This document shows, piece by piece, positions 1-64,000 of a DNA stretch of 64,000 nt. Made by a program: the position numbers and the translations under genes. Each line of letters begins with the position of its first letter. The stretch's first letter is position 1. The DNA comes from Halegenticoccus soli. Lineage in GTDB: Archaea > Halobacteriota > Halobacteria > Halobacteriales > Haloferacaceae. The stretch spans positions 558,001 to 622,000 of the forward strand of contig NZ_PEND01000002.1 in the NCBI RefSeq assembly GCF_002844195.1, given 5' to 3'. The notes under the pieces are model-generated. The model had not been told where the DNA came from. It made no database searches and saw only the letters and a list, made by a program, of their open reading frames with translations.

Positions 1-282
1 CGCCATCGGCGTGTCGACCCGCGCGCCGCTGCGCGGGTGGAGGTGCGACTCGATGTCGTCGCCGTGCAGGTCGATCAGTCCGGGCAGGAGGAGTTTCCCG
101 TCCGCGTCGATCCGCGCGTCGGCGCTCGCGCGCCCAGAGGTCGAGCCTTCCGACACCTCGACGATCCGGTCGCCCTCGATCAGGACGCCGCCCTGGACGA
201 CGGCGTCCGGCGCGACGATCCGCGCGTTCTCGACGCGGAGCGTCCCCTCGCGCGCGTCGGCCTCCCGGCGGGCTTCGCTCAC
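1..282 (-). CDS. phnM: PhnM, N-terminal part (runs off window)
   Basis: This is the N-terminal 94 residues of alpha-D-ribose 1-methylphosphonate 5-triphosphate diphosphatase, which releases pyrophosphate from the C-P lyase intermediate before PhnJ acts. The amidohydrolase metal motif is visible as GLIDLHGDDIESHLHPR near residues 68-84, a close match to the PhnM signature. Translation starts at GTG (282-280), and this codon overlaps the TGA of phnL as GTGA, so the two genes are translationally coupled. The rest of the gene lies left of the window. The identification is firm, but whether the remainder is intact cannot be seen. Confidence 0.93.
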   Translation of the reverse strand, partial: MSEARREADAREGTLRVENARIVAPDAVVQGGVLIEGDRIVEVSEGSTSGRASADARIDADGKLLLPGLIDLHGDDIESHLHPRSGARVDTPMA

Positions 283-578
283 GCGATCACCTCCTCGCGG
301 TACTCATCGGCCGGGAGGACGCGCCGCACCCGCGCGTCGTCGAGTTCGACGACGCGGTCGGCGCTCTCGTAGCGCACCGACCCGGCGCTCGGATCGTACG
401 TCCGGTAGAGGCACTTCAGGAGCGACGACTTGCCGCTCCCGCTCTCGCCGACGACCGCGAGGAACTCCCCCTCGCGGACGTCGAAGCTCACGTCGTCGAG
501 GCCGACGACGCGGGTGCCGCCGACCGTGTGCATCTCGAATCGCTTCGACAGGTTCCGGACCGATAGGATCGTTTTCAT
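279..578 (-). CDS. phnL: PhnL, internally deleted ABC ATPase remnant (99 aa)
   Basis: PhnL is an ABC-type protein of the C-P lyase complex, normally about 230 residues. Here only 99 residues are encoded. The N-terminal part is a normal PhnL: it begins MKTILSVRNLSKRFEMH and has a Walker A motif GESGSGKSS near residues 44-52. The Q-loop, signature motif, Walker B and H-loop are all missing. After SVRYES the sequence continues ADRVVELDDARV, which reads like the usual end of an ABC protein, so I infer an in-frame internal deletion of roughly 130 residues rather than a simple early stop. The reading frame, the overlap with phnK and the GTGA overlap with phnM are all kept. It cannot hydrolyse ATP in the usual way. 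A natural short PhnL is possible but unknown to me. Confidence 0.85.
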   Translation of the reverse strand: MKTILSVRNLSKRFEMHTVGGTRVVGLDDVSFDVREGEFLAVVGESGSGKSSLLKCLYRTYDPSAGSVRYESADRVVELDDARVRRVLPADEYREEVIA

Positions 579-1396
579 ATCACCGAGTTGATCAGCGTCT
601 GGGTGTACTCGTGGTGCGGGTCCTCCAGGATGCGGTCGGTCAGCCCCGACTCGATCACGCGGCCGCGCCGCATGACCAGGGTCCGGTCGGCGAGCAGGCG
701 GACGACGCCGAGGTCGTGCGAGACGACGATCGTGGCGACCTCCTCTTCGCGCTGAATCCGCCGGAACACGTCGAGCACGCGGGCCTGCACGCTCACGTCG
801 AGGCCCGTCGTCGGCTCGTCGAGGATGACGAGCGACGGGTCGTTGGCGATCGCCTTGGCGATCTGCACCCGCCGCTGCATCCCGCCGCTGTAGGTCCGCG
901 TCGGGTCGTCCATCCGCGAGACGGGGATCTCCGTCTCCTCGAACAGTTCGCGGACCCGGTCGCGGATCTCGCCGTAGTTCCGCCAGCCGGCCGCGAGCAG
1001 CTTCTCGGCGACGTTGCCGCCGCCCGAAAAGGAGAGGTTGAGGCCGTCGCGGACGCGCTGGTGGACCATGCCGATGTGCTCGTTCCGCAGCGCGAACCGC
1101 TCCTCATAGTTCGCGTCGAGGAGGTCGCCGTCGTAGCCGGCGTACTCGACGGTGCCGTCGGTGGCCGCGAGGTCGAGGGCGAGTATCTCGGCGAGGCTCG
1201 ACTTGCCGGAGCCGCTCTCGCCGACGACGCCGAGCACCTCGCCCTCGCTGACCGAGAGGTCGACCGCCGCGCAGGCCACGACGCTCCCGCAGGCGGAACA
1301 CCGGTTGTCGCCGGCCAGGTCACCTGTCCGTTCGACGCACTCCGAGCAGCCGTCGCCGTAGATCTTCGCCACGCCCCGCGCGTCGAGGACCGTCAC
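575..1396 (-). CDS. phnK: PhnK, C-P lyase ABC-type subunit
   Basis: This 273-residue ABC ATPase of the C-P lyase complex is known in bacteria to dock on the PhnGHIJ core near PhnJ. Walker A (GESGSGKSS, about 59-67), Q-loop region MVHQRVRDGLNLSFSGGGN, signature YSGGMQRR, Walker B LVILDEPTTGLD and the C-terminal SGLTDRILEDPHHEYTQ typical of PhnK are all present. Unlike E. coli PhnK it carries an insertion ahead of the Walker A strand with two CxxC pairs (Cys17/Cys20 and Cys33/Cys36), which looks like a zinc or metal knuckle. It overlaps phnL and the end of phnJ by 4 bases each. This subunit appears intact, in contrast to its neighbours. Confidence 0.95.
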   Translation of the reverse strand: MTVLDARGVAKIYGDGCSECVERTGDLAGDNRCSACGSVVACAAVDLSVSEGEVLGVVGESGSGKSSLAEILALDLAATDGTVEYAGYDGDLLDANYEERFALRNEHIGMVHQRVRDGLNLSFSGGGNVAEKLLAAGWRNYGEIRDRVRELFEETEIPVSRMDDPTRTYSGGMQRRVQIAKAIANDPSLVILDEPTTGLDVSVQARVLDVFRRIQREEEVATIVVSHDLGVVRLLADRTLVMRRGRVIESGLTDRILEDPHHEYTQTLINSVI

Positions 1397-2439
1397 CCGG
1401 CGTCACCCCCGTCCGGCGTCCCGGGGCCCCACGCGACCCCGGATCGGTCGAGGTGGTGGTCCTTCGGGAGGTCGGGGTCCCGACTCCGCTTCTCGCAGAA
1501 GCTCTCGTCGTTGCAGACGAAGCGCCGCTCGCCCCCGTCCGTCTCGATCTCCGTGAGGTAGGTGTCCTCGCTGCCGCACGCTGCGCAGCCGCGCTCGGGG
1601 AAGCGCTCGACCTGAAAGGACCGGTCCTCGAAGGCCAGCGGCTCGACGGACGTGTGCGGCGGGACCGCGTAGATGCGCGCCTCGCGCCCCGCCGCGAACA
1701 GGAACAGCGCGTCGGCGTCGTCGAGCTTCGGCACGTCTCAGCGCGGGATCGGCGAGGGATCCATCAGGTAGCGGTCGGCCACCATCACCGGGTAGCGCGC
1801 CGCGATGTCGATCTCGCCCCACTCGACGACGTTCTCGTACAGGGCGACCCACATCTTGCTGTAGTTTCTGTGCGCGTGTCGCCGCCGGTTGCGGTCGTCG
1901 CTGCCGTCGACGCGGCGGAGGGCGTCGGTGATCGGCACCTGCAACACGAGGATCTGCTCGTCCGTCAACACCTCCTCGGGGATGCGGTGGCGGGTCTGGA
2001 TCACCGTCGCCTCCGTCGCGTCGGTCGTCGTCTCGACGCCCGCCGTCGTGCGGGCCAGCCGCCGGATGTTGGCGGCGTTCACGCTCTCGTCGCTGCCCTG
2101 GTCGATCACCTTGAACGCGTCGTCGGGCCCGAGGAGCGAGAGCGACGCCTGGATGCCGCCGGTCCCCCACCCGCGGGCCAGCGGCATCTCGCGGGAGGCG
2201 AACGGCACCTGGTGGCCGGGAATCGCGATCGCCTTGAGGGTCGCGCGGCGGACCTCGCGCTTCGTGTGCTCGTCCAGGTAGGCGTAGTTGTACCCCGACA
2301 ACCCGTCGCGCTCGCAGGCGTCGAGCGCGTCGTCGACGGAGGTCGCGTCGACGGTCACGCCGCGCTCGGAGGCGGTCGACCCCGCCTCGCTCCCGGTCTC
2401 GGTCGCCTGGCTCCCGGTCCCGGATCCGGACTCAGTCAC
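1393..2439 (-). pseudogene. phnJ: PhnJ, C-P lyase catalytic subunit, interrupted by in-frame TGA
   Basis: PhnJ is the radical-SAM enzyme that breaks the carbon-phosphorus bond. The first 233 codons (2439 to 1741) match PhnJ from LSGYNYAYLDE through RYLMDPSPIPR and contain the radical glycine region AIAIPGHQVPF (Gly75, equivalent to Gly32 of E. coli). A TGA at 1740-1738 follows, at the place where E. coli has Phe in PIPKFD. The same frame then continues DVPKLDD...GREARIYAVPP and ends with the four Cys (CAAC and CNDESFC) that match the E. coli Fe-S cysteines in number and spacing. A GTG at 1734 could restart translation three bases after the stop, giving a 113-residue second piece. So the glycine and the Fe-S site lie on different pieces unless the stop is read through. 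It could be a point-mutated pseudogene, a truly split enzyme or a sequencing error. Confidence 0.9.
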
Positions 2440-3646
2440 CGGCGCTCACCTCCGCGGCCGCGGCGTCGTCACCGTCACCGCCGTCGTCGCTGTCGTCACC
2501 GTCGCCGCCGTCGACCTCACCGCCCTCGTCGTCACCGCCGCCGCCGTCACCGCTCTCGTCGCCGGCGGCCCCCGTCCCCCGTTTCCGCTCCCTGATCGAG
2601 CGGATGCGGTCCAGGATGCTGCCGAAGGTCACGTAGTGGGGGAGCTTCAGGTGCTCGACGAAGCCGAACGAGTCGATCCCGTCGATCACGTCCAGCACGA
2701 ACTCGGCGTCCTCGGCGGGCTCGTCCCCGTCCAGCTGGATCGAGGCGTCGAGCATCGTCATGCCGATCGCCTTCCGCTCGTTGCGGCCGAAGACGAGGCC
2801 GTAGCCGAAGGCGAACCGCGGGTCGTCGCGCGTTTCGTACGCCGGGACGACCCCCTCGAACTCGGTCACCTCGACGCTCGTCACCTCGACCGCCTCGCCC
2901 GTGTACGGGTGTTCGATCTCGACCGGGAGCTCGCCGATCCGCACCTCGGCGAGCGTCGGGTGGATCCGCCCGTACCCGCGGAGCGCGCTGTACCCGAGCG
3001 CGGTGATCGCGCCCGTCTCGCCGCGGGCGAGCTCCTGCAGGACGGCCGACCGCGGGGCCGGAAAGAGCACGGGCCGCCGCGTCGTGTCGTACGGTTCGTC
3101 GTCCTCCGACTCCGCGTCCGGATCCTCCCTCGGCTCCTCGACCAGGCCCTCCGCCCGGAGGACGTCGATCACGTTGCGGAGCGTCCGGGGTTCCTCGTCT
3201 TCGAGGTCCCAGTCGGCCGTCGGGTCCGTCGGCTCCCCGCCGTCCGCGAGGTCGAAATCCAGGAGGCGCTGGGTGTAGTCCTTCGTCGCACCGAGGATCT
3301 GCCCGCCCGGCACGTCCTTGAACGCCGGCGAGACGCGGCGGGTGGCGAACATCTCGTCGGGCTCCGCCGGCACGCTGTCGCCCCACCGCTCCAGCGTCGA
3401 CCGGTACGCCCGGAGCAGGAACGCCGCCTCGGCGGCGTCCCCCTGGGCCTGCTTCACCGCCAGGGCGGCCAACCGCGGCGCGTACAGGCCGCCCTCGCTC
3501 ATCGCCTGCGCGGTCAGGCGGCCGAGCTGGCCGCCGATCTGGTCGAGGTCGAGGTCCGCCGCCCCCTCCTCGACGCGGCGCTTCTCGAACAGCTCCTCGG
3601 CGCGCCGGATGACCTCCTCGCCGGCTTTGACCGCGACGTACCCCAT
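2432..3646 (-). CDS. phnI: PhnI, C-P lyase nucleosidase-like core subunit
   Basis: PhnI, with PhnG, PhnH and PhnL, couples phosphonate to the ribose of ATP, displacing adenine. The 404-residue protein begins GYVAVKAGEEVI and carries the conserved blocks LTAQAMSEGGLYAPRLAALA, AAFLLRAYRSTL, RRVSPAFKDVPGGQILGATKDYTQRLLDF and LPHYVTFGS. It is about 50 residues longer than E. coli PhnI (354) because of a C-terminal tail made almost only of Asp, Gly, Ser and Ala (from about residue 355), a halophilic low-complexity extension. It starts directly after phnH (stop at 3647, start at 3646) and overlaps phnJ by 8 bases. It appears intact. Confidence 0.94.
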   Translation of the reverse strand: MGYVAVKAGEEVIRRAEELFEKRRVEEGAADLDLDQIGGQLGRLTAQAMSEGGLYAPRLAALAVKQAQGDAAEAAFLLRAYRSTLERWGDSVPAEPDEMFATRRVSPAFKDVPGGQILGATKDYTQRLLDFDLADGGEPTDPTADWDLEDEEPRTLRNVIDVLRAEGLVEEPREDPDAESEDDEPYDTTRRPVLFPAPRSAVLQELARGETGAITALGYSALRGYGRIHPTLAEVRIGELPVEIEHPYTGEAVEVTSVEVTEFEGVVPAYETRDDPRFAFGYGLVFGRNERKAIGMTMLDASIQLDGDEPAEDAEFVLDVIDGIDSFGFVEHLKLPHYVTFGSILDRIRSIRERKRGTGAAGDESGDGGGGDDEGGEVDGGDGDDSDDGGDGDDAAAAEVSAGD

Positions 3647-4288
3647 TCAGACCACCTCCAGGGTGGCCGAGCGGGGCAGCGCGGCGACGCGGTCGGCCGC
3701 GGCCAGGACGACGTCGATCCCCCTCGGGTACCCCGACTGCGCGTCCGCGACGGCCGAAAGCTCGGTCGGCGGCAGGCCGCCGACCGAGAGCCTCCGGGTT
3801 CCGGGCACGCCCGGACCCGAGACGGTCACGCGACACCCGCCCTCGCCGTCGGGGTCGCCGGTCGCGCCGCCGTCACCCTCGGCGAGGGAGATCCGGGTGT
3901 CGCGGACGGGGTCACCCCCGCCCTCGCTCGGCACCTCGGGCGCGTTCAGGGAGGCGACGCGGTAGATCACCGTGGCACCCTCGCTCGGCTCCCTGAGCGT
4001 GCCGCGGTTCGCGTCGCGGACGCGCCCGTCCGTCGGTTCGGGGGCGTGGACGATCCGCGCCCGCTCGAACGGCGCTTCGGCGAGCCGCCCCTCGCGCGCG
4101 AGCAGCCCGCGGACCTCCTCGTCGGGCGTGTAGCACGTCACCTCGTGGTCGACGAGCGTCGCCAGCGCGGCGCGGTCGGCGGGGCCCGCGGGGACCCGGC
4201 GGACGGTTCCCGGGCGGCTCATCGCGTCGACGAGCGCGCGGAACGTCGCTCGGGCGTCGTGGACGGGGTCCATCCCGAGCGCCCTCAT
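3647..4288 (-). CDS. phnH: PhnH, C-P lyase core subunit
   Basis: PhnH is a structural core subunit of the PhnGHIJ complex. I chose the ATG at 4288 because it gives a 213-residue protein starting MRALGMDPVHDARATFRALVDAMSRPGTV, which matches the start of PhnH (HDxxxxFRxLLxAMSRPGT), and because it overlaps the phnG stop as ATGA. The C-terminal block GYPRGIDVVLAAADRVAALPRSATLEV is also typical. A Gly/Asp-rich insertion (about residues 115-140) is absent from bacterial homologues as I remember them. The gene runs straight into phnI with no gap. Confidence 0.92.
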   Translation of the reverse strand: MRALGMDPVHDARATFRALVDAMSRPGTVRRVPAGPADRAALATLVDHEVTCYTPDEEVRGLLAREGRLAEAPFERARIVHAPEPTDGRVRDANRGTLREPSEGATVIYRVASLNAPEVPSEGGGDPVRDTRISLAEGDGGATGDPDGEGGCRVTVSGPGVPGTRRLSVGGLPPTELSAVADAQSGYPRGIDVVLAAADRVAALPRSATLEVV

Positions 4289-4728
4289 CCCTCGTCCTCC
4301 ATCGCCTCGAACTCGACGGCGGTCGCGCGGCTCTCGGCCCACCGGCGGCGGCGGCGTCCGTCGCGCTCCGCGGCGGCGGCCCGGAGCTCGCCCGCGATCC
4401 GGTCGGTCAGGTCGTGGCCCGCGGCGACGGCGGCGTCGAGGATCGCCCCGGAGAGCGCCGCCCGTTCCTCCTTCCCGGGGACCATCGCGAACCCCTTCTC
4501 GCCGTCGAGTTCGACCTCGGCCGCCGTGACCACCACCTCGCCGAGGTTGAAGCGCCGCTTCTCGACGGGCTCTACGACCCGCTGCATCACGAGCCGCGGC
4601 GTCGGTTCCTGGAGGACGCGCAGGCGCGTCCCACAGTCGAGGACGCCGTCCGCCAGCCCGGCGAGCGTCTCCCCGTCGCAGGCGGCGAGCAACTCGAACC
4701 GCTCCGAGCGGTCGTACACATCGGTCAT
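4285..4728 (-). CDS. phnG: PhnG, C-P lyase core subunit
   Basis: PhnG is a small core subunit of the C-P lyase complex; the length of 147 residues is normal. The ATG at 4728 gives MTDVYDRSERFELLAACDGETLAGLADG, and the family motifs PRLVMQRVVEPVEKRRFNLGEVVVTAAEVEL and KGFAMVPGKEERAALSGAILDAA are clear. It is the first gene of the minus-strand phn operon; a possible TATA-like TTAA lies about 30 bases upstream (4755-4763). It overlaps phnH by ATGA. Confidence 0.93.
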   Translation of the reverse strand: MTDVYDRSERFELLAACDGETLAGLADGVLDCGTRLRVLQEPTPRLVMQRVVEPVEKRRFNLGEVVVTAAEVELDGEKGFAMVPGKEERAALSGAILDAAVAAGHDLTDRIAGELRAAAAERDGRRRRRWAESRATAVEFEAMEDEG

Positions 4729-5001
4729 GTTCGTCCGCCAGGTCCCGGGAGACCGAGTTAAGGGTTCGCTGGGTACTCTCCGGGTCCGTCCGCGGGGTAC
4801 GGCGCGATCCCCCGTCCCTCGCCGCCGGTTCGGACCGGTACGGACCGATCGAGACCGACCCGGCGAACCGTCCGGTCGAACGAGCGAGTACGGGCGAAAA
4901 AGTATCTGTCGCGCGATACGACGTCCGGCGGAGGCCGAACGCGACCAGTTGTACTCTACCCAGACAACTGTTAATCGACCCTCCCGCCTGGCGCAACCTG
5001 C
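4729..5001. promoter_or_regulatory. Divergent phnG / phnD intergenic region
   Basis: These 273 bases separate two operons that point away from each other and must hold both phosphonate promoters. For phnG there is a TTAA element near 4755-4763, about 30 bases from the ATG. For phnD a TTAAT element lies near 4971-4975, about 27-31 bases from the ATG. I see no clear palindromic operator. Control by phosphate starvation is expected from known phn loci but no specific box could be recognised. Confidence 0.5.
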
Positions 5002-6060
5002 ATGTCGCATCCGACGGAGAACGCGGAGACGGCTCGGGGCACCGAGACATCCGGACGGGGAACCGACACGTCCGAAACCGGCGGGGGGCGGGGGTTCGAC
5101 GCGACCGCCGCCCGCGCCGGTCGGCGGAAGTACCTCGTCGGGGCGGGAACCGCGGCGCTCGCGTCCCTGGCGGGCTGTGCCGGCGTCCTCGGCGGGGGCA
5201 CGTCGGCGGAGGAGGTCACGATCCTCCTCACGCCGGAGAACCCCTCGGACGTGAAGAACGACTACATGCCGGTGCACAACTACCTCGAGGGGGAGATCGA
5301 CGGTCTCGAAATCGAGTTCAGGGTCCCGACGGACTACTTGGCGATCCGGCCCGCGCTCGAAAGCAAACAGGCCGAGATCGGGATGGACGACATCACGCTG
5401 ATCTCCTCCCCCGACCTCATGGACGTGTTCGGCACGGCCGTCACCGGGGGGACGGCGTGGTACTTCTCGATGATGCTGACCAACCAAGGCTCGGGTATCG
5501 AAAAGCGGACCGACCTCAAGGGGAAGAAGGTCGCCTTCGCCGACCGCCTCTCGACGAGCGGTTCGATCTTCGCCTGCTACACCCTGATGGAGGCGGGCCT
5601 CGACATCGGCGACGCGCCGGACGGCGAGCCGGTGGACTTCGAGGGCGAGTGGTCGAACCACAAGTTCGCGGTCGAGATGCTCGCCAACGAGCGCGCGGAC
5701 GCCTGCTGTACGTGGGGCGGCAACGGGATGCCCCACGTCGAGGCGAGCGACGTCCCCGATCGGGTCAAGGAGAAGACGGCCTACCTCGATGACGCCGCGA
5801 CCGAGGAGCCGATCTTCGAGCCGATCTGGTGGTCGTTCCCGATCCCGAAGCAGCCGATCTACGCCCGGAAGAGCTAGGAGTCCGACGCGAAGGGGAAGAT
5901 CGAGAAGGCGCTGCACGACTGCACCGAGGAGAAGCTGGAGAGGTACAAACCGGACGACTACGACGCGACGCTGCCGTTCTCGACCCTCAAGGACACGTCG
6001 ATAGCGGACTACCAGCCCGTCATCAAGCGCCTCAACGCTCTCGACGTCGACCTCGGGTAA
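5002..6060 (+). pseudogene. phnD: PhnD, phosphonate-binding lipoprotein, interrupted by in-frame TAG
   Basis: This is the substrate-binding protein of a phosphonate ABC importer. It has a twin-arginine type signal (RRKYLVGAGTAALASLAGC, Cys about residue 54) that should be lipidated and held outside the membrane. The PhnD-type body follows: TILLTPENP-like strand, TDYLAIRPALESKQAEIGM, KGKKVAFADRLSTSG, NHKFAVEMLANERADACCTWGGN. Translation would stop at a TAG (5875-5877) after IYARKS. The same frame continues for 60 more codons, ESDAKGKIEKALHDC to NALDVDLG, ending in TAA at 6058-6060; this is exactly the C-terminal helix region expected of PhnD. So the stop is a premature amber codon or a read-through site; one base change from a TGG Trp codon would explain it. 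The truncated protein would be 291 residues. Confidence 0.9.
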
Positions 6061-6137
6061 CGGCGCGTGCCGTCCCGCTCCCACGCGGCCACGGCGGATC
6101 CGCTCACTTCGACCATGAAACCATCGACCACCCCACC

Positions 6138-6923
6138 ATGAGTACGCTTCGGGTAGAGAATCTGACGAAGACCTACGGCGACGTGACGGCGCTCCGGGAC
6201 GTCTCCTTCGAGATCGAAGACGAGTTCGTCGTCCTGCTGGGCCAGTCCGGCGCCGGGAAGTCGACGATGCTGCGGTGTATCAACGGACTGACCGAACCGA
6301 CCTCCGGCGAGATCTACCTCGACGGCGAGCCGCTTTCGGGCTCTCGACCGACCGTCGGGATGATCTTCCAGCAGCACAACCTCGTCGAGGGCGTGTCGGC
6401 GTACCTGAACGCGCTCACGGGGGCGCTGGACCGCGCGACGCTGATCGAGAGTCTCTTTCAGTGGAACGACCGGGCGGACAAGCTCCGCGCCCTCGAGGCG
6501 CTGGAGACGGTCGGTCTGCTGGACGAGGCCCACCAGCGCGTCTCGCGGATGAGCGGCGGTCAGCAGCAGCGCGTCGGCATCGCCCGGGCGCTCGTTCAGG
6601 ATCCCGATCTGCTGCTCGCCGACGAGCCCGTGGCGAGTCTCGATCCGGCGAGCGCGGAGACCGTGATGCGCTACCTGAAGAAGGCGGCGACCGTCCACGA
6701 GGCGACCGCGCTCGTGAGCCTCCACCAGGTCAACGTCGCGGCGCACTTCGGCGAGCGCTTCGTCGGGCTGCGGGACGGCCGGCTCGCCTTCGACATCGGA
6801 CGCGACGAGCTCACGCAGGAGCGCGTCGACGACCTCTACGGCGACGTCGAGACGGTGGCCCTCGCCGAGCGCCACGCCGTCGACGGATCGCCCGCGGTCG
6901 AGGACCGAAGGGTGCGGCCATGA
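6138..6923 (+). CDS. phnC: PhnC, phosphonate importer ATPase
   Basis: This 261-residue ABC ATPase should energise import through PhnE. Walker A is GQSGAGKST (about 36-44), the Q-loop is MIFQQHNLV, the signature is [15 protein letters not shown], Walker B LLLADEPVASLDP and the H-loop ALVSLHQVNVA. The motif ASLDPASAETVM and the QQHNLV Q-loop are typical of PhnC rather than of sugar importers. I used the ATG at 6138; upstream sequence in the same frame belongs to the intergenic stretch after phnD. The stop overlaps the phnE start as ATGA (6920-6923). Confidence 0.94.
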   Translation: MSTLRVENLTKTYGDVTALRDVSFEIEDEFVVLLGQSGAGKSTMLRCINGLTEPTSGEIYLDGEPLSGSRPTVGMIFQQHNLVEGVSAYLNALTGALDRATLIESLFQWNDRADKLRALEALETVGLLDEAHQRVSRMSGGQQQRVGIARALVQDPDLLLADEPVASLDPASAETVMRYLKKAATVHEATALVSLHQVNVAAHFGERFVGLRDGRLAFDIGRDELTQERVDDLYGDVETVALAERHAVDGSPAVEDRRVRP

Positions 6924-7918
6924 GTCCCCGGCCGAGGTCCGCGTCCGGCCGCATCCGCGAGTACTTCGGGCTCGCCGACCTCGGAGAGTCCGCGGTCGAG
7001 AGAAAACTCACCGAGCTGAAGCGACGCAAGACCGTGCGGCGGCTCTGGACGGCCGTCGCCGCCGTCGCGCTCGCGATCCTGCTCGATTTCAGCCTCGACC
7101 GGGCCGAGTTCTCGCTCGGTATGCTGGTGCAGTACTTCCCCGAGTTCGTTCGCGCCCTCGGCGATTACTTCCCGCCCACGACGTACTACGGGATCCCGTT
7201 CGTCGACGTACGGCAGTACTGGGCGTTCATCCTCGCGGAGGACCTGTTCCACCAGTCGGTCGTGACCGTCTCCATCGCGTTCGCCGGCACGGTGATCGGC
7301 CTCCCGGGCGCGCTGTTGCTGGGTGTTCTCGCGAGCGAGCGGGTCGTCCCGTACCCGTTCAACTTCGTCTTCCGGCTGACGATGAGCACGATCCGGTCGA
7401 TCCCCGCGCTCGTCTGGGCGCTCATCTTCATCCCGCTCGGCGGCGTCTCGCCCTTCACCGGCACGCTCGCCATCATCGTCGACACGACGGGCTACCTCGG
7501 CCGGCTGTTCACCGACGAGCTGGAGGAGATCGAGACGGGCCCGATCGAGGGCGTCCGAAGCACGGGCGCGAACAAGTCCCAGACGATCACCTTCGGCATG
7601 CTGAGCCAGGTGTTCCGGCAGTTCATCGCGTGGATCGCGTTCGTCCTGGAGCACAACGTCCGGGTCGCGATCACCCTGGGGCTCATCGGTGCCGGCGGCC
7701 TCGGCCTGGTGTTGGACACCCAGCGGCGGACGTTCAACTACACGGAGATGATGGCCTGCATCATCGTCATCGTCCTGCTGTCGGGCACCGTCGAGCTGCT
7801 CAGCCAGCGGCTCCGATCGTACCTCCGCGACGACGAGAAGGGCGAGGCCGACTCCCGAGGGTTCCTGCGGATCCTCGTCGAGACGCCTCGAAAGATCGCG
7901 GAGTCGGCTCTGAAGTAG
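6920..7918 (+). CDS. phnE: PhnE, phosphonate importer permease
   Basis: This 332-residue membrane protein is the permease partner of PhnC and PhnD. Several hydrophobic segments are visible (about 40-60, 115-135, 150-170, 180-200, 250-275, 285-305). The EAA-like coupling loop reads EEIETGPIEGVRSTGANKSQTI, which is the form seen in PhnE. The C-terminal block RVAITLGLIGAGGLGLVLD is also characteristic. It overlaps phnC by four bases and is the last gene of the plus-strand phn operon; a 124-base gap to the convergent regulator follows. Confidence 0.94.
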   Translation: MSPRPRSASGRIREYFGLADLGESAVERKLTELKRRKTVRRLWTAVAAVALAILLDFSLDRAEFSLGMLVQYFPEFVRALGDYFPPTTYYGIPFVDVRQYWAFILAEDLFHQSVVTVSIAFAGTVIGLPGALLLGVLASERVVPYPFNFVFRLTMSTIRSIPALVWALIFIPLGGVSPFTGTLAIIVDTTGYLGRLFTDELEEIETGPIEGVRSTGANKSQTITFGMLSQVFRQFIAWIAFVLEHNVRVAITLGLIGAGGLGLVLDTQRRTFNYTEMMACIIVIVLLSGTVELLSQRLRSYLRDDEKGEADSRGFLRILVETPRKIAESALK

Positions 7919-8042
7919 CCTCGAAGGGCGCTCTCCTCCGCGATCGGAGGCGAGCCGGCGGCGGGAGCGAGGGATGCGCCCGCGACTCCCCCGGACGACT
8001 GACCGCTCCGTTTACCGCCCGAATCCGTCGATTTTCGCCGGT

Positions 8043-8921
8043 TCAGATCTCGACGTGGCCGGGGTCAACGCCGGCGTGGATCCGCACGGCGTACTCCGCC
8101 GCGTTCGCCCAGTAGTGGATGACGCGTTCGAGCGCGCGCGTCACGGTGACGAGGTAGCCGTAGGTGTCCGGGTCGTACGCCGTCGCGAGCTCGAACAGCT
8201 CCGCGAGATCCCGGTGAACGCGCTTTTCCTCGGCGTGCAGCTGCTCGATCCGCGCCAGGTCGCACTCGAACAGCGCGGCGCGGAAGTGGCGGTGGATCCG
8301 CTCGCCCGCCTCGAAAATCTCGAGTACGCGATCGTGAACGGTCCCCGCCGGCATCTCCTCCGTTCCGGCGATCGCGTCGGCGATGAAGCACGCGCGATCG
8401 CCGACGATATCCAGATTCTTCGCGATCGACGCGAGGTCGGCGGCGACCCGGTTACCCGGCCAGTCGACCGTCACCGTGAGCGACTTGAGCTCCCCGAGCA
8501 CCGTCGAGTACCGCTCGTTCGCCAGCGGTTCGAGCTTGTCGGCCGTCTGTTCGGGCGCTTCTCCCGCGAACGTCGCCCCGGTCGCCGCGTACTGGTCGAA
8601 GGTCACGTCGTCGAGGCGTCGAAGCAGCGTCAGCAGCTCGTTCCCGCTCGGCGCGTCGGACCGCCGGGCCTGCTTCCACAGCTCCGACACCGATCGCGCC
8701 CGGTCGTACACCCGCTCGTCGTCGACGACGTACGCCTTGGTGACGATACCGTCCGCCTTCAGCTCCTGTAAGAGCTCGGAGAGGTAGTGCTGTGAGAGCC
8801 CCAGTCGATCCGCGGCCTCGGCTTTCGTCTCGGGGGCCGTCCGGTCGATCGTCTCGATGACCCGCGCGAGCGTCATGACGCGGCCGTCCACGCGTTCGTC
8901 CGTCGGCGCGTGCCAAGTCAT
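8043..8921 (-). CDS. Winged-helix/PhoU-domain regulator
   Basis: This 292-residue protein combines an N-terminal helix-turn-helix (ETKAEAADRLGLSQHYLSELLQELKADGIVTKA, about 31-63) with a C-terminal all-helical PhoU-type domain (ERYSTVLGELKSLTV...LASIAKNLDIVGDRACFIADAI). PhoU domains sense or relay phosphate status at phosphate transporters. I chose the ATG at 8921, which places the HTH near the N-terminus. It is convergent with the phosphonate transport operon and divergent from a second PhoU protein, so control of phosphate or phosphonate genes is a reasonable inference. No DNA target was identified. Confidence 0.8.
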   Translation of the reverse strand: MTWHAPTDERVDGRVMTLARVIETIDRTAPETKAEAADRLGLSQHYLSELLQELKADGIVTKAYVVDDERVYDRARSVSELWKQARRSDAPSGNELLTLLRRLDDVTFDQYAATGATFAGEAPEQTADKLEPLANERYSTVLGELKSLTVTVDWPGNRVAADLASIAKNLDIVGDRACFIADAIAGTEEMPAGTVHDRVLEIFEAGERIHRHFRAALFECDLARIEQLHAEEKRVHRDLAELFELATAYDPDTYGYLVTVTRALERVIHYWANAAEYAVRIHAGVDPGHVEI

Positions 8922-9196
8922 ACGCCGCCGTGCGGGGCCTCCCGGGATAGTGCTACCCAACGGACTGTCCGGACTAGTACGTAGCCACTTCGCGGACCGT
9001 CGGGGGGAGGACGCCCTCGCCCTCCCCGCGCGAGGTGAACGCGGCGCGCTCCGCGCGGGCGGTCGCCCCGTCGCGTCTCGGTTTCGAGGGCGGGGAACCG
9101 CTCCGAGAGAGCGAATCCCGCTCCGTGGTCGTATATAGCGGTACGGTCCGCTCATATCAACCGTTAAGCCCGAACCCCGAACTGCATCAGACGACT

Positions 9197-10228
9197 ATGG
9201 AGACGCGAAAGGTGCAACTGTCGGGGGGCACCACCTACACCGTCTCGCTCCCGAAGTCCTGGGCGCAGGAGCAGGGGATCGACTCGGGGTCCCTGCTCTA
9301 CCTTCATCCGGAGGGGGACGGGTCGCTCCTCATCGAGTCGGACGACCGCCGGGACGCCGCCGAGCGAACGGTCCGCCTCGACGTCCGCCGGTACGACGAC
9401 GACGCGCTCCGGGAGACGATCGAGGCGATGTACGTGGTCGGCTTCGACCGGCTCGCGCTCGTGGACGCGACGGGCCACTCCGCGGACCGCCGCCGGATGA
9501 TCCGCGATCTCACCGGCCGCTTCAGCGGGTTCGAGGTGCTCGAGACGACCGAGACGACGCTCGTCCTGGAGAACCTCATCACCGCGGACAACGTCTCCAT
9601 CAGGAAGAGCGCGCTCAGGCTGCGACTCATCATGCTCGCGATGCACCGCGACGCCGTCCGCGCGGTCGTCGACAACGACCCCGCCCTCGCGCGGCAGGTC
9701 GTCCGCCGGGACGACGAGGCGGACAAGCTCTTCGCGATGATCACGCGGCACTTCCGGCGCGGGCTCTCCGACTTACAGGAGGTCGAACGGCTGGGCAACT
9801 CCCGCGCCGAACTGTTCGAGTACTACGCCGTCGCGCGGCAGTTCGAACGCGTCGCGGATCACGCGGAGAAGATCGCCCGCCTCGCTCACACCCGGCCGGA
9901 CGCGCCCGCGGATCCGCTGGCGGAGGCGTTCTCCTCGGCGGCGGGGCGCGCACAGCGCGTCGTCGACACGGCCGCGGACGTCGTCCTCGCCGACGCCGAC
10001 ATCTCGGACGCGTACGACGCGCTGGGAGAGGTCGACGCGCTCGTCGGCGAACTGGACGAGCTCCACCGCGACCTGTACGATCACGAGTCGGTCGGCCGGG
10101 CGCACTTTTTCGGCCTCCTGTTCGACAGCGTCCGGCGCACCGCCGAGTACGGCGGAAACATCGCCGAGCTGTCCATCCAGCGCGCGATGCGGCGCACCGG
10201 CGACCGGGAACGCCGCCCGGAGGCGTGA
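9197..10228 (+). CDS. AbrB-type DNA-binding/PhoU domain protein
   Basis: This 343-residue protein starts METRKVQLSGGTTYTVSLPKSWAQEQGI, an AbrB/SpoVT swapped-hairpin domain, followed by PhoU helical repeats (about 110-330; RKSALRLRLIMLAMHRDAVRAV, RDDEADKLFAMITRHFRRGL, QFERVADHAEKIARL). The E/D-x-x-x-D metal-cluster pattern RRDDEADKL and ERVADHAEKI is typical of PhoU. Haloarchaeal proteins of this layout are annotated as phosphate uptake regulators. The ATG at 9197 lies about 30 bases after a TTAAG element (9164-9168). It is divergent from the winged-helix PhoU protein. Confidence 0.87.
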   Translation: METRKVQLSGGTTYTVSLPKSWAQEQGIDSGSLLYLHPEGDGSLLIESDDRRDAAERTVRLDVRRYDDDALRETIEAMYVVGFDRLALVDATGHSADRRRMIRDLTGRFSGFEVLETTETTLVLENLITADNVSIRKSALRLRLIMLAMHRDAVRAVVDNDPALARQVVRRDDEADKLFAMITRHFRRGLSDLQEVERLGNSRAELFEYYAVARQFERVADHAEKIARLAHTRPDAPADPLAEAFSSAAGRAQRVVDTAADVVLADADISDAYDALGEVDALVGELDELHRDLYDHESVGRAHFFGLLFDSVRRTAEYGGNIAELSIQRAMRRTGDRERRPEA

Positions 10229-10230
10229 GT

Positions 10231-10482
10231 TCACTCGGATCGGTCCGGTCTCAGCTCGGTCCCGTCGCGGGGGCAGTGGGTGAACTCCGGGTTCGCGGTC
10301 CGAAAGCCGCAGACCGGACAGCGCCTGACCGGGACTGACGACCGCCGCGACCGGAACAGAAACGGCACGAACGGGACGAAGAGAAACAGTGCCAGCGTGT
10401 CGAAGTACGCCCAGACGAGGTAGCTCACGAGCAGGCTCACCGCGATGCCGACGAGCGCCGTGAGGAGCGTCGAACTGGCCAC
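10231..10482 (-). CDS. Small membrane protein with zinc ribbon
   Basis: This 83-residue protein has one or two membrane segments (about residues 5-42, TLLTALVGIAVSLLVSYLVWA and LALFLFVPFVPFLF) followed by RSRR and a CxxC...H-CPxDG zinc-ribbon-like tail (CPVCGFRTANPEFTHCPRDG). The start is GTG at 10482. It is convergent with, and nearly touches, the PhoU gene. Proteins like this are common in haloarchaea but their role is not known to me; the tail would face the cytoplasm by the positive-inside rule. Confidence 0.75.
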   Translation of the reverse strand: MASSTLLTALVGIAVSLLVSYLVWAYFDTLALFLFVPFVPFLFRSRRSSVPVRRCPVCGFRTANPEFTHCPRDGTELRPDRSE

Positions 10483-10640
10483 ATACCCCCTCCGCCGCGC
10501 GCAGGCAAAACGTCTGTGGCGCGTGGTCGCCGCCGTCGGAGCCCGAAAGTACTTACCGCTGCTCGGATCACCACCGGTGACTACGACGCGACTCGGGCGG
10601 CACCCCGGCGCGCCGTAGCTCCATTCCCCCGGAAATCTCC

Positions 10641-11135
10641 ATGAGCACGACTCGACGCGCCTTCTTGAGACAAACCGTCGCCGCGACGGGAGGGACCGTC
10701 GCGCTCGCGGGCTGCTCCGGCCTCTCCGGCGAGCGGTCGGAGGCGAACGAAACGACCGACTCCGGCGTCGCGACGACCGTCCGGACCACCGACGAACCGA
10801 TCCGCGAGCTCTCTCTCGAAAACGAGCTGCGGAACGACCTCGGCGTCGACGCCGCGGAGTTCGTCGAGCGGACCGCGCTCGTCGCGGACGGCGTTCTCCT
10901 CGTCCGAGCGACGGTGGCAGTCGTCGACGCGGAGAAGCTCTCGGGCCCCCTTCTCGTCAGGGCGACCCTCTTTCACCGACACGACGTCCGCGGCGGATCC
11001 GACATCGACCTCCTCCGGGAGTACGAAACCGGCGGCACGTACGATCTAGAGGCGCGCTTCCCAGACGCGGACCCCGAACGGATCCACCGGTACGAACTCG
11101 CCCTCGAACCGTCGCCCGGCACGCCGTCGAACTAG
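10641..11135 (+). CDS. Tat lipoprotein of unknown function
   Basis: This 164-residue protein begins MSTTRRAFLRQTVAATGGTVALAGC, a textbook haloarchaeal twin-arginine signal with lipobox and lipidated Cys25. The mature part is acidic and probably a single beta-rich domain (RELSLENELRNDLGVDAAEF, LLVRATVAVVDAEKL, YDLEARFPDADPERIHRYELALE). I do not recognise a family. It stands alone; the flanking genes point in other directions. Confidence 0.8.
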   Translation: MSTTRRAFLRQTVAATGGTVALAGCSGLSGERSEANETTDSGVATTVRTTDEPIRELSLENELRNDLGVDAAEFVERTALVADGVLLVRATVAVVDAEKLSGPLLVRATLFHRHDVRGGSDIDLLREYETGGTYDLEARFPDADPERIHRYELALEPSPGTPSN

Positions 11136-11260
11136 CGCCGCTCGTCCAGCGACGCGCCTGTTCCGTCCGAATCTCGGGCGCCGTCCCGGTTCGGCGATAC
11201 CAGCCGAAAGCGACTCCGCGGACGTCACCGCGGGGGTGACGTCAGCCCCTCACCGACGCG

Positions 11261-12031
11261 TCAGGCGTCGCCGCTGCCCTGATCCGCGGTGCCGTCGTCG
11301 TCCGCACCGTCGTCACCGTCGTCATCCATTCCGTCGCCGTCCCGACCGTCGTCCATCGGGAGGACCTCCTCCCCGCCGACTTTCAGCTTCACCCGTTCGA
11401 CGACTTTCAGATCGTCCTTCGTCCCCTTCACCTGGACGCGCTCTTCGAACGCTACTTCCTCCTCGTCGACCGCCTCGATCTGGCCCCTGATCTCGCCCGG
11501 CGGGTTCTGTTCGGTGTGGACGTTGACGTACGCGTTCTCCGCCTTCATCTCCTCGGCGAGCGCTTCGAGGTCTTCGCCTTCGAGCGGCCCGACGAGATCC
11601 TCCGCGGTGATGCTTCCGACGGCGAGGATCCCGTTCTCCGTCACCCCTTGTTCGAGAGGTCCGACGAACTCGCCGTTCTCGTCCTCCGCGCCGAAGAGGA
11701 ACGCGACGACGTCGCCGTTTTCGCCCCGTTCGCCGAGGTGGATGTGCGCCTGCGTGACGTTCTCGATCCGCGCGACGAGAAGCGCGTAGTGGAGGTGCGG
11801 CCCCTCGCCGTGGTCCGCGAACCGGAACACCGCGGCCCCGGTCGCGTCCGTCTCGACCGGCGGGACCTCCTGGTCCCCGGAGAGGACGCCGGCGCTGAAC
11901 AGCGTCCCGTGACCGCGTCCTTCGCCCGTCGAACAGCCGGCGCCCATCGCGGGGGCGCTTCCGACTCCGACGGTCGCTACCGTTCCGACCGTGATCGCCT
12001 TCAGTACGTCTCGTCGTGATGTGTCTTTCAT
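11261..12031 (-). CDS. CHRD-domain secreted protein
   Basis: This 256-residue protein has a Tat signal (KDTSRRDVLKAITVGTVATVG) and a CHRD domain: LSGDQEVPPVETDATGAAVFRF, ENVTQAHIHLGERGENGDVVAFLFG, and the terminal NAYVNVHTEQNPPGEIRGQI. CHRD domains are beta-rich modules found in extracellular proteins; their activity is unknown. A tail of about 30 residues is almost entirely Asp/Gly. I prefer the ATG at 12031 over one 39 bases upstream because it puts the twin arginines at positions 6-7. An AT-rich promoter with a TATTTATG element lies at 12068-12076. Confidence 0.88.
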   Translation of the reverse strand: MKDTSRRDVLKAITVGTVATVGVGSAPAMGAGCSTGEGRGHGTLFSAGVLSGDQEVPPVETDATGAAVFRFADHGEGPHLHYALLVARIENVTQAHIHLGERGENGDVVAFLFGAEDENGEFVGPLEQGVTENGILAVGSITAEDLVGPLEGEDLEALAEEMKAENAYVNVHTEQNPPGEIRGQIEAVDEEEVAFEERVQVKGTKDDLKVVERVKLKVGGEEVLPMDDGRDGDGMDDDGDDGADDDGTADQGSGDA

Positions 12032-12652
12032 CTGTATGTCCCTGCGTACGGACGATCGGCCAGATGGCATAAATAGATTTTTCAGAAAATATAGAAATAG
12101 TACGGTTTTTGTTAGTCACATTCGGATACAACTATTCGTAAAGGAAACAAAATGGGTGTCTCGACCGTAAATGTCTTCGAGATTCAATATACGGCGGTAG
12201 CGCACGGTCCGTCTCGCGGTTCAAAACGGTCGGATGTCCAGTGTGACGACCGACTCGTCTCCTGTGACGTCTGTCTCCCTCGACTGACCATTCCTTCTTC
12301 CGGCCTGTTCGGGATTCGTGACAGATTTCCGGGGTGGATCGCGCTCATAAACGGGCCGGACGCCGTCGAGGACCCGCCGCGCCCCGCGCGATGCCGATCG
12401 GGACATCGACTTCGTGCTCGGGATCTAGCGGCACCGAACCGCGATTCAGCTAACGGCCGGCGCGGAGAACTAACCCTCTGGGCGTCGTACCGACCACCGA
12501 TGGACAGCGGAGCCGGCGCACGAGATCGAACCGATTCGTTTCGCTCGCTCGTCGGACGGATCGCCGCGCTCGCGCTCGTTCCCCTCTTGCTCGTCCCGGT
12601 CGGCTGACGCGCGGATCGGAACTCGGATCCGCAGACGGGCGGACCGGCGGGA
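12032..12652. other. Intergenic, AT-rich promoter area and no clear gene
   Basis: This stretch of about 620 bases has an unusually AT-rich part (12068-12150) that probably holds the promoter of the CHRD gene. An open frame on the plus strand (12152-12607) lacks halophilic composition and recognisable motifs. Its last 35 codons (from ATG 12500) encode a short hydrophobic peptide, RIAALALVPLLLVPVG, which could be a tiny membrane peptide, but nothing else supports it. Confidence 0.4.
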
Positions 12653-12838
12653 TCACCGCCACTCGGAGAGTTCCAGGGCGTCGGCTTCGGCGACCATGAC
12701 CCACGCGTCGTCGCGCGTGATGTCGGCGATGATCGCCCGCTCGGGGGCGCTCTCGTCGTCCCCCCCGTCGACCGTGAATACGATCTCGGCCGCGTCGCCG
12801 TCGTTTCGACAGCCGGTGTCCGGTTTCGACTTGCTCAT
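12653..12838 (-). CDS. Small conserved-looking acidic protein, unknown function
   Basis: This 61-residue protein begins MSKSKPDTGCRNDGDAAEIVFTVDGGDDE and ends ADALELSEWR. It is acidic with a regular alternation of strands (EIVFTVDGG, RAIIADITRDDAWVMVAE) and looks like a soluble beta-rich domain, similar to short proteins I recall from other haloarchaea. The ATG at 12838 is preferred over an upstream start 24 bases away. Its upstream region has a TTTTATAA element near 12931. No function can be assigned. Confidence 0.65.
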   Translation of the reverse strand: MSKSKPDTGCRNDGDAAEIVFTVDGGDDESAPERAIIADITRDDAWVMVAEADALELSEWR

Positions 12839-13110
12839 GTTGAACCCTCCGTGCGGTGCCACAGACCGGTCAGACCGCCGTGATCCTGCCCGGCGTGGTC
12901 ACTGCGCATCTCCGGACCGCGTTATAAAATCGATTCTGACCGGTCCATCAAAACCCCTCTGATACCCCTGCTACCCGTCGATTTTCGGCACTACTCGGTG
13001 GCCGAGTGCATAATTGCGCGGGAGGTGCCGGGGTCCGAAACGGCCGGTCCGTTCCGCCCGCGAGGATCGTCGCTTCGATCCGCGAGATCGACGCACCGCG
13101 CTCCGGACGG

Positions 13111-13524
13111 TCAGTCGGCTCGGAAGGACGGCTGCGGGGCGATGAGCACCGGCCGAGGCGACGAGAGGATCACGTCCTGGGCGACGCTGCCGAAGAGCAC
13201 CTTCCCCGTCGGGCTCCGCTTCCGCGCGTAGATGCAGACGAGGTCCGCGTCCCTGTCGCCGGCGGCGTCGAGGATCGCCGTCGACGCCGACTTTCCGCTC
13301 GTCTCGAAGCGCTCCACCGCGAAGCCGTTCGTCTCCAGGATCTCCTCGGCGCGACGGACCGCGCCCACGTCGCCGATCTCTCGCCCCTCAGGATTCTCGG
13401 TGAAGTTGTGGTGCACGACGACCTCGACGCGCTCCGGCGCGAAGAGCTCCGAGACGAGCTCGGCCTGGACGCGCGCCCGCTCGTCGTCGTCGCTGACCGC
13501 CACGAGTACTCGTTTGTCTGCCAT
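13111..13524 (-). CDS. Universal stress protein A family
   Basis: This 137-residue protein starts MADKRVLVAVSDDDERARVQAE and shows the USP alpha/beta fold. It has the end motif FGSVAQDVILSSPRPVLIAP, which corresponds to the GSVSxxVxxxxxxPVLVV nucleotide-binding end of the family. The ATG at 13524 lies about 25-32 bases after an ACTAATT element (13549-13556), which suits a leaderless transcript. It is the only USP in the window. Confidence 0.88.
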   Translation of the reverse strand: MADKRVLVAVSDDDERARVQAELVSELFAPERVEVVVHHNFTENPEGREIGDVGAVRRAEEILETNGFAVERFETSGKSASTAILDAAGDRDADLVCIYARKRSPTGKVLFGSVAQDVILSSPRPVLIAPQPSFRAD

Positions 13525-13903
13525 ACCGGCCCGTACGGACCGCCGGGAATTAGTTTTGTACGGCCGCCTCCCGAGCGACCCTTTCGGACCGGTCGATTCG
13601 CACGCCGGTTCCGGGAACCCCTCACGCGGGGCTCGGGTGGAGGTCGTCGATCGAGTTCCGACGGCGACGGCCGAGTTACGGGCGCAGGTACTGTACAGCG
13701 ATATTTGTCCGCACTCTACCGCCCGATTGGATGGATTCCAATATTGGAGAAAATATGTTCTTTTTCGTGGTATTTCCTGTTCCATCGGGGTAAAATTCAA
13801 AAATAAGTTAGAAAATTCGAGTAGCGTCTCCTCCGCTCGGCTCCCCTCCCAACTGTCCAACAGTACCAATTGGACTAATGGGCCGTACACCCGGCGGTCG
13901 GCC
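13525..13903. other. Intergenic with AT-rich island and CCAAT palindromes
   Basis: Between the aldolase and the USP gene, 13731-13830 is far more AT-rich than its surroundings. It holds a perfect 12-bp palindrome TCCAATATTGGA (13737-13748), and further on GTCCAA...TTGGAC (13855-13875) around CCAATTGG. No protein or RNA gene is evident. The USP promoter sits at the left end (13549-13556). Confidence 0.45.
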
Positions 13904-14557
13904 TCACCGATTTCTCGCCCGTTCGATCGCTTCGAGAAATCGCTCCGCCGTTTCGGTGAGCCGCTCGAAGTCGCGGTCGGCGATCGCCTGCCGGTCGACG
14001 AGGGAGCTTCCCACCCCGACGGCGTCAGCGCCCGCGTCGACGTATGCGCCGACGTTCTCCAGACCGACGCCGCCGGTCGGCATCACCGGGATCTGCGGGA
14101 GCGGTCCCTTGATGCTCTTGACGTGGGCCGGCCCCCCGGTCGACGCCGGGAACACCTTCACGACGTCCGCCCCGGCGGCGTAGGCGTTCAGGGCTTCGGT
14201 CGGCGTGAAGACGCCCGGCGCGACGAGCGTTCCGTACCGGTTGCACGCCTCGACGACGCCTTCGTCCAGCGTGGGCGTGATGACGAACTCGGCTCCGGCG
14301 AGCATCGCCGTTCGGGCGGTTTCCGCGTCCAGCACCGTGCCGACGCCGAGCAGGACCTCGTCGCCGACTTCCTCGTCGACCGCTCGGAGCATCTCGACGA
14401 CGCCGGGCGTGTCGGCCGTGATCTCGACCGTCCGAATCCCACCGGCTGCGAGCGCCCGGACGACCTCGACGGCGTCGTCAGCGTCTATCCCCCGGACGAT
14501 GGCGACGACGCCGCCGTCCGCGATCCGTTCTAGCGTGCGCGCGCTCGATGTCGACAT
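13904..14557 (-). CDS. KDPG/KDPGal-type class I aldolase
   Basis: This 217-residue enzyme belongs to the 2-dehydro-3-deoxy-6-phosphogluconate / 6-phosphogalactonate aldolase family and should cleave a 2-keto-3-deoxy-phospho sugar acid to pyruvate and glyceraldehyde 3-phosphate. Visible signatures are GVVAIVRG, VEITADTPG with the catalytic Glu, VGTVLD, and the Schiff-base Lys in GADVVKVFPAS, then PVMPTGGV and AVGVGSSLV. It ends the minus-strand sugar operon that includes DgoD, which favours a KDPGal substrate. A 242-base gap separates it from the upstream SDR gene. Confidence 0.9.
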   Translation of the reverse strand: MSTSSARTLERIADGGVVAIVRGIDADDAVEVVRALAAGGIRTVEITADTPGVVEMLRAVDEEVGDEVLLGVGTVLDAETARTAMLAGAEFVITPTLDEGVVEACNRYGTLVAPGVFTPTEALNAYAAGADVVKVFPASTGGPAHVKSIKGPLPQIPVMPTGGVGLENVGAYVDAGADAVGVGSSLVDRQAIADRDFERLTETAERFLEAIERARNR

Positions 14558-14799
14558 TGATTCGGACGTCCGGTCTCGCCCGGAGGAGTAAAGCGTTCTG
14601 CAACGGTTCGGCGTTCGCGGCGCGCGGCGGGTCGCGACCGTCGGCGCGGTCGGCCGGCGCGGTTGATCGTCGTCGGAAGCGTCACCGAGTCGTCTCCGAA
14701 CGGGCTGTGGGGCCGTCTTCGAGCCGTCTCTGAGCCGTCTCCGCGCTGGTTCCGATCCATCGCCGGTCCGTCACCGGGCCGTTCCAGCGCGCCGTCGCG

Positions 14800-15600
14800 T
14801 CAGCGGTTCCGCCTGTACTCGACGAAGGTGTGGTCCTGCATGACCGCGGTTCGGCCCCCGTCGACGAGGAGGCTCGCCCCGGTGACGAACGACGCCTCGT
14901 CGCTGACGAGGAACGCGGTCGCGGCGGCGACGTCCTCGGGGGTTCCGATGCGGCCGACCGGGTGCATCTCCTCGATCCGGTCGCGGTCGTCGTGGCCCAG
15001 TTCCTCTCGGGTCCGCTCGACCTCGATCCACCCCGGGTTGACGGTGTTCACGCGGATCCCGCGCGGCCCGAGTTCGAGCGCCATCGCCCGCGTCATGCCG
15101 TTGATCCCCGCCTTGATCGCGTTGTAGGGGAACAGTCCGGGCGTCGTCAGGAAGGCGTGGTTCGAGGACGTGTTGACGATCGCGCCGCCCGGCGGCATGT
15201 GCTCGACGGCGTGTTTCGCACAGAGCCAGAAGGACCGGAAGTCCGTCTCCACGACGAAGTTCCAGTCCTCGATCGTCGCCTCGGTCGCCGTCGTCTCCGT
15301 CTGGACGCCGGCGTTGTTGACGAGCGCGTCGACCCGGCCGTACTCCTCGACCGTCGCCTCGACGAGGGTTTCGACGTCCGCGGGTTCGCGCATGTCGGCC
15401 CGGACGAAGACCGCGTCGCCGCCCGCGTCGCGGATCTCGTCGGCGATCGCTCGACCGTCGGCCCCGGTGCGCCCCGTCACGACGACGCTCGCCCCCTCGC
15501 GGGCGAGTCGACGGGCGATTCCGGCCCCGATGCCCTTCGTCGACCCGGTGACGACGGCGACCGTGTCGGTCAACCGCCGCGGGTGCTCGCCGTCGGTCAT
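14800..15600 (-). CDS. SDR-family sugar (acid) dehydrogenase
   Basis: This 266-residue short-chain dehydrogenase has the cofactor motif TGSTKGIGAG (about 19-28), NNAGV, the catalytic Ser in VNTSSNHAF and YNAIKAG (YxxxK). The C-terminal FLVSDEASFVTGASLLVDGG is classical. It lies 100 bases downstream of galactonate dehydratase and upstream of the aldolase. Oxidation of galactose or a related sugar is therefore likely, but reduction of a keto-acid is equally possible from sequence alone. Confidence 0.87.
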   Translation of the reverse strand: MTDGEHPRRLTDTVAVVTGSTKGIGAGIARRLAREGASVVVTGRTGADGRAIADEIRDAGGDAVFVRADMREPADVETLVEATVEEYGRVDALVNNAGVQTETTATEATIEDWNFVVETDFRSFWLCAKHAVEHMPPGGAIVNTSSNHAFLTTPGLFPYNAIKAGINGMTRAMALELGPRGIRVNTVNPGWIEVERTREELGHDDRDRIEEMHPVGRIGTPEDVAAATAFLVSDEASFVTGASLLVDGGRTAVMQDHTFVEYRRNR

Positions 15601-15700
15601 CGCCCCTCCGGGCGGTCGAACCGGGAGGCGCTGCCGGCGGACGCCGAGCGGACGGGGCCAGCCGCCCCGTTCTCGTCACCGCCCTCTCTTCGAATTCCCG

Positions 15701-16849
15701 TCACCATTCCGCGACGCTCCCGTCGGAGTGCCGCCAGACCGGGTTGTGCCAGTCGACGCGGCCCGCCCGCTCGCGGACGTGCTCCGCGTCGATCTCGATC
15801 CCCAGCCCCGGACCCGTCGGCAGGTCGACGAAGCCGTCCCGGTACTCGAACACGCTCGGATCGGCGAGGTAATCGAGCACGTCGCTCGTCTCGTTGTAGT
15901 GGATGTCGAGGCTCTGCTCCTGGATGAACGCGTTCTGCGACACCGCGTCCACCTGCAGACACGACGCGAGGGCGATGGGGCCGAGCGGGCAGTGGGGCGC
16001 GAGCGCGACGTCGTACGCTTCGGCCATCGCCGCAATCTTCTGCACTTCGGTGATCCCGCCGGCGTGCGAGAGGTCGGGCTGGATCACGTCGACGGCGCCG
16101 CTCTCGAACACCTGCTTGAAGTCCCAGCGGGAGTACATGCGCTCGCCGGTGGCGATGGGGATCGACGTGTGCGCCGCGATCGCTGAGAGCGCGTCGTTGT
16201 GCTCGGGGAGCAGGGGTTCCTCGAAGAACATCGGTTCGTACGGTTCGAGCGCCGCCGCCAGCCGCTTGGCCATGGGTTTCGTCACCCGGCCGTGGAAGTC
16301 GACGCCCACGTCGACCTCCGGGCCGACCGTCTCTCGAATCGCGCGGAGGCGATCGACCGCCTCCCGTACCGCCGCCGGCGAATCCACGCGCCGGATCTCG
16401 GAGGTGGCGTTCATCTTCAGCGCCGTGAACCCCTCCTCCACCTTCTCCCGGGCGGCGTCCGCGACGCCCGCGGGGCGGTCGCCGCCGATCCACTGGTAGA
16501 CGCGGATTCGGTCGCGGGCTCGACCGCCGAGCAGTTCGTAGACCGGCGCGCCGTAGTGTTTGCCCTTGATGTCCCAGAGCGCCTGGTCGACGCCGGCGAT
16601 GGCGCTCATGAGGACGGGGCCGCCGCGGTAGAAGCCCCCGCGGTACATCGTCTGCCAGTGGTCCTGGATCCGGAGGGGATCCGCCCCGAGGAGGTACGTC
16701 TCCATCAGTTCCTCGACGGCCGCCCGGACGGTTTTCGCGCGCCCTTCGACGACCGGTTCGCCCCAGCCGACGAGGCCGTCGCTGGTCTCGATGCGGAGGA
16801 ACAGCCACCGCGGCGGCACCTCGTACAGCTCGTAGTCGGTGATTCTCAT
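15701..16849 (-). CDS. dgoD: D-galactonate dehydratase (copy 1)
   Basis: This 382-residue enolase-superfamily enzyme has exactly the length of E. coli DgoD and matches it along its whole length: PPRWLFLRIETSDGLVGWGEPV, MYRGGFYRGGPVLMSAIAGVDQALWDIKGK, GVDFHGRVTKPMAKRL (Asp and His at the active site), FFEEPLLPEH, ATGERMYSRWDFK, QPDLSHAGGITE, APHCPLGPIALASC and the end WRHSDGSVAEW. It converts D-galactonate to 2-keto-3-deoxygalactonate. It starts 10 bases after the GH2 gene ends. A near-duplicate lies inverted at 32763-33917. Confidence 0.93.
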   Translation of the reverse strand: MRITDYELYEVPPRWLFLRIETSDGLVGWGEPVVEGRAKTVRAAVEELMETYLLGADPLRIQDHWQTMYRGGFYRGGPVLMSAIAGVDQALWDIKGKHYGAPVYELLGGRARDRIRVYQWIGGDRPAGVADAAREKVEEGFTALKMNATSEIRRVDSPAAVREAVDRLRAIRETVGPEVDVGVDFHGRVTKPMAKRLAAALEPYEPMFFEEPLLPEHNDALSAIAAHTSIPIATGERMYSRWDFKQVFESGAVDVIQPDLSHAGGITEVQKIAAMAEAYDVALAPHCPLGPIALASCLQVDAVSQNAFIQEQSLDIHYNETSDVLDYLADPSVFEYRDGFVDLPTGPGLGIEIDAEHVRERAGRVDWHNPVWRHSDGSVAEW

Positions 16850-16859
16850 GTGTTGGTTG

Positions 16860-19565
16860 TCAGAGGTCGTTGATCAGCCGATTCAGCAGTAGCGTTCCGA
16901 CGGGCTGGTCCCCGTACCGTTCCGTGACTCGGAAGGTACAGATCCGGAGCGGGCCGTCGCCGACGTCCGCGCGGACGAGGGGGCTCGACCAGTTGGCCAG
17001 CCACCCCTCGACGTAGCCGACTTCGATCGACTCGTCGCCGCCGAAGCCCGTCGCGACTTCGTACGGGTAGAGCCCCTCGAACGCCCAGCCGGGTCGACGG
17101 TCGACGGAGATCCCGTCCAGCAGTTCGCTGTCGTGGTAGAACAGCGAGGCGACGAGGTTCCAGCTCTCGGTCTCCGGAAGCTCTCGGTACTCGACCGCGT
17201 CGGTCGGCTCCATGTGGCCCTCCTCGTTCGGGACGAGTACCGCCGGCTTTCCGGCCCGGACGTGCTCTTCGATCCGCTCGGAGAGCGTCGACACGACCGC
17301 GACGTCCGCGTCCGCCGGCGACGCCGCGACGGGGTACCCGAACTCGCCGAGGCGGTCGGCGAGGCGGGACGAGTCCGCGTAGACCGCCTTCGCGTCGGCT
17401 TCGACTTCGGCCTCGGCCCGAGGGACGACGGCGACCGCCTCCGCGGTCTTCGCGGACGCCGCCGGCGCGTCGAGTTCGAGTTCGACCTCCTCGATACGGG
17501 CCGCCGGCGCGTCGGGAACGTCGATCCGGAACGCGCTGTCGACCCGCGTCGCGCCGAAGCCGTCGACGTCGACCTCGCGCGACTCGGTCGCGCCGAACGC
17601 GGACAGGGTGAGCGTCCCGGACAGGGGCTCGCCGGTGTCGTTGAAGACGGCGGCGTCGACGGACAGGCTTTCGCCCGCCCAGGTCGCGCGTCGCCGGGGG
17701 TCGAGCCGCACCGCGAGCGCGCCGTTCACCGAGGCGAACTCGTCGTGGAACGATTTCTCCTCTCTGAAGTAGTCGAGGATCCCGTTGAACTCCCACTCGA
17801 TGTCGCTGAACTCGGTGAGGACGTACCCCGCGATCCCCTCTCGCGCTCGCATCTCCTCGATCACGCGCTTGATCGAGACGAACTCGCGGCCCTGCCACGT
17901 CTCGGCGAGGGCGTCGAAGTCGCCGAAGACCGCGGAGAGGTCGGTCGACTCGAACCGCTCTTCGACGCCCTCCGGGCGCTTGAGCTGCTCGTCGAGGAAG
18001 TCGTGCGAGAACCACGGCGGATCGCCGCCGTAGCGCTCCTCGATCGCGGGGACGTCGCACAGCCCCCACGTGCCGAACTCCGAGACGAGGATCGGCGCGT
18101 CCCCCGGGTCGGTTTCGGTCGCCCCGTAGTTGTCCTCCGGCGCGGCGACGATGCGGTCGAGGTCGTCGCTCCACGCATCGGCCCGGTCGGGGGCGACGAA
18201 GTAGCGGTGGTAGTCGTTGAGGTCCGTCGCGACGTGCGCCCACCCGGAGTTGTCGCAGACCAGCCGCGTCGGATCCCACCCCTTCGCCTCCTCGTACAGT
18301 TCGGCGAGGTACGCCTGCTTTTCTTCGTCCTCCCAGAGCGAGGTCTCCTCGGCGAGTCCCTGCGGGTTACCGATTCCCCACTCCTCGTTGTAGAGGCTCC
18401 AGACGACGACGCTCGGGCGGTTGTAGTCGCGCTCGATCAGGCCGCGTATCTGGTCTCTGACCGCCGCCTTCGAACGCTCGGTGCACACGGACGGGTTCGC
18501 GGGCTCCTCCCAGACGAGGATGCCGAGGCGGTCCGCCAGTTCGAGAAAGTCCGGGTGGGCGGGCTTGATGTGCTTGCGAAGGAGGTTGAATCCGAGTTCC
18601 TTCGCGGTCCGGATCTCCCGCTCGAACAGGTCATCGTCGAACGGCCGGTAGAGGGTGTCCGGGTAGTACGCCTGATCGAGCGCCCCGCGGACGTACAGCG
18701 GCTCCCCGTTCAGGTACAGCCGCCCGCCCTCGGCGTCGACGCTCCGCATCCCGAAGTAATCGCGCGCCTCGTCGACGGTCTCCCCGTCGGCTTCGAGGAC
18801 GACGCGGACGTCGTAGAGCGCCGGGGTCTCGGGCGTCCAGTAGTCCGGATCGTCGAGGTTCACCGTCGCCGTCGCGGTCCCGTCCGAGCCGGGGGTCGCC
18901 GCGTTCCGCGCGACTTCCGCGCCCTCGCGCTCGACGATCACGGCGGCGTCGACGTCCCGCGGGTCGACGCCGTCGGACGTTCGGACCGACGCCTCGATCT
19001 CGACCGCGTCGTCGGTCAGGTCGGGCGTCGCGCGGATCGACACGACGTGCGTCTCGGGTCGCGTTTCGAGCGAGACGTCCTGCCAGATCCCGCTCACGCG
19101 GGTGTACCACGGCTCGCCCTGCTTTCCGTGCGGGATCTCGGAGAGGTCCTCCGGGTCGACGACGCGGACGACGAGGACGTTCTCCCCGTCTCGCAGCGCG
19201 TCGGTCGCGTCGAACTCGAAGGGGAGGTACCCGTCGCGGTGCTCCCCGAGGCGCGTCCCGTTCAGCCAGACGGTCGCCTCGTAGTCCACCGCGCCGAACC
19301 GGAGGTAGCGACGGGCGCCCGGCGCGTCCGCCGCGTCGAACGTTCGCCGGTACCACGCGATCCCGGCGTAGTCGCGGAGCCCGTCCAGCTCCTGCCAGGC
19401 GTGCGGAACGGAGACGTCCCTCGTCTCGGAGGGCCACGACGCTCCGGGGCGGTGCCACCCGTCGGCTTCGCCCGCGCCGTCGGGGTCGACGCTGAACTCC
19501 CAGCGCCCGTTCAGGCTGCGGGGCGATCGGCGTTCGTTCCGTTCGAGTCGCTGTCTCCTACTCAT
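16860..19565 (-). CDS. Glycoside hydrolase family 2 (beta-galactosidase-like)
   Basis: This 901-residue enzyme has the GH2 layout: N-terminal jelly-roll sugar-binding domain (about 15-180, RWEFSVDPDG, VSVPHAWQ, WYRRTFDAAD, VWLNGTRLGEHRDGYLPFEFD), immunoglobulin-like domain (about 185-280) and a TIM barrel. The acid/base Glu is in LYNEEWG (Glu394) and the nucleophile in LVSEFGTWG (Glu496). The KHIKPAHPDFLELADRLGILVWEE segment is typical. No signal peptide is present, so it acts in the cytoplasm on imported oligosaccharide. Galactosidase or glucuronidase activity cannot be separated; the DgoD neighbour favours galactosides. Its start codon sits inside a 28-bp tandem repeat. Confidence 0.9.
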   Translation of the reverse strand: MSRRQRLERNERRSPRSLNGRWEFSVDPDGAGEADGWHRPGASWPSETRDVSVPHAWQELDGLRDYAGIAWYRRTFDAADAPGARRYLRFGAVDYEATVWLNGTRLGEHRDGYLPFEFDATDALRDGENVLVVRVVDPEDLSEIPHGKQGEPWYTRVSGIWQDVSLETRPETHVVSIRATPDLTDDAVEIEASVRTSDGVDPRDVDAAVIVEREGAEVARNAATPGSDGTATATVNLDDPDYWTPETPALYDVRVVLEADGETVDEARDYFGMRSVDAEGGRLYLNGEPLYVRGALDQAYYPDTLYRPFDDDLFEREIRTAKELGFNLLRKHIKPAHPDFLELADRLGILVWEEPANPSVCTERSKAAVRDQIRGLIERDYNRPSVVVWSLYNEEWGIGNPQGLAEETSLWEDEEKQAYLAELYEEAKGWDPTRLVCDNSGWAHVATDLNDYHRYFVAPDRADAWSDDLDRIVAAPEDNYGATETDPGDAPILVSEFGTWGLCDVPAIEERYGGDPPWFSHDFLDEQLKRPEGVEERFESTDLSAVFGDFDALAETWQGREFVSIKRVIEEMRAREGIAGYVLTEFSDIEWEFNGILDYFREEKSFHDEFASVNGALAVRLDPRRRATWAGESLSVDAAVFNDTGEPLSGTLTLSAFGATESREVDVDGFGATRVDSAFRIDVPDAPAARIEEVELELDAPAASAKTAEAVAVVPRAEAEVEADAKAVYADSSRLADRLGEFGYPVAASPADADVAVVSTLSERIEEHVRAGKPAVLVPNEEGHMEPTDAVEYRELPETESWNLVASLFYHDSELLDGISVDRRPGWAFEGLYPYEVATGFGGDESIEVGYVEGWLANWSSPLVRADVGDGPLRICTFRVTERYGDQPVGTLLLNRLINDL

Positions 19566-19638
19566 GTTCGGGTCGTACTGTCCTTCCGGTCATGTTCGGT
19601 TCGCACTGTCCTTCCGCTCGTGTTCGGTTCGTACCGTC
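19555..19638. repeat. Three tandem 28-bp units at the GH2 start
   Basis: Three adjacent 28-base units (19555-19582, 19583-19610, 19611-19638) differ from each other at only a few positions. On the minus strand each unit contains GACNGTNCGANCCGAACANGA, so the ATGA that starts the GH2 gene occurs twice. The repeat spans the end of the upstream membrane-protein gene and the GH2 initiation region. Confidence 0.8.
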
Positions 19639-20354
19639 GGTCTTTCGTGCACGTTGGTGGATCGTGATCGTCTCGTCGTTCGGCGAGGCTGTGCGGTCGA
19701 CTGCTCCTCGTCCGCCGAAGCGGGCGAGGAGAACAGTTCGACGTGGAGTGAGAACGCCAGCGCGGGGAAGCAGGCGACGAACGCGACCGTCAGAACTGCG
19801 GTTCCGACGAGCAGACAGAGGGTGAAGAGGCCGGTCGTCAGCGTGAGCGTCGGGTGCGCCGCCGTCCACGTCCACCCCGTCCGGAGCGCGGCGGTCGGGG
19901 ACTCGCCGCGGCTGAGCGAGACGAACGCGGGGATCAACACGAGTACCGCGTACACCGCCGCGTAGGCCGCGGCGACCGCGAGAACCCCGACGAGCGTCCC
20001 GCCTGTCGCCGCGAATTCGAGCGCGTAGACGAGACTGATCGCGCCGAGCAGGGCCGGCAGCGCACTCAGCGCCGCCGCGTGGACGCCCCCCCGCCGGACC
20101 GCGGTCGCGACCGCCCGCCGATCGATCCGCCCCGTCTCGCGCAGCGAGTCGATCGCGGCGTACGCGCCGAGCGTCGCCGGACCGATCGTGACGAGCGGCG
20201 CGGACGCGACGGACCACGCGAGGCTCAGCCCGACGAGCGGGAGGGCGTTCCCGTAGACGAAGCCGGCCGCGCGCTCGACGGCCCCGCGGAGCGTCTCGGC
20301 GTCCGAGTCCGTGTTCGAACTCATTCGGTCGTCCGAGTCGGCTCTCGAACTCAT
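19590..20354 (-). CDS. YesL-like (DUF624-type) membrane protein
   Basis: This 254-residue membrane protein has about five to six hydrophobic segments (from residue 35: PLVGLSLAWSVASAPLVTIGPATLGAYAAI; later VHAAALSALPALLGAISLVYA, LVGVLAVAAAYAAVYAVLVLIPAF, LTTGLFTLCLLVGTAVLTVAFV). Such proteins are often encoded beside carbohydrate ABC permeases in bacteria as YesL; the exact role is unknown. The start ATG at 20354 overlaps the permease stop as ATGA. The last residues, after the final membrane segment, are basic and Thr-rich and partly encoded by the 28-bp repeats, so they are probably a recent add-on. Confidence 0.75.
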   Translation of the reverse strand: MSSRADSDDRMSSNTDSDAETLRGAVERAAGFVYGNALPLVGLSLAWSVASAPLVTIGPATLGAYAAIDSLRETGRIDRRAVATAVRRGGVHAAALSALPALLGAISLVYALEFAATGGTLVGVLAVAAAYAAVYAVLVLIPAFVSLSRGESPTAALRTGWTWTAAHPTLTLTTGLFTLCLLVGTAVLTVAFVACFPALAFSLHVELFSSPASADEEQSTAQPRRTTRRSRSTNVHERPTVRTEHERKDSANRT

Positions 20355-21217
20355 CCCGTCGTCCCCTGGATTCTGACCGCGCTGATCAGGTAGTCCTGCA
20401 GGAGGAGGAACACCACGAACAGCGGGAGCGACGCGAGCATCGTCGCGGCCATCATCAGCCCCGGCTGGAACACCTGGCTGCTCGACAGCGTGACCAGCCC
20501 GATGGGGAGCGTGTAGGACGCCTCCGACTGGAGGACGATCAGCGGCCACAGGAACTGGTTCCAGCTCGTCACGAACGTGAACAGCGCCAGCGCCGTCAGC
20601 GGCGACTTCATCAGCGGGAGCATCAGGCGGGAGTAGATCTGGAACGTCGAGAACCCGTCGAGCCGCGCGGCCTCCTCGATCTCGTCCGGGAAGTCCCTGA
20701 AGAACTGGACGAGGAGGAACACGCCGAGCGGTCCCGCCGTGAGCGGGAGGATGACGCCCGCGAAGCTGCTGACCAGCCCCAGATCCGCGACGAGCGTGTA
20801 GAGCGGGACGATGTTCACGTACGCCGGCACCATGAAGCTCGCGATGATGACGCTGAGCACGATCCGCTGTCCGGGCCAGTCGAGCCGCGTGAGCGAGAAG
20901 GCGATCAGCGAGTCGATGACGAGCACCAGGACCGTCGTCGCGCCCGCGATGGCGAACGTGTTCAGCATCCACCTGGCGAGCATCGACTCGGAGAGGACGA
21001 ACGCGTACCAGTCGAAGGTGACCTCCGAGGGGATCCAGTGGGGGACCTTCGAGAACATTTCGTCTCTGGGTTTGACCGACAGAGAGAGCATCCACAGGTA
21101 CGGCAGCAGGAACAGGAACGCCACGCCGTACAGGCCGACGTACAACCCGGCGGTCCGCAGCGATTCGACGTCGAGGAAGCGCCTCCCCTCCCGGCCGACG
21201 CCGGTTTCGTCACTCAT
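20351..21217 (-). CDS. Carbohydrate ABC permease, MalG-type (system 1)
   Basis: This 288-residue inner-membrane permease has six predicted helices and the EAA loop EEIEEAARLDGFSTFQIYSRLMLPLMKSPL, the hallmark of the MalG family. N-terminal MDSLS-like topology (LFLLPYLWMLSLSVKP) also fits. It overlaps the next permease gene by 8 bases and the YesL-like gene by 4. With the binding protein at 22142-23458 and probably the ATPase at 24745 it makes one sugar importer. Confidence 0.92.
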   Translation of the reverse strand: MSDETGVGREGRRFLDVESLRTAGLYVGLYGVAFLFLLPYLWMLSLSVKPRDEMFSKVPHWIPSEVTFDWYAFVLSESMLARWMLNTFAIAGATTVLVLVIDSLIAFSLTRLDWPGQRIVLSVIIASFMVPAYVNIVPLYTLVADLGLVSSFAGVILPLTAGPLGVFLLVQFFRDFPDEIEEAARLDGFSTFQIYSRLMLPLMKSPLTALALFTFVTSWNQFLWPLIVLQSEASYTLPIGLVTLSSSQVFQPGLMMAATMLASLPLFVVFLLLQDYLISAVRIQGTTG

Positions 21218-22139
21218 CGGGACCCCCCGCGAGCCGGTAGTTGACGAGCGACACTCCGACGAGGACGACGAACAGGAAGTAGCCGACCGCCGCCGCGTAG
21301 CCGAACTCGTGCTGGTTGAACGCCGCCTTGTAGAGGTACATGACGACCGTCTCCGTGGTGTTTCCCGGGCCGCCGCCGGTCATGATGAACGGCTGCCCGA
21401 AGATCTGGAACGAGGCGATGAACTGCACAACGGTGACGAAGAGCAGCGCCGGTTTCATCTGCGGGAGCGTGATGTCCTTGAACGCGTTCCAGCTGCTCGC
21501 GCCGTCGAGTCGCGCGGCCTCGTACAGCCGCTCCGGCACGCCCTGGCGCGCCGAGAGCAGGATGACGAAGTTGAACCCGAGGGTCCACCAGATCGTGGTG
21601 AGCGCGAGGGCGGGCATCGCGAAGAGGTGCGAGTTCAGCCAGTTCGGGGCGCTGCCGAGCGCGAGTTCGATGTAGTAGTTGAACACGCCGTACTGCGGGG
21701 CGTACATCTCGATCCAGATGAGCGCCACCACCGAGACGGTCAGGATGTACGGGCTGAAGAAGACCGCCCGGAGGAACTTCCGCCCCTTGATCTGCCTGTT
21801 GACGCCGAGCGCCAGCAGCAGTCCGAGGATCACGAGCGTCGGGACGGTCAGTACCACGAAGTACACCGTGTTCTTCACCGCCACCCAGAAGAGCGGATCG
21901 TTCATCATCCGGACGTAGTTGTCGAGCAGGACGAACTCGGACTCGGACGGGTAGATGGCGTTCCAGTCGAACAGGCTCATGTAGAGTCCCTTCAGCAGGG
22001 GATACAGGAGGAAGATCGAGAACACCAGCAGGTACGGGAGCGCGAACAGGATTCCCTCGATCGCCTGGCGGTCGCGCACCGCGTCGGTGTTCTCTCTGAC
22101 GCGGGAGAGCTGTCTGGAGAGGCGGTTCCCGACAGACAT
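21210..22139 (-). CDS. Carbohydrate ABC permease, MalF-type (system 1)
   Basis: This 309-residue permease has the first helix GILFALPYLLVFSIFLLYPLLKGLYMS typical of the MalF/UgpA family and the coupling loop ERLYEAARLDGASSWNAFKDITLPQMKPAL. I chose the ATG at 22139, two bases after the binding-protein stop, over starts further upstream that lie inside that gene. It forms the heterodimer with the MalG-type permease. Confidence 0.92.
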   Translation of the reverse strand: MSVGNRLSRQLSRVRENTDAVRDRQAIEGILFALPYLLVFSIFLLYPLLKGLYMSLFDWNAIYPSESEFVLLDNYVRMMNDPLFWVAVKNTVYFVVLTVPTLVILGLLLALGVNRQIKGRKFLRAVFFSPYILTVSVVALIWIEMYAPQYGVFNYYIELALGSAPNWLNSHLFAMPALALTTIWWTLGFNFVILLSARQGVPERLYEAARLDGASSWNAFKDITLPQMKPALLFVTVVQFIASFQIFGQPFIMTGGGPGNTTETVVMYLYKAAFNQHEFGYAAAVGYFLFVVLVGVSLVNYRLAGGPDE

Positions 22140-22141
22140 GC

Positions 22142-23458
22142 TCACTGGAGCGCCGAGTTGACCCCTTGCGCCGCCTTCTCGATCCCCTCCTGCGGCGAGA
22201 CGTTCTGCGAGTAGATCTCGGCGAGGTTCTTCGCGATGGGCTCCTGGTACTCGCTGACCGATTCGGTTCTGGGAACGTACGCGAGCTGGTCGTCCTGCGC
22301 CATCTCGTAGAAGGTGTTCAGCGTCTTGTCCCACACGTCCGCGTTGCGGAGCTCGTCGGACTCGAGGATGGACTTGCTCGCGGGCAGGTGGCCGGCGTCA
22401 GTTCCCCAGGTGCCGGGTTTTTGCGTGAGCCAGGTTGCCGCTTTCAGTGCGGCCTGCTGGGTTTCCCCGCCGCGCTTCGGATTGCGCGGGATCGCCAGCG
22501 TGTGGCTGTCCGCCCACGTGTACTTCTGCCCGCCGCCGGGGTAGACGAACGGCTTGAACATGCCGAACCCGAAGTCCTGGTCGGCGGCGGGGCCGTAGAA
22601 CCACGTCCCGTTCTGGAGGATGGCGAGGTCGCCCGCGTAGAACGCCTTCTCCCACCGGTTGTCGGCTATCTTCGGCTCGTCCCATCCCCACTCGCCGCTC
22701 ACGTTCGCGAGGTACTCCGCGACGCCGACGCCGGTCTCGTTGTCGAACGCCGCCTTCGTCCTGTCGTCGTTCAGCAGCTGTCCTCCGTCCTGCCGGAGGA
22801 ACATGAGGTACGTCCGGATGAGCTCGTGGGGGCCGTACGCGGTCGGTCCGAACGCCAGCTTGTCGGTCTCGCTGGCGATCGTATCGCACGCCCGTTTGAA
22901 CGCGTCCGGGGTCGAAGGCGGCGATTCGGGGTCCAACCCCGCCTCCTCGAAGATGTCCTTGTTGTAGTAGAACCCGGCCGGGTGGGTGTCGAGCGGCAGC
23001 GCGAGCCGGTCGCCGTCCAGTTCGGTCGTGCTCCAGATCGAATCGACGTACGCGGACTTCGTCTCCGAGTCGATGAGATCGCCGAGCGGCTGGAGGACGT
23101 CCTTGTACGCCTCCAGCTGGGACGTGTGGACGACCGCCAGGTCCGGCGGGTTTCCGCCCGTAAGCGCGGTATACAGTTTGTCGTAGTACTGGTCCCACGG
23201 CAGCCGCTGGCGGTTGATCTGGACGTCGTGTTCCTCGTTGAACTGGTCGACCATCTTCTCCATGGCGTCGCCGTCGCCCCCGCCGAACAGCGTCCAGTAC
23301 TCGATCTTCCCGGAGCCGCCGCCGGAACCGCCGCCACCGCCACCCCCGCCGCCGAGTCCGCCGAGGCACCCCGCGAGCCCGACCGCTCCGCCGACTCCGA
23401 TCGTTCGAATAAACCGCCGCCTCTTCACCGTGCTTTCCGCTCTGGTTCCGCGTGGCAT
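22142..23458 (-). CDS. Carbohydrate-binding lipoprotein (system 1)
   Basis: This 438-residue extracellular solute-binding protein (family 1) has a Tat signal KRRRFIRTIGVGGAVGLAGC, then a Gly/Ser-only linker and the fold-defining parts IEYWTLFGGGDGDAMEKMVDQFNEEH, PPDLAVVHTSQLEAYKDVL, HPAGFYYNKDIFEEAGLDP and AFYAGDLAILQNGTWFYG. It captures a mono- or oligosaccharide outside the cell. It is the first gene of a seven-gene sugar operon (binding protein, two permeases, YesL-like, GH2, DgoD, SDR). Confidence 0.93.
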   Translation of the reverse strand: MPRGTRAESTVKRRRFIRTIGVGGAVGLAGCLGGLGGGGGGGGGSGGGSGKIEYWTLFGGGDGDAMEKMVDQFNEEHDVQINRQRLPWDQYYDKLYTALTGGNPPDLAVVHTSQLEAYKDVLQPLGDLIDSETKSAYVDSIWSTTELDGDRLALPLDTHPAGFYYNKDIFEEAGLDPESPPSTPDAFKRACDTIASETDKLAFGPTAYGPHELIRTYLMFLRQDGGQLLNDDRTKAAFDNETGVGVAEYLANVSGEWGWDEPKIADNRWEKAFYAGDLAILQNGTWFYGPAADQDFGFGMFKPFVYPGGGQKYTWADSHTLAIPRNPKRGGETQQAALKAATWLTQKPGTWGTDAGHLPASKSILESDELRNADVWDKTLNTFYEMAQDDQLAYVPRTESVSEYQEPIAKNLAEIYSQNVSPQEGIEKAAQGVNSALQ

Positions 23459-23480
23459 ACGCTCCCAACCATATGATCGG

Positions 23481-23492
23481 GTGTATAAAAGG
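23481..23492 (-). promoter_or_regulatory. TATA promoter of sugar importer operon 1
   Basis: On the minus strand CCTTTTATACAC lies 23-34 bases before the ATG of the binding-protein gene, a good haloarchaeal TATA box spaced for a leaderless or nearly leaderless transcript. Confidence 0.6.
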
Positions 23493-23556
23493 ATTTCTCA
23501 TGATCGACCAGGGACGTGATCGTTCGTTACGGATCACGGATCCGGTCGTCGACGCG

Positions 23557-24591
23557 TCAGCCGTCGATGACCGGGCCGGCGCGCTCTGAACTCGGCGAGC
23601 GCCCCTCGACCGTCGGCCACCCCTCTTCCCACGACAGCGGGTCGATCATCAGGCACCGCCGCGGGACAGAGTCGATCCACTCGTCGCCGCGCTCGTAGGC
23701 GTGGTAGACGAGCCACTCCGTCCCCGCGTCGTCGACGACCAGCGAGTTGTGTCCGGGGCCGACGAACTCGTCGTTCTCCTCCAGGACGAGTTCCCCGCCG
23801 AAGTCGCGCAGGTCCCTCCCCTGCCCGTTCAAGTACGGCCCGTCGAACGACTCGGCCCGACCGACCTCGACCCGGTAGGTGCTCAGCGGCCCCTCGCAGC
23901 ACGTTCCCGCGGAGCCGAAGAAGTAGTAGTACCCGCCGCGCTCGTGGATGCAGGTCGCCTCGAACCGATCCCCCGCGATCCGGAACGGGTCGCCGACCGC
24001 CTCCGCGCCGTCGGGGGAGAGTTCCGCCCCGTACACGCCGTGGAAGCTCCCCCAGAAGAGGAACGGCGTCCCCTCGTGGACGTAGAAGTACGGATCGATC
24101 GAGTTCTCCACGCCGATCTCGTCGCTCGTGAACAGCTTCCCGCGGTCGCGGAACGGGCCCGCCGGGCGGTCGGCGGTCGCGAGGCCGATCCCGGGGTTCT
24201 CGTCCCCCCACGTCGAGATCGAGTAGTAGAGGAGGTACCGTCCGCCGCGACGGACGACGCACGGCGCCCAGATCGCGCCGTCCTCCTTCCACGAGGGGCG
24301 GGAGTCGAAGGCCTCGCCGACGTACTCCCAGTCGACGAGATTCTCGGACCGGACGACCGGGACCAGCCGCGGTCCCTCGCCGTCCCGCCAGTCGTCCTCG
24401 GTTCCGTAGGCGTAGAACGTCCCGTCCGACGCCCGGATCGCGGTCGGATCCGCGAGGATCGGCTCGAAGACGGGGTTTCGGTACGTCGGTCCGCCGCTCT
24501 CGGCGACGTCGAGGCAGCCCGCGACCGCCCCCGCGGTCGCGTTCGCCACGGCGGCGAGGCCGGCTCTCCGGACGAATGATCTCCGTCGCAT
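23557..24591 (-). CDS. Secreted GH43-type glycosidase lipoprotein
   Basis: This 344-residue protein has a Tat-like signal (MRRRSFVRRAGLAAVANATAGAVAGC, lipid Cys26) and a five-bladed propeller of GH43 type. The general base Asp is in ILADPTAIRASDGTFYAYGT, the pKa-modulating Asp in NSIDPYFYVHEGTPFLFWGS and the acid Glu probably in RFEATCIHERGGYYYFFGS. Members act on arabinans, xylans or galactans outside the cell. It is separated from the importer operon by about 100 bases and divergent from an ABC ATPase gene. The substrate is inferred only from the neighbourhood. Confidence 0.85.
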   Translation of the reverse strand: MRRRSFVRRAGLAAVANATAGAVAGCLDVAESGGPTYRNPVFEPILADPTAIRASDGTFYAYGTEDDWRDGEGPRLVPVVRSENLVDWEYVGEAFDSRPSWKEDGAIWAPCVVRRGGRYLLYYSISTWGDENPGIGLATADRPAGPFRDRGKLFTSDEIGVENSIDPYFYVHEGTPFLFWGSFHGVYGAELSPDGAEAVGDPFRIAGDRFEATCIHERGGYYYFFGSAGTCCEGPLSTYRVEVGRAESFDGPYLNGQGRDLRDFGGELVLEENDEFVGPGHNSLVVDDAGTEWLVYHAYERGDEWIDSVPRRCLMIDPLSWEEGWPTVEGRSPSSERAGPVIDG

Positions 24592-24701
24592 GGGCGTGAG
24601 TTCGCCGCGTTGGAAATAACTGTTGGGCCGACCGGCGTCGTCGCGGGGCCGCCTTCGTCCGGGGCGCGTCGGGTCGCGGGCGGCGGCGACCGTGGGAAAA
24701 C

Positions 24702-24709
24702 TATATAAT
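24702..24709 (+). promoter_or_regulatory. TATA promoter of ABC ATPase 1
   Basis: TATATAAT lies 36-43 bases upstream of the ATG at 24745. It predicts a short 5' leader of about ten bases. Confidence 0.6.
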
Positions 24710-24744
24710 TAGTAACCAAGAAATCTCCGGGCAGACGACTAGCC

Positions 24745-25878
24745 ATGAGTGGCGTGAGCTTCACGGACGTACGGAAGACGTACAGTGACGGGACCATCGT
24801 CGCCGTCGACGACTTCAATCTGGAGATCGCGGACGGGGAGTTCGTCTCCATCGTCGGGCCGTCGGGGTCCGGCAAGTCGACGCTCCTGCGGATGGTCGCC
24901 GGTCTGGAGGGGATAAGCGGCGGGGAGATCCGGATCGGCGACCGCGTCGTGAACGACGTCGCGCCGCAGAACCGCGGCGTGGCGATGGTGTTCCAGAACT
25001 ACGCGCTGTACCCGCACATGTCGGTGCGGAAGAACATGTCCTACGGGCTGAAGCTGACGACGGATCTCCCGAAGTCGGAGATCGACAGCCGGGTCGAGGA
25101 GGCCGCGCGGATGATGGGCATCGAGGGGATGCTGGAGAAGCGGCCGGGGAACCTCTCGGGAGGGCAGCAACAGCGCGTCGCCACGGGCCGAGCGATCGTC
25201 CGCGAGCCGGAGGTGTTCCTGATGGACGAACCCCTCTCCAATCTCGACGCGAAGCTGCGGCTCCACATGCGGACCGAGCTCCAGCGCATCCAGGAGGAGC
25301 TGGACACGACGACGATCTACGTCACCCACGACCAGGAGGAGGCGATGACGATGAGCGATCGGGTGGTCGTCCTGGCCGACGGACAGCTCCAGCAGGTCGC
25401 CCCGCCCGAGGAGGTGTACGACAACCCGGCCAACCGCTTCGTCGCGGAGTTCATCGGCAGCCCGACGATGAACTTCTTCGACGGGGTGCTGGGCGGCGGG
25501 ACGCTCGTCGGCGAGGGGTTCCGGTACGAACTGCCCCCGGACCGCGTCGACCGCGTCGAGGAGCGCCGGACCGGCGACCACCTCGTCCTGGGCGTCCGAC
25601 CCGAGCGGATCAGGCTCGCGGAACCGGACGACCGCGACAGCATCCCCGCCGTCGTGGACGTGGTCGAGCCGATCGGCAGCGACAACTACGTCTACCTGCT
25701 CATCGACGACGTGGAGTGTACGATCCGCGTTCCGTCCGACGTGAGGCCGACCGAGGGCGACCGCGTCCGGATCGCGTTCGACGACTCCGACGTCCACGTG
25801 TTCGACGGCGAGACGGAGGAGAACCTCCTCGTCTCCGCCGAACATCGGATACGGGAACCCTCGAAAGCGGCGCAGTGA
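24745..25878 (+). CDS. Carbohydrate importer ATPase, MalK/UgpC type (1)
   Basis: This 377-residue ATPase has Walker [11 protein letters not shown]-loop [18 protein letters not shown], signature [16 protein letters not shown], Walker [18 protein letters not shown]-loop [12 protein letters not shown] and a C-terminal TOBE/MalK regulatory domain (about 240-370, [15 protein letters not shown]). It is divergent from GH43 and lies beside importer 1, which has no ATPase of its own in its operon, so it probably serves that system. It is convergent with ATPase 2. Confidence 0.93.
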
Positions 25879-25940
25879 TCCGGACGACGGCGCGGTGAGC
25901 GGGCACGCGTGGCGGCGTCGGTGCGCCCCGCCCCGTCCGC

Positions 25941-27089
<1,149 letters not shown>

Positions 27090-27121
27090 TATCGGTCACT
27101 CCGTGTCCGTCTCATCGTCTG

Positions 27122-27967
27122 TCACTCCTTCAGGGAACCGGCGAGGATGCCGCTGACGAACTGCTTCTGTAGCGCGAGGAACAGCGCGAAGATGGGGAGG
27201 ATAGAGATCGTCGCCGCGACCATGATCTGGTCGTAGTAGACGCGCTGGAACCCCACGAGCTGTGCGAACGCGACCGGGATCGTGTACATCGACTCCTCCT
27301 GCAGGACGACCAGCGGGTAGAGAAAGAGGTTCCACTGGAACAGAAAGAGGATGATCGCGAGCGCCGCCAGCGACGACTTCATCGTCGGCAGCGCGATGCG
27401 GTAAAACAGCTGGAACTCGGTCGCCCCGTCCATCCGGGCCGACTCCAGCAGCGCGTCGGGGATCTTCTTCATGTTCTGGCGCATGAGGAAGATGCCGATT
27501 GGGTTCGCCGCCCACGGCAGGATGATGGCCTGGTAGGTGTTCGTCCAGCCGAACCGGACCATGAGGAGGAAAAGCGGGATCACGAGCAGCTGGATGGGGA
27601 GGACGAGCGTCGCGAGGATCCCGTAGAAGATCGGCTCCTTGAACCGGAACTCGTACTTCGCGAACGCGAACCCCGCCATCGAGCACAGGAGCATCGACAG
27701 GAGCGTGTAGACGACGGCGATGAGGACGCTGTTCCCGACGCTCCGCAGGAAGTCGAGCCGACCCTGCAGCGCGTCGAGGTTGGCGAGGAACTCGGTCCCC
27801 GGCAGGAACCGCGGCGGGTACGACAGGAACGCCGGCTGGGGGAGCGACGCCGCGACGACCATCCAGTAGATCGGCACCAGCGTCAGCGCCACCGCCGCGA
27901 GGAGGAACGTGTACGTGAGGAACTGCCAGACGCCCTCGCGCCGGTCGGCCTCACGCATCGTCCTCAC
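27122..27967 (-). CDS. Carbohydrate ABC permease, MalG-type (system 2)
   Basis: This 281-residue permease has six helices and the coupling loop DALLESARMDGATEFQLFYRIALPTMKSSLAALA. The N-terminal VALTLVPIYWMVVAASLPQP and the late MVAATISILPIFALFLALQKQFV fit the MalG family. It overlaps the upstream MalF-type gene by 17 bases and is followed by the ATPase after a 32-base gap. Confidence 0.92.
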   Translation of the reverse strand: MRTMREADRREGVWQFLTYTFLLAAVALTLVPIYWMVVAASLPQPAFLSYPPRFLPGTEFLANLDALQGRLDFLRSVGNSVLIAVVYTLLSMLLCSMAGFAFAKYEFRFKEPIFYGILATLVLPIQLLVIPLFLLMVRFGWTNTYQAIILPWAANPIGIFLMRQNMKKIPDALLESARMDGATEFQLFYRIALPTMKSSLAALAIILFLFQWNLFLYPLVVLQEESMYTIPVAFAQLVGFQRVYYDQIMVAATISILPIFALFLALQKQFVSGILAGSLKE

Positions 27968-28973
27968 CCCCGATGCGGATCTGGATTATCGACAGGGCCC
28001 CGACGACGACGACGAGCGCGTAGGTGAGCGCGCTCGCGTAACCGAGATTGAAGTTGACGAACGCCTCGCGGTAGACGTACTGGACGATGGTCAGCGTCGC
28101 GTTCGAGGGGCCGCCGCCGGTGATGATGTACGGTTCGGCGAACAGCTTGAACGTCCCGATGGTCGAGAGGACGACGACGAACAGCAACACGGGTCGCAGC
28201 TGCGGCAGCGTCACGTACCGGAACTTCTGCCAGCGAGTCGCGCCGTCTATCTCGGCCGCCTCGTACAGCTGCCGCGGGACGTTCTGCAGCCCCGCGAGCA
28301 GGATGATCATGTTGTAGCCGACCCACCGCCAGGTGACGGCGCCGACGATCGTCATCCGCGCCCAGAACGGCTCCGTGAGCCACGGAATCGGACCGACGCC
28401 GACCCGCGCGAGCGCGTAGTTCACGACGCCGAGCTGCTCGTTGAGGAGCAGGAGGAACACCGTCGAGTAGGCGACGAGGTTCGCCGACACGGGAAGCGCG
28501 AGCGTCGTCCGGAGCACGCCCTTGAACCGCACGAACGAGGCGTTCAGCGCCAGCGCCAGCGCCAGCGCGAGCCCGATCATCAGCGGCACCTGCACGAGGA
28601 GGATGAACACCGTGTTGAAGAGCGCCTGGTGGAACAGCTCGTCGGTGAACAGGCGGGCGTAGTTCGAGAGCCCGACGAACTCCAGCGACGCGAGGCTCTT
28701 GATCTCGACGACGGTGAACCCGAGGTCGAACCAGAGGATCGTCCCGTCGCCGACCCCCTGGTACTCGAAGAACGACAGGTACAGCGTGTAGACGACGGGG
28801 AACGCGAGGAAGACGCCGAACAGGACGAAGAAGGGCGCGAGAAAGAGGTACGGGACGCCCGGAACGGCGGGGAGAGCGTCGCGCACACCCTGTCGGGCGT
28901 ACCGCAGCCGGTCGGCCGCGGACGGCTCGTAGGTCCGCCGCGGCGCGTCCGACGTCGATGAGTCTGCTGTCAT
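27951..28973 (-). CDS. Carbohydrate ABC permease, MalF-type (system 2)
   Basis: This 340-residue permease has its first helix at VPYLFLAPFFVLFGVFLAFPVVYTLYLSFFEY and the coupling loop RQLYEAAEIDGATRWQKFRYVTLPQLRPVLLFV. I chose the ATG at 28973, which follows the binding-protein stop by five bases; further upstream sequence in this frame belongs to another gene. It is longer than its system-1 partner owing to an N-terminal soluble stretch and an extended first periplasmic-type loop. Confidence 0.92.
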   Translation of the reverse strand: MTADSSTSDAPRRTYEPSAADRLRYARQGVRDALPAVPGVPYLFLAPFFVLFGVFLAFPVVYTLYLSFFEYQGVGDGTILWFDLGFTVVEIKSLASLEFVGLSNYARLFTDELFHQALFNTVFILLVQVPLMIGLALALALALNASFVRFKGVLRTTLALPVSANLVAYSTVFLLLLNEQLGVVNYALARVGVGPIPWLTEPFWARMTIVGAVTWRWVGYNMIILLAGLQNVPRQLYEAAEIDGATRWQKFRYVTLPQLRPVLLFVVVLSTIGTFKLFAEPYIITGGGPSNATLTIVQYVYREAFVNFNLGYASALTYALVVVVGALSIIQIRIGGEDDA

Positions 28974-28978
28974 GGCCG

Positions 28979-30283
28979 TTACGCCAGGTCCCTGTCGGTG
29001 CGCTCTGCGACCTGCTCGGCGGCCTTCGTGACCGCCTCCTTCGGCCCGTACTTGCCGTCGAGCATCCGCTGCAGGTGCGTTCCCATCGCCTCCGTGACCT
29101 CCGGCGTGTCCGCGGTGAAGCGGTATCCCGGGATGTCGGCCGAGAGCTCCGCGAAGATCCGTCGTATCCGCTGCCCCCCGAAGAAGTCGACCTTCGCGCC
29201 GTAGAGGTCCGCGTCGTACGCGGCCTTCAGCGCGGGGAAGATCCCGTACTTCTCGTACATCTCGTTCTGCATCTCGGGGGTCGAGAGCGCGAACTTCACG
29301 TAGTCCCACGCGCGGTTCGCCACGGCGTCGTCGGTCTGCTTCGGGATGCAGAGGTTCGACCCGCCCCAGTTGGTCGCGCGGTTGCCGCCCGTCTCGAACG
29401 CGGGGAGGGCGTAGACGCCCCACTTCCCGGAGGTTTTCGGCAGCGAGTCGCGCAGCGTGCCCTCCATCCACGCGCCCGCCGGGAGCGAGGCGATCTTCCC
29501 CTCGCCGTAGGCGCTGAACCAGGACGAGGACCACGACTGCATGTTGGCCACGATACCCGCTTCCTCGAGATCTCGAATGTGCCGCGCGACGCGGACGCTC
29601 GCCTCGCTGTGGACGTTGACGGCCCCGTCGGCCGTGAACGGCTCCCCGCCGAGCTGGCGGAACTGCATCCGCCAGACCCCGGCGAGGTCGTTGGGCGGAA
29701 GGTTCCCCATGAAGACGTCGTCCGGGAGCTTCCTTCCGGCTTCGACGTACTGCTCCCACGTCTCGATGCTCGACGGATCGATCCCGTGCGCCTCGTAGAC
29801 GTCGCGCCGGTAGAACACGCCGACAGGTCCGATGTCCCACGGGAGCGCGTACACGCCGCCGTCCTCGCCGGTGATGGCCTCCCACTTCCCGGAGACGAAC
29901 GCGGATTTCAGCCCGGCGTCCGAGATCCGGTCCGAGAGGTCTCGCAGTCCACCGGTTCCGATGAACGACGGCGCCACCACGCTCTCGAGGATCGAAAAGT
30001 CGGGCGCGCCCGACCCCGACAGCAGCGCGGATTTGAACTTGTCGACGAGCGCGTCGTGGCCGTACTGCTCGATGGTCACGTCGGCGTTCCCGTTCGCCCG
30101 CTTTTCGTACGGCTCGTCGGTCAGGTCGAGCGACTTCGCCGCGACGTCCCACGCCCAGCCGGTGGCTTTTGCGGCCATGTCGTTTCCGCCGTCCCCCGCG
30201 GAGTCGTCCGCGGCGTTCGGATCGCCCGTGCCGACGCACCCGCCGAGGCCGGCGACCGCCGCCGCTCCGCCGAGTGCGAGCAA
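28979..30283 (-). CDS. Carbohydrate-binding lipoprotein (system 2), start unclear
   Basis: This extracellular solute-binding protein has LALGGAAAVAGLGGC (lipobox), then the family-1 fold (GAPDFSILESVVAPSF, YALPWDIGPVGVFYRRDVYEAHGIDP, SLPAGAWMEGTLRDSL, NWGGSNLCIPKQTDD). From the TTG at 30283 it is 434 residues. The frame remains open upstream to encode AIDRRSLLALGG, which supplies the expected twin arginines, but reaches a TGA with no ATG or GTG. A well-placed leaderless ATG (30333) is in another frame. So either a non-standard start or a one-base frameshift near 30290-30310 is involved. It heads importer operon 2. Confidence 0.85.
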   Translation of the reverse strand: MLALGGAAAVAGLGGCVGTGDPNAADDSAGDGGNDMAAKATGWAWDVAAKSLDLTDEPYEKRANGNADVTIEQYGHDALVDKFKSALLSGSGAPDFSILESVVAPSFIGTGGLRDLSDRISDAGLKSAFVSGKWEAITGEDGGVYALPWDIGPVGVFYRRDVYEAHGIDPSSIETWEQYVEAGRKLPDDVFMGNLPPNDLAGVWRMQFRQLGGEPFTADGAVNVHSEASVRVARHIRDLEEAGIVANMQSWSSSWFSAYGEGKIASLPAGAWMEGTLRDSLPKTSGKWGVYALPAFETGGNRATNWGGSNLCIPKQTDDAVANRAWDYVKFALSTPEMQNEMYEKYGIFPALKAAYDADLYGAKVDFFGGQRIRRIFAELSADIPGYRFTADTPEVTEAMGTHLQRMLDGKYGPKEAVTKAAEQVAERTDRDLA

Positions 30284-30346
30284 CGACCGTCTGTCGATCG
30301 CGTTAACCTTTCCAGATATTCAGTCGCAATCATTACTGTTCTAGAA

Positions 30347-30358
30347 TATAATTATAAT
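30347..30358 (-). promoter_or_regulatory. TATA promoter of importer operon 2
   Basis: The minus strand has CATTATAATTATA here, about 14-25 bases upstream of the ATG at 30333, inside an AT-rich patch. It fits transcription starting at or near that ATG, which is not in frame with the binding protein. Confidence 0.5.
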
Positions 30359-30468
30359 GGTTTTTGTCACGCTCGCAACGAGTGTGGTAAGCCGCCTTCC
30401 CGGCTGCGAGACGGACGGCGCGTCTCGCGATCGACGACCCGTCGGCCGGGGGACGGGAGTGCCCGACG

Positions 30469-32586
30469 TCACCGGTTCTCGCCCCGGCGGCCGGCCGTAC
30501 CGGTCGATCGACAGGACCGGTCGACCGACACCGACCCGAGATCCGCCTCGACGACGCTCACGTCGAACGCGCCGACCGCGGCGTCGCCGACGACCCAGGC
30601 GGCGTCGGCCGGGGCCGAGATCCGAACCGGATCCGAGGTGAAGTTCGTGATCCAGACGAATCCGTCACGCTCGGCCGCGCGGACGCCCGTCGGGAACCGG
30701 TCCGCGCACCCGACGCCGGCGCGGTCGAGCAGGTTGCCCGCGACCGCCGCAGCCAGATCGGCCTCGGGCCACGTGCCGACGTGGGTCGCGGATCCGCTCC
30801 CCACGTCGTTCCGGACGATCGCCGGCCTCCCCGCGGCGACGCCGCTTTCGTGCGTCCCGACGACGGTCGCGTCTCCCGGCGCGAGCCACTCCGCCCACGT
30901 GCGCGCCGGGTACGGTTCTGCGGTGCGGTTCGGCCGACCGGGCCGGTCGGTCTGATCGGACCGACCGGATCGACCCGACCCGCCGGAACCGTCGCTGTAG
31001 GACACCTCCGGCGCGATCGAGTCCGGGAGGCTCTCGTGGCGCTCGACCGTCGCGCCGACGAGGTCCGCGAGCGGTCCCGGCGCCGGTTCGGCGCGGAGCT
31101 TGTTCCACGGGTCCTTGACGCCCGACCGGATCGTCAGGAGGAGCTCGCCCCCCGCCTCGACGTAGTCGCGCAGGTGCGACGCGAGGGCGTCGTCGACGAG
31201 GTGGAGCGTCGGCGCGACGACCGCGGCGTACCCGTCGAGGTCCGCCCGCGGGTGGACCACGTCGACCTGCACTCCCCGCTCCCGCAGCGCCCGGTAGTAG
31301 GTCCGCGCGTGGGACCAGTACTCGAAGTCGGGCGAGTGCGGCTGGATCGAGAGCGCCCAGTGGTTCTCGTAGCCGTGCAGCAGCGCGACCGGCGCGTCGA
31401 CCGACGCGAGGTCCGGGAGCTCCTGAATCTCCTTCGCCGCCCGCCGGGCGTCGTCGTACCCGCGATCCGGCGAGCCGTCGGCCTTCCTGAGCCCCGCGTG
31501 GTACTGCTCCTGTCCCTCCAGACACCGACGCCACCTGAAGTAGAGCACGGCGTCCGCCCCGTGCGCCGTCGCGTGGTGGGCCCACAGGCGCATCGCCCCC
31601 TCGGCGGGCTGCGGGGCGTGCGGCGGCCAGTTGATGTCGCCCGGCTGCTGCTCCATCACCCAGAACGGTTCGCCGTTCGTTCCCCGGTAGAGGTCGTGGT
31701 TCACGCCGACCTGGTCCGGGTCGCCCGCGCGGAGTTCGTCGGGCGTCGCCTCCTCCGGCCGTCGATACTGGGGGAACCCCGTCGGGTACGAATCCCACGC
31801 CACGAGGTCGAGGTCGTCGCTGACGGCGTGCGCGTCGAGCGTCCCGAAATCGCCCATGAAGTTGTGCGCGACGAACCACTCCGCGTTCGCCTCCCGCACG
31901 AGGCGGGCCTGGAGCCGGCTGTACTCGACGACGCTCTCGCTCGCGAACCGGTAGTACTCCAGGAGGTGCGAGGGGTGGTGGTCGGACGGGGTCGGCCGCG
32001 GCGGCTCGACCGCCTCGAAGCCGCCGTACCGCTGGCTCCAGAACGTCGTCCCCCACCGCCGGTTCAGCTCGTCGACGTCGTCGTAGCGGTCGCGGAGCCA
32101 CTCGCGGAACGCGGCGGCGCAGTCGTCGCAGTAACAGCGGACCGTCCCGTGACACCCGAACTCGTTGTCGATCTGCCAGCCGACGACGCGCGGATCGTCG
32201 GCGTAGCGATCGACCATCCGCGAGACGACGCGCTCCGTCTCCGCGCGGTAGGCCGGGGAGTTGAAGCAGTAGTGCCGCCGGCTCCCGAACCCCCGGGGGG
32301 TGCCGTCCGGCTCGGCCTGCAGGATCTCGGGGCGCTCGTCGACGAGCCACTTCGGCGGCGTCGCCGTCGGCGTACAGAGGACGACCTTCAGCCCCCGCTG
32401 GCCGAGGATCTCCACGGCCTCGTCGAGCCACTCGAAGTCGAACTCGCCGCGGCGCGGTTCCAGCACCGCCCAGGAGAACTCCGCCATCCGGACGTACTCG
32501 ATGCCCGCCTCGACCATCTGGTCCGCGTCGGTCTCCCACCGGTCCCGCGGCCAGTGTTCCGGGAAGTAGCAGACGCCGATTGTCAT
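30469..32586 (-). CDS. Glycoside hydrolase family 42 beta-galactosidase
   Basis: This 705-residue cytoplasmic enzyme starts MTIGVCYFPEHWPRDRWETD, typical of GH42. The acid/base Glu is in GWQIDNEFG (Glu142), the nucleophile in PFWVMEQQPG, and the GH42 structural zinc site is complete with Cys107, Cys151, Cys153 and Cys156 (HYCFNSP and RCYCDDC). A trimerisation domain (about 400-600) and a C-terminal beta domain follow; they contain a repetitive Gly/Ser/Arg/Asp stretch around residue 535-565. It should remove beta-galactosyl groups. A GGTTTTAC promoter element lies at 32611-32620. It is divergent from the second dgoD. Confidence 0.92.
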   Translation of the reverse strand: MTIGVCYFPEHWPRDRWETDADQMVEAGIEYVRMAEFSWAVLEPRRGEFDFEWLDEAVEILGQRGLKVVLCTPTATPPKWLVDERPEILQAEPDGTPRGFGSRRHYCFNSPAYRAETERVVSRMVDRYADDPRVVGWQIDNEFGCHGTVRCYCDDCAAAFREWLRDRYDDVDELNRRWGTTFWSQRYGGFEAVEPPRPTPSDHHPSHLLEYYRFASESVVEYSRLQARLVREANAEWFVAHNFMGDFGTLDAHAVSDDLDLVAWDSYPTGFPQYRRPEEATPDELRAGDPDQVGVNHDLYRGTNGEPFWVMEQQPGDINWPPHAPQPAEGAMRLWAHHATAHGADAVLYFRWRRCLEGQEQYHAGLRKADGSPDRGYDDARRAAKEIQELPDLASVDAPVALLHGYENHWALSIQPHSPDFEYWSHARTYYRALRERGVQVDVVHPRADLDGYAAVVAPTLHLVDDALASHLRDYVEAGGELLLTIRSGVKDPWNKLRAEPAPGPLADLVGATVERHESLPDSIAPEVSYSDGSGGSGRSGRSDQTDRPGRPNRTAEPYPARTWAEWLAPGDATVVGTHESGVAAGRPAIVRNDVGSGSATHVGTWPEADLAAAVAGNLLDRAGVGCADRFPTGVRAAERDGFVWITNFTSDPVRISAPADAAWVVGDAAVGAFDVSVVEADLGSVSVDRSCRSTGTAGRRGENR

Positions 32587-32762
32587 GCGCCAGCGATCTA
32601 CGCGCTTCGGGTAAAACCTTCCCCTCCGGCGCGCTCTCTCGCGGGCGTCCGCGTCGGTCGCACCAATCGATCATCGATCCGTACTCGGTCGTACAACGGG
32701 TCCCCGTCGGACCGCGCCGCGGCTCCGGTGGTTACATACCCGCGTGCCGCCACGTAACGGCT

Positions 32763-33917
32763 ATGACACGGATCGTCGACTACGAGCTGTACGAGGTGCC
32801 GCCGCGGTGGCTGTTCCTCCGCGTCGAAACCAGCGACGGCCTCGTCGGCTGGGGCGAACCGATCGTCGAAGGGCGCGCGAAAACCGTCCAGGCGGCCGTC
32901 GAGGAACTGATGGACGCCTACCTGCTCGGCCGGGACCCCTCTCACATCGAGGATCACTGGCAGACGATGTACCGCGGGGGCTTCTACCGCGGCGGCCCCG
33001 TCCTCATGAGCGCCATCGCCGGGATCGATCAGGCGCTCTGGGACATCAAGGGCAAACACTACGACGCACCCATCTACGAACTGCTCGGCGGGCGCGCGCG
33101 GAACCGGGTCCGCGTCTACCAGTGGATCGGCGGGGACCAGCCGTCGGAGGTCGGGGCGGCGGCGGCGGAGAAGGTGGAGGAGGGGTTCACGGCGCTGAAG
33201 ATGAACGCCACCTCCGAGATCCGGCGCGTCGACTCCCCCGCCGCCGTCCGGGAGGCCGCCGACCGCCTCCGCGAGGTCCGCGAGACGGTCGGCCCGGAGA
33301 TCGACGTGGGCGTCGACTTCCACGGCCGGGTGACGAAACCCATGGCCAAGCGGCTGGCGGCGGCGCTCGAACCGTATGAACCGATGTTCCTCGAAGAGCC
33401 CGTCCTCCCCGAGCACAACGACGCGCTCTCAGCGATCGCGGCGCACACGTCGATCCCCATCGCCACCGGCGAGCGCATGTACTCCCGCTGGGACTTCAAG
33501 CAGGTGTTCGAGAGCGGCGCCGTCGACGTGATCCAGCCCGACCTCTCGCACGCCGGCGGGATCACCGAAGTGCAGAAGATTGCGGCGATGGCCGAAGCGT
33601 ACGACGTCGCGCTCGCGCCCCACTGCCCGCTCGGCCCCATCGCCCTCGCGTCGTGCGTCCACGTCGACATCTGCTCGCCGAACGCGTTCATCCAGGAGCA
33701 GAGCCTCGACATCCACTACAACGAGACGAATGACATCCTCGATTACCTCGCCGACCCGGACGTGTTCCGCTACGAGGACGGCTACGTCGACGTCCCGGAG
33801 GGGCCGGGACTGGGGATCGAACTGAACGAGGAGTACGTCCGCGAGCAGGCAGGCCGGACCGTCAACTGGCGGAATCCCGTCTGGCGGCACGACGACGGCA
33901 GCATCGCCGAGTGGTGA
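32763..33917 (+). CDS. dgoD: D-galactonate dehydratase (copy 2)
   Basis: This 384-residue enzyme is very close to copy 1: nearly every block is identical (PPRWLFLRVETSDGLVGWGEPI, GVDFHGRVTKPMAKRL, FLEEPVLPEH, ATGERMYSRWDFK, QPDLSHAGGITE, APHCPLGPIALASC, WRHDDGSIAEW). All active-site residues are kept, so it should be active. The two copies differ most near the C-terminus. It has its own promoter (TTACATAC at 32732-32739, about 25-30 bases upstream) and precedes the IclR regulator. Related sugar-acid substrates, such as another galactonate-like stereoisomer, are possible. Confidence 0.92.
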   Translation: MTRIVDYELYEVPPRWLFLRVETSDGLVGWGEPIVEGRAKTVQAAVEELMDAYLLGRDPSHIEDHWQTMYRGGFYRGGPVLMSAIAGIDQALWDIKGKHYDAPIYELLGGRARNRVRVYQWIGGDQPSEVGAAAAEKVEEGFTALKMNATSEIRRVDSPAAVREAADRLREVRETVGPEIDVGVDFHGRVTKPMAKRLAAALEPYEPMFLEEPVLPEHNDALSAIAAHTSIPIATGERMYSRWDFKQVFESGAVDVIQPDLSHAGGITEVQKIAAMAEAYDVALAPHCPLGPIALASCVHVDICSPNAFIQEQSLDIHYNETNDILDYLADPDVFRYEDGYVDVPEGPGLGIELNEEYVREQAGRTVNWRNPVWRHDDGSIAEW

Positions 33918-33990
33918 GGGCCTCCGAGCGGGGCGGCCGTCCTCGCCGCGGGACGTTTTCCGGTCGCATCGTCGATCCCGATCGGGCGGC

Positions 33991-34023
33991 TCCGTCCCGT
34001 TCTCAAAGTGAGAACGGGACGGA
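33991..34023. promoter_or_regulatory. 33-bp perfect inverted repeat with IclR-like core
   Basis: Two 15-base arms, TCCGTCCCGTTCTCA (33991-34005) and its exact complement (34009-34023), flank AAG. The core GTTCTCAAAGTGAGAAC (33999-34015) has the form GTTCTC-N5-GAGAAC shared with two other sites nearby. It lies 74 bases after dgoD copy 2 and may be an operator, a terminator hairpin for dgoD, or both. Confidence 0.65.
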
Positions 34024-34183
34024 TCGAACGGGCCCGCCGGGGCGAACTACTCGCCGCGAGGACGCCGCCGGCACCCGTCTCCGCTCCGAGCGCACTCGGT
34101 TCGGACCGCCGCTCGGATCGGAGTCGCGCCGTCGCGCGGCGTTCGGCGGCGGCGCGCGAACCGTTCGTTCGGCGCGGGCGGTC

Positions 34184-34200
34184 GTTCTCGTAACGAGAAC
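34184..34200. promoter_or_regulatory. 17-bp palindrome upstream of IclR regulator 1
   Basis: GTTCTCGTAACGAGAAC is a perfect palindrome (8-base arms around one base). It sits directly before a TGTTATGT element that could be the TATA box for the regulator gene starting at 34240, the position expected for an autoregulatory operator. Confidence 0.7.
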
Positions 34201-34239
34201 AACTGTTATGTGGGCCGCCGTCGAAGGGGGCGAAAGACC

Positions 34240-34998
34240 ATGAACGCCGACGGACCGCCGCAGGTGCGGACGACGACGACGAGCCTCCGGATCGTCGAGG
34301 CCCTCCGGGAGCTCGACGGGGCCGGCGTCACGGAACTGGCGAACCGACTCGACATCTCGAAGAGCGCGGTTCACAAGCATCTCACGACGCTTCACCGCCT
34401 CGGGTACGTGCGCCGGGAGGGGAACACGTACCAGGTCGGACTCCAATTCCTGCACCTCGGCCTCTACGCGCGCGACCGGCTGCCGGTCTTCGAAACCGGC
34501 CGCGACGCGGTAGAGCGGCTCGCCGAGGCGACCGGGCACGCGACGAATCTCATGGTGTACGACGGCGGGTACGGGGTGTACGTCCGCCACATCCCGGGCG
34601 GCGGGGACGATCCGATCCGGGAGGGCGAGCGGGTGTACCTCCACGCGACAGCCGCCGGCAAGGCGATCCTGGCGTTCCTCGACGAGGGCGAACGGCGGTC
34701 CGTGCTGGAACGGATCGGCCTCCCGGAGATGACGGAAAAGACGATCACCGACCGGGCCCGGCTCGAACGGGAACTCCGTTCGGTCCGCGACCAGCGCCTC
34801 GCGTTCGACCGCGAGGAGTACGCGGAGGGGTATCAGTGCGTCGCATCGCCGGTCGTCGGCCCCGACGGCGTCACCGCGGCGGCCGTCAGCGTCTCCGGGT
34901 CGATGGATCGGATGACCGGGAAGACGCTCGAAGAGGACGTGACGGGGCTCGTCGTGAGCACCGCCAAGTCGATCGAGAACGAGTTACTGTCCCGGTAA
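34240..34998 (+). CDS. IclR-family regulator 1 (sugar island)
   Basis: This 252-residue protein has an N-terminal winged helix (about 10-70: SLRIVEALRELDGAGVTELANRLDISKSAVHKHLTTLHRLGYV) and a C-terminal GAF-like ligand-binding domain of IclR type (GREGERVYLHATAAGKAILAFLDEGE-like block, YQCVASPVVGPDGVTAAAVSVSG). It sits next to dgoD copy 2 and the GH42 gene, so it most likely senses a sugar acid or keto-deoxy acid and controls this island. Three matching 17-bp palindromes surround it. The ATG at 34240 was chosen; a GTG 30 bases upstream would add ten basic residues. Confidence 0.9.
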   Translation: MNADGPPQVRTTTTSLRIVEALRELDGAGVTELANRLDISKSAVHKHLTTLHRLGYVRREGNTYQVGLQFLHLGLYARDRLPVFETGRDAVERLAEATGHATNLMVYDGGYGVYVRHIPGGGDDPIREGERVYLHATAAGKAILAFLDEGERRSVLERIGLPEMTEKTITDRARLERELRSVRDQRLAFDREEYAEGYQCVASPVVGPDGVTAAAVSVSGSMDRMTGKTLEEDVTGLVVSTAKSIENELLSR

Positions 34999-35182
34999 CG
35001 CCCGATGGAGTGTCGCACGCGAGAACGCTTCGGCGGACTCGAACCGTCGCTCCCGGGGGGAGTAGCAGCGCGGGGACGTCGCTTTGCTCGCCGTCGATGC
35101 TCCCGGACGGCCCGCAGGGACGCTGACGCCCGGTCCGACCGTGTCTCGAACCCGATCGACGGTTCGCGAACGAGCCTCGGTT

Positions 35183-35199
35183 GTTCTCATATCGAGAAC
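35183..35199. promoter_or_regulatory. Third GTTCTC-N5-GAGAAC palindrome
   Basis: GTTCTCATATCGAGAAC has 6-base perfect arms and the same 17-base span as the two sites upstream of the IclR gene. It lies 185 bases downstream of that gene. Confidence 0.55.
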
Positions 35200-35444
35200 G
35201 GCCGTCGGCGATCCGAGACCGTCCTTACACCCGTAAGCCTGTAAACCCCCAGCGCTCGGCCGCGACCGACGAGTTCGGCGTCACCGACGGCTCCTCGTCG
35301 AACTGAGTTCGTCTACCGGTAGGTAATCCGTATGCGACCCGATAAATGATCGTCACGAACTGAAGTACCTGGATCACTCCTGGTGTTACAGTTCGACAGT
35401 CGGTAATATATTCTCTGCGAGAGTTCCGTTCGGGGGAAACGCTG

Positions 35445-35474
35445 CGAGAACGGTACTACCGAGAACGGTGATAC
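35445..35474. repeat. Two tandem 15-bp repeats with GAGAAC half sites
   Basis: CGAGAACGGTACTAC and CGAGAACGGTGATAC lie head to tail and differ at two positions. Both contain the GAGAAC half of the IclR-like palindrome, in the same orientation, 15 bases apart. Confidence 0.5.
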
Positions 35475-35962
35475 GGGTCCGGTCGGTCCCCGCTACCGGC
35501 CGTTTGATCCGTCGGTAACGGGGACCAGTCGGTCGATCCCCGGAATCGTCGACGGACCGACGTCGCGGGCGGGACGTCGTCGGGAGTTCAAACGTCGTCT
35601 CCCGGACGCGATATCGAGCGTCTTCGCGGCGCGGCAGGGGTCATCTCGGCTCGACCGTTCGTTCGAAATCCGCGGTAACTGAAAGGCACTCCGGTACGGC
35701 GACTTCCGTCGACGAAGCGTTCCGTCCCGCGACAGCTCCGCCAGACGATCAGCGGCCGGCGGTTTTTCGGTGAAATCTCTATCGATCGGCGATCGCCCGA
35801 AGAGGTTTTGCCGTCGAACGCTGTCTGCGTAGCCGTGCATCGCGTTCACGAGAACCGGCGGACGGCGGCTTCCCGTCCCTCTCCGACGAGCGTCGCTCCC
35901 GACCGCGCCGGAGCGGGCGGAACTGATCGCCGCGCCCGCCGAACGGCGAACAGCGCGCGACG

Positions 35963-36520
35963 ATGAACGGTAACACCGCACTCGCGACCGCGGCGGTGGT
36001 GTGCTGTCTCCTCCTAGCCGGCTGTGCGGCCGTCGAATCGGCGCCTCCCGGGACGCCGTCCCCCGTCCCGCAGGAGCCGACGACGGACTCCGGACCGACG
36101 ACTGACCCGCCCGGGACGGAGCGGACCGACGCCCGTTCGACGACCGCCGCCCCGACGGAGTCGACGGCGACGGACACGCCCGCCGACACGCCGACGCCGA
36201 CTCCGGAGCCGACGCCGACCCGGACCGAGACGGCCGTGGCGACGGAGACGCCGACGCCAACTCCGACTCGAACGCCGACGGCGTCGCCGTCTCCGGAGCC
36301 CACGACGGAAGGCCCGACGACGCAGCAGCCTACGCCGACTCCGGAGCCGACGCCGACTCCGGAGCCGACGGCCACGCCGACGGGGGAACCGACGACGACG
36401 GAGACGCCGACTTCGACTCCCCCCGACGAGTCGACCGCGACGCCGAACGGATCGGCGGAATCGTCGGCGACGCCCGACGAAACGGGAACGACCGACGCGT
36501 CGGGGACGAGCGCGGAGTGA
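35963..36520 (+). CDS. Thr/Pro/Glu-rich lipoprotein
   Basis: This 185-residue protein has a lipoprotein signal (NTALATAAVVCCLLLAGC, lipid Cys about 21) and no twin arginine, so export could be by Sec. The rest is low-complexity Thr, Pro, Glu and Ser with repeated TPTPEPTPTPEP units, probably a heavily glycosylated, extended surface stalk. There is no folded domain. Low-complexity DNA here also produces long false reading frames on the other strand. The neighbours give no hint of its role. Confidence 0.75.
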   Translation: MNGNTALATAAVVCCLLLAGCAAVESAPPGTPSPVPQEPTTDSGPTTDPPGTERTDARSTTAAPTESTATDTPADTPTPTPEPTPTRTETAVATETPTPTPTRTPTASPSPEPTTEGPTTQQPTPTPEPTPTPEPTATPTGEPTTTETPTSTPPDESTATPNGSAESSATPDETGTTDASGTSAE

Positions 36521-36633
36521 CCACCTTCCCGGTCGACCGAATAGAGCGCGGTGGAGAGGACGACCCGGCCGACGGGTCCCGGCTCGAACCGGGCAGAAAG
36601 CATTTATCGCACTGAAGCGGATACTCGGGAGAA

Positions 36634-36834
36634 ATGTCATCTCACGTGGCGGACGAAGTGATCTGCAGGACGTGCACCGTGTGCGGGACGGCCCTCGAGA
36701 TCGCCGTGACGACCGACGGGTCGTTGGAGGGCGGGGGGCACTATTTTGGCCCGCTGTTCGCCCACATCACCGACGCGACCGAGAGCGACGCCGCCGCCGA
36801 GTACTGGGAGTGCGACGAGTGTTTCGCCCGGTGA
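36634..36834 (+). CDS. Small two-CxxC zinc-finger protein
   Basis: This 66-residue protein carries CRTCTVCG near the N-terminus (Cys11, Cys14, Cys17) and ECDECFAR at the C-terminus, with GHYFGPLFAHITDA between. Short proteins with two CxxC knuckles are abundant in haloarchaea and often have regulatory roles; this one is not specifically recognised. A TTTATC element at 36603-36608 is about 26-31 bases before the ATG, fitting a leaderless transcript. Confidence 0.75.
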   Translation: MSSHVADEVICRTCTVCGTALEIAVTTDGSLEGGGHYFGPLFAHITDATESDAAAEYWECDECFAR

Positions 36835-37319
36835 GCGGCGGCACGACCGCCTGACGGCCGGCGACGGCGGTCCGAACGGCGGCGGTCGCGCTCCGCTCAC
36901 CTCCCTCCCGGTGACGTCTCCGAGACGTCGTGGCGTCTCGCGCCGGACGCGGGGGACTGTCGCCGTCGGCGTTCCGAAGCCGACAGTTCACGTTCGTTCT
37001 GCCACGTAATTATTGGAACACCCGGGCCGCGTCGTACTCCGACGGGAAAGCGCCCCGTGACGGACTTCGAACGAGAGGGGCCATCGGATCCGCAAGACGA
37101 AACGCGGTTCGCGCCGACGAGAGCCGCTCAGAATTTGTACACCGATCCAGCGCAGGTCGAATAGTCGCGCCTCGTTTCCAATCGCTTTCGTGCTTTCGGC
37201 CCGCTAACTCCGACCTCCAGCGGGACGCGCGCGGCGGGCGGCCGACCTGCTACCGATCGACTCTGTTACGAAATTAGGGCTGTAACGCGGTCGTTCGCCC
37301 GTTCGAAAGAACGAAACGA
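36835..37319. other. Intergenic, nothing recognised
   Basis: About 485 bases between the zinc-finger gene and the second IclR gene. Short AT-rich spots occur (37005-37018, 37263-37280) and a small hairpin CGTTC-GAAA-GAACG near 37302-37315, just past the end of the IclR gene, could be its terminator. No gene is supported. Confidence 0.4.
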
Positions 37320-38096
37320 CTAGGAGAACGTCAGGTTGATCTCGACCTCGTTCGCGGCCCCGAGCAGGAGGTCGGGGAGCTCCTTCGTCAACCGGTCGCC
37401 CTTCAGCCGATTCGCCGGCCCGGAGATGCTGATCGCGCCGGTGGCGACGCCCTCGTCGTCCGTTATCGGCGCGCCCACCGCGTGGAGCCCCGGTATCGAC
37501 TCTTCGCGGTTGAACGCGTAGCCCCTGTCGGCGATCCGTTCGAGCTGTTCGAACAGGTCGTCGCGAGAGGTGATCGTGTTCGGGGTCCTCGCGGGGAGGC
37601 CGTGCTCGTCGACGATGCGCTCGACCCGCTCGCGCGGCGCGTGAGCGAGAATCGCCTTGCCCGCGGCCGTCTGGTGGAGGTAGCCGCGCTCGCCTTCGCG
37701 CGCCGTCGTCCTGACCGAGTGCTTTCCGGCGGCGCCGTAGAGGTGGACGCTCCGGCCCTGTTCCTCCGCCAGACACCACACTTTCTCGCCCGTCGTCGCC
37801 GCGAGTTCGTCGACCTTCGGCTTCGCGATCTCGTAGAGAGGTCGCAGGCTACGGGCGCGCAGCCCGAAATCGAGGAGTCGGAGGCCGAGGCGGTACCCGC
37901 CGTCGTGCTCGACGACCAGGCCGTGCGTCTGAAGCGTCGCGAGGTGTCGGTGGACGGTGCTCTTCGCCAGGCCCAGTCGGCGCGCGAGGTCGCTGACGCC
38001 GAGCGACTCCTCTTCCTCCGCCTCCTTCAGCTGTTCGAGGATTGCGAACGACGTTTCGGCGGTTTTCACCGGCCGTTTGTTCGGTTCGACGGGCAT
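37320..38096 (-). CDS. IclR-family regulator 2
   Basis: This 258-residue regulator has a winged helix (KTAETSFAILEQLKEAEEEESLGVSDLARRLGLAKSTVHRHLATL, about 11-60) and an IclR ligand domain (EGERGYLHQTAAGKAILAHAPRE, FNREESIPGLHAVGAPITDDEGVATGAISISGP). The ATG at 38096 is 27-33 bases after a TTTATTA element (38123-38129), so I prefer it to the one at 38120. A 17-bp palindrome lies right behind that promoter. It is divergent from the TPP-enzyme genes and probably controls them. Confidence 0.9.
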   Translation of the reverse strand: MPVEPNKRPVKTAETSFAILEQLKEAEEEESLGVSDLARRLGLAKSTVHRHLATLQTHGLVVEHDGGYRLGLRLLDFGLRARSLRPLYEIAKPKVDELAATTGEKVWCLAEEQGRSVHLYGAAGKHSVRTTAREGERGYLHQTAAGKAILAHAPRERVERIVDEHGLPARTPNTITSRDDLFEQLERIADRGYAFNREESIPGLHAVGAPITDDEGVATGAISISGPANRLKGDRLTKELPDLLLGAANEVEINLTFS

Positions 38097-38122
38097 CCTA
38101 CCGCCCGAGACGGAAACCATCG

Positions 38123-38129
38123 TAATAAA
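38123..38129 (-). promoter_or_regulatory. TATA promoter of IclR regulator 2
   Basis: TTTATTA on the minus strand lies 27-33 bases from the ATG at 38096, consistent with a leaderless transcript. Confidence 0.6.
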
Positions 38130-38133
38130 TCTT

Positions 38134-38150
38134 GTTCGAGTAGTTCGAAC
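38134..38150. promoter_or_regulatory. 17-bp palindrome upstream of IclR regulator 2
   Basis: GTTCGAGTAGTTCGAAC has 6-base perfect arms around 5 bases, the same geometry as the sites near regulator 1 but with a different half site (GTTCGA against GTTCTC). It abuts the promoter of the regulator gene. Confidence 0.6.
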
Positions 38151-38222
38151 GGTCGTCGGTCGATCGGTCGGCGATCGGCCACCAATAAAGCAAAGTCGCC
38201 GGGGTCAGAGGTAGCCAGTAAC

Positions 38223-38321
38223 ATGCTGAGGATGCTAGCCAAGCCGGTCCGCGAGGACAGTCACAGCTACGGAGCACCCGCGTCGACGGACGCGGCGGTT
38301 CGATCCGACGGACGCGACTGA
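38223..38321 (+). CDS. Possible 32-residue upstream ORF coupled to TPP enzyme
   Basis: A short frame from ATG 38223 (MLRMLAKPVREDSHSYGAPA...) ends in a TGA that overlaps the ATG of the TPP-enzyme gene as TGATG. An AATAAAG element lies 33-39 bases upstream. This arrangement suggests a leader peptide with translational coupling. There is no homology evidence. Confidence 0.3.
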   Translation: MLRMLAKPVREDSHSYGAPASTDAAVRSDGRD

Positions 38322-40015
38322 TGAACACCGCCGAACGAATCGTCGAAACGCTCGAGGCGCTCGGCGTCGATCGGGTGTTCGGCTACCCCGGCGGACGGAT
38401 CATCGAACTGTTCGACCACCTGCCCGAATCGGACGTGGACCTCGTCCGACCGCGGGACGAGCGCGAAGCGAGCGTCATGGCCGAGATGCACGGCCGCCTC
38501 ACGGGCGACCCCGGCGTTCTCGCCGGCCAGGGGCCGTGGATCGGTAGCCTCGGCGTCATCGGCCAGATGGAGGCGCGCCTCTCGTCGTCGCCGATGGTCG
38601 TTCTCACGGAGGCGAGCGAGCGCGGCGACTACTCGACGCTCGCGCCGTACCAGCAGTCCCGGGGCGACTACGGCGGCGTCTCGCTCCCCGAGATTCTCGA
38701 CGCCGTGACGAAGGAACACTGGTTCCCGCGCACGCCGACCGAGACGGTACGGAGCGTGCAACTCGCGTTCAAGCACGCCGTCGCGAACCGGCCGGGGCCG
38801 ACCGCGGTCATTCTGGACGGCGACGCCGTCACTCGTGAGGTCCCCGAGGGCACCGTGCCGCCGACGTGGGATCCGGAAGCGCAGACGCGGACGTGGCGCG
38901 CCCGCCCGACCGCCGCCGACCTCGCCGCCGCCGCCTCCGCCCTCGCGGACGCGGAGCGCCCCGTCGTCGTCGCCGGGAACGGGGTTCACGCGGCGGGGGC
39001 GTACGACGAACTGCGCGCCGTCGCGGAGGCGTACGGGGCCGCCGTCGCCACGTCGTACCTCGGCAAGTCGACGATCCCCGAGACGCACCCGCTCGCCGCG
39101 GGCGTCATCGGCTCGTTCGGCCACGAGGGGGCGAATCAGGTCGTCAGCGAGGCGGACGTCCTGCTCGTCGTCGGGTGCCGGCTCAACCCGATGGACACGA
39201 ACTGGCAGTCCCCGGAGTTCATCCGCCCCGACGAACAGACCATCGTCCACGCGGACGTCGACACCAGGAACGCCGGCTGGGTCTACCCGGCCGACGTGGG
39301 GCTGATCGGAGACGCGGCCGAGACGCTCCGGGAACTCGCCGAGGCGGGCGGCGGCGACAACGACTGGGCCGCCGACCGCGCGGCCGAGGCGCGCGAGTCG
39401 TTCGCCGCGCCCGAGTGCGAGTCCGACGCGTCGCCCGTCCTGCCGCAGCGGGCGGCGAAGGAGATCGAGGCGGTCGTCGACGGGGACACGATCGTCACCG
39501 CCGACTCCGGCAACAACCGCTTCTGGCTGCTCAACTACCTGCAGGCCCCCGCCGTCCGGACCTACTTCGGCAGCGGCGGCGTCGGCGGCATGGGCTGGGC
39601 GAACCCCGCGGCGGTCAGCGCGGCGCTCGTCACCGGAAAGGACGTCGTCGCCGTCGCGGGCGACGGCGGGTTCGCCATGACGATGACGAGCGTCGAGACG
39701 GCCGTCGAGTACGGCGTCGCGCCGACGTTCGTCGTCCTCAACGACGCGAGCCTCGGGATGGTCAGACAGATGCAGCGCGGGGAGAACGACATCGCGGGCG
39801 TCGAGTTCCACGACACGGACTTCGCGGCCGTCGCCGAGGCGTTCGGCGCAGTCGGACTGCGGGCGGGAACGCCCGACGAACTCCACGACGCCCTGCGCGA
39901 GGGGAAGGCGAACGACCGCCCGACGGTCGTCGACGTCCGCATCGACCGCGAGCAGGACATGGCCGCGACGCTCCAGTCGTCGTTCTACGCCGAAGTCGGC
40001 GGGCTGCACGAGTAA
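38321..40015 (+). CDS. Thiamine-pyrophosphate enzyme, acetolactate-synthase-like
   Basis: This 564-residue enzyme has the three domains of the TPP decarboxylase/ligase family: N-terminal pyrimidine-binding (GVDRVFGYPGG, with catalytic Glu in RDEREASVMAEMHGRLTG), a central domain (ADAERPVVVAGNGVHAAGA) and the pyrophosphate-binding domain (VAVAGDGGFAMTMTSVETAVEYGVAPTFVVLNDASLGM, the GDG...N motif). It is related to acetolactate synthase, but stands apart from any ilv genes and may act on another 2-keto acid. Its neighbours are an IclR regulator and an epimerase, so a catabolic role is more likely than valine synthesis. Confidence 0.85.
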   Translation: MNTAERIVETLEALGVDRVFGYPGGRIIELFDHLPESDVDLVRPRDEREASVMAEMHGRLTGDPGVLAGQGPWIGSLGVIGQMEARLSSSPMVVLTEASERGDYSTLAPYQQSRGDYGGVSLPEILDAVTKEHWFPRTPTETVRSVQLAFKHAVANRPGPTAVILDGDAVTREVPEGTVPPTWDPEAQTRTWRARPTAADLAAAASALADAERPVVVAGNGVHAAGAYDELRAVAEAYGAAVATSYLGKSTIPETHPLAAGVIGSFGHEGANQVVSEADVLLVVGCRLNPMDTNWQSPEFIRPDEQTIVHADVDTRNAGWVYPADVGLIGDAAETLRELAEAGGGDNDWAADRAAEARESFAAPECESDASPVLPQRAAKEIEAVVDGDTIVTADSGNNRFWLLNYLQAPAVRTYFGSGGVGGMGWANPAAVSAALVTGKDVVAVAGDGGFAMTMTSVETAVEYGVAPTFVVLNDASLGMVRQMQRGENDIAGVEFHDTDFAAVAEAFGAVGLRAGTPDELHDALREGKANDRPTVVDVRIDREQDMAATLQSSFYAEVGGLHE

Positions 40016-40098
40016 CGCGGATTGCACGGGTAGCGTACCGCGGGCGAACCCCGCCGCTGGGAAACCTTTTTACCGCCGTCGGGCGCTCTTTCGAGCGT

Positions 40099-41058
40099 AT
40101 GTCAGCAACCGTCATGGTAACCGGCGGGACGGGGTTCATCGGCTCGTACGTCGCCGAGGACCTGCTCGAACGCGGCCACGACGTCGTCGCCTACGACCTC
40201 TCGACGGACACGCGGATCCTCGACAAACTCGGCATCGCCGACGACGTGGAGATCCGGCGCGGCGACGTCACCGACCCGACGGACGTGGTCCGCGCGGTCA
40301 GAGAAACCGGGACGACGCGCGTCGTCCACCTCGCCGCGCTTTTGACCACCAGCGCGCAGGCGAACCCGCGGCTCGCGCTCGACGTGAACGTGCAGGGGAC
40401 GAACAACGTCTTCGAGGCGGTGCGGACGCTCTCCGATCAGGTCGAACGCGTCGCGTGGGCCTCCAGCGCGGCCGTGTACGCGCCGCCCGCGAACTACGGC
40501 GACGACTGGGTGACCGAGGAGGATCTCGTCTACCCGGACACGCTCTACGGCGCGACGAAGGAGTACAACGAACACCAGGCGCGCGTCTACCACGAGGAGT
40601 TCGGCGTCTCGCACGTCGGCCTCCGACCCACCGTCGCGTACGGTCCCTACCGCGAGACGGGCGGGTCGGCGTTCCTCGCGAACATCGTCGAAAAGCCCGC
40701 GCTCGGCGAGCCCTTCTCGGTCGAGTACGGCGACCAGTACATCGACTGGCAGCACGTCCGCGACATCGCGCAGGCGTTCCGCCGCGCCGCCTTCGCCGAC
40801 GAGTCCGACCTCTCGCGGCGCGTCTACAACGTCCGCGGCGAACTCGCGACGATCCGCGAGGCCGTCGAGACGGTCCGCGGGATCGTGCCGGACGCGGATC
40901 TGGAGGTCTCCGACGAGGGCGAACTGCCGTGGACGCAGAAGCTGGACATGACGAAGGCGCGGGAGGATCTCGGCTACGAGCCCGAGTACGACCTCGAATC
41001 CGGGTTCCGGCAGTACGTGAACACGCTGCGCGAGGAGGCCGGGCTGGACCCGATCTGA
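40099..41058 (+). CDS. NAD-dependent epimerase/dehydratase (extended SDR)
   Basis: This 319-residue extended SDR starts MSATVMVTGGTGFIGSYVAEDLLERGHDVVAYD (nucleotide-binding GGTGFIG) and has ASSAAVYAPP with the catalytic Ser and YGATKEYNE (YxxxK). The end FRQYVNTLREEAGL fits sugar-nucleotide epimerases and dehydrogenases. It follows the TPP enzyme by about 80 bases. Activity on a sugar nucleotide or on a free hydroxy-acid intermediate cannot be decided. Confidence 0.85.
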   Translation: MSATVMVTGGTGFIGSYVAEDLLERGHDVVAYDLSTDTRILDKLGIADDVEIRRGDVTDPTDVVRAVRETGTTRVVHLAALLTTSAQANPRLALDVNVQGTNNVFEAVRTLSDQVERVAWASSAAVYAPPANYGDDWVTEEDLVYPDTLYGATKEYNEHQARVYHEEFGVSHVGLRPTVAYGPYRETGGSAFLANIVEKPALGEPFSVEYGDQYIDWQHVRDIAQAFRRAAFADESDLSRRVYNVRGELATIREAVETVRGIVPDADLEVSDEGELPWTQKLDMTKAREDLGYEPEYDLESGFRQYVNTLREEAGLDPI

Positions 41059-41133
41059 AGATTCCCGTCGGCGCGGAGGGTCTCGTCGGTCGTATCGGTC
41101 CCCGTCGCTCGCACCGCTCTGCGCCGCGCTGCG

Positions 41134-41730
41134 CTATCGTCGCGTCTGGGAGTACTCGCGGACCCACTCCTTCAGGCTGATTCCCATCGTCGCCTGGGTG
41201 ATGGCGTTCGAGGACGCCGAGTTGGCGCTCTTCACCAGCTCCGCCTCCAGCGTCCGCGTCGGGATCTCGCCGATGAAGTGGGGGATCGCGCGCTGGACGG
41301 CGAGCGGGCAGCCGACTTCGTGGGCGAGGGCGTACCCCGAAAGCGAGTGAGGGATCTCGCCGCCCGCGTACCGGGGGTCCGGATCCTCCAGCCTCTCCGC
41401 GTCCACGTGATCCACGTACTCGTAGCACTTCCCGACGTCGTGGAGCAGGCAGGCCGCCCGGATCACGTCGAAGTCGGGGGCCGCCCCGTGGAAGTCGCGC
41501 TGCTCTTCGGCCGCCCGGACGGCGATGCGCGTGACGCCCCGGACGTGCTCGACGTTCGTCACCTCGTGGATGTTCCACGCGTAGGGAACGTCCTCGACGT
41601 CCCGCCAGCCCCCGCGTTCGAGCCCGAGGCGCCACGCCTCGATCACCCGCTCGCGGAGGTCGTCGCTCTCGATCTCCCCGAGTTCGGGGTACGCCTCCTC
41701 CACCTGCGTGCGGCGGTCGATGTTCGTCAT
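41134..41730 (-). CDS. HD-domain phosphohydrolase-like protein
   Basis: This 198-residue protein has an HD-type metal site: NVEHVRGVTRIA (first His), AACLLHDVGKCYEY (HD pair) and later GEIPHSLSGYALAHEVG (His) before LVKSANSASS. It belongs to the large HD superfamily of phosphohydrolases and related hydrolases. It starts 9 bases after the stop of the duplicated EthD gene and is probably cotranscribed with it, so a role in small-molecule catabolism is more plausible than in nucleotide signalling. Confidence 0.8.
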   Translation of the reverse strand: MTNIDRRTQVEEAYPELGEIESDDLRERVIEAWRLGLERGGWRDVEDVPYAWNIHEVTNVEHVRGVTRIAVRAAEEQRDFHGAAPDFDVIRAACLLHDVGKCYEYVDHVDAERLEDPDPRYAGGEIPHSLSGYALAHEVGCPLAVQRAIPHFIGEIPTRTLEAELVKSANSASSNAITQATMGISLKEWVREYSQTRR

Positions 41731-41738
41731 GGGCCCCG

Positions 41739-42461
41739 CTACCGCCCCGTCTCGTCCTTCTGGACGGTCTCTCGGCCGATGAACCGGGGCCGCCGTTCGA
41801 CGTCGAGGAAGCTGTCCACGTCCTCGCGGGCCTCCTTCGCCTTCCCCCTCGCCGGGTCGTAGTCGCGCGACCCCTCGCTGCCGAGCGCGTCGTGCAGCGC
41901 GTCGAGGTCCTCGAAGTACAGCTCGGCGACGCCGTCGAACTCGGCGTGCTCGGGATCGACGGGGAGCACCGTGGCGTAGCGGACGACGCCCTCGATCTCG
42001 CGGGCGATCGGCGTGTGGTTAGTCTGCCAGTAGTCGACGAACTCCTCGTGGGTCATCCCCTCTTTCCGGACGAGGAAGGCCGAGTGCTTGTACAGCCCCG
42101 TCGTGTCGCCGCCCGTCTCGTCCTTCTGGACGATCTCCTCGCCGATGAATCGGGGCCGCCGCTCGACGTCGAGGAAGTTGTCCACGTCCTCGCGGGCCTC
42201 CTTCGCCTTGCCCTTCGCCGGGTCGTAATCGCGCGATCCCTCGCTGCCGAGCGCGTCGTGCAGCGCGTCGAGGTCCTCGAAGTACAGCTCGGCGACGCCG
42301 TCGAACTCGGCGTGCTCGGGATCGACGGGGAGCACCGTGGCGTAGCGGACGACGCCCTCGATCTCGCGGGCGATCGGCGTGTGATTGGTCTGCCAGTAGT
42401 CGACGAACTCGTCGTGAGTCATCCCCTCCTTGCGGACGAGCAGGGCTACGTGCTTGTACAT
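41739..42461 (-). CDS. Tandem EthD-domain protein
   Basis: This 240-residue protein consists of two almost identical copies of an EthD-like ferredoxin-fold domain. Copy A is residues 1 to about 112 and copy B about 123 to 235. Both read KEGMTHxEFVDYWQTNHTPI, then REIEGVVRYATVLPVDP, then FDGVAELYFEDLDALHDAL. The two copies are offset by 366 bases in the DNA and differ at only a few positions. EthD-type proteins accompany degradative monooxygenases or act as small isomerases. A fused dimer of this kind should fold as an intramolecular barrel. Confidence 0.87.
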   Translation of the reverse strand: MYKHVALLVRKEGMTHDEFVDYWQTNHTPIAREIEGVVRYATVLPVDPEHAEFDGVAELYFEDLDALHDALGSEGSRDYDPAKGKAKEAREDVDNFLDVERRPRFIGEEIVQKDETGGDTTGLYKHSAFLVRKEGMTHEEFVDYWQTNHTPIAREIEGVVRYATVLPVDPEHAEFDGVAELYFEDLDALHDALGSEGSRDYDPARGKAKEAREDVDSFLDVERRPRFIGRETVQKDETGR

Positions 42462-42487
42462 GCCACCCGTACGATCTCCGGGCTGGA

Positions 42488-42495
42488 CAATAAAA
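42488..42495 (-). promoter_or_regulatory. TATA promoter of EthD-HD operon
   Basis: TTTTATTG on the minus strand is 27-34 bases before the ATG at 42461, fitting a leaderless transcript. Confidence 0.6.
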
Positions 42496-42603
42496 CGTGA
42501 GGGATCCGTCGGGGAACGGTGGCGCGGCGGACGGCGGCGAGGACGAGTAGCGCGATCCACCCGATCGGCGGTTATCTCGCGCGGAACCGCCGGTTCACCA
42601 TCA

Positions 42604-42610
42604 TTAATAT
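42604..42610 (+). promoter_or_regulatory. TATA promoter of M24-family gene
   Basis: TTAATAT lies 23-29 bases upstream of the ATG at 42633. It supports that start over the ATG at 42609, which is part of the box itself. Confidence 0.65.
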
Positions 42611-42632
42611 GCGAGGACGTAGACGGGCCGAC

Positions 42633-43907
42633 ATGGGCTTTTACGAACGCACCTTCATGGAAGGCACGCGCGGCACGATGGCCGTCGACTGGGAGGAGCG
42701 CATCGACGTGCGTCGGCTGCGCGAGGAGCGAAAGGAGCGCGCGCTCGAACGGATGCGCGCCGCCGGCCTCGGGAGCATGCTGCTCGTCGACGACCCGAAC
42801 ATCCGCTACGTCACCGGCCTCGCCATGACCGGCGGCAGCGGGGCCGACCACTACTCGCTGCTTCTCGAAGACGGCTCGGTCGTCCACTGGGACACCGCGG
42901 ACCACGCGAGCAATCAGCGGTTCAACTGCCCGTGGCTGACCGACGTCCGCTACGCCTGCCCCGGCCTCGGGAACGTCCCGCGCGCCTCGGGCAGCGACTC
43001 GGCGCGGCGCTTCCTCCTCGACAAGATGGCAGAGACGGTGGTCGACGCCCTCGACGAGTACGGGCTGAAGGGCGAACCGATGGGGATCGACGTCGGCAAC
43101 GCCGGCCTCGCCGGCGCGTTCGACCGGCGGGGGATCGACGTCCGTCGGGAGGAGTGCTCGGCGGCGATGGAGGACGCCCGGAAGGTGAAGACCCGCGACG
43201 AGATCGAGTGTCTTCGAACCGTGGCCGCGATCTGCGAGGCGGGCTTTCAGGCGATCAAGGAGGGCGCGAAGCCCGGGATGCGCGAGTCGGAGGTGTGGGG
43301 CGAGGCGACGCGGGAACTCTGGCGGCACGGCGCGATGGTGCAGGGCGGCTACCTCACCTCCGGCCCGAACACGTGGCCGAAGCACCAGGCGAACACGACG
43401 GACCGGCTGATCCGCCCGGGCGACCTCGTCTACGCCGACTTCTACAACATCGGCTACCTCGGCTACCGCTCCTGTTACTACCGCACCTTCTCGGTGGGCG
43501 AGCCGACCGAGGCGCAGGCGGCGGCGTACGAGACCGCCCGCGACAACCTCTACGCCGTCCTCGAACGCATCGAACCCGGCGCGACGACCGACGAGATCGC
43601 CGCGGCGTTCCCGGACCGCGAGGGCGAGCACATGGACTGGTACGGCGCCGACGAGCACTGGGAGATGACGACGAACCACTGGGCGCACGGGCTCGGCCTC
43701 CAGCTGTACGAGGTGCCGCTCGTCTGGCGCGGAATCTCCCCCGACCACCCGATCGAGATCGAGGAGGGGATGACGATGGCCGTCGAGACGCAGGAACCGG
43801 CGGACCGGCAGGGCGTCCGCGTGGAGGAGATGGTCGTCGTCCGGGAGAACGGCGTCGAGATCCTGAGCCAGTGGCCCGTCGAGGAGATCACGGTCATCGA
43901 CCGCTGA
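42633..43907 (+). CDS. M24-family pita-bread enzyme (creatinase/DddP/DoeA-like)
   Basis: This 424-residue protein has the two-domain layout of Xaa-Pro peptidases and creatinases. The C-terminal pita-bread domain shows TSGPNTWPK, HGLGLQLYEVP (His352), MAVETQEP (Glu385) and GVRVEEMVVV (Glu398 or Glu399). The metal-binding segment reads YADFYNIGYLGYRSCYYRTF: of the usual Asp ligands one remains (Asp269), while others are replaced by Tyr271 and Cys281. So it is unlikely to be a normal dinuclear aminopeptidase. It resembles M24 members that cleave small C-N or C-S bonds, such as ectoine hydrolase or DMSP lyase DddP; the substrate is unknown. It is divergent from the EthD operon. Confidence 0.85.
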   Translation: MGFYERTFMEGTRGTMAVDWEERIDVRRLREERKERALERMRAAGLGSMLLVDDPNIRYVTGLAMTGGSGADHYSLLLEDGSVVHWDTADHASNQRFNCPWLTDVRYACPGLGNVPRASGSDSARRFLLDKMAETVVDALDEYGLKGEPMGIDVGNAGLAGAFDRRGIDVRREECSAAMEDARKVKTRDEIECLRTVAAICEAGFQAIKEGAKPGMRESEVWGEATRELWRHGAMVQGGYLTSGPNTWPKHQANTTDRLIRPGDLVYADFYNIGYLGYRSCYYRTFSVGEPTEAQAAAYETARDNLYAVLERIEPGATTDEIAAAFPDREGEHMDWYGADEHWEMTTNHWAHGLGLQLYEVPLVWRGISPDHPIEIEEGMTMAVETQEPADRQGVRVEEMVVVRENGVEILSQWPVEEITVIDR

Positions 43908-44084
43908 GTCGCCCTCGTCGACCGCGACCCTCCGCTGTCGACCGCGGCTCGCCGTCGGCGCCCGCTGACGGCGTCGCCCTCGGCTCTCGGCTGTCGACCT
44001 CCGCTGTACTCCGAGCGGTAGCGTCGTCCGGGCAGCGTTCAGCTGAGCGGTCGCAGACGGCCCACCCGTCACGGGGGGACTTTC

Positions 44085-44125
44085 GAGACGGTCTCAGCGG
44101 TTCACTCCGCTGAACCGCTCGTCTC
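44085..44125. terminator. Strong inverted repeat after the M24 gene
   Basis: AGCGGTTCA (44096-44104) and TGAACCGCT (44111-44119) form a 9-bp stem with a six-base loop; outer GAGACG and CGTCTC can extend the stem past a bulge. It lies between the M24 gene and the LLM gene, 60 bases before the latter. A terminator or a leader structure are both possible. Confidence 0.45.
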
Positions 44126-44184
44126 TGAACGCTGTCGACGTCCGGAGGGCGAAGGACTAAGCCCCCCGCGGCGACACCACCGGT

Positions 44185-45189
44185 ATGCGACTCGGAACCG
44201 GCCTGTTCACCTGTCAGCGCCGCCCCGACGACGACCGTCCGACGACCGAGCTGTACGACGAGATGTGCGCCCTCGCGCGGGCCGCGGAGGACGCCGGCCT
44301 CGACAGCGCGTGGGTGTCGGAGCACCACTTCCTCGACGACGGGTACCTCTCGGGGACGATGCCCGCGCTCGCGGCGCTCTCCCGCGAGACGAGCCGCATC
44401 GAGATCGGCTCCTGCGTCGCCCTCGCGCCCCTGTACGACGCGGTGCGGCTCGCCGAGGACGCCGCGACGGTCGACCTGCTCTCCGGCGGCCGGCTCGTCC
44501 TCGGCCTCGCCATCGGATCGAACCCCCGCGAGTTCGCCGAGTTCGGCGTCCCCCGCGAGGAGCGCGCGGAGCGGCTCGCCGACGCCGTCGAACTGCTCCG
44601 CGGCGCGTGGTCCGACGGCCCGATCGGGTACGACTCGGCGTTCCACCCGGTTTCGCCCGACACCTCCGTGACGCCGAAGCCCGCGCGGGACGTCCCGATC
44701 ATGCTCGGCGGCGCGGCGAAACCCGCGGTCAGGCGGGCCGCCAGGACCGCCGACGCGTGGTGCGCCCCCTCCTCGCTCTCGATCGACGGGCTCAGAACGC
44801 GCGTCGAGGACATCCGGGCCGTCCGCGACGACGAGGGCCTCGACGGCGACTTCGCGGTGTACGTCCTCCAGCACGGGTTCGTCGACGACTCGCGGGAGGA
44901 CGCGTGGGAGGCGATGCGCGACGGCTACCTCTACATCCAGCGGCGGTACGCGGAGATCTTCTCCGGCGACTCCGTCCCGGAACTCCCCGCGGAGCGCCGC
45001 CGAGAGCTGAGAGAACAGGCGATCTTCGGCACGCCGGAACAGGTCGCGGCGCGGTTGAACGAGTACCGCGACGCGCTGGGCGACGACGTCCACTTCGTCT
45101 TCCGGACGTACCACCCCGGAACCGACACGGATCGGATGGTCGAGTGCGTCGAGCGGCTCGGCGACGAAGTCGCGCCGCTGGTGGCGTGA
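44185..45189 (+). CDS. LLM-class flavin (FMN or F420) oxidoreductase
   Basis: This 334-residue protein is of the luciferase-like monooxygenase family: MRLGTGLFTCQR, DAGLDSAWVSEHHFLDDGYLS, TSRIEIGSCVALAPLYDAVRLAEDAATVDLLSGGRLVLGLAIGSNPREFAEFG, VPIMLGGAAKPAVRRAARTADAW. The WVSEHHF motif is typical of the bacterial-luciferase-like branch. Haloarchaea make F420, so either cofactor is possible. In this neighbourhood of CoA thioesterases, a CoA ligase and EthD it may be the oxygenase or dehydrogenase of a degradation route. Confidence 0.87.
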   Translation: MRLGTGLFTCQRRPDDDRPTTELYDEMCALARAAEDAGLDSAWVSEHHFLDDGYLSGTMPALAALSRETSRIEIGSCVALAPLYDAVRLAEDAATVDLLSGGRLVLGLAIGSNPREFAEFGVPREERAERLADAVELLRGAWSDGPIGYDSAFHPVSPDTSVTPKPARDVPIMLGGAAKPAVRRAARTADAWCAPSSLSIDGLRTRVEDIRAVRDDEGLDGDFAVYVLQHGFVDDSREDAWEAMRDGYLYIQRRYAEIFSGDSVPELPAERRRELREQAIFGTPEQVAARLNEYRDALGDDVHFVFRTYHPGTDTDRMVECVERLGDEVAPLVA

Positions 45190-45215
45190 GGGGGCGACGG
45201 TTCGCGCCCGAGCGA

Positions 45216-45596
45216 TCAGCCGGTCTTGTACACGCCGCGCGCCTCGGCCGTGTGCTCGCCGTCGACGTACACCGCCACGTCCACGACGCCGACGTCGCCC
45301 CCGAGGCGGACCACGTCTGCCTCCGCCGTCAGGTCGCCCGTCCCCGCGCTGAGGTAGTCGATCCGCATGTCGATCGTCGGGACGGGGCGATCCACGAGCG
45401 ACACCAGCGCGGCCCCGCCGACGGTGTCCGCGAGGGTGAACGTCACGCCGCCGTGAGCCATCAGGCGGTCGGCGTTCCACGACAGCTCCTCGCGCATCTC
45501 GACCCGCCCCTCGGCGTGGCCGTCCGCCGCTTCGGTGAGTTCGATGCCGACGAGGTCGGCGAACGGCATCGTCTCGAAGAACTCCTCGATGTCCAT
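45216..45596 (-). CDS. Hot-dog fold thioesterase (PaaI type)
   Basis: This 126-residue protein has MPFADLVGIELTEAADGHAEGRVEM, LMAHGGVTFTLADTVGGAALVSL (the HGG plus Asp/Glu active-site helix of PaaI-like thioesterases) and MRIDYLSAGTGDLTAEADVVRLGGDVGVVDVAVYV. It should release CoA from an acyl-CoA. I chose the ATG at 45596, which matches the family start. It converges with the LLM gene. Confidence 0.87.
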   Translation of the reverse strand: MDIEEFFETMPFADLVGIELTEAADGHAEGRVEMREELSWNADRLMAHGGVTFTLADTVGGAALVSLVDRPVPTIDMRIDYLSAGTGDLTAEADVVRLGGDVGVVDVAVYVDGEHTAEARGVYKTG

Positions 45597-45818
45597 GGCC
45601 GAAACTCGGCCACCGGTCACTTAACGCTCACTGTCGCGGAGGAGGCGTAGCGGCGGGATGAACCGGGACGCGGACGGAAGCCGAGGAGAGCGCGTCCGCA
45701 CCGCACCGGCTGCGGACGCCTCGAACGTCCCTCCCCGGGCGCGCACACTCACCGGGGGAGGGGGTGCCGTGGTGAACGCGGGCGGAGGATTAATGGGTTC
45801 GACGACGAGAGAGGGGGT

Positions 45819-46313
45819 ATGTCATCCCACGGCACGCCGATACGGGTCGACCACGTCGGCATCGCGGTCGAATCCATCGCGGAGGCGGAGCCGGTGCTGT
45901 TCGCGCTCGGGTGCGAGAAGACCCACGAGGAACCGGGTCCCGACGGCTCGTTCGCGTGGGCGACGTACGACTTCGGCGACGCCTCGCGGCTCGAACTGAT
46001 CGCGCCGGCGGGGGACGGGGGGTTCCTCGCGGAGTACCTGGACGCGAATGGACCCGGCCTGCACCACGTCACGCTCGAAGTCGCGGACCTCGACGCCGTC
46101 GTCGACGCGCTGGAGGCGTCGGGGGCGCGGATCGTCGACCGGCGGGAGCACGACGACTGGACTGAGGCGTTCGTCTCGCCGCGCAACCCGACGGGCGCGC
46201 TCTTTCAGCTCATGGAGTACCGCGACGGCTACGCGGCCGATCGGGGCGGCCCGGAGCGCGCGTACGTGGGCGGCGAGCGGCTCGGGGCGGCCCGCGGCGG
46301 GGGCGATCGATGA
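45819..46313 (+). CDS. VOC-family protein (methylmalonyl-CoA epimerase-like)
   Basis: This 164-residue protein has two VOC beta-alpha-beta modules: VDHVGIAVESIAEAEPVLFALGC and the second LHHVTLEVADLDAVVDALEASGARIVDR, with the metal ligands His in DHVGIAV, Glu in SRLELIAP, His in LHHVTLEV and Glu in LFQLMEY. It is similar to methylmalonyl-CoA epimerase but ends in a Gly/Arg-rich tail. A leaderless start follows a GGATTAATGG element (about 22-32 bases upstream). It overlaps the next thioesterase gene by ATGA. Confidence 0.85.
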   Translation: MSSHGTPIRVDHVGIAVESIAEAEPVLFALGCEKTHEEPGPDGSFAWATYDFGDASRLELIAPAGDGGFLAEYLDANGPGLHHVTLEVADLDAVVDALEASGARIVDRREHDDWTEAFVSPRNPTGALFQLMEYRDGYAADRGGPERAYVGGERLGAARGGGDR

Positions 46314-46708
46314 GCGAAAACGGCGTTCCCGCCGAGGTCAGAGAGCGGATCGAGTCCGATCCCTACTGCCGGACGCTCGGCATCGAACTGCGGTCGCTCG
46401 AACCGGGCGCGGCGACGACGGCGCTCGCGGTGACGGAGGAGCTGTTGAACTTCCACGGGACGCCCCACGGCGGGGCGGTGTACTCGCTCGCGGACGCGGC
46501 CTTCGCCGCGGCGTCGAACTCGCGCGGCGAGGCGGCGGTGGCGCTGGAGACGAACGTGTCCTACCTGACCGCGGTCGACGCGGGGACCGAACTCGAAGCG
46601 CGGGCGACCGAGACCCACCGCACCCGCCGGACGGCCGAGTACGAGGTGGTCGTGACGGCGGCCGGCGAGCGCGTGGCGACGTTCCGCGGGCGCGTCTACC
46701 GACCGTAG
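46310..46708 (+). CDS. Hot-dog fold thioesterase (PaaI/YbgC-like)
   Basis: This 132-residue protein has LNFHGTPHGGAVYSLADAAFAAASNSRGEAAVALETNVSYLTAV, the PaaI motif HGGxxxxLxDxAxxxA. It is translationally coupled to the VOC gene by ATGA. It is a second acyl-CoA thioesterase in 1.5 kb and differs clearly from the first. Such enzymes remove dead-end CoA esters in aromatic acid catabolism; the substrate here is unknown. Confidence 0.87.
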   Translation: MSENGVPAEVRERIESDPYCRTLGIELRSLEPGAATTALAVTEELLNFHGTPHGGAVYSLADAAFAAASNSRGEAAVALETNVSYLTAVDAGTELEARATETHRTRRTAEYEVVVTAAGERVATFRGRVYRP

Positions 46709-46798
46709 ACGGCGGCGACTGCGAGCGGCGACGAGAATCGCGAAGGGGCGGAAACTGTAACGGAACGACGACCGCGAGACGACGCCGGTCCGCGTCCG

Positions 46799-48085
46799 TC
46801 AGCGGTGGTCGAACACGCGCTTTACCTTCCCGACTTCGGTGCGCTCGATCGTTCCGGGGCCCGCCACGACGAGTTCGTCGGGCGTGACGTCGAGCACCTC
46901 GCGGAGGCGCGATTCGATGCGGTCGCGGAGCTCCTCGGCGACGCCGTCGAACTCCTCGTAGTGCTCGACGGTGATCTTCATCCGGTCGAGGGCGTCCTCG
47001 CGGGTGAGATCGATGCGGTAGTGCGGGGCGACGCCCTCGAAGTCGAGCATGACCTCCTCGATCTGGCTGGGGTAGACGTTCACCCCGCGGACGATCAGCA
47101 GGTCGTCGGCGCGGCCGGTGACGTTGTCCATGCGGACGCAGGTGCGCCCGCAGTCGCAGCGATCGTAGTTCAGCGAGGTCACGTCGCCGGTGCGGTAGCG
47201 CAGGACGGGCAGCGCCCGCTTCGTCAGGCTCGTCAGGACGAGCTCGCCCTCCTCGCTGGGCGGCAGCGGTTCGCCCGTGTCGGGGTCGACGACCTCGGGG
47301 TAGAAGTGGTCCTCCCAGACGTGCAGGCCGTCCTGCGCCTCCTCGCACTCGATGGAGACGCCGGGGCCGATGAGCTCCGAGAGGCCGTAGACGTCGATCG
47401 CCGTGACGCCGAGCGCCGCCTCGATCTCCTCGCGCATTGCGTCGGTGAACGGCTCCGCGCCGATGACGACCGTCGAGAGCGGGAGGTCGCGCGCGTCGAC
47501 GCCGCGCTCCGCCGCCGCCTCCGCGAGGTACAGCGAGTACGACGGCGTGCAGGCGAGCACGTCGCTTCCGAGGTCCCGCATGAGCTCGATCTGCCGCCCC
47601 GTGTTGCCGCCGCCCGTCGGGACGACGCAGGCGCCCAGCTCCTCGACGCCGTCGTGGAAGCCGAGGCCGCCGGTGAACAGCCCGTAGCCGTAGGCGTTCT
47701 GGACGACGTGGTCCTCGCGGACGCCCGCGGCGTACAGCGACCGGGCCATCACCTCCCGCCAGACGCCCAGGTCCTCGGCGGTGTAAGCGACGACCTTCGG
47801 CTTGCCGGTCGTCCCCGACGAGGCGTGGATCCGGACGACCGCGTCCCAGTCGACGGCGAACAGCCCGTCCGGGTACTCGTCCCGGAAGTCCTCCTTCGTC
47901 GTGAACGGGAGCTTCGAAACGTCGTCGACGCTCTCTACGTCCTCGGGGCCGACGCCGAGTTCGTCCATGGCCTCCCGGTAGAACGGGACGTTCTCGTAGG
48001 CGTGCGCGACGGTCTCTCGGAGGCGGTCGCTCTGGAGGCTCCGCAGGTCCCCGCGGGACGCCGCCTCTACCTCATTATAGACCAT
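46799..48085 (-). CDS. paaK: Phenylacetate-CoA ligase family enzyme
   Basis: This 428-residue adenylate-forming enzyme matches the PaaK branch: YENVPFYREAMDELGV, KLPFTTKEDFRDEYPDGLFAV, HASSGTTGKPKVVAYT (P-loop), NAYGYGLFTGGLGFH, DVYGLSELIGPGVS, RCDCGRTCVRMDNVTGRADDLLIVRGVNVYPSQIEEVML. It should activate an aryl or acyl acid to its CoA thioester. I chose the ATG at 48085: a TATTTA box is 24-29 bases upstream, and a longer version would start upstream of that box. Beside it lies a LIV-type importer, so uptake followed by CoA activation is likely. The exact acid is not known. Confidence 0.9.
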   Translation of the reverse strand: MVYNEVEAASRGDLRSLQSDRLRETVAHAYENVPFYREAMDELGVGPEDVESVDDVSKLPFTTKEDFRDEYPDGLFAVDWDAVVRIHASSGTTGKPKVVAYTAEDLGVWREVMARSLYAAGVREDHVVQNAYGYGLFTGGLGFHDGVEELGACVVPTGGGNTGRQIELMRDLGSDVLACTPSYSLYLAEAAAERGVDARDLPLSTVVIGAEPFTDAMREEIEAALGVTAIDVYGLSELIGPGVSIECEEAQDGLHVWEDHFYPEVVDPDTGEPLPPSEEGELVLTSLTKRALPVLRYRTGDVTSLNYDRCDCGRTCVRMDNVTGRADDLLIVRGVNVYPSQIEEVMLDFEGVAPHYRIDLTREDALDRMKITVEHYEEFDGVAEELRDRIESRLREVLDVTPDELVVAGPGTIERTEVGKVKRVFDHR

Positions 48086-48108
48086 ACGAAATGCCGTCGT
48101 TACACCAC

Positions 48109-48114
48109 TAAATA
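48109..48114 (-). promoter_or_regulatory. TATA promoter of CoA-ligase gene
   Basis: TATTTA on the minus strand is 24-29 bases before the ATG at 48085 and fixes the start of the ligase as leaderless. Confidence 0.65.
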
Positions 48115-48203
48115 GGTTTGCGTCGAGCGGTCGCGGGGGTCGAGACATCCGCCGGGGTCGAGGAACCCGCCGGTGGGGGAGGTTCGCCCGCGAGCGTCGA
48201 GAG

Positions 48204-48230
48204 GCCCGCGGGACGGTACCTCCCGCGGGC
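48204..48230 (-). terminator. Hairpin downstream of liv operon
   Basis: GCCCGCGGGA (48204-48213) and TCCCGCGGGC (48221-48230) form a perfect 10-bp stem with a seven-base loop, 11 bases after the livF stop. It is probably the operon terminator, though no strong T-run follows. Confidence 0.55.
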
Positions 48231-48241
48231 GGCCGCGCCGC

Positions 48242-48967
48242 TCAGACGGTCACGCCGAGGTGTCGCTCCATCACCGACTCGTTCGCCTCCAGTTCGGCGG
48301 GCGCGCCCTCGAAGACGACGCGGCCGCGGTCGAGGATGTAGACGCGGTCGGCGAGAGACAGCGCGACGGCGACGTTCTGTTCGACGAGGAGGACGGTGAT
48401 CCCCTCCTCGTTGATCTCGCGGATCAACTCGGAGACGCGGTCGACGATGAGCGGGGCGAGCCCCTCGGTCGGCTCGTCGAGGAGCAGCAGGTCCGCGCCC
48501 GCCACGAGCGCCCGCCCGATGGCGAGCATCTGCTGTTCCCCGCCGGAGAGATCGGTGCCGCGGGACCGCCGCCGACGCCCCAGGTTCTCGAACGTCTCGA
48601 GCACCTCCTCCGGGTCGCGCCGGTTCGCCGTCTCGCTCCCGCCGTACCGGCCGACGGCGAGGTTCTCCTCGACGGTCAGGCCGGGGAAGACGCGACGCTC
48701 CTCCGGGACGAGACCGACGCCGCGGCGGACGGTCTCGATCGGACCGAGGCCGGTGACGTCCTCGCCGTCGTAGCGGACCGTCCCGGCCGTCGGCGTGACG
48801 GCTCCGAGGATCGTCCGCAGCGTCGTCGTCTTGCCGACGCCGTTCCGCCCGATGAGCGCGACGGTCTCCCCCCGGTTCACGTCGAGCGAGACGCCGTCGA
48901 GCACCTGCGTCTCGCCGTACCCGGCGCGGACGCCGTCGAGCCGCAGGAGCGGATCGCCGTCGCTCAT
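48242..48967 (-). CDS. livF: Branched-chain amino acid/amide importer ATPase, LivF type
   Basis: This 241-residue ABC ATPase has Walker A GRNGVGKTT, LVPEERRVFPGLTVEENLAVG, signature DLSGGEQQMLAIGRAL, Walker B LLLLDEPTEGLAP and the late VLLVEQNVAVALSLADRVYIL, all typical of LivF. It overlaps livG by ATGA. With livG, the fused permease and the binding protein it makes a complete importer. Confidence 0.92.
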   Translation of the reverse strand: MSDGDPLLRLDGVRAGYGETQVLDGVSLDVNRGETVALIGRNGVGKTTTLRTILGAVTPTAGTVRYDGEDVTGLGPIETVRRGVGLVPEERRVFPGLTVEENLAVGRYGGSETANRRDPEEVLETFENLGRRRRSRGTDLSGGEQQMLAIGRALVAGADLLLLDEPTEGLAPLIVDRVSELIREINEEGITVLLVEQNVAVALSLADRVYILDRGRVVFEGAPAELEANESVMERHLGVTV

Positions 48968-49758
48968 CGTTCGCCCCCGAGGTAGGCCGCCTGCACGCGC
49001 TCGTTCGCCGCCACGTCCGACGGCGAGCCGGTCGTGAGCTCCCGCCCCCGATCGAGCACCGTGACGCGGTCCGAGACGTTCATCACGAGGTCGATGTCGT
49101 GTTCGATGAGGAGCAGCGTGCGGTCGGCGAGCACGTCGTCGATGAGCTCCATCGTCGCACGCGTCTCCTCGCGGCTCATCCCCGCGGTCGGCTCGTCGAG
49201 GAGGACCACCTGCGGGTCCGTCGCGAGGACGAGGCCGAGTTCGAGCCGCCGCCGGTCGCCGTACCCCAGGGCGGCGGCCCGCTCGGTCGCCCGGTCGGCG
49301 AGGCCGACGCGTTCGAGCGTCTCCTCCGCGCGGGCGTTGATCTCCTCGAAGTCGGCCGTCGAGCAGAAAAAGCGCTCCGCGATGGGGAGACCCGCGTCGT
49401 AGACCGACTGCGCCGCGACCCGGACGTTCTCGTGGACCGTGAGCGCGCCGAAGACGTTCGTGATCTGGAACGACCGGCCGATGCCGCGGCGGACGCGTGC
49501 GTGCGGCGGCAGCCGGGTCACGTCCTCGCCGTCGAACCGCACCGTTCCGGACGTGGGCGGGAGCGCCCCCGATATCAGGTTGAAGAGCGTCGTCTTGCCC
49601 GCGCCGTTCGGACCGATGACGCTCCGGAACTCGCCCCGCTCGACTTCGAGGGAGACGCCGTCGACGGCGACGAGGCTGCCGAACCGCCGGGTGAGGTCCT
49701 CGGTGACGAGCACCGGATCCGCGGTCTCGCGGACCGTCCCCGATTCCGCCGCGGCCAT
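48964..49758 (-). CDS. livG: Branched-chain amino acid/amide importer ATPase, LivG type
   Basis: This 264-residue ABC ATPase has VTEDLTRRFGSLVAVDGVSLEV, Walker A GPNGAGKTTLFNLISG, GRSFQITNVFGALTVHENV, ALGYGDRRRLELGLVLATDPQVVLLDEPTAGMS and LLLIEHDIDLVMNVSDRVTVLDRG. These match LivG, including the characteristic degenerate signature YGDRRRLE. It begins at the base where the permease stop codon ends (49758 shared). Confidence 0.92.
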   Translation of the reverse strand: MAAAESGTVRETADPVLVTEDLTRRFGSLVAVDGVSLEVERGEFRSVIGPNGAGKTTLFNLISGALPPTSGTVRFDGEDVTRLPPHARVRRGIGRSFQITNVFGALTVHENVRVAAQSVYDAGLPIAERFFCSTADFEEINARAEETLERVGLADRATERAAALGYGDRRRLELGLVLATDPQVVLLDEPTAGMSREETRATMELIDDVLADRTLLLIEHDIDLVMNVSDRVTVLDRGRELTTGSPSDVAANERVQAAYLGGER

Positions 49759-51707
49759 CAGTCTGTCACCTCAGTCTCCTCCTCGGCGAGCACGTCGGTC
49801 CCGCCGCCGGGCGACCGGTCGAACCGCCCGGCGAGCAGTCCCGGCAGGGACACGAGGCCGCGCGGAACGAAGATGACGAACAGGACGAAGATCAGCCCGA
49901 GGACGCCCTGCCACTGCTCGGTGATTCCGAGCAGCAGTTCCTTGCTGACGAGGTAGACGCCCGCGCCGAGCATCGGCCCGTAGAGCGTCCCCATCCCGCC
50001 GAGGATGGTCATGACGATGACCTCGCCCGACCTGATCCACGCCAGGAACTCCGGCGAGACGCCGCCGGTCTGCACCGCCGCGAGTCCGCCCGCGAGCCCC
50101 GCCAGCCCGCCGCTGACGACGAACGCCCGGCGCTTGTACACGGTGACGTCGTAGCCGATGAACCCGGTGCGGAGTTCGCTTTCGCGGATGGCCTGGAGGA
50201 CGCTCCCGAACGGCGCGCGCATCACCTGCCGGGCCAGGAGGTACGAGCCCACGACGGCCGCGAGGACGACGTAGTAGAAGACGCTGACGCCGCCGACGAG
50301 TTCGATGCTGCCGACCGACGGGCCGGCGAAGAGGCCGTAGACGGGGTCGAAGCCGAACAGGCCGTCGCTGCTGCCGGCCCACTCCAGCTTGAACACGGCG
50401 CTGAAGAACAGCTCCGCGAACGCGAGCGTGATCATGGAGAAGTAGACGCCCGAGACGCGGATGGAGAGGTAGCCGACCACCCACGCGATGACGGCGCTGA
50501 CGGCGATGCCGACCGCGAGCGCGACGAACAGCGACGGCACGAGGTGCATGACCGCGAGCACCGTCGCGTACGCGCCGACGCCGTAGAACAGGACGTGCCC
50601 GAGCGAGACGAGGCCCGCGTACCCCATCACGAAGTCGAGGCTCAGCGCGAAGAGCGCCCAGATGAGGATGTTGACGACCAGCGTGTTGACGTAGTACGAC
50701 GGCAGCCCGATGAGCAGCGGCGTCACCGCGAGGACGCCGACGAGTCCGACGCCGATCCGCCGTTTGAGGGCCGAATCGAACACGTCGGCGTCGCCGGCGG
50801 TCAGCAGGTCGCCGCCCTCCCCGCCGGTCCCCCACTCGGGGTTGCCGAACAGCCCCTGCGGGCGCAGGAGGAGCACGGCGATCATGAGCAGGAAGACGGC
50901 CAGCCCCTCGAGGAAGGGGAACTGGCTCCGGACGAACGTCTGGATGACGCCGATGAGCAGGCCGCCGACTACGGCCCCTCGGAAGCTCCCCAGGCCGCCG
51001 AGAACGACGACGATGAACGCGGGGATGATGACCGCGTTCCCCATCCCCGGCGCGACGTTCTGGCGGCCGGCGAGGACGACGCCGCCGACGGCGGCGAGCA
51101 TCGCCCCGAACGCGAAGACGATCGTGTAGTAGCGGTCGATGTCGATGCCGAGGTAGCGGACCATGTCGCGGTCCATCGACCCCGCGCGGATGACGAGTCC
51201 GTACCGCGTGCGGGTGAGCGCCAGCCACGTCCCGAGCGCGATGAGCGCGCCGATTCCGATGACGAAGTAGCTGTAGAGGGCGTAGTCGAAACCGAACAGG
51301 GTGACCGTCCCGGAGAGCAGCGGCGGCTTGGCGAACTGGTAGGGCTGCTGGCCCCAGATGAGCGTGATGACGTCCTTGAAGATGAGGACCAGCCCGAACG
51401 TGAGTAGGATGTGATACAGCGGGTTGCGGCCGTACAGCGGCCGGATGGTGAACCGCTCGACGCCCGCACCGACGAGACCGACGAGGAGCGGTGCGACGAG
51501 CAGCGCCACCCAGAACCCGCCGCTGCCCGTCGCCAGCGCGACCGACAGGCCGACGTACGCGCCGAGCGCGAAGAACTCGCCGTGGGCGAAGTTGATCACG
51601 TCCATGACGCCGAAGATGATCGACAGGCCGGCGGCCAGGAGGACGTACACCATCCCGATGGTGAGGCCGTTGAGCACCTGCTCTAAGAGCGTCGTTGCGG
51701 CCGACAT
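49758..51707 (-). CDS. Fused LivH-LivM permease
   Basis: This 649-residue membrane protein joins the two permease halves that are usually separate. The LivH-like half is about 1-290 (LLEQVLNGLTIGMVYVLLAAGLSIIFGVMDVINFAHGEFF, then FFAFGAMLAAVGG-type segment and VVLGGLGSFRGAVVGGLLIG). The LivM-like half is about 315-640 (ILIWALFALSLDFVMGYAGLVSLGHVLFYGVGAYA, AIRESELRTGFIGYDVTVYKRRAFVVSGGLAGLAGG, MTILGGMGTLYGPMLGAGVYL). A soluble Asp/Gly linker near 295-315 connects them. The fusion forces a 1:1 ratio. Confidence 0.92.
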   Translation of the reverse strand: MSAATTLLEQVLNGLTIGMVYVLLAAGLSIIFGVMDVINFAHGEFFALGAYVGLSVALATGSGGFWVALLVAPLLVGLVGAGVERFTIRPLYGRNPLYHILLTFGLVLIFKDVITLIWGQQPYQFAKPPLLSGTVTLFGFDYALYSYFVIGIGALIALGTWLALTRTRYGLVIRAGSMDRDMVRYLGIDIDRYYTIVFAFGAMLAAVGGVVLAGRQNVAPGMGNAVIIPAFIVVVLGGLGSFRGAVVGGLLIGVIQTFVRSQFPFLEGLAVFLLMIAVLLLRPQGLFGNPEWGTGGEGGDLLTAGDADVFDSALKRRIGVGLVGVLAVTPLLIGLPSYYVNTLVVNILIWALFALSLDFVMGYAGLVSLGHVLFYGVGAYATVLAVMHLVPSLFVALAVGIAVSAVIAWVVGYLSIRVSGVYFSMITLAFAELFFSAVFKLEWAGSSDGLFGFDPVYGLFAGPSVGSIELVGGVSVFYYVVLAAVVGSYLLARQVMRAPFGSVLQAIRESELRTGFIGYDVTVYKRRAFVVSGGLAGLAGGLAAVQTGGVSPEFLAWIRSGEVIVMTILGGMGTLYGPMLGAGVYLVSKELLLGITEQWQGVLGLIFVLFVIFVPRGLVSLPGLLAGRFDRSPGGGTDVLAEEETEVTD

Positions 51708-52979
51708 CTACCCGAGCGAGCAGCCGAGTTGTTCACAGGGCGGCAGCGCGTCCTTCCCCTCGACTTTGCTGAGGAGTTTCACGCCCGCGGTCTCGCCGCT
51801 GCCCTCGACGAGCTCTCCCATCCACGTGGGGTTCATCGCCTGGTGGTCGCACGCGCGGAACTGGTTCCTCCCGAAGATGGTGTCCATCTCCATGCCCGGG
51901 AGCTGGTCCTTGACCGCCGCCGGCTCGTTCGACTCCGCCGCCTCGATGCCCCTGGCGGTCATCCGCAGCGACTCGTACCCGACGCGCGCGAAGTTGTCGG
52001 GGTCCTCGCCGTCGTACTCCTCCCGGTAGGCCTCGACGAACGCCCGATTGTCGCCCGTTTCGAGCTGCGGCACGTACCGGACGCCGCCGTAGGTCCCCAC
52101 CGCGGCCTTTCCGAGCGCGCCGCGGACGACGGCGAACGTCATCGTCGGGCTCATGAGGTTCACGCGGTCTTTCAAACCCTGACTGGCGGCCTGTCCGACG
52201 AAGTTGATGAGGTCGCTCCCGGTCATCCCCAGAACCGCGACCTGCGCGTCGGAGCCGCCGATCCCGCTGATGAACGAGTCGTAGTTGCTCGCGCCGAGCT
52301 GCGACCGCGAGACGCCGACGACTTCGAGGTTCGCATCGGCCGCCTCCATGCGCGATCGGACGCGCTTGAGGACCGACTCGCCGTACGCGTAATCGGAGAT
52401 GTGGAACCAGACCCTGTTTCCGAGGTTCTTCACCGTGTACTCGGAGACGGCTTCGGCGACCTGGGCGGTGTTCGTCTCCGCGCGGAAGACCCACTCGTTG
52501 CAGGCTTCGCCCGTGATCGGCACTGCCGCGCCCCCCGGGTTGTAGATGATCTCCTCGTCCTGCGCGAACTCGTTGAGCGCCAGCGCGACCGAACTGGAGA
52601 TGGCACCGAACAGGAACTGCGCGCCGTCTTTGTTGACGAGCCGCCGGGCCGCCTGCTGGGCCGCCGTCGGATCCGTCTCGGTGTCTCCCTTCACGAGTTT
52701 CAGCTCGAACCCGAACTCGTCGCTCTCGTTTATGTGCTTCGCGGCGAGTTCGGCGCCCTTCCGCTGCGTCGGACCCAGACTGTTGTACGTTCCCGACATC
52801 GGGTTGAGGGTGGCGTACGTGACGGTGTTCTCCGCGTCGCCGCCGATCGTGCCGAGACAGCCGGCGACCCCCGCGGCGCCGAGGGTGGCCGACGTTCCGA
52901 CCGCCTTGAGCAACCGGCGCCGGGTTGGGGCGATACTACGGTCTCTCCGCTTTGAGGGGGGCGTGCCACTCATGACCAT
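51708..52979 (-). CDS. Amino-acid/amide-type substrate-binding lipoprotein
   Basis: This 423-residue protein has a Tat signal (TRRRLLKAVGTSATLGAAGVAGC) and the type I periplasmic-binding fold of the LivJ/amide/urea group: NTVTYATLNPMSGTYNSLGPTQRKGAELAAKHINES, AAQQAARRLVNKDGAQFLFGAISSSVALAL, GNRVWFHISDYAYGESVLKRVR. I chose the ATG at 52979 (MVMSG): it is 24-31 bases from an AT-rich TATA element, whereas the ATG at 52997 is too close. It is adjacent to a CoA ligase gene further down the locus, so an aromatic acid is a candidate ligand. Confidence 0.9.
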   Translation of the reverse strand: MVMSGTPPSKRRDRSIAPTRRRLLKAVGTSATLGAAGVAGCLGTIGGDAENTVTYATLNPMSGTYNSLGPTQRKGAELAAKHINESDEFGFELKLVKGDTETDPTAAQQAARRLVNKDGAQFLFGAISSSVALALNEFAQDEEIIYNPGGAAVPITGEACNEWVFRAETNTAQVAEAVSEYTVKNLGNRVWFHISDYAYGESVLKRVRSRMEAADANLEVVGVSRSQLGASNYDSFISGIGGSDAQVAVLGMTGSDLINFVGQAASQGLKDRVNLMSPTMTFAVVRGALGKAAVGTYGGVRYVPQLETGDNRAFVEAYREEYDGEDPDNFARVGYESLRMTARGIEAAESNEPAAVKDQLPGMEMDTIFGRNQFRACDHQAMNPTWMGELVEGSGETAGVKLLSKVEGKDALPPCEQLGCSLG

Positions 52980-53002
52980 ACCGACCGACGGGTTCATGGT
53001 GT

Positions 53003-53010
53003 ATTAATTA
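53003..53010 (-). promoter_or_regulatory. TATA promoter of liv operon
   Basis: The minus strand reads TAATTAAT here, 24-31 bases before the ATG at 52979. Confidence 0.6.
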
Positions 53011-53456
53011 TTGTGATGATTCACACACGACGGGACGCAAATAACTCGAACGCCCCCGGACGTGGTCGAGGGGCCGCGACGAACGACTGTTTTCTCTACC
53101 GTCGGCAGCGGACGAGGCTCACGTTCCGCGGACTCGATCTCAGCGTCTGCGCCGGCGCGGGTTCCCCGGACTCGATATATCTACTTGTACTACCGGTGAG
53201 GATCCTTCGAGAGGCGTTCGTCCGATCCGACTGTGCTGACACTCGAAACTGACTCGATGTCGGTTATTTCCACATACTCGTTCGAATATTGGCCCGGTAT
53301 TGTAACATACAGGCAAGCAATTTTCCGCACGTTCGTTCGGTCGGGTCCGGAGTACGGAGGAAACTCTTCGGATTGTACAACTAATTATACGGGAAGCCCA
53401 CCGTACACTGTCGTCGCGCCGCAGCGGTGGCGAAGTCTGCGCCTTCGGACGTCGGT
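53011..53456. other. Intergenic upstream of liv operon, no gene
   Basis: About 450 bases; the part from 53240 to 53400 is AT-rich. A 79-codon plus-strand frame at 53013-53252 is basic and Cys-poor and has no features of a gene. Nothing else is recognised. Confidence 0.4.
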
Positions 53457-53837
53457 TCAGGGCGCGACTTCGGCGTCGAGTTCGAGCAGGAACTCCTCGC
53501 GGGCGAGTCCGGCGACCCCGACGATCGTGAGACACGGGTGCGGCTCCTCGGGGAACCGCTCCCGCCACGTTTCGAGGAACGGTTCCGTGTGCTCGGCGGG
53601 GTCGACGAGGTAGGCGGTCACCTTCGCCACGTCGGAGCGCTCGCGGCCGGCCTCCGACAGCACGGTTTCGAGGTTGTCGAACGCCCGTCGAGCCTGCGCG
53701 GCGAACCCGTCGGCGACGTCGAACTCGGCGTCCCAGCCGACCTGTCCCGAGAGGTAGAGCCGGTCGTCGACCTCGACCGCGTGGCTGTATCCGATACTCG
53801 TCGCGTCGATGACGCCCGGTGGAGCGAACGCGCGCAT
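53457..53837 (-). CDS. RidA/YjgF/UK114-family deaminase
   Basis: This 126-residue protein has the RidA fold: SHAVEVDDRLYLSGQVGWDAEFDV, FDNLETVLSEAGRERSDVAKVTAYLVD and the end PHPCLTIVGVAGLAREEFLLELDAEVA. The Arg found in many true imine deaminases (around P-x-R-x-x) is not evident in PHPCLTIVGVAGL, so it may belong to a non-archetypal branch. It is upstream of a small membrane protein and the NSS symporter but about 70 bases away and on the same strand. Confidence 0.85.
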   Translation of the reverse strand: MRAFAPPGVIDATSIGYSHAVEVDDRLYLSGQVGWDAEFDVADGFAAQARRAFDNLETVLSEAGRERSDVAKVTAYLVDPAEHTEPFLETWRERFPEEPHPCLTIVGVAGLAREEFLLELDAEVAP

Positions 53838-53907
53838 GCCGCGTGTTACCGTCCGCCGGAAGATAACTGTAGGCCGTCGATGCGCGGCCGGGGTTCCGGT
53901 CCGGCGA

Positions 53908-54234
53908 CTACGCCTCCTCCACCTTTTCGAGCGCCTCGACGTCGCGCCTCTCCCAGCCGTAGAACGGCTCGTCGATCCGCTTCAGGATCTCGACGCACTC
54001 GTTGTGTCGTCGCCGAGTCTCCTCGGCGAGCGGGTCGTCCGGGTTCGCCCGGATCCACTCGCGGAGCTCGGCGAGCGCCTGCGGCGAGTAGGTGTCGATC
54101 TCCCCCTGCTTTTCGAGGAGTTCGAGCTTCCGGTCCTCGTCGCGCAGCGACCGGTACAGCGCCCACGTCGCCGTCCCCCAGAGGACGGCGACCGAACCGA
54201 GCAGCGAGATCCACCCGCCGACGGACAGCGCCAC
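53908..54234 (-). CDS. Small membrane subunit paired with NSS symporter
   Basis: This 108-residue protein has one N-terminal membrane helix (SVGGWISLLGSVAVLWGTATWALYRSL) and a charged helical tail. It starts with GTG two bases after the symporter stop. A small one-helix protein next to an NSS transporter recalls MetS of the corynebacterial MetP-MetS methionine system, but the soluble tail here is longer. The sequence itself gives no catalytic motif, so its role is inferred only from position. Confidence 0.7.
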   Translation of the reverse strand: MALSVGGWISLLGSVAVLWGTATWALYRSLRDEDRKLELLEKQGEIDTYSPQALAELREWIRANPDDPLAEETRRRHNECVEILKRIDEPFYGWERRDVEALEKVEEA

Positions 54235-54236
54235 GA

Positions 54237-55694
54237 TCAGTCACCCCCTCCGACGGCGTCGGTCGACTCGCCCCGGCCCCTGATCGCTCCCATGGCGGCG
54301 ACGGCCGCCACGACGAGCCCCGCCATGAGCGCGACGCCGCCGGCGGTCTCCGCGAACGAGGAGCCGACGTTCGTCGCCACGTAGTACAGGACGATGAACG
54401 CCATGATCGCCGGGATGGCGTACGCGATCACCGGATCCCACCACGAGCCCACGTGGATGTCCGCGTTCTGATTCAGCGCGACGACGCGAATGCGCTCGGC
54501 GCCGATCTTCCACCCGACGGTGAGTACGATGAGCATCGTCGCCAGCGGGAGCCCGAAACTCCCGAACATGAAGTCCATCGTGCCGAGGAACGACGAGGAG
54601 TACGCGCTCGGAACGCCGAGCGACCAGATGATCCCCGAGACCGCCAGGACGGCTCCCGTCCGGCCCAGGCGGGTTTCTTCCTCCACGGTCGTGACGGCGA
54701 CCTCGGTGATCGCCAGGCCCGAGGAGACGGTCGCGAAGAAGAAGCCCACGAAGAAGGCGATCGCCCAGAGCGGGCCGGCGGGCATCTGCGGGAAGACGTT
54801 CGGGAGCGTGACGAACGTGAGCTGCGAGCCTTCGGTCGGTTCGAGTCCGAAGGCGAACACCAGGGGGAACACCGCGAATATCGCCAGGAGGCCGACGCTC
54901 GTGTTTCCGACCGCGGTGAAGACGCCGCCGCCGAGCGGGACGTCGTCGTGCTTCGAGAGGTAGCTCCCGAAGGTGAGCGCGATCCCCCAGCCGAGACCGG
55001 TGGAAAAGAGCGCCTGCCCGAGCGCGGTGATCCACGTCTGTCCGCGCGTCAGGTACGTCCAGTCGGGGGTGAACGCGAAGGCCAACCCGGCCATCGCGCC
55101 GTCGAGAGTCAGCCCCGCGGCGGCGACGGCGACGAGCGCGAGGACCAAGAGCGGAACCATCCACTTGACGACGCGCTCGATGCCGTCTCGGACGCCGAAG
55201 ACGAGGACGCCGGCGATCAGGGCCACCGCGAGCGTGTGGGTTCCGACGGTGAGCGTCGTCGACCCGGAGAAGGCCTCCCAGAACGCTTGCGGAGCGAATC
55301 CGGCCCCCGAGAAGGTGAACAGCAGCGAGTGAACCGCGTAGTAGAGCGTCCAGCCGATGACCGGCGCGTAGTACGACATGAGCGCCACGTTCACGAGCAC
55401 GACGACGAGGCCCAGCCCCTCCGCCCGGCCTCGGCCGAACGCCGACCGAAACGAGCCGATGACCCCCCGGCCCGTGTAGCGACCGAACACCGTCTCGGCC
55501 ATCAGTCCGGGAACGGCGATCAAAAACAGGAGGATAATGTACGCCAGGAGGAACGCCCCGCCGCCGTTCTCTCCGGTGATGTACGGGAGTCGCCAGATGT
55601 TCCCGGCGCCGACCATCGCGCCGAGCATGGCCATCAGGAAGCCGAACCGGCTCCCCCACTGTTCGCGTACCGTGCGCGCGTCTGGTTCTGACAT
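54237..55694 (-). CDS. Sodium-dependent NSS/SNF-family transporter
   Basis: This 485-residue symporter has the NSS start EQWGSRFGFLMAMLGAMVGAGNIWRLPYITGENGGGAFLLAYI with the unwound first helix that binds Na+ and substrate. About 11-12 membrane helices follow, including ITALGQALFSTGLGWGIALTFGSY and FFVGFFFATVSSGLAITEVAVTTVEE. These transporters import amino acids or similar compounds with Na+. The ATG at 55694 is favoured by a GATATAAG element 31-38 bases upstream. It is followed directly by the small subunit. Confidence 0.92.
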   Translation of the reverse strand: MSEPDARTVREQWGSRFGFLMAMLGAMVGAGNIWRLPYITGENGGGAFLLAYIILLFLIAVPGLMAETVFGRYTGRGVIGSFRSAFGRGRAEGLGLVVVLVNVALMSYYAPVIGWTLYYAVHSLLFTFSGAGFAPQAFWEAFSGSTTLTVGTHTLAVALIAGVLVFGVRDGIERVVKWMVPLLVLALVAVAAAGLTLDGAMAGLAFAFTPDWTYLTRGQTWITALGQALFSTGLGWGIALTFGSYLSKHDDVPLGGGVFTAVGNTSVGLLAIFAVFPLVFAFGLEPTEGSQLTFVTLPNVFPQMPAGPLWAIAFFVGFFFATVSSGLAITEVAVTTVEEETRLGRTGAVLAVSGIIWSLGVPSAYSSSFLGTMDFMFGSFGLPLATMLIVLTVGWKIGAERIRVVALNQNADIHVGSWWDPVIAYAIPAIMAFIVLYYVATNVGSSFAETAGGVALMAGLVVAAVAAMGAIRGRGESTDAVGGGD

Positions 55695-55724
55695 GGGAAT
55701 ACGTGGCAACTTTCGCCGACTTCA

Positions 55725-55732
55725 CTTATATC
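55725..55732 (-). promoter_or_regulatory. TATA promoter of NSS transporter
   Basis: GATATAAG on the minus strand is 31-38 bases before the ATG at 55694, which predicts a short leader of about six bases. Confidence 0.55.
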
Positions 55733-55776
55733 GGTTGCCCCGCGTGAACGTACGTTCGTCACGACCGCACTCGCCG

Positions 55777-56301
55777 TCAGTCCCCGACCGCCCGGAACAC
55801 GAACGTCAGCACCGACCGCCGTCGCTCGGTCGTCACGCGCACGTCGAACCCGACCGCGAGCACGTGCGTCTCGCCGGCTCGTTCCTGGACGACGACGCCG
55901 CCCGAAGACCGACACTGGCCGAACTGTCGGTTCGGCCCGCGGGGGCAGTCGGCGGCCGCCCACCGATCCGCCGCCGTCGCGTTCCGCTCGATCTCGTAGA
56001 TCACGTTCCGCTCGACCCGCGCGCCCTCGATCTCCCGAACGGAGGCGTCGAGGGTGCGGTTCAGCGCGTACACGGCGCGGTTTCGCTCGTCCCAGTCGTA
56101 CTCCCCGACGACGGCGGCCGACGCGTTGTGGACCGCCCGCGAGAGCGCGCGTTCTGCGTTCGCCTCCGGCGTCCGGCGTTCGGCGCCCGCCTCGACGTCG
56201 GCGTGGTACCCGAGCTGGACGTACGCGACGACCATCGGCACGAGAGCGACGGCGACGACCGCCGCCGCCGCGAGCACGAGCTGCCCCCGCCTCCGGCTCA
56301 C
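55777..56301 (-). CDS. Pilin-like protein 5 (haloarchaeal DUF7261-like)
   Basis: This 174-residue protein has a single N-terminal membrane helix just after a basic start (SRRRGQLVLAAAAVVAVALVPMVVAYVQLGYHADV) and a soluble extracellular domain with two Cys (ADCPRGPNRQFGQC). The GTG at 56301 overlaps the stop of the previous gene as GTGA, and the RGQLVLAAAA start fits the group. It is the last gene of the pilus-like operon. From memory it resembles a family listed as DUF7261; the function is unknown. Confidence 0.75.
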   Translation of the reverse strand: MSRRRGQLVLAAAAVVAVALVPMVVAYVQLGYHADVEAGAERRTPEANAERALSRAVHNASAAVVGEYDWDERNRAVYALNRTLDASVREIEGARVERNVIYEIERNATAADRWAAADCPRGPNRQFGQCRSSGGVVVQERAGETHVLAVGFDVRVTTERRRSVLTFVFRAVGD

Positions 56302-56708
56302 GCGTACCACACCCAGATCGTCACGTCGCCGTGGAGCGTCGTCACCGTCGCGTGGCCGACCGGAACGCCGGTCGGCCGCCGGTACCCGACCGCCCCGTGC
56401 GGCGTCCGAACCCGGAACATCAGGTTGTCCGGGAGGATCCTGTCGACGCGCCGGTCGAGCGCGTCGCGCTCCCGTTCGAAGCTCGCCTCGGAGCGGCTGA
56501 CCTCGGCGAGTCGGGTCGCGCCGCCGTGTCTTGGCGGCTCCTGGGCGAGCACGGTCGCCGCGTCGGCCGCGTAGGAGTCGAGTTGGGCCTCCCGCGCGCC
56601 GGCGTCCGGGAGCCCGAGAGCGAAGCCCGCGGCGACCGCCAGCACGAACACGACGCCGACGCCGGCTTCGACGGCCGAGAGGGAGAGCTGCCCCCGTCGG
56701 CTACGCAT
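56298..56708 (-). CDS. Pilin-like protein 4 (small)
   Basis: This 136-residue protein begins MRSRRGQLSLSAVEAGVGVVFVLAVAAGFALGL: basic end, RRGQLS and a hydrophobic helix, like the other members of this operon. The exported part is a compact domain ending VTTLHGDVTIWVWYA. It overlaps its neighbours by eight bases at the start and four at the end. It has no recognisable enzymatic motif and is likely a minor pilin or pseudopilin. Confidence 0.72.
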   Translation of the reverse strand: MRSRRGQLSLSAVEAGVGVVFVLAVAAGFALGLPDAGAREAQLDSYAADAATVLAQEPPRHGGATRLAEVSRSEASFERERDALDRRVDRILPDNLMFRVRTPHGAVGYRRPTGVPVGHATVTTLHGDVTIWVWYA

Positions 56709-57420
56709 CGACAGTCACCTCCAGCACCGCCTTCGTCGTCTCTTCCGGGAAGTACGTCACCTCGACGACGCCGGTCGCGGTTCGGTTCGTTTCGAACGCG
56801 AGCGTCGTCGTCTCGTACCGGGACGTGCGGACCGTCGCACTCCCGCGGAGCCCGCTCGCGTCCGGGCGGTGGAGGACGACGCGGTCGTTCGCACGAACCG
56901 TCCGGACGGTCGTGTCCGGCCCCGGTCGGAGGTCGAGCTCGACCGCCTCCGTCCGCCGGGGGAGCGTCACCGAATCGGACTCCGCCAGATCGACCGTTCG
57001 CTCAGCCGCCGATCGATCCGCCACGAGGACGGCGCGTCGGACGGTAATCCCGCCGACCGGGTCGCCGCGTTCGACGAGCGTGACGCCGCCGAGCCGAATC
57101 CTGACGGCGGCGTTCCGGACCGCCGGCGCGAGGCGGTCGACGCGGTCCGCGGTCAGCGCGTCGGCGTCCGTCCGGTTCAGCACGTTCGGCCGCTCCGTGA
57201 TCGGCGCATCGGCGGCGACGAGGCGGTCCGCGACCGCGTTCGCCGCCCGCCGCTCCTGCGGGTTCCGGTCGGCGCTCAGGAGCGCCCCTTCGGCGAGCGT
57301 GACGCTCACGCCGGTCACGGTCGTCACGAGCACCAGCGCGACCGCGAGCGCCGGCAGATTGGCCTGGGCTCGCGACCGGCGGGACGCGCGGATCGCGCGC
57401 CACCCGCGCCCGCGAGTCAT
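56701..57420 (-). CDS. Pilin-like protein 3
   Basis: This 239-residue protein starts MTRGRGWRAIRASRRSRAQANLPALAVALVLVTTVTGVSVTLAEGAL, with a membrane helix after SRAQAN, the same start as protein 1 (RAQAN). The exported part is rich in beta strands and Arg-Thr pairs. I chose the ATG at 57420, which overlaps the stop of the preceding gene as ATGA. No family function is known to me. Confidence 0.72.
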   Translation of the reverse strand: MTRGRGWRAIRASRRSRAQANLPALAVALVLVTTVTGVSVTLAEGALLSADRNPQERRAANAVADRLVAADAPITERPNVLNRTDADALTADRVDRLAPAVRNAAVRIRLGGVTLVERGDPVGGITVRRAVLVADRSAAERTVDLAESDSVTLPRRTEAVELDLRPGPDTTVRTVRANDRVVLHRPDASGLRGSATVRTSRYETTTLAFETNRTATGVVEVTYFPEETTKAVLEVTVDA

Positions 57421-57908
57421 CCGTCCGCCTCCAGTTCGACGGTCAGCCCGTTCGGAACGCTCCGGACCGCGACCGTCGCGTTCTCGCGGCTCGACCACTC
57501 GCCCGAGACGGATACCACGGACGAGGGGAGGACCAGGCGCGTTCGCCCGCCGACCGCGGTGCTCGGGTGGTCGAGCGCGACCGCCGTGTCGTTCGCGCGG
57601 ATCCGGTACGCCTCGCCCCGGATCGTCCGCGGCAGGTCGACTTCGACCTCGCTTTCGACGCGCGTCGCGTTCGGCGGAACCGCTCCCTCGATCCGCTCGG
57701 CCGCCGCGACGAGCGTCCTGTCGCCGATCTCGGCCCCGGCCGCGTCGCGGTACTCGGGGACGAGACCCCCGTACAGCGTCGCCGTCATCAGTCCGATGAA
57801 CAGGACCACGAGGCTCGCTTCGAGAGCCTTGCCGACGACCGGCGTCACCGCGCGCTCGTCGGCCGTCGCTCGCCCGGGCCCGGACGGCGGTTCGTCCGCG
57901 TCAGCCAC
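57417..57908 (-). CDS. Pilin-like protein 2
   Basis: This 163-residue protein starts with GTG (57908) and has RAVTPVVGKALEASLVVLFIGLMTATLYGGLVPEYRDAAG, a segment strongly like the type IV pilin-like (VSPVVGVILMVAITV) N-terminus of archaeal pilins, in which AVTPVVG follows a basic/charged stretch. The exported part has alternating strands (VESEVEVDLPRTIRGEAYRIRAND). It overlaps both neighbours by a few bases. Confidence 0.75.
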   Translation of the reverse strand: MADADEPPSGPGRATADERAVTPVVGKALEASLVVLFIGLMTATLYGGLVPEYRDAAGAEIGDRTLVAAAERIEGAVPPNATRVESEVEVDLPRTIRGEAYRIRANDTAVALDHPSTAVGGRTRLVLPSSVVSVSGEWSSRENATVAVRSVPNGLTVELEADG

Positions 57909-58668
57909 GGCGCACCTCCACGCGCATGTCGTGTTCGACGACGTACGCGGTCCGGTTCCCGGGGTACGCGGCGACGACGCTGGCGACGCCGTCGCCGTCG
58001 AAGTCGCGCCGGTCGACCGTCGCGTTGTGTCGGGCGAAGTACGCCTCCCACGGTTCCGGCGTCTCCGTCTCCACGGCGACGCGGTACGCGCCGTCGCCGA
58101 CCGCCCGGCGGTCGTGCGTGACGTTCGTCCTGAGAACGACGCTCGTCGGGGCGCTGCCGCCGACCGCGTCGGATCCGGAGGCGTTGAGCCGCGCGACGCC
58201 GACGAGCAGCGTCCCCCGCGAGGCGGCGATCGGCGGATCGGCGTACATTCGCGCGGCCGACCCCGTCCCGCGAACGATCGCGCCCCCGACGAACGCGACG
58301 CGGTTGCGGTCGGAGGTGAAGACCAGGCCGCCGACCCGTTCCGTCGCGACCACCTCCGACCCGTCGAGGACGCGGACCGTCCGCTCGACGGTTCTGAGGC
58401 GACCGCCGGTGAACGAAATCCGTCCCCGTCCGGGGCCCGTCGCCGCGACCGGTTCCAGCGCGGCGTCCATGTCCGCCGCGACTCGGTCCGCGTTCGCCGC
58501 CGCGGCGTTGCTTTCGAGGACGGTTCCGATGCTGGCGGTCAGCGCGCCGAGGCTGAGCACCGTCACTCCGAGGAGGATCGCGACGCCCACGACGTTCGCC
58601 TGCGCCCGGCCGCGGTCGGCGGTTCGGCCCCGTCGTCCTTCGCCGGAGTGACGATTCCTCCGGGTCAT
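57901..58668 (-). CDS. Pilin-like protein 1 (haloarchaeal DUF7289-like)
   Basis: This 255-residue protein has a basic start, then GRAQANVVGVAILLGVTVLSLGALTASIGTVLESNAAAANADRVAADM, a pilin-like helix, and a large exported domain (ERTVRVLDGSEVVATERVGGLVF, VVLRTNVTHDRR, FDGDGVASVVAAYPGNRTAYVVEHDMRV). I chose the ATG at 58668, overlapping the stop of the TadC-like gene as ATGA. It would be the main or first subunit after the export machinery. Confidence 0.75.
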   Translation of the reverse strand: MTRRNRHSGEGRRGRTADRGRAQANVVGVAILLGVTVLSLGALTASIGTVLESNAAAANADRVAADMDAALEPVAATGPGRGRISFTGGRLRTVERTVRVLDGSEVVATERVGGLVFTSDRNRVAFVGGAIVRGTGSAARMYADPPIAASRGTLLVGVARLNASGSDAVGGSAPTSVVLRTNVTHDRRAVGDGAYRVAVETETPEPWEAYFARHNATVDRRDFDGDGVASVVAAYPGNRTAYVVEHDMRVEVRRG

Positions 58669-60581
58669 ATCATCCTCGCCCCCGCGAAGACGACGTAGCA
58701 GATTCCGACCAGCGCGCCCGAGTGCAGCAGCGCCTCGTACCGCCCCCTGCTCGCCGACCCGGCGAACCAGCCCGACGCGAGCATCGTCGACTGCGTGACG
58801 ACGTAGAACCGGAACCGGTCGCGCGCGGGGCGAACCGCGTCGGGATCGAGCGCGAACCCGGACGTCCCGGAGAGCGCCGACAGCTGCGCGAACCCGTCGA
58901 GCACGTAGCTGTTGATCGCGACGGCGATGCCGATGACCAACAGCGCGGTCGTCCAGCCGACGGCGACGTAGACGAGCATGCCCGACCGAAGCGCCCGCTT
59001 CTCGTGGTAGAGCCGGCCGATCTCGGTCTGGAGCGTCTCGAACACCGCCTCCGCGTCGCTCCCCGCGTCGAGCGCGCCGGTGACGAGTCCGATGGTCTGT
59101 TCGGCCAGCGGCGTCCCGACCCGCTCGACGAAGCGGTCGAGCGCGGCGGATCGGAGGTCCGTCCCGTCGCGCCCCGGCTCTCTCGTGGTCAGGTTCAGGT
59201 TGAACGCGAGGTCCGCCACGTCGGGATCGAGCGCGCCGAGGTCGACGTCGCGGGCGACGAGTTCGACGGCCTCGGGGAACGGTCTCCCGAGTGACACGTG
59301 CCCCGACACCGCGTGGACGAAGTCCTTTATCTCCCGGTCCTTGGCGTCGTCCAGCCGCGCCCTGCGCACCGCGACGACGCCGACGGGGAGCGCGTAGGCT
59401 GCGTACGCGAGCAGCGCGACGTTCACGGGCTCGTAGCCGGCCGCGAACAGTCCGCCGGCCGCGAGGAGCGCGGGCCCGACCAGCGCGACCGCGGCGCTGG
59501 CCGGATTCCGCGTCGCAGTCGCCAGCATGCGGAGCGGTTCGGACGGGCGGCGGTAGACGACCGTCTGATCGGCCGGCCTGAGATCGCCGATGAGGACGCT
59601 CGCGCACGCGCCGACGAGGAGGATGAACGCCGCGCTGCCGTAGACGATAGCCGTCCGGACGGTCACCGTCCCGAGGGGCGTCCTCACCGGCTCGGAGAGC
59701 CCCGGCGCGAGGACGCTCATCACGGTCAGGACGATGACGAAGAGCGACGGCATCACGAGCAGGACGATGAACAGCTCCGCGAGGAGTTCGAGGAAGCCCT
59801 CCGCGCGCTGGCGGGCGCGAGCCTGGCGGTGACCGAGCATCCGGCTCTCCAGTCGGAGGTAGTTTCGGAGCGCGTCGGAACCCTGGTTCGCGTGTTCTCT
59901 GAACTTCAGGAGAAACGGGGCGAGCAGGTCCCGAGAGGGGGTGTCGCGGGCGACGCGCCGGAGCCCCTCCCCGACGCTCCCCGTGAGCGCGGCGGTGTTC
60001 AGCGCCTTCCGAACCGACACGGCCGTCTCGCCGTACGCGCCGCTGTCCGCGACCTTGCGGAGCATCGACCGCTGACCGTCGCTCCCGGACGACAGCGCGT
60101 GAAGGTACCTGACCGCGCCGGGGAGCGTCCGCTCGATGTCGGCCTTCCTGGCGGCGGTAACCCACCGCAGGTAGAGCCCGCCGAGCCGAACGACGCAGTA
60201 CTTTCCCGCGCACGCGACTGTCACCGCCACCAGGAGGGCGGCGTACGCCCGCGGCATCGCCGGCACGCCGACCCGGTCGATCACCGGGACGCCGGCTTCG
60301 AGGAACGCCGCGATCGCGGCGAGCGTCTCCGCGGGCACCGCGACCGCGAGGCCGAAGGTCGGACCGAGAAGCGCGAGGAACGCGACCCACGAGAGGCCGT
60401 ACACGCGGGCGAGATACACGTCGAAGCTCGTCCGGAGGTCGGTCCCGCGGTACTGACGGCGGTCGATCGCGTGCCGCTCCGCGTCGGCGTGGCGCGCGAA
60501 AAGCGCGTACAGCGCTCGGTCCGGCACGGAGAGCGAGCGCTCGCCGAACGTTCGCGTCCGTTCGACCCCGCCGGCGCTCAT
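58665..60581 (-). CDS. TadC/ArlJ-like secretion membrane protein
   Basis: This 638-residue membrane platform protein has two T2SSF-type halves. Typical pieces are ERTLPGAVRYLHALSSGSDGQRSMLRKVADSGAYGETAVSVRKAL, RDLLAPFLLKFREHANQGSDALRNYLRLESRM and, in the second half, KDREIKDFVHAVSGHVSLGRPFPEAVELVARD. About eight to nine hydrophobic segments are visible. It works with the ATPase just upstream to assemble pili or pseudopili. I chose the ATG at 60581; it overlaps the ATPase stop (60578) as ATGA. Confidence 0.9.
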   Translation of the reverse strand: MSAGGVERTRTFGERSLSVPDRALYALFARHADAERHAIDRRQYRGTDLRTSFDVYLARVYGLSWVAFLALLGPTFGLAVAVPAETLAAIAAFLEAGVPVIDRVGVPAMPRAYAALLVAVTVACAGKYCVVRLGGLYLRWVTAARKADIERTLPGAVRYLHALSSGSDGQRSMLRKVADSGAYGETAVSVRKALNTAALTGSVGEGLRRVARDTPSRDLLAPFLLKFREHANQGSDALRNYLRLESRMLGHRQARARQRAEGFLELLAELFIVLLVMPSLFVIVLTVMSVLAPGLSEPVRTPLGTVTVRTAIVYGSAAFILLVGACASVLIGDLRPADQTVVYRRPSEPLRMLATATRNPASAAVALVGPALLAAGGLFAAGYEPVNVALLAYAAYALPVGVVAVRRARLDDAKDREIKDFVHAVSGHVSLGRPFPEAVELVARDVDLGALDPDVADLAFNLNLTTREPGRDGTDLRSAALDRFVERVGTPLAEQTIGLVTGALDAGSDAEAVFETLQTEIGRLYHEKRALRSGMLVYVAVGWTTALLVIGIAVAINSYVLDGFAQLSALSGTSGFALDPDAVRPARDRFRFYVVTQSTMLASGWFAGSASRGRYEALLHSGALVGICYVVFAGARMI

Positions 60582-62952
60582 TCCGGTCCGCCCCCGTCGA
60601 ACGCGACGTCGCCTCTCCCGTCTCCGCCGGCCGTCGCGGGTGGCCGCTCGTCGGTGTTGGCGTCGGCATCGGCGTCGGCGCCGCCGTCGGATCCGACCGT
60701 CGCCCCGTCGTCCGCCTCCGCCAGCTTGCGCGCGACGCGCTCGACCGTCGCGGCCTTGTCGGTCCTGAGATCGGCGAGGAACTCGAACAGCTCCTCGAAG
60801 TCGTCGACGCCGTCGCGGACGAGATACCGGACGTAGCGGTGCTTTCGGTGGAACTCGGCCTCGACCTCCTCGACCGTCCGGTCGGTCATCGCGGCGAGCC
60901 GGTGGAACGTCCGAAATCCGAGCCGCCTCCTGTCGTCGCCCAACTGCGGGTGGTCGTACGCGACGCGGTACTCGCCGTCGGTGTCGCGCCACGCGACCGC
61001 GTTCCAGTGGATCTTCGCCCCGCCCTTCTCGATGACGCCGCGGCGATCGCCGGGGGCGGCCGACGAAGGCGAGGAGCCGTCCGTGAGATCGGCGTACTCG
61101 CCCGCCGGAACGAGCTCGACGACCTCGCTCACGTACCGCTCGCCGTCGACGAAGCGGGGGAACACCACGAGGTCGAGCTCCCGGAGCAGGTACGGGGGGA
61201 TCCCCCGTTCGATCACGCGGTTCACGAGCGTCTCGACGTCCTCGGCGTGGGTCGTCCCGATGACGCCGTGACCGGTGTTGAGCGTCTCCGCGAACGTCTG
61301 GAAGCTCGCGGGCGTGTTGATCTCCGCGATGACCTCCACGTCCGGGTTCAGGTAGTTCGTCTCGGTCATGAGGTCGGCCATCGTGACGCGCTTGAACTCG
61401 CTCTCGTGGTCGCGCGTCGTCAGCGAGACGCCCGTCTCGTGCGGGAGGCGCACCTCGCGCGAGCCCTCGTCGATGCTGATGGGCCGATCGTCGAACGGGA
61501 CGAAGGGCATGTGGGCGTTCATGAGCGTCGTCTTCCCGACGCCCGTCGGGCCGGAAAAGAGGACCACCCCGTGGTGCTCGTACAGGAGCCACAGCAGCGC
61601 GACGAGCTCCGTGGAGAGCGCGCCCCGCGCGAGGAGGTCGACGGGCGTCATCGCGTCCGGCGACTGCTTCCGGATGGAGACGTGCGGGCCGTCCTCGGAG
61701 ATGACCGGCAGCGCGACGGCGCAGCGGATCGTCTGCTCGACGCCGACCGGATCGAGGTTCACCTTCGCGCTCGGCGTGCTGGCGTTGAGTTCGGTCCCGT
61801 CGCTCGCCGCGAGCTGGATCGCGACGTTGACGAACTCGGTCTCCTCCTCGAAGACGAGGTTCGTCGGAACGCGGCCGCCGCCGGCCACGTCCGTCCGGGG
61901 GACGACCTTCACCCGTTCCCCGACGCGGTTCGCCTCGACGTCCTCCAGGTTCGGGTCCCGGATCGGGACCGTCAGGATGCCCTCCCCGACGTAGTCCCGG
62001 AGGACGTAGTACACGAGATCGTCGAGGCGGTCGGCGGCGTAGCGCCCCCCCCCCCGACGGGCGGCACCGCCAGCCCGTACTCGGCGAGCGCGCTCTTCAG
62101 CCGGTAGGCGGTCGCGTCCAGCCAGGCGCGGGTGTTTCGGGCCGTGAGTCGCCGCGAGAGGAACTGCCGTGCGCGCTCGTCGACGAACGCGCGCCGGTCG
62201 TCGACGACGCCGTCGACGTTGGTCTCCCAGATGCGCTCCTTGCACTCGGCGATGAGTTCCCCGTCGCCGGGGAGCAGATCGGGTTCGAGCACCGCGTACT
62301 TCGTGGCGAACTGGTCGCTCCCCAGGAGGCGCTCGCGGTAGACGATCACCTCGATCTCGAACCCGCAGAAGTCGACCGAGTACCGCTTCAGGCGCTCGCC
62401 GGCGACCCGCTCGACGAGATCGGCGTCGGCGTCGAACTCGGTCGCGGCGGGCGCGAAGTCGCGGGTGTGGACGACGAGCTCGCCCTCCTCGACGACGATC
62501 ACGTCGATCCGGTCGTCGAGGGCGAGCGGCGTCAGCCCGCCGAGGAGGCGGAGCTCACAGAGCGCGTGGTAGTCGATCCGTCGGCGGGCGGCCGGTGATG
62601 CGTCGAGCAGCCGGTCGAGGACGCGGCGGTACTTCGGCTGGAACCCCGCCTCGGCGCGCTCGACGGTCCCCTCGCGCGTGAGCGGGCGACGGCGCTGCAC
62701 CGCCGCGAAGTGCTCGCGGACGCGCTCCATCGCCCGTTCGCCCGTCGGTCCCAGCTCCGGCGTTCGGACCTCGTACCGGAACCCCCGTTCCGTCTCGCGC
62801 ACCGTCGCGACGACGCCCGAGTGGACCTCGTACTGGGCGCGGACGTCGGGAGCGTACCACGCGTCCGGATCGTCCGGCGGGAGCGGCGGCGGGACGGGTA
62901 GCTCGTCACTCCCGTGGGCGGAGTCAGCCGGTCCGGGATAGGACCCGCTCAT
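60578..62952 (-). pseudogene. Pilus/secretion ATPase (PilB/TadA type), frameshift in G tract
   Basis: The product would be a type II/IV secretion ATPase of about 790 residues. The N-terminal part (62952 to about 62056) ends ARAWLDATAYRLKSALAEYGLAVPPVG-like sequence and then meets eleven G (coding strand). The frame then runs out at 61972. The rest is in another frame: GGGRYAADRLDDLVYYVLRDYVGEGILTVPI, then Walker A SGPTGVGKTTLMNAHMPF, the SIDEGSREVRLPHETGV Asp box, INTPASFQTFAETLNTGHGVIGTTHAED and Walker-B-like VEVIAEINTP. One more G (12) would restore the frame. It is either a sequencing error, a mutation or a phase-variable switch. The ATG at 62952 was chosen. Confidence 0.88.
62045..62055 (-). 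repeat. Eleven-base homopolymer in the ATPase gene
   Basis: Eleven C on the plus strand (eleven G in the coding direction) mark the exact point where the two frames of the ATPase gene meet. Nine or twelve G would join them. Confidence 0.9.
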
Positions 62953-62984
62953 CCGGGCCCCGATCCTCCCGTGTCCCTTGACAT
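62949..62984 (-). CDS. Possible 11-codon leaderless upstream ORF
   Basis: ATG at 62984 opens MSRDTGGSGPG and ends in a TGA that overlaps the ATPase start as ATGA. It lies 23-35 bases after an ATATTTAAAATAT element, the right distance for leaderless translation, whereas the ATPase start itself is about 55 bases or more away. Confidence 0.3.
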   Translation of the reverse strand: MSRDTGGSGPG

Positions 62985-63370
62985 GTGGTGAGATACCTGC
63001 ACTCTGATATTTAAAATATGCGGACAGGCTCGGGTGGACTACCGGTCTCAAACCACCGATCGAACGAGCGAGATCGATCGTAAATAATTGTACCAACTTC
63101 GGCTGAGTCGGTCGCACCGAGCGTCTCATCCCGAAAACGAGCGTCGACCCAAAATCGGATGAAAGGGGGTGATTGAACCGGAATACGACTAGTAAGGGTT
63201 CAGACCGGTACGTTTACGACGTTATTCTCGATACCGGGAGTAAAATTGATGATATAGTGGTACTTCAGGTAGTTCATCCAAAATTTTATCGATGTAACGG
63301 GAGATAAACCCGTATCTCTGTTAAATAAGACTCACGTCACACGACGTCTCGAGAGAGTGTGTTAGTACGA
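62953..63370. other. Intergenic, AT-rich, promoter of pilus operon
   Basis: About 420 bases rich in AT (63200-63340 most). It contains the ATPase promoter and an imperfect inverted repeat, TAACGGGAGATA against TATCTCTGTTA, at about 63295-63324. No gene is supported. Confidence 0.45.
63007..63019 (-). promoter_or_regulatory. TATA promoter of pilus operon
   Basis: ATATTTAAAATAT is a palindromic AT element 23-35 bases before the uORF ATG at 62984 and 55-67 bases before the ATPase ATG. Confidence 0.55.
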
Positions 63371-63388
63371 CCATTTTTGTCAAAATGG
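63371..63388 (-). terminator. Hairpin after Zn-ribbon gene
   Basis: CCATTTT (63371-63377) and AAAATGG (63382-63388) form a perfect 7-bp stem with loop TGTC. It begins 20 bases after the stop of the Zn-ribbon gene and is the likely terminator of the thiolase operon. Confidence 0.5.
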
Positions 63389-63407
63389 GGTGGGTCCGGC
63401 GGATGGG

Positions 63408-63776
63408 TCACTCGTACTCCGTCGCCGGACGGAGGCGAGGCCCCCTGATCGCCGACGCGTCGTTTCCGCGGAGGGGGTACTTCCCGTCGAGACGAACGGC
63501 GTCGCCCGGTTCGAGCGACGGATCCGCGAGCTGGGCGACCAGTTGGACGCCGAGATCGAAGCGTGCGAGGCCGAGCGCGTTGGGCGAGCGGACGTCCGGG
63601 GGCGTCACGCGGACGACTGTCCGGGTCACCAGTTCGCCGACGCCGAGGTCGATCGGTTCCGCGTCCCCTCCGCCGCAATCGGGGCAGGCGGGACGGGTGT
63701 AGTACCACCGTCGGTCGCAGTGTGAACAGCGGAATCCCCGATCGAGGGTCGCCGCCGTCGCGCGCTGACGTGTCAT
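63408..63776 (-). CDS. Zn-ribbon/OB-fold (DUF35) thiolase partner
   Basis: This 122-residue protein has a rubredoxin-like zinc ribbon (FRCSHCDRRWYYTRPACPDCGGG, about 15-37) and an OB-fold (GVGELVTRTVVRVTPPDVRSPNALGLARFDLGVQLVAQL). DUF35 proteins bind acyl-CoA and form complexes with thiolase or HMG-CoA synthase in archaea. The start overlaps the stop of the thiolase as ATGA, which confirms the pairing. Confidence 0.9.
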   Translation of the reverse strand: MTRQRATAATLDRGFRCSHCDRRWYYTRPACPDCGGGDAEPIDLGVGELVTRTVVRVTPPDVRSPNALGLARFDLGVQLVAQLADPSLEPGDAVRLDGKYPLRGNDASAIRGPRLRPATEYE

Positions 63777-64000
63777 GCTTCGGAACTCCTTTCGAGGAGC
63801 GTACAGACGCTGTTGTTGCCGAATCCCGCGACGTTCACGGCGAGGCCGCGCCTGGGCGCTCCGGCTCGGCGCTCCGCCGGGAGATCGCCGCGGAGTTGCC
63901 AGACCAGCTCGACGAGCTGTGCTACGCCGGTCGCTCCGAGGGGGTGTCCGCGCGCCTTCAGTCCGCCGCCGGGATTCACCGGAAGCGCCCCGTCGCGAGC
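63773..64000 (-). CDS. Thiolase-family protein, C-terminal end (partial)
   Basis: Only the last 75 residues are in the window. The motif PVNPGGGLKARGHPLGATGVAQLVELVWQL is the conserved thiolase C-terminal region with the active-site His (GHPLGATG), and NVAGFGNNSVCTLLERS holds the second catalytic region, in which the usual CGG is replaced by a GFGNN form as in archaeal SCP2-type thiolases. It extends beyond the right edge. With the DUF35 partner it forms an acyl-CoA condensing or thiolysis complex. Confidence 0.88.
   Translation of the reverse strand, partial: ARDGALPVNPGGGLKARGHPLGATGVAQLVELVWQLRGDLPAERRAGAPRRGLAVNVAGFGNNSVCTLLERSSEA

Follow-up and report, generated by a model that had tools for sequence, protein, structure and literature searches.

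Does the in-frame stop codon in the phnJ gene of Halegenticoccus soli mark a dead enzyme, a C-P lyase that works in two pieces, a site of read-through or an error in the sequence? The gene lies in a window of 64,000 nucleotides, which is the whole stretch of DNA analysed here, and belongs to a phn locus with the order phnG-H-I-J-K-L-M on the minus strand and a divergent phnD-C-E on the plus strand. The evidence comes from one draft genome, which measures 4.6 Mb in 15 contigs and is 99.5% complete. The first-pass annotation, from which the four options are taken, covered only the break in phnJ, but phnL and phnD of the same locus are broken as well, and recent inactivation of the phn (C-P lyase) locus is probably the explanation.

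The phnJ frame extends from 2439 to 1393 on the minus strand and contains a single internal stop, the TGA at 1740-1738, immediately 3' of DPSPIPR. The alignments bear out the initial description of one PhnJ frame split at this codon: the 5' part (1741-2439, 233 aa) matches residues 3-190 of E. coli PhnJ (E 1.5e-64), and the 3' part (1393-1737) matches residues 192-277 (E 4e-21), so that the stop corresponds to E. coli position 191. They likewise agree with the claim that the radical glycine, Gly75 (E. coli Gly32), and the four cluster cysteines are on opposite sides of the TGA, as the equivalents of E. coli cysteines 241, 244, 266 and 272 are all in the downstream piece, and the frame that would link them to the glycine is broken at 1738-1740. 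When the stop is read through, the protein gives a full-length match to the PF06007 family (441 bits, positions 2-273) and displays the same radical glycine and four cysteines as known PhnJ, the alpha-D-ribose 1-methylphosphonate 5-phosphate C-P lyase (PDB 4XB6, 7Z15-7Z19), from which the present gene differs by its in-frame TGA.

The first-pass annotation had taken Phe as the original residue at the stop and had proposed to compare the codon across related haloarchaea. This comparison revealed a sense codon in all 30 haloarchaeal loci, but it is TGG (Trp) in every one of them, and Phe (TTC/TTT) is the bacterial state, present in 46 of 50 bacterial loci. Because the haloarchaeal relatives carry TGG and not TTC at this site, a single G-to-A change (TGG to TGA) would suffice to explain the stop. 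PhnJ is single copy in the genome, and no internal stop was found in the 38 other haloarchaeal PhnJ matches of a class-wide sample (39 genomes with PhnJ), three of these being partial matches. The PhnJ of one further haloarchaeal genome, G355, is truncated too, but it was rejected as a parallel case because the truncation reflects an assembly gap of N.

Two genes further along the minus strand, phnL is reduced to a 99 aa remnant (279-578), recognized by comparison with Halegenticoccus tardaugens and by a profile match covering only positions 2-85 of 224. Relative to H. tardaugens, approximately 438 bp are missing in frame between GSVRYES and ADRVVEL, with the junction near 360-370, and the ends of the deletion are outside any long exact repeat. 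Walker A is retained, and the Q-loop, signature, Walker B and H-loop have been removed, which leaves the remnant short of a complete PhnL ATPase; the 29 relatives whose phnL is in reach all keep Walker A, signature, Walker B and H-loop. A second PhnL was not found in the genome, where the best other match reaches 135 bits, compared to 255 for H. tardaugens PhnL. The catalytic glutamate of ABC ATPases is part of Walker B, which falls within the deleted segment. In E. coli, growth on phosphonate needs the ATPase activity of both PhnK and PhnL, and the PhnL substitution E175Q alone abolishes it (PMC9947105). Because the PhnL ATPase needed in E. coli is lost, the C-P lyase would be expected to be dead by analogy, whether PhnJ is split, restarted or read through.

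The third lesion is found in the divergent half of the locus. Sequence comparison indicates that phnD (5002-6057, plus strand), which encodes a phosphonate-binding lipoprotein, is interrupted by an in-frame TAG at 5875-5877; in the alignment of haloarchaeal PhnD proteins, this site is Trp in every sequence that reaches it. phnD and phnC (window 5002-7918) are nearer to Natrinema/Haloterrigena (PhnD 72-74%) than to H. tardaugens (PhnD 54% identical, PhnC 69%), and the closest relative of phnG and phnH is H. tardaugens. Judging from these similarities, the two halves of the phn locus seem to have different histories.

The other genes of the locus are intact. On the minus strand these include phnG (4285-4728), phnH (3647-4288), phnI (2432-3646, single copy in the genome), phnK (575-1396) and phnM, whose 5' part occupies 1-282 by profile and comparison and which runs left beyond the window to L091:17032, while phnC (6138-6923) and phnE (6935-7918) are on the plus strand; thus PhnG, H, I, K and M, which the operon requires, are all preserved. 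Two CxxC motifs (CSEC ... CSAC) occur in an N-terminal insert of PhnK (window 1396-1260, minus strand) that, to our knowledge, is absent from E. coli PhnK. Directly after phnM, a TIM-barrel-like protein is encoded at L091:16278-17060 (minus strand); its H. tardaugens counterpart also follows phnM, and has MJ1311 and sugar epimerases among its PDB matches.

In H. tardaugens the phn cluster (NZ_SDIC01000004.1) has the same order, phnGHIJKLM with a divergent phnDCE, and its PhnJ is 90% identical, but unlike the present locus it contains no stops and its phnL is full-length (243 aa). The present locus carries more than one inactivating lesion without counterpart in relatives (the phnJ TGA, the phnL deletion and the phnD TAG), as is expected of a pseudogene locus, and the genome holds no second copies of PhnJ, PhnI or PhnL.

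How often genes are interrupted elsewhere was assessed by pairing 20-kb stretches of the two Halegenticoccus genomes; ten such pairs yielded 86 syntenic orthologues (31,667 aa), a set that may include some antisense ORFs. None of the 86 contains a real internal stop, and the candidate interruptions were traced to query ORFs that extended too far upstream or lay antisense. Within the window, a coding-potential scan detected only the phnJ and phnD stops, beside the natural phnH/phnI border, and the same scan on samples totalling 600 kb of other DNA in this genome, from which the genome-wide background is taken, detected one convincing and one ambiguous interruption. The convincing one is an unrelated pseudogene, a C-terminal fragment of an aldehyde dehydrogenase that contains a TAG in frame at L160:13281-13283 (minus strand). 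With three of ten phn genes broken versus none of 86, the hypergeometric probability is ~0.001, and it is ~0.008 when phnJ, the gene that drew attention to the locus, is left out (two of nine). The lesions cluster in the phn pathway, as decay predicts, unlike random error.

The surviving residues bear on the age of the loss. Nine phn genes together have 852 columns without variation among relatives; the genome differs at only four of them, a count no higher than in relatives with intact genes, and the phn genes of the locus contain no frameshifts; the relaxed selection on remaining codons that is expected of old pseudogenes only is not seen. In the absence of selection, about nine invariant-column changes are expected per nonsense change, and for two nonsense changes produced by a neutral or random-error process the expectation is ~18, with a probability of ~0.06-0.09 for three or fewer. 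These counts are a counterpoint to decay, which, if real, must on the evidence of the codons be either extremely young or itself favoured by selection. Since the rest of the phn genes still look fully constrained, we infer that the loss is recent.

A sequencing or assembly error, with phnJ, phnD and phnL intact in the organism, would fit the draft state of the assembly, the otherwise pristine genes and the fact that both stops are single-base changes. It is nevertheless unlikely, as a clean in-frame deletion of ~438 bp with ends outside long exact repeats is not a base-calling error, the rarity of interruptions elsewhere in the assembly argues against random sequencing error, and random base errors should also have added missense changes at invariant columns, which are scarce. 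Recoding, by which both stops would be read as Trp through a suppressor tRNA, near-cognate read-through or A-to-I editing of the mRNA, draws on the observation that both are G-to-A changes at an otherwise conserved Trp, that such editing would turn UGA and UAG alike into Trp codons, and that the surviving residues appear constrained. However, 86 other genes show no systematic Trp-to-stop changes, the phnL deletion is left unexplained, and we know of no editing of mRNA stops in archaea. No stop-reading tRNA was found either: none of the ARAGORN-assigned tRNAs has a UCA or CUA anticodon, although the tRNA search did not find tRNA-Trp and three tRNA-like loci have no assigned anticodon, and no tRNA-Sec match in the genome exceeds the cut-off, the weak matches being at loci that the general tRNA search had also picked up. 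Recoding of this kind is thus extremely improbable, and TGA as selenocysteine was rejected for want of a tRNA-Sec over the cut-off. The three tRNA-like loci (L135:438-527, L145:253-349 and L146:234-318) share a GGAAGGG/CCCUUCC acceptor stem and have odd anticodon or variable regions that allow no confident anticodon.

A functional two-piece PhnJ would require termination at the TGA, restart at the nearby GTG and assembly of the pieces. The GTG that had been pointed out just past the stop is at 1734-1732, with one codon between, and restart is conceivable by analogy, because these 3 nt are inside the working termination-reinitiation range of Haloferax volcanii, which tolerates very short distances (PMC10666635); moreover, both pieces are still fully conserved. 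Yet no Shine-Dalgarno motif is visible for the GTG from which the C-terminal piece would have to start, the class sample contains no other split PhnJ, and PhnL, required in E. coli (PMC9947105), is gone, hence there is hardly any chance of such an enzyme. Even taken together, correction of both G-to-A Trp stops at the RNA or translation level and a two-chain PhnJ, in a C-P lyase without PhnL, are very unlikely.

Among the four options offered at the outset, the two further lesions in the locus favour the dead enzyme, and the loss of PhnL makes a working split PhnJ unlikely. Under recent inactivation, a TGG-to-TGA change would end PhnJ ahead of its Fe-S cysteines, the in-frame deletion would strip the catalytic core from the ABC protein PhnL, and a TGG-to-TAG change would truncate the uptake protein PhnD. 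We infer that the organism itself carries the lesions and presumably cleaves no phosphonate; most likely the phosphonate pathway has just been lost through gene decay of an ordinary kind, and PhnJ is no new two-piece enzyme. In ordinary prokaryotic nonsense and deletion pseudogenes, too, one pathway is hit by several independent inactivating lesions while the sister species keeps intact copies, but the present locus differs from them in being very young, with hardly any missense change. The supposed split C-P lyase can therefore be struck from the list of surprises, and in its place stands a haloarchaeon that offers a clean case of phosphonate use lost very recently but retained in the sister species. 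It also calls for caution, as an organism whose genome carries most phn genes need not be able to use methylphosphonate.

Follow-up and report, generated by a model that had tools for sequence, protein, structure and literature searches.

Among the described binding sites of IclR-family regulators, those most similar to the sites considered here are the group 1 motifs that Suvorova and Gelfand (2021) derived from 320 bacterial genomes, with the consensus GKTYCRYW3-4RYGRAMC and a GTT-11-AAC subgroup, which is common among regulons for sugars and sugar acids and whose members are mostly located shortly before gene starts (PMC8222616). In the haloarchaeon Haloferax volcanii, XacR, likewise an IclR regulator of sugar catabolism, activates its pathway and negatively regulates its own synthesis (PMC6995148).

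Here, we analysed a window of the Halegenticoccus soli genome, that is, the whole stretch of 64,000 nucleotides, which contains an IclR-family gene, termed iclR1, downstream of a galactonate dehydratase gene (Table 1). Membership of IclR1 in the family is indicated by matches to PF09339 (47.4 bits, cut-off 22) and PF01614 (116.8 bits, cut-off 24), and sugar ABC-transporter genes are located next beyond the GH42 beta-galactosidase gene. The sequence-only reading had described three palindromes of the form GTTCTC-N5-GAGAAC around iclR1, and all three exact 17-mers are present where it had placed them. Like the sites of the bacterial GTT-11-AAC subgroup, they are 17-bp palindromes with GTT/AAC ends 11 bases apart that go with an IclR-family regulator (PMC8222616), and the palindromic frame GTT-N11-AAC is found in all three. 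In contrast, the bacterial consensus GTTYCRYW3RYGRAAC has a C at position 5 (PMC8222616), where the IclR1 sites carry T in all six arms and other haloarchaeal IclR genes A, G or C. Because position 5 is not C, we regard the IclR1 sites as a variant of the frame and do not file them in the GTT-11-AAC subgroup. Moreover, bacterial tandem sites are 18-22 nt apart (PMC8222616), whereas the IclR1 sites are spaced by 185 and 999 bp and one of them is located behind the gene.

Table 1. Genes, palindromes and promoter elements around the two IclR genes of the window.
Feature	Position	Strand	Remarks
GH42 beta-galactosidase	30469..32586	-	divergent from dgoD; PF02449, E 6.3e-149
Galactonate dehydratase (dgoD)	32763..33917	+	co-directional upstream neighbour of iclR1; NF010624, E 1.8e-203
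Site 1, GTTCTCaaagtGAGAAC	33999..34015		begins 82 bases past dgoD gene end
Site 2, GTTCTCgtaacGAGAAC	34184..34200		predicted promoter operator; centre 48 bp before IclR1 start codon
TATA-like box TTATGTG of iclR1	34206..34212	+	assigned by eye; GTTATGTG kept in orthologue
IclR1, IclR-family regulator, GacR-like	34240..34998	+	252 aa; HTH_IclR and IclR_C
Site 3, GTTCTCatatcGAGAAC	35183..35199		centre 193 bp after IclR1 stop
TTACACCCGTAAGCCTGTAA, copy of TTACA-N4-TA-N4-TGTAA	35225..35244		25 bp past site 3; separate from IclR operator
IclR2, second IclR regulator of the window	37320..38120	-	PF01614 and PF09339
Palindrome GTTCGAgtagtTCGAAC, IclR2 promoter	38134..38150		same frame, inner letters GA (GTTCGA)

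In the shuffled window, exact 17-mers of this form are expected with a mean of 0.02, and none of 100 shuffles contained three of them. A scan of the whole genome (4,615,401 bases in 15 contigs) yielded three exact copies, all of them around IclR1, indicating that the motif is private to iclR1 and not scattered. The reversed control pattern likewise occurs three times in the genome, at positions other than the IclR1 sites, and with up to two mismatches the window still holds just three copies of the motif, a chance-level number given 3.48 expected. Since the copy number at two mismatches and the genome count are thus ordinary, the signal lies in the exactness and the clustering of the sites; for three sites placed at random, an analytic estimate gives a probability of about 2e-7 that they fall within 1.2 kb. 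As had been noted before, site 1 is the core of a perfect inverted repeat of 33 bp (33991-34023), in which each 6-bp arm continues for a further 8 bp; at sites 2 and 3 the palindrome ends with the 6-bp arms. Likewise, site 2 indeed abuts the promoter of iclR1, as it ends 5 bp before the TATA-like sequence assigned by eye.

The gene order GH42, dgoD, IclR is the same in Halegenticoccus tardaugens, where the IclR1 orthologue is 80% identical. Site 2 together with the TATA-like box represents a conserved island in the dgoD-IclR interval (GTTCTCatacgGAGAACAAgcgTTATGTG in H. tardaugens versus GTTCTCgtaacGAGAACAActgTTATGTG in the window), and the DNA around site 2 has diverged between the two. In the same alignment, sites 1 and 3 are absent from the H. 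tardaugens orthologue, and TATA-like islands are kept upstream of dgoD and close to the transporter genes without a palindrome of this kind. Moreover, the promoters of dgoD, the beta-galactosidase and the ABC transporter in the window contain no copy of the motif even when two mismatches are allowed. As the motif is missing from the catabolic promoters, the sites point to autoregulation rather than to a wider regulon.

The dgoD gene of Haloferax lucentense is immediately followed by an IclR gene, the product of which is 43% identical to IclR1. Of the 21 IclR proteins encoded in the genome studied here, compared in this one direction, IclR1 matches that product best. At the equivalent place before this gene we observed a near-palindrome, GTTCACtaactGTTAAC, followed by AACTTATTTG, that is, one imperfect site as opposed to three exact ones at IclR1, and 12.7 kb of the H. 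lucentense locus contain no exact-frame copy. Judged from its gene cluster, the H. lucentense gene would encode GacR, the haloarchaeal regulator of galactose catabolism of the IclR type. On account of this dgoD-adjacent IclR gene, with its near-palindrome and its best match to IclR1, we term IclR1 GacR-like; the adjacency to dgoD and the best match to the Haloferax protein suggest, and do not prove, that IclR1 is GacR. Site 2 is a palindrome within the promoter of iclR1 itself; the operator of XacR (Johnsen et al. 2015) is reportedly a palindrome in the xacR promoter.

The frame shared by these palindromes, GTTC-N9-GAAC, was followed in 133 IclR genes of 129 loci, of which 78 are non-redundant after dropping proteins with an identity of at least 75%. 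The loci comprise the 21 IclR_C loci of this genome, loci of relatives from one list of matches, and 12 larger regions. The relatives' loci were taken only from the matches listed, where 12 of 30 loci were omitted as being duplicates or covered by the larger regions and 77 further entries were taken nearly in rank order. All sampled genes belong to one haloarchaeal family, to which the scope is confined. Around the 78 non-redundant genes, GTTC-N9-GAAC is present in 48 copies within 350 bp upstream and 24 copies within 250 bp downstream, as compared to 0-5 copies for every other spacing from 2 to 19 and to three upstream and two downstream copies of the mirror control GAAC-N9-GTTC. Inside genes, the N9 spacing was found 20 times versus 0-11 times for the other spacings, and two such matches in the window are located in ABC ATPase coding sequence. 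When all 133 genes are considered, the 600 bp before and the 400 bp after the gene contain one or more exact-frame sites in 61 cases and none in the other 72.

With one mismatch allowed, 41 of the 78 genes carry the frame centred at -60 to -36, 20 of them exactly, and the remaining 37 have no such promoter-zone site; the background for this zone amounts to 76 of 2258 intragenic windows and, among other genes as defined by a crude gene caller, to 4 of 179. Correspondingly, GTT-N11-AAC is centred in this zone at 38 of the 78 loci, other spacings at 0-6. In most of the promoters listed, the promoter-zone site runs into AA and a TATA-like stretch. Distances of the distal sites differ and, inspected by eye, show no common phase; helical phasing was therefore rejected.

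Exact sites behind the gene are located 5-29 bp past the stop codon at 11 of the 78 loci and 30-54 bp past it at three. A tree of the 78 IclR proteins requires at least 11 changes in the presence of such a 3' site, which is thus not one inherited accident. We rejected the idea that 3' sites generally act as operators for the promoter of the following gene. Among 17 listed loci whose 3' site lies no more than 150 bp behind the stop codon, a single one (L023) has the next called gene in the same direction, about 70 bp on; at the others that gene lies on the other strand or at a distance of several hundred bases, according to a crude caller that also counts small frames. Downstream of site 3 in the window, the open frame 35963-36520 encodes a protein that is rich in Thr and Pro and begins like a lipoprotein (LLAGC); it has no match in Pfam or NCBIfam.

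Taken together, these data suggest, with a probability of about 0.72, that the three sites are private operators of IclR1 itself, which would repress its own promoter until an inducer is present, with sites 1 and 3 as auxiliary operators. The proposal that the palindromes constitute a dimer-binding operator is favoured by comparative evidence at the level of sequence, namely the private motif, the retention of site 2 in the orthologue and the occurrence of the frame at paralogues. The candidate recognition sequence proposed along with it is supported in refined form, as one version of the family frame GTTC-N9-GAAC. As symmetry and family membership suggest, an IclR1 dimer would read two GTTCTC half-sites. 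Bound at site 2, the dimer would contact the TFB recognition element (BRE) and sit against the TATA box, thereby hindering TFB/TBP and repressing the iclR1 promoter. It would be released by an inducer, which is probably a sugar acid from galactose breakdown, with galactonate and KDGal as candidates. Sites 1 and 3 would probably raise the local occupancy or loop to site 2, which is the weakest step of this mechanism. The pathway genes would not be run through copies of the motif, and any activation of these genes would proceed via weaker or different sites.

It is possible, albeit considerably less probable, that the same operators act with the opposite sign, so that IclR1 bound upstream of the BRE would recruit TFB/TBP and activate its own gene in a positive feedback. 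Site 2 is located immediately upstream of the core promoter, and a position just upstream of the BRE would suit an activator as well; in addition, the haloarchaeal IclR regulators XacR, GacR, RhcR and MscR are activators of their pathways (PMC11519228). On the other hand, site 2 is near enough to the TATA-like box to touch the expected BRE, and XacR represses its own synthesis (PMC6995148).

Given that the genome contains 21 IclR_C genes, several of them with the same frame, cross-talk is conceivable, and the sites might be operators through which another IclR paralogue or another dimeric regulator controls iclR1. This is rendered very unlikely by the inner letters of the palindromes, which follow the gene. 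Among the matches listed in a genome search with two mismatches, we observed a second trio, GTTCAC-N5-GTGAAC, at C1:279219, 279394 and 280252, which brackets the paralogous IclR gene L018 in the layout seen at IclR1, with two sites before the gene and one behind it. All six arms carry TC at IclR1 and AC at L018, while the inner letters are GA at IclR2, where the centre of GTTCGAgtagtTCGAAC is located 46 bp before the chosen start (MPVEPN..., 38096), and GC at L006. Moreover, GTTCTC is found at IclR1 and its orthologue alike, and six of the seven GTTCWC-N5-GWGAAC sites of this genome flank just two IclR genes. In many other IclR genes the inner letters are mixed, and the genome G008 of the same genus is noisier, with six GTTCWC-N5-GWGAAC sites versus 11 for the control and just two of the six flanking IclR genes. 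A lone GTTCAC-N5-GTGAAC is located at G000:C5:119660-119676, apart from both trios.

A recognition code that links Lys46 of the recognition helix with C at position 6 of the half-site was considered and rejected. C6 is present at 10 of 11 loci with Lys46 versus 4 of 29 without it (Fisher 1e-5); however, Lys46 changes once on the tree, which leaves one independent pair, and the association thus reflects one clade and no contact rule.

Very unlikely, too, is an explanation in which site 1, and perhaps site 3, is an RNA hairpin, that is, a terminator or mRNA end of the preceding gene, and not an operator. The location of site 1, 82 bases past the end of dgoD, would be in line with such a role, as would its predicted RNA fold of -38.7 kcal/mol (z -4.13). 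However, site 1 is not followed by a T-run, and no terminator-like match was obtained at any of the three sites. Moreover, the identical 17-mer is present at the promoter, and the strength of the fold derives from the 8-bp extensions, which sites 2 and 3 lack. That the sites are chance palindromes of a GC-rich genome is next to excluded, as the chance-level counts at up to two mismatches and the equal number of exact genome copies of the reversed control are opposed by the exactness and clustering of the sites, the conservation of site 2 and the family-wide spacing signal.

A second palindrome, TTACA-N4-TA-N4-TGTAA, 20 bp in length with a TA centre, is located close to site 3 (Table 1), and a copy is present behind the H. 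tardaugens orthologue (L055) as well. In the 300 bp that follow the stop codons of the 133 IclR genes, we counted TTACA-Nk-TGTAA 25 times at k = 10, once at k = 5 and not at all at the other spacings from k = 4 to 17. The TA centre is present in 55 of 55 matches at loci that had not been fetched by the element, with overlapping loci counted more than once. At the 78 non-redundant loci, the palindrome occurs within 300 bp after the stop codon in 17 cases and within 300 bp before the start codon in two. This genome contains 16 copies, six of them no more than about 400 bp away from an IclR gene, versus none of the control. Across the family, 103 of 167 genomes contain the palindrome, behind IclR genes and elsewhere.

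According to hand tallies that ignore kinship, the TTACA palindrome goes along with ASRP, an archaea-specific SMC-related protein (NF045487): it is present in one of 32 genomes in which no ASRP exceeds the cut-off versus 102 of 135 genomes in which one does, and, within genus g21, in one of 15 versus 28 of 34. At ASRP loci (97 kb) a copy was found in 6 of 20 cases. In the genera g17 and g12, ASRP is present and the palindrome nearly absent, which disfavours a simple one-to-one link between the two. In relatives, genes for ASRP, an SMC-like protein, are repeatedly located just behind IclR genes (L057, L062 and others), at L057 with rdfA alongside. RdfA and SMC-like genes are known as a pair (PMC10869688). 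We found no report of an IclR-ASRP gene neighbourhood in the literature searched, and term searches in the available text of PMC10869688 and PMC9389158 returned no mention of a TTACA-type palindrome. It is a very unlikely, speculative scenario that IclR1 is a bracketed cassette, with its own operators ahead of the promoter and past the stop codon, in which site 3 and the TTACA palindrome would form a composite 3' element where IclR1 meets a second DNA-binding system that acts genome-wide and is linked to ASRP and perhaps to its partner RdfA, with haloarchaeal sugar-regulator genes being held in small loop domains.

The kind of operator described here is known from bacteria, and the archaeal frame together with the 3' site is a variant of it. 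New aspects are the recurrence of the frame across this haloarchaeal family, the bracketing of the gene by its sites and the TTACA element nearby; in the literature searched, subscription papers including that on XacR aside, we found no description of GTTC-N9-GAAC in haloarchaea. The resulting rule is that about half of the sampled IclR genes of one haloarchaeal family have a site resembling GTTC-N9-GAAC some 45 bp ahead of the start codon, and in several of the IclR genes the inner letters are common to all sites of the gene. This rule predicts operators for many uncharacterised sugar regulators, supplies probes for binding assays and points to candidate inducible promoters for halophile genetics. 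Moreover, the recurrent 3' sites raise the question of what purpose binding downstream of its own gene would serve for an archaeal regulator.
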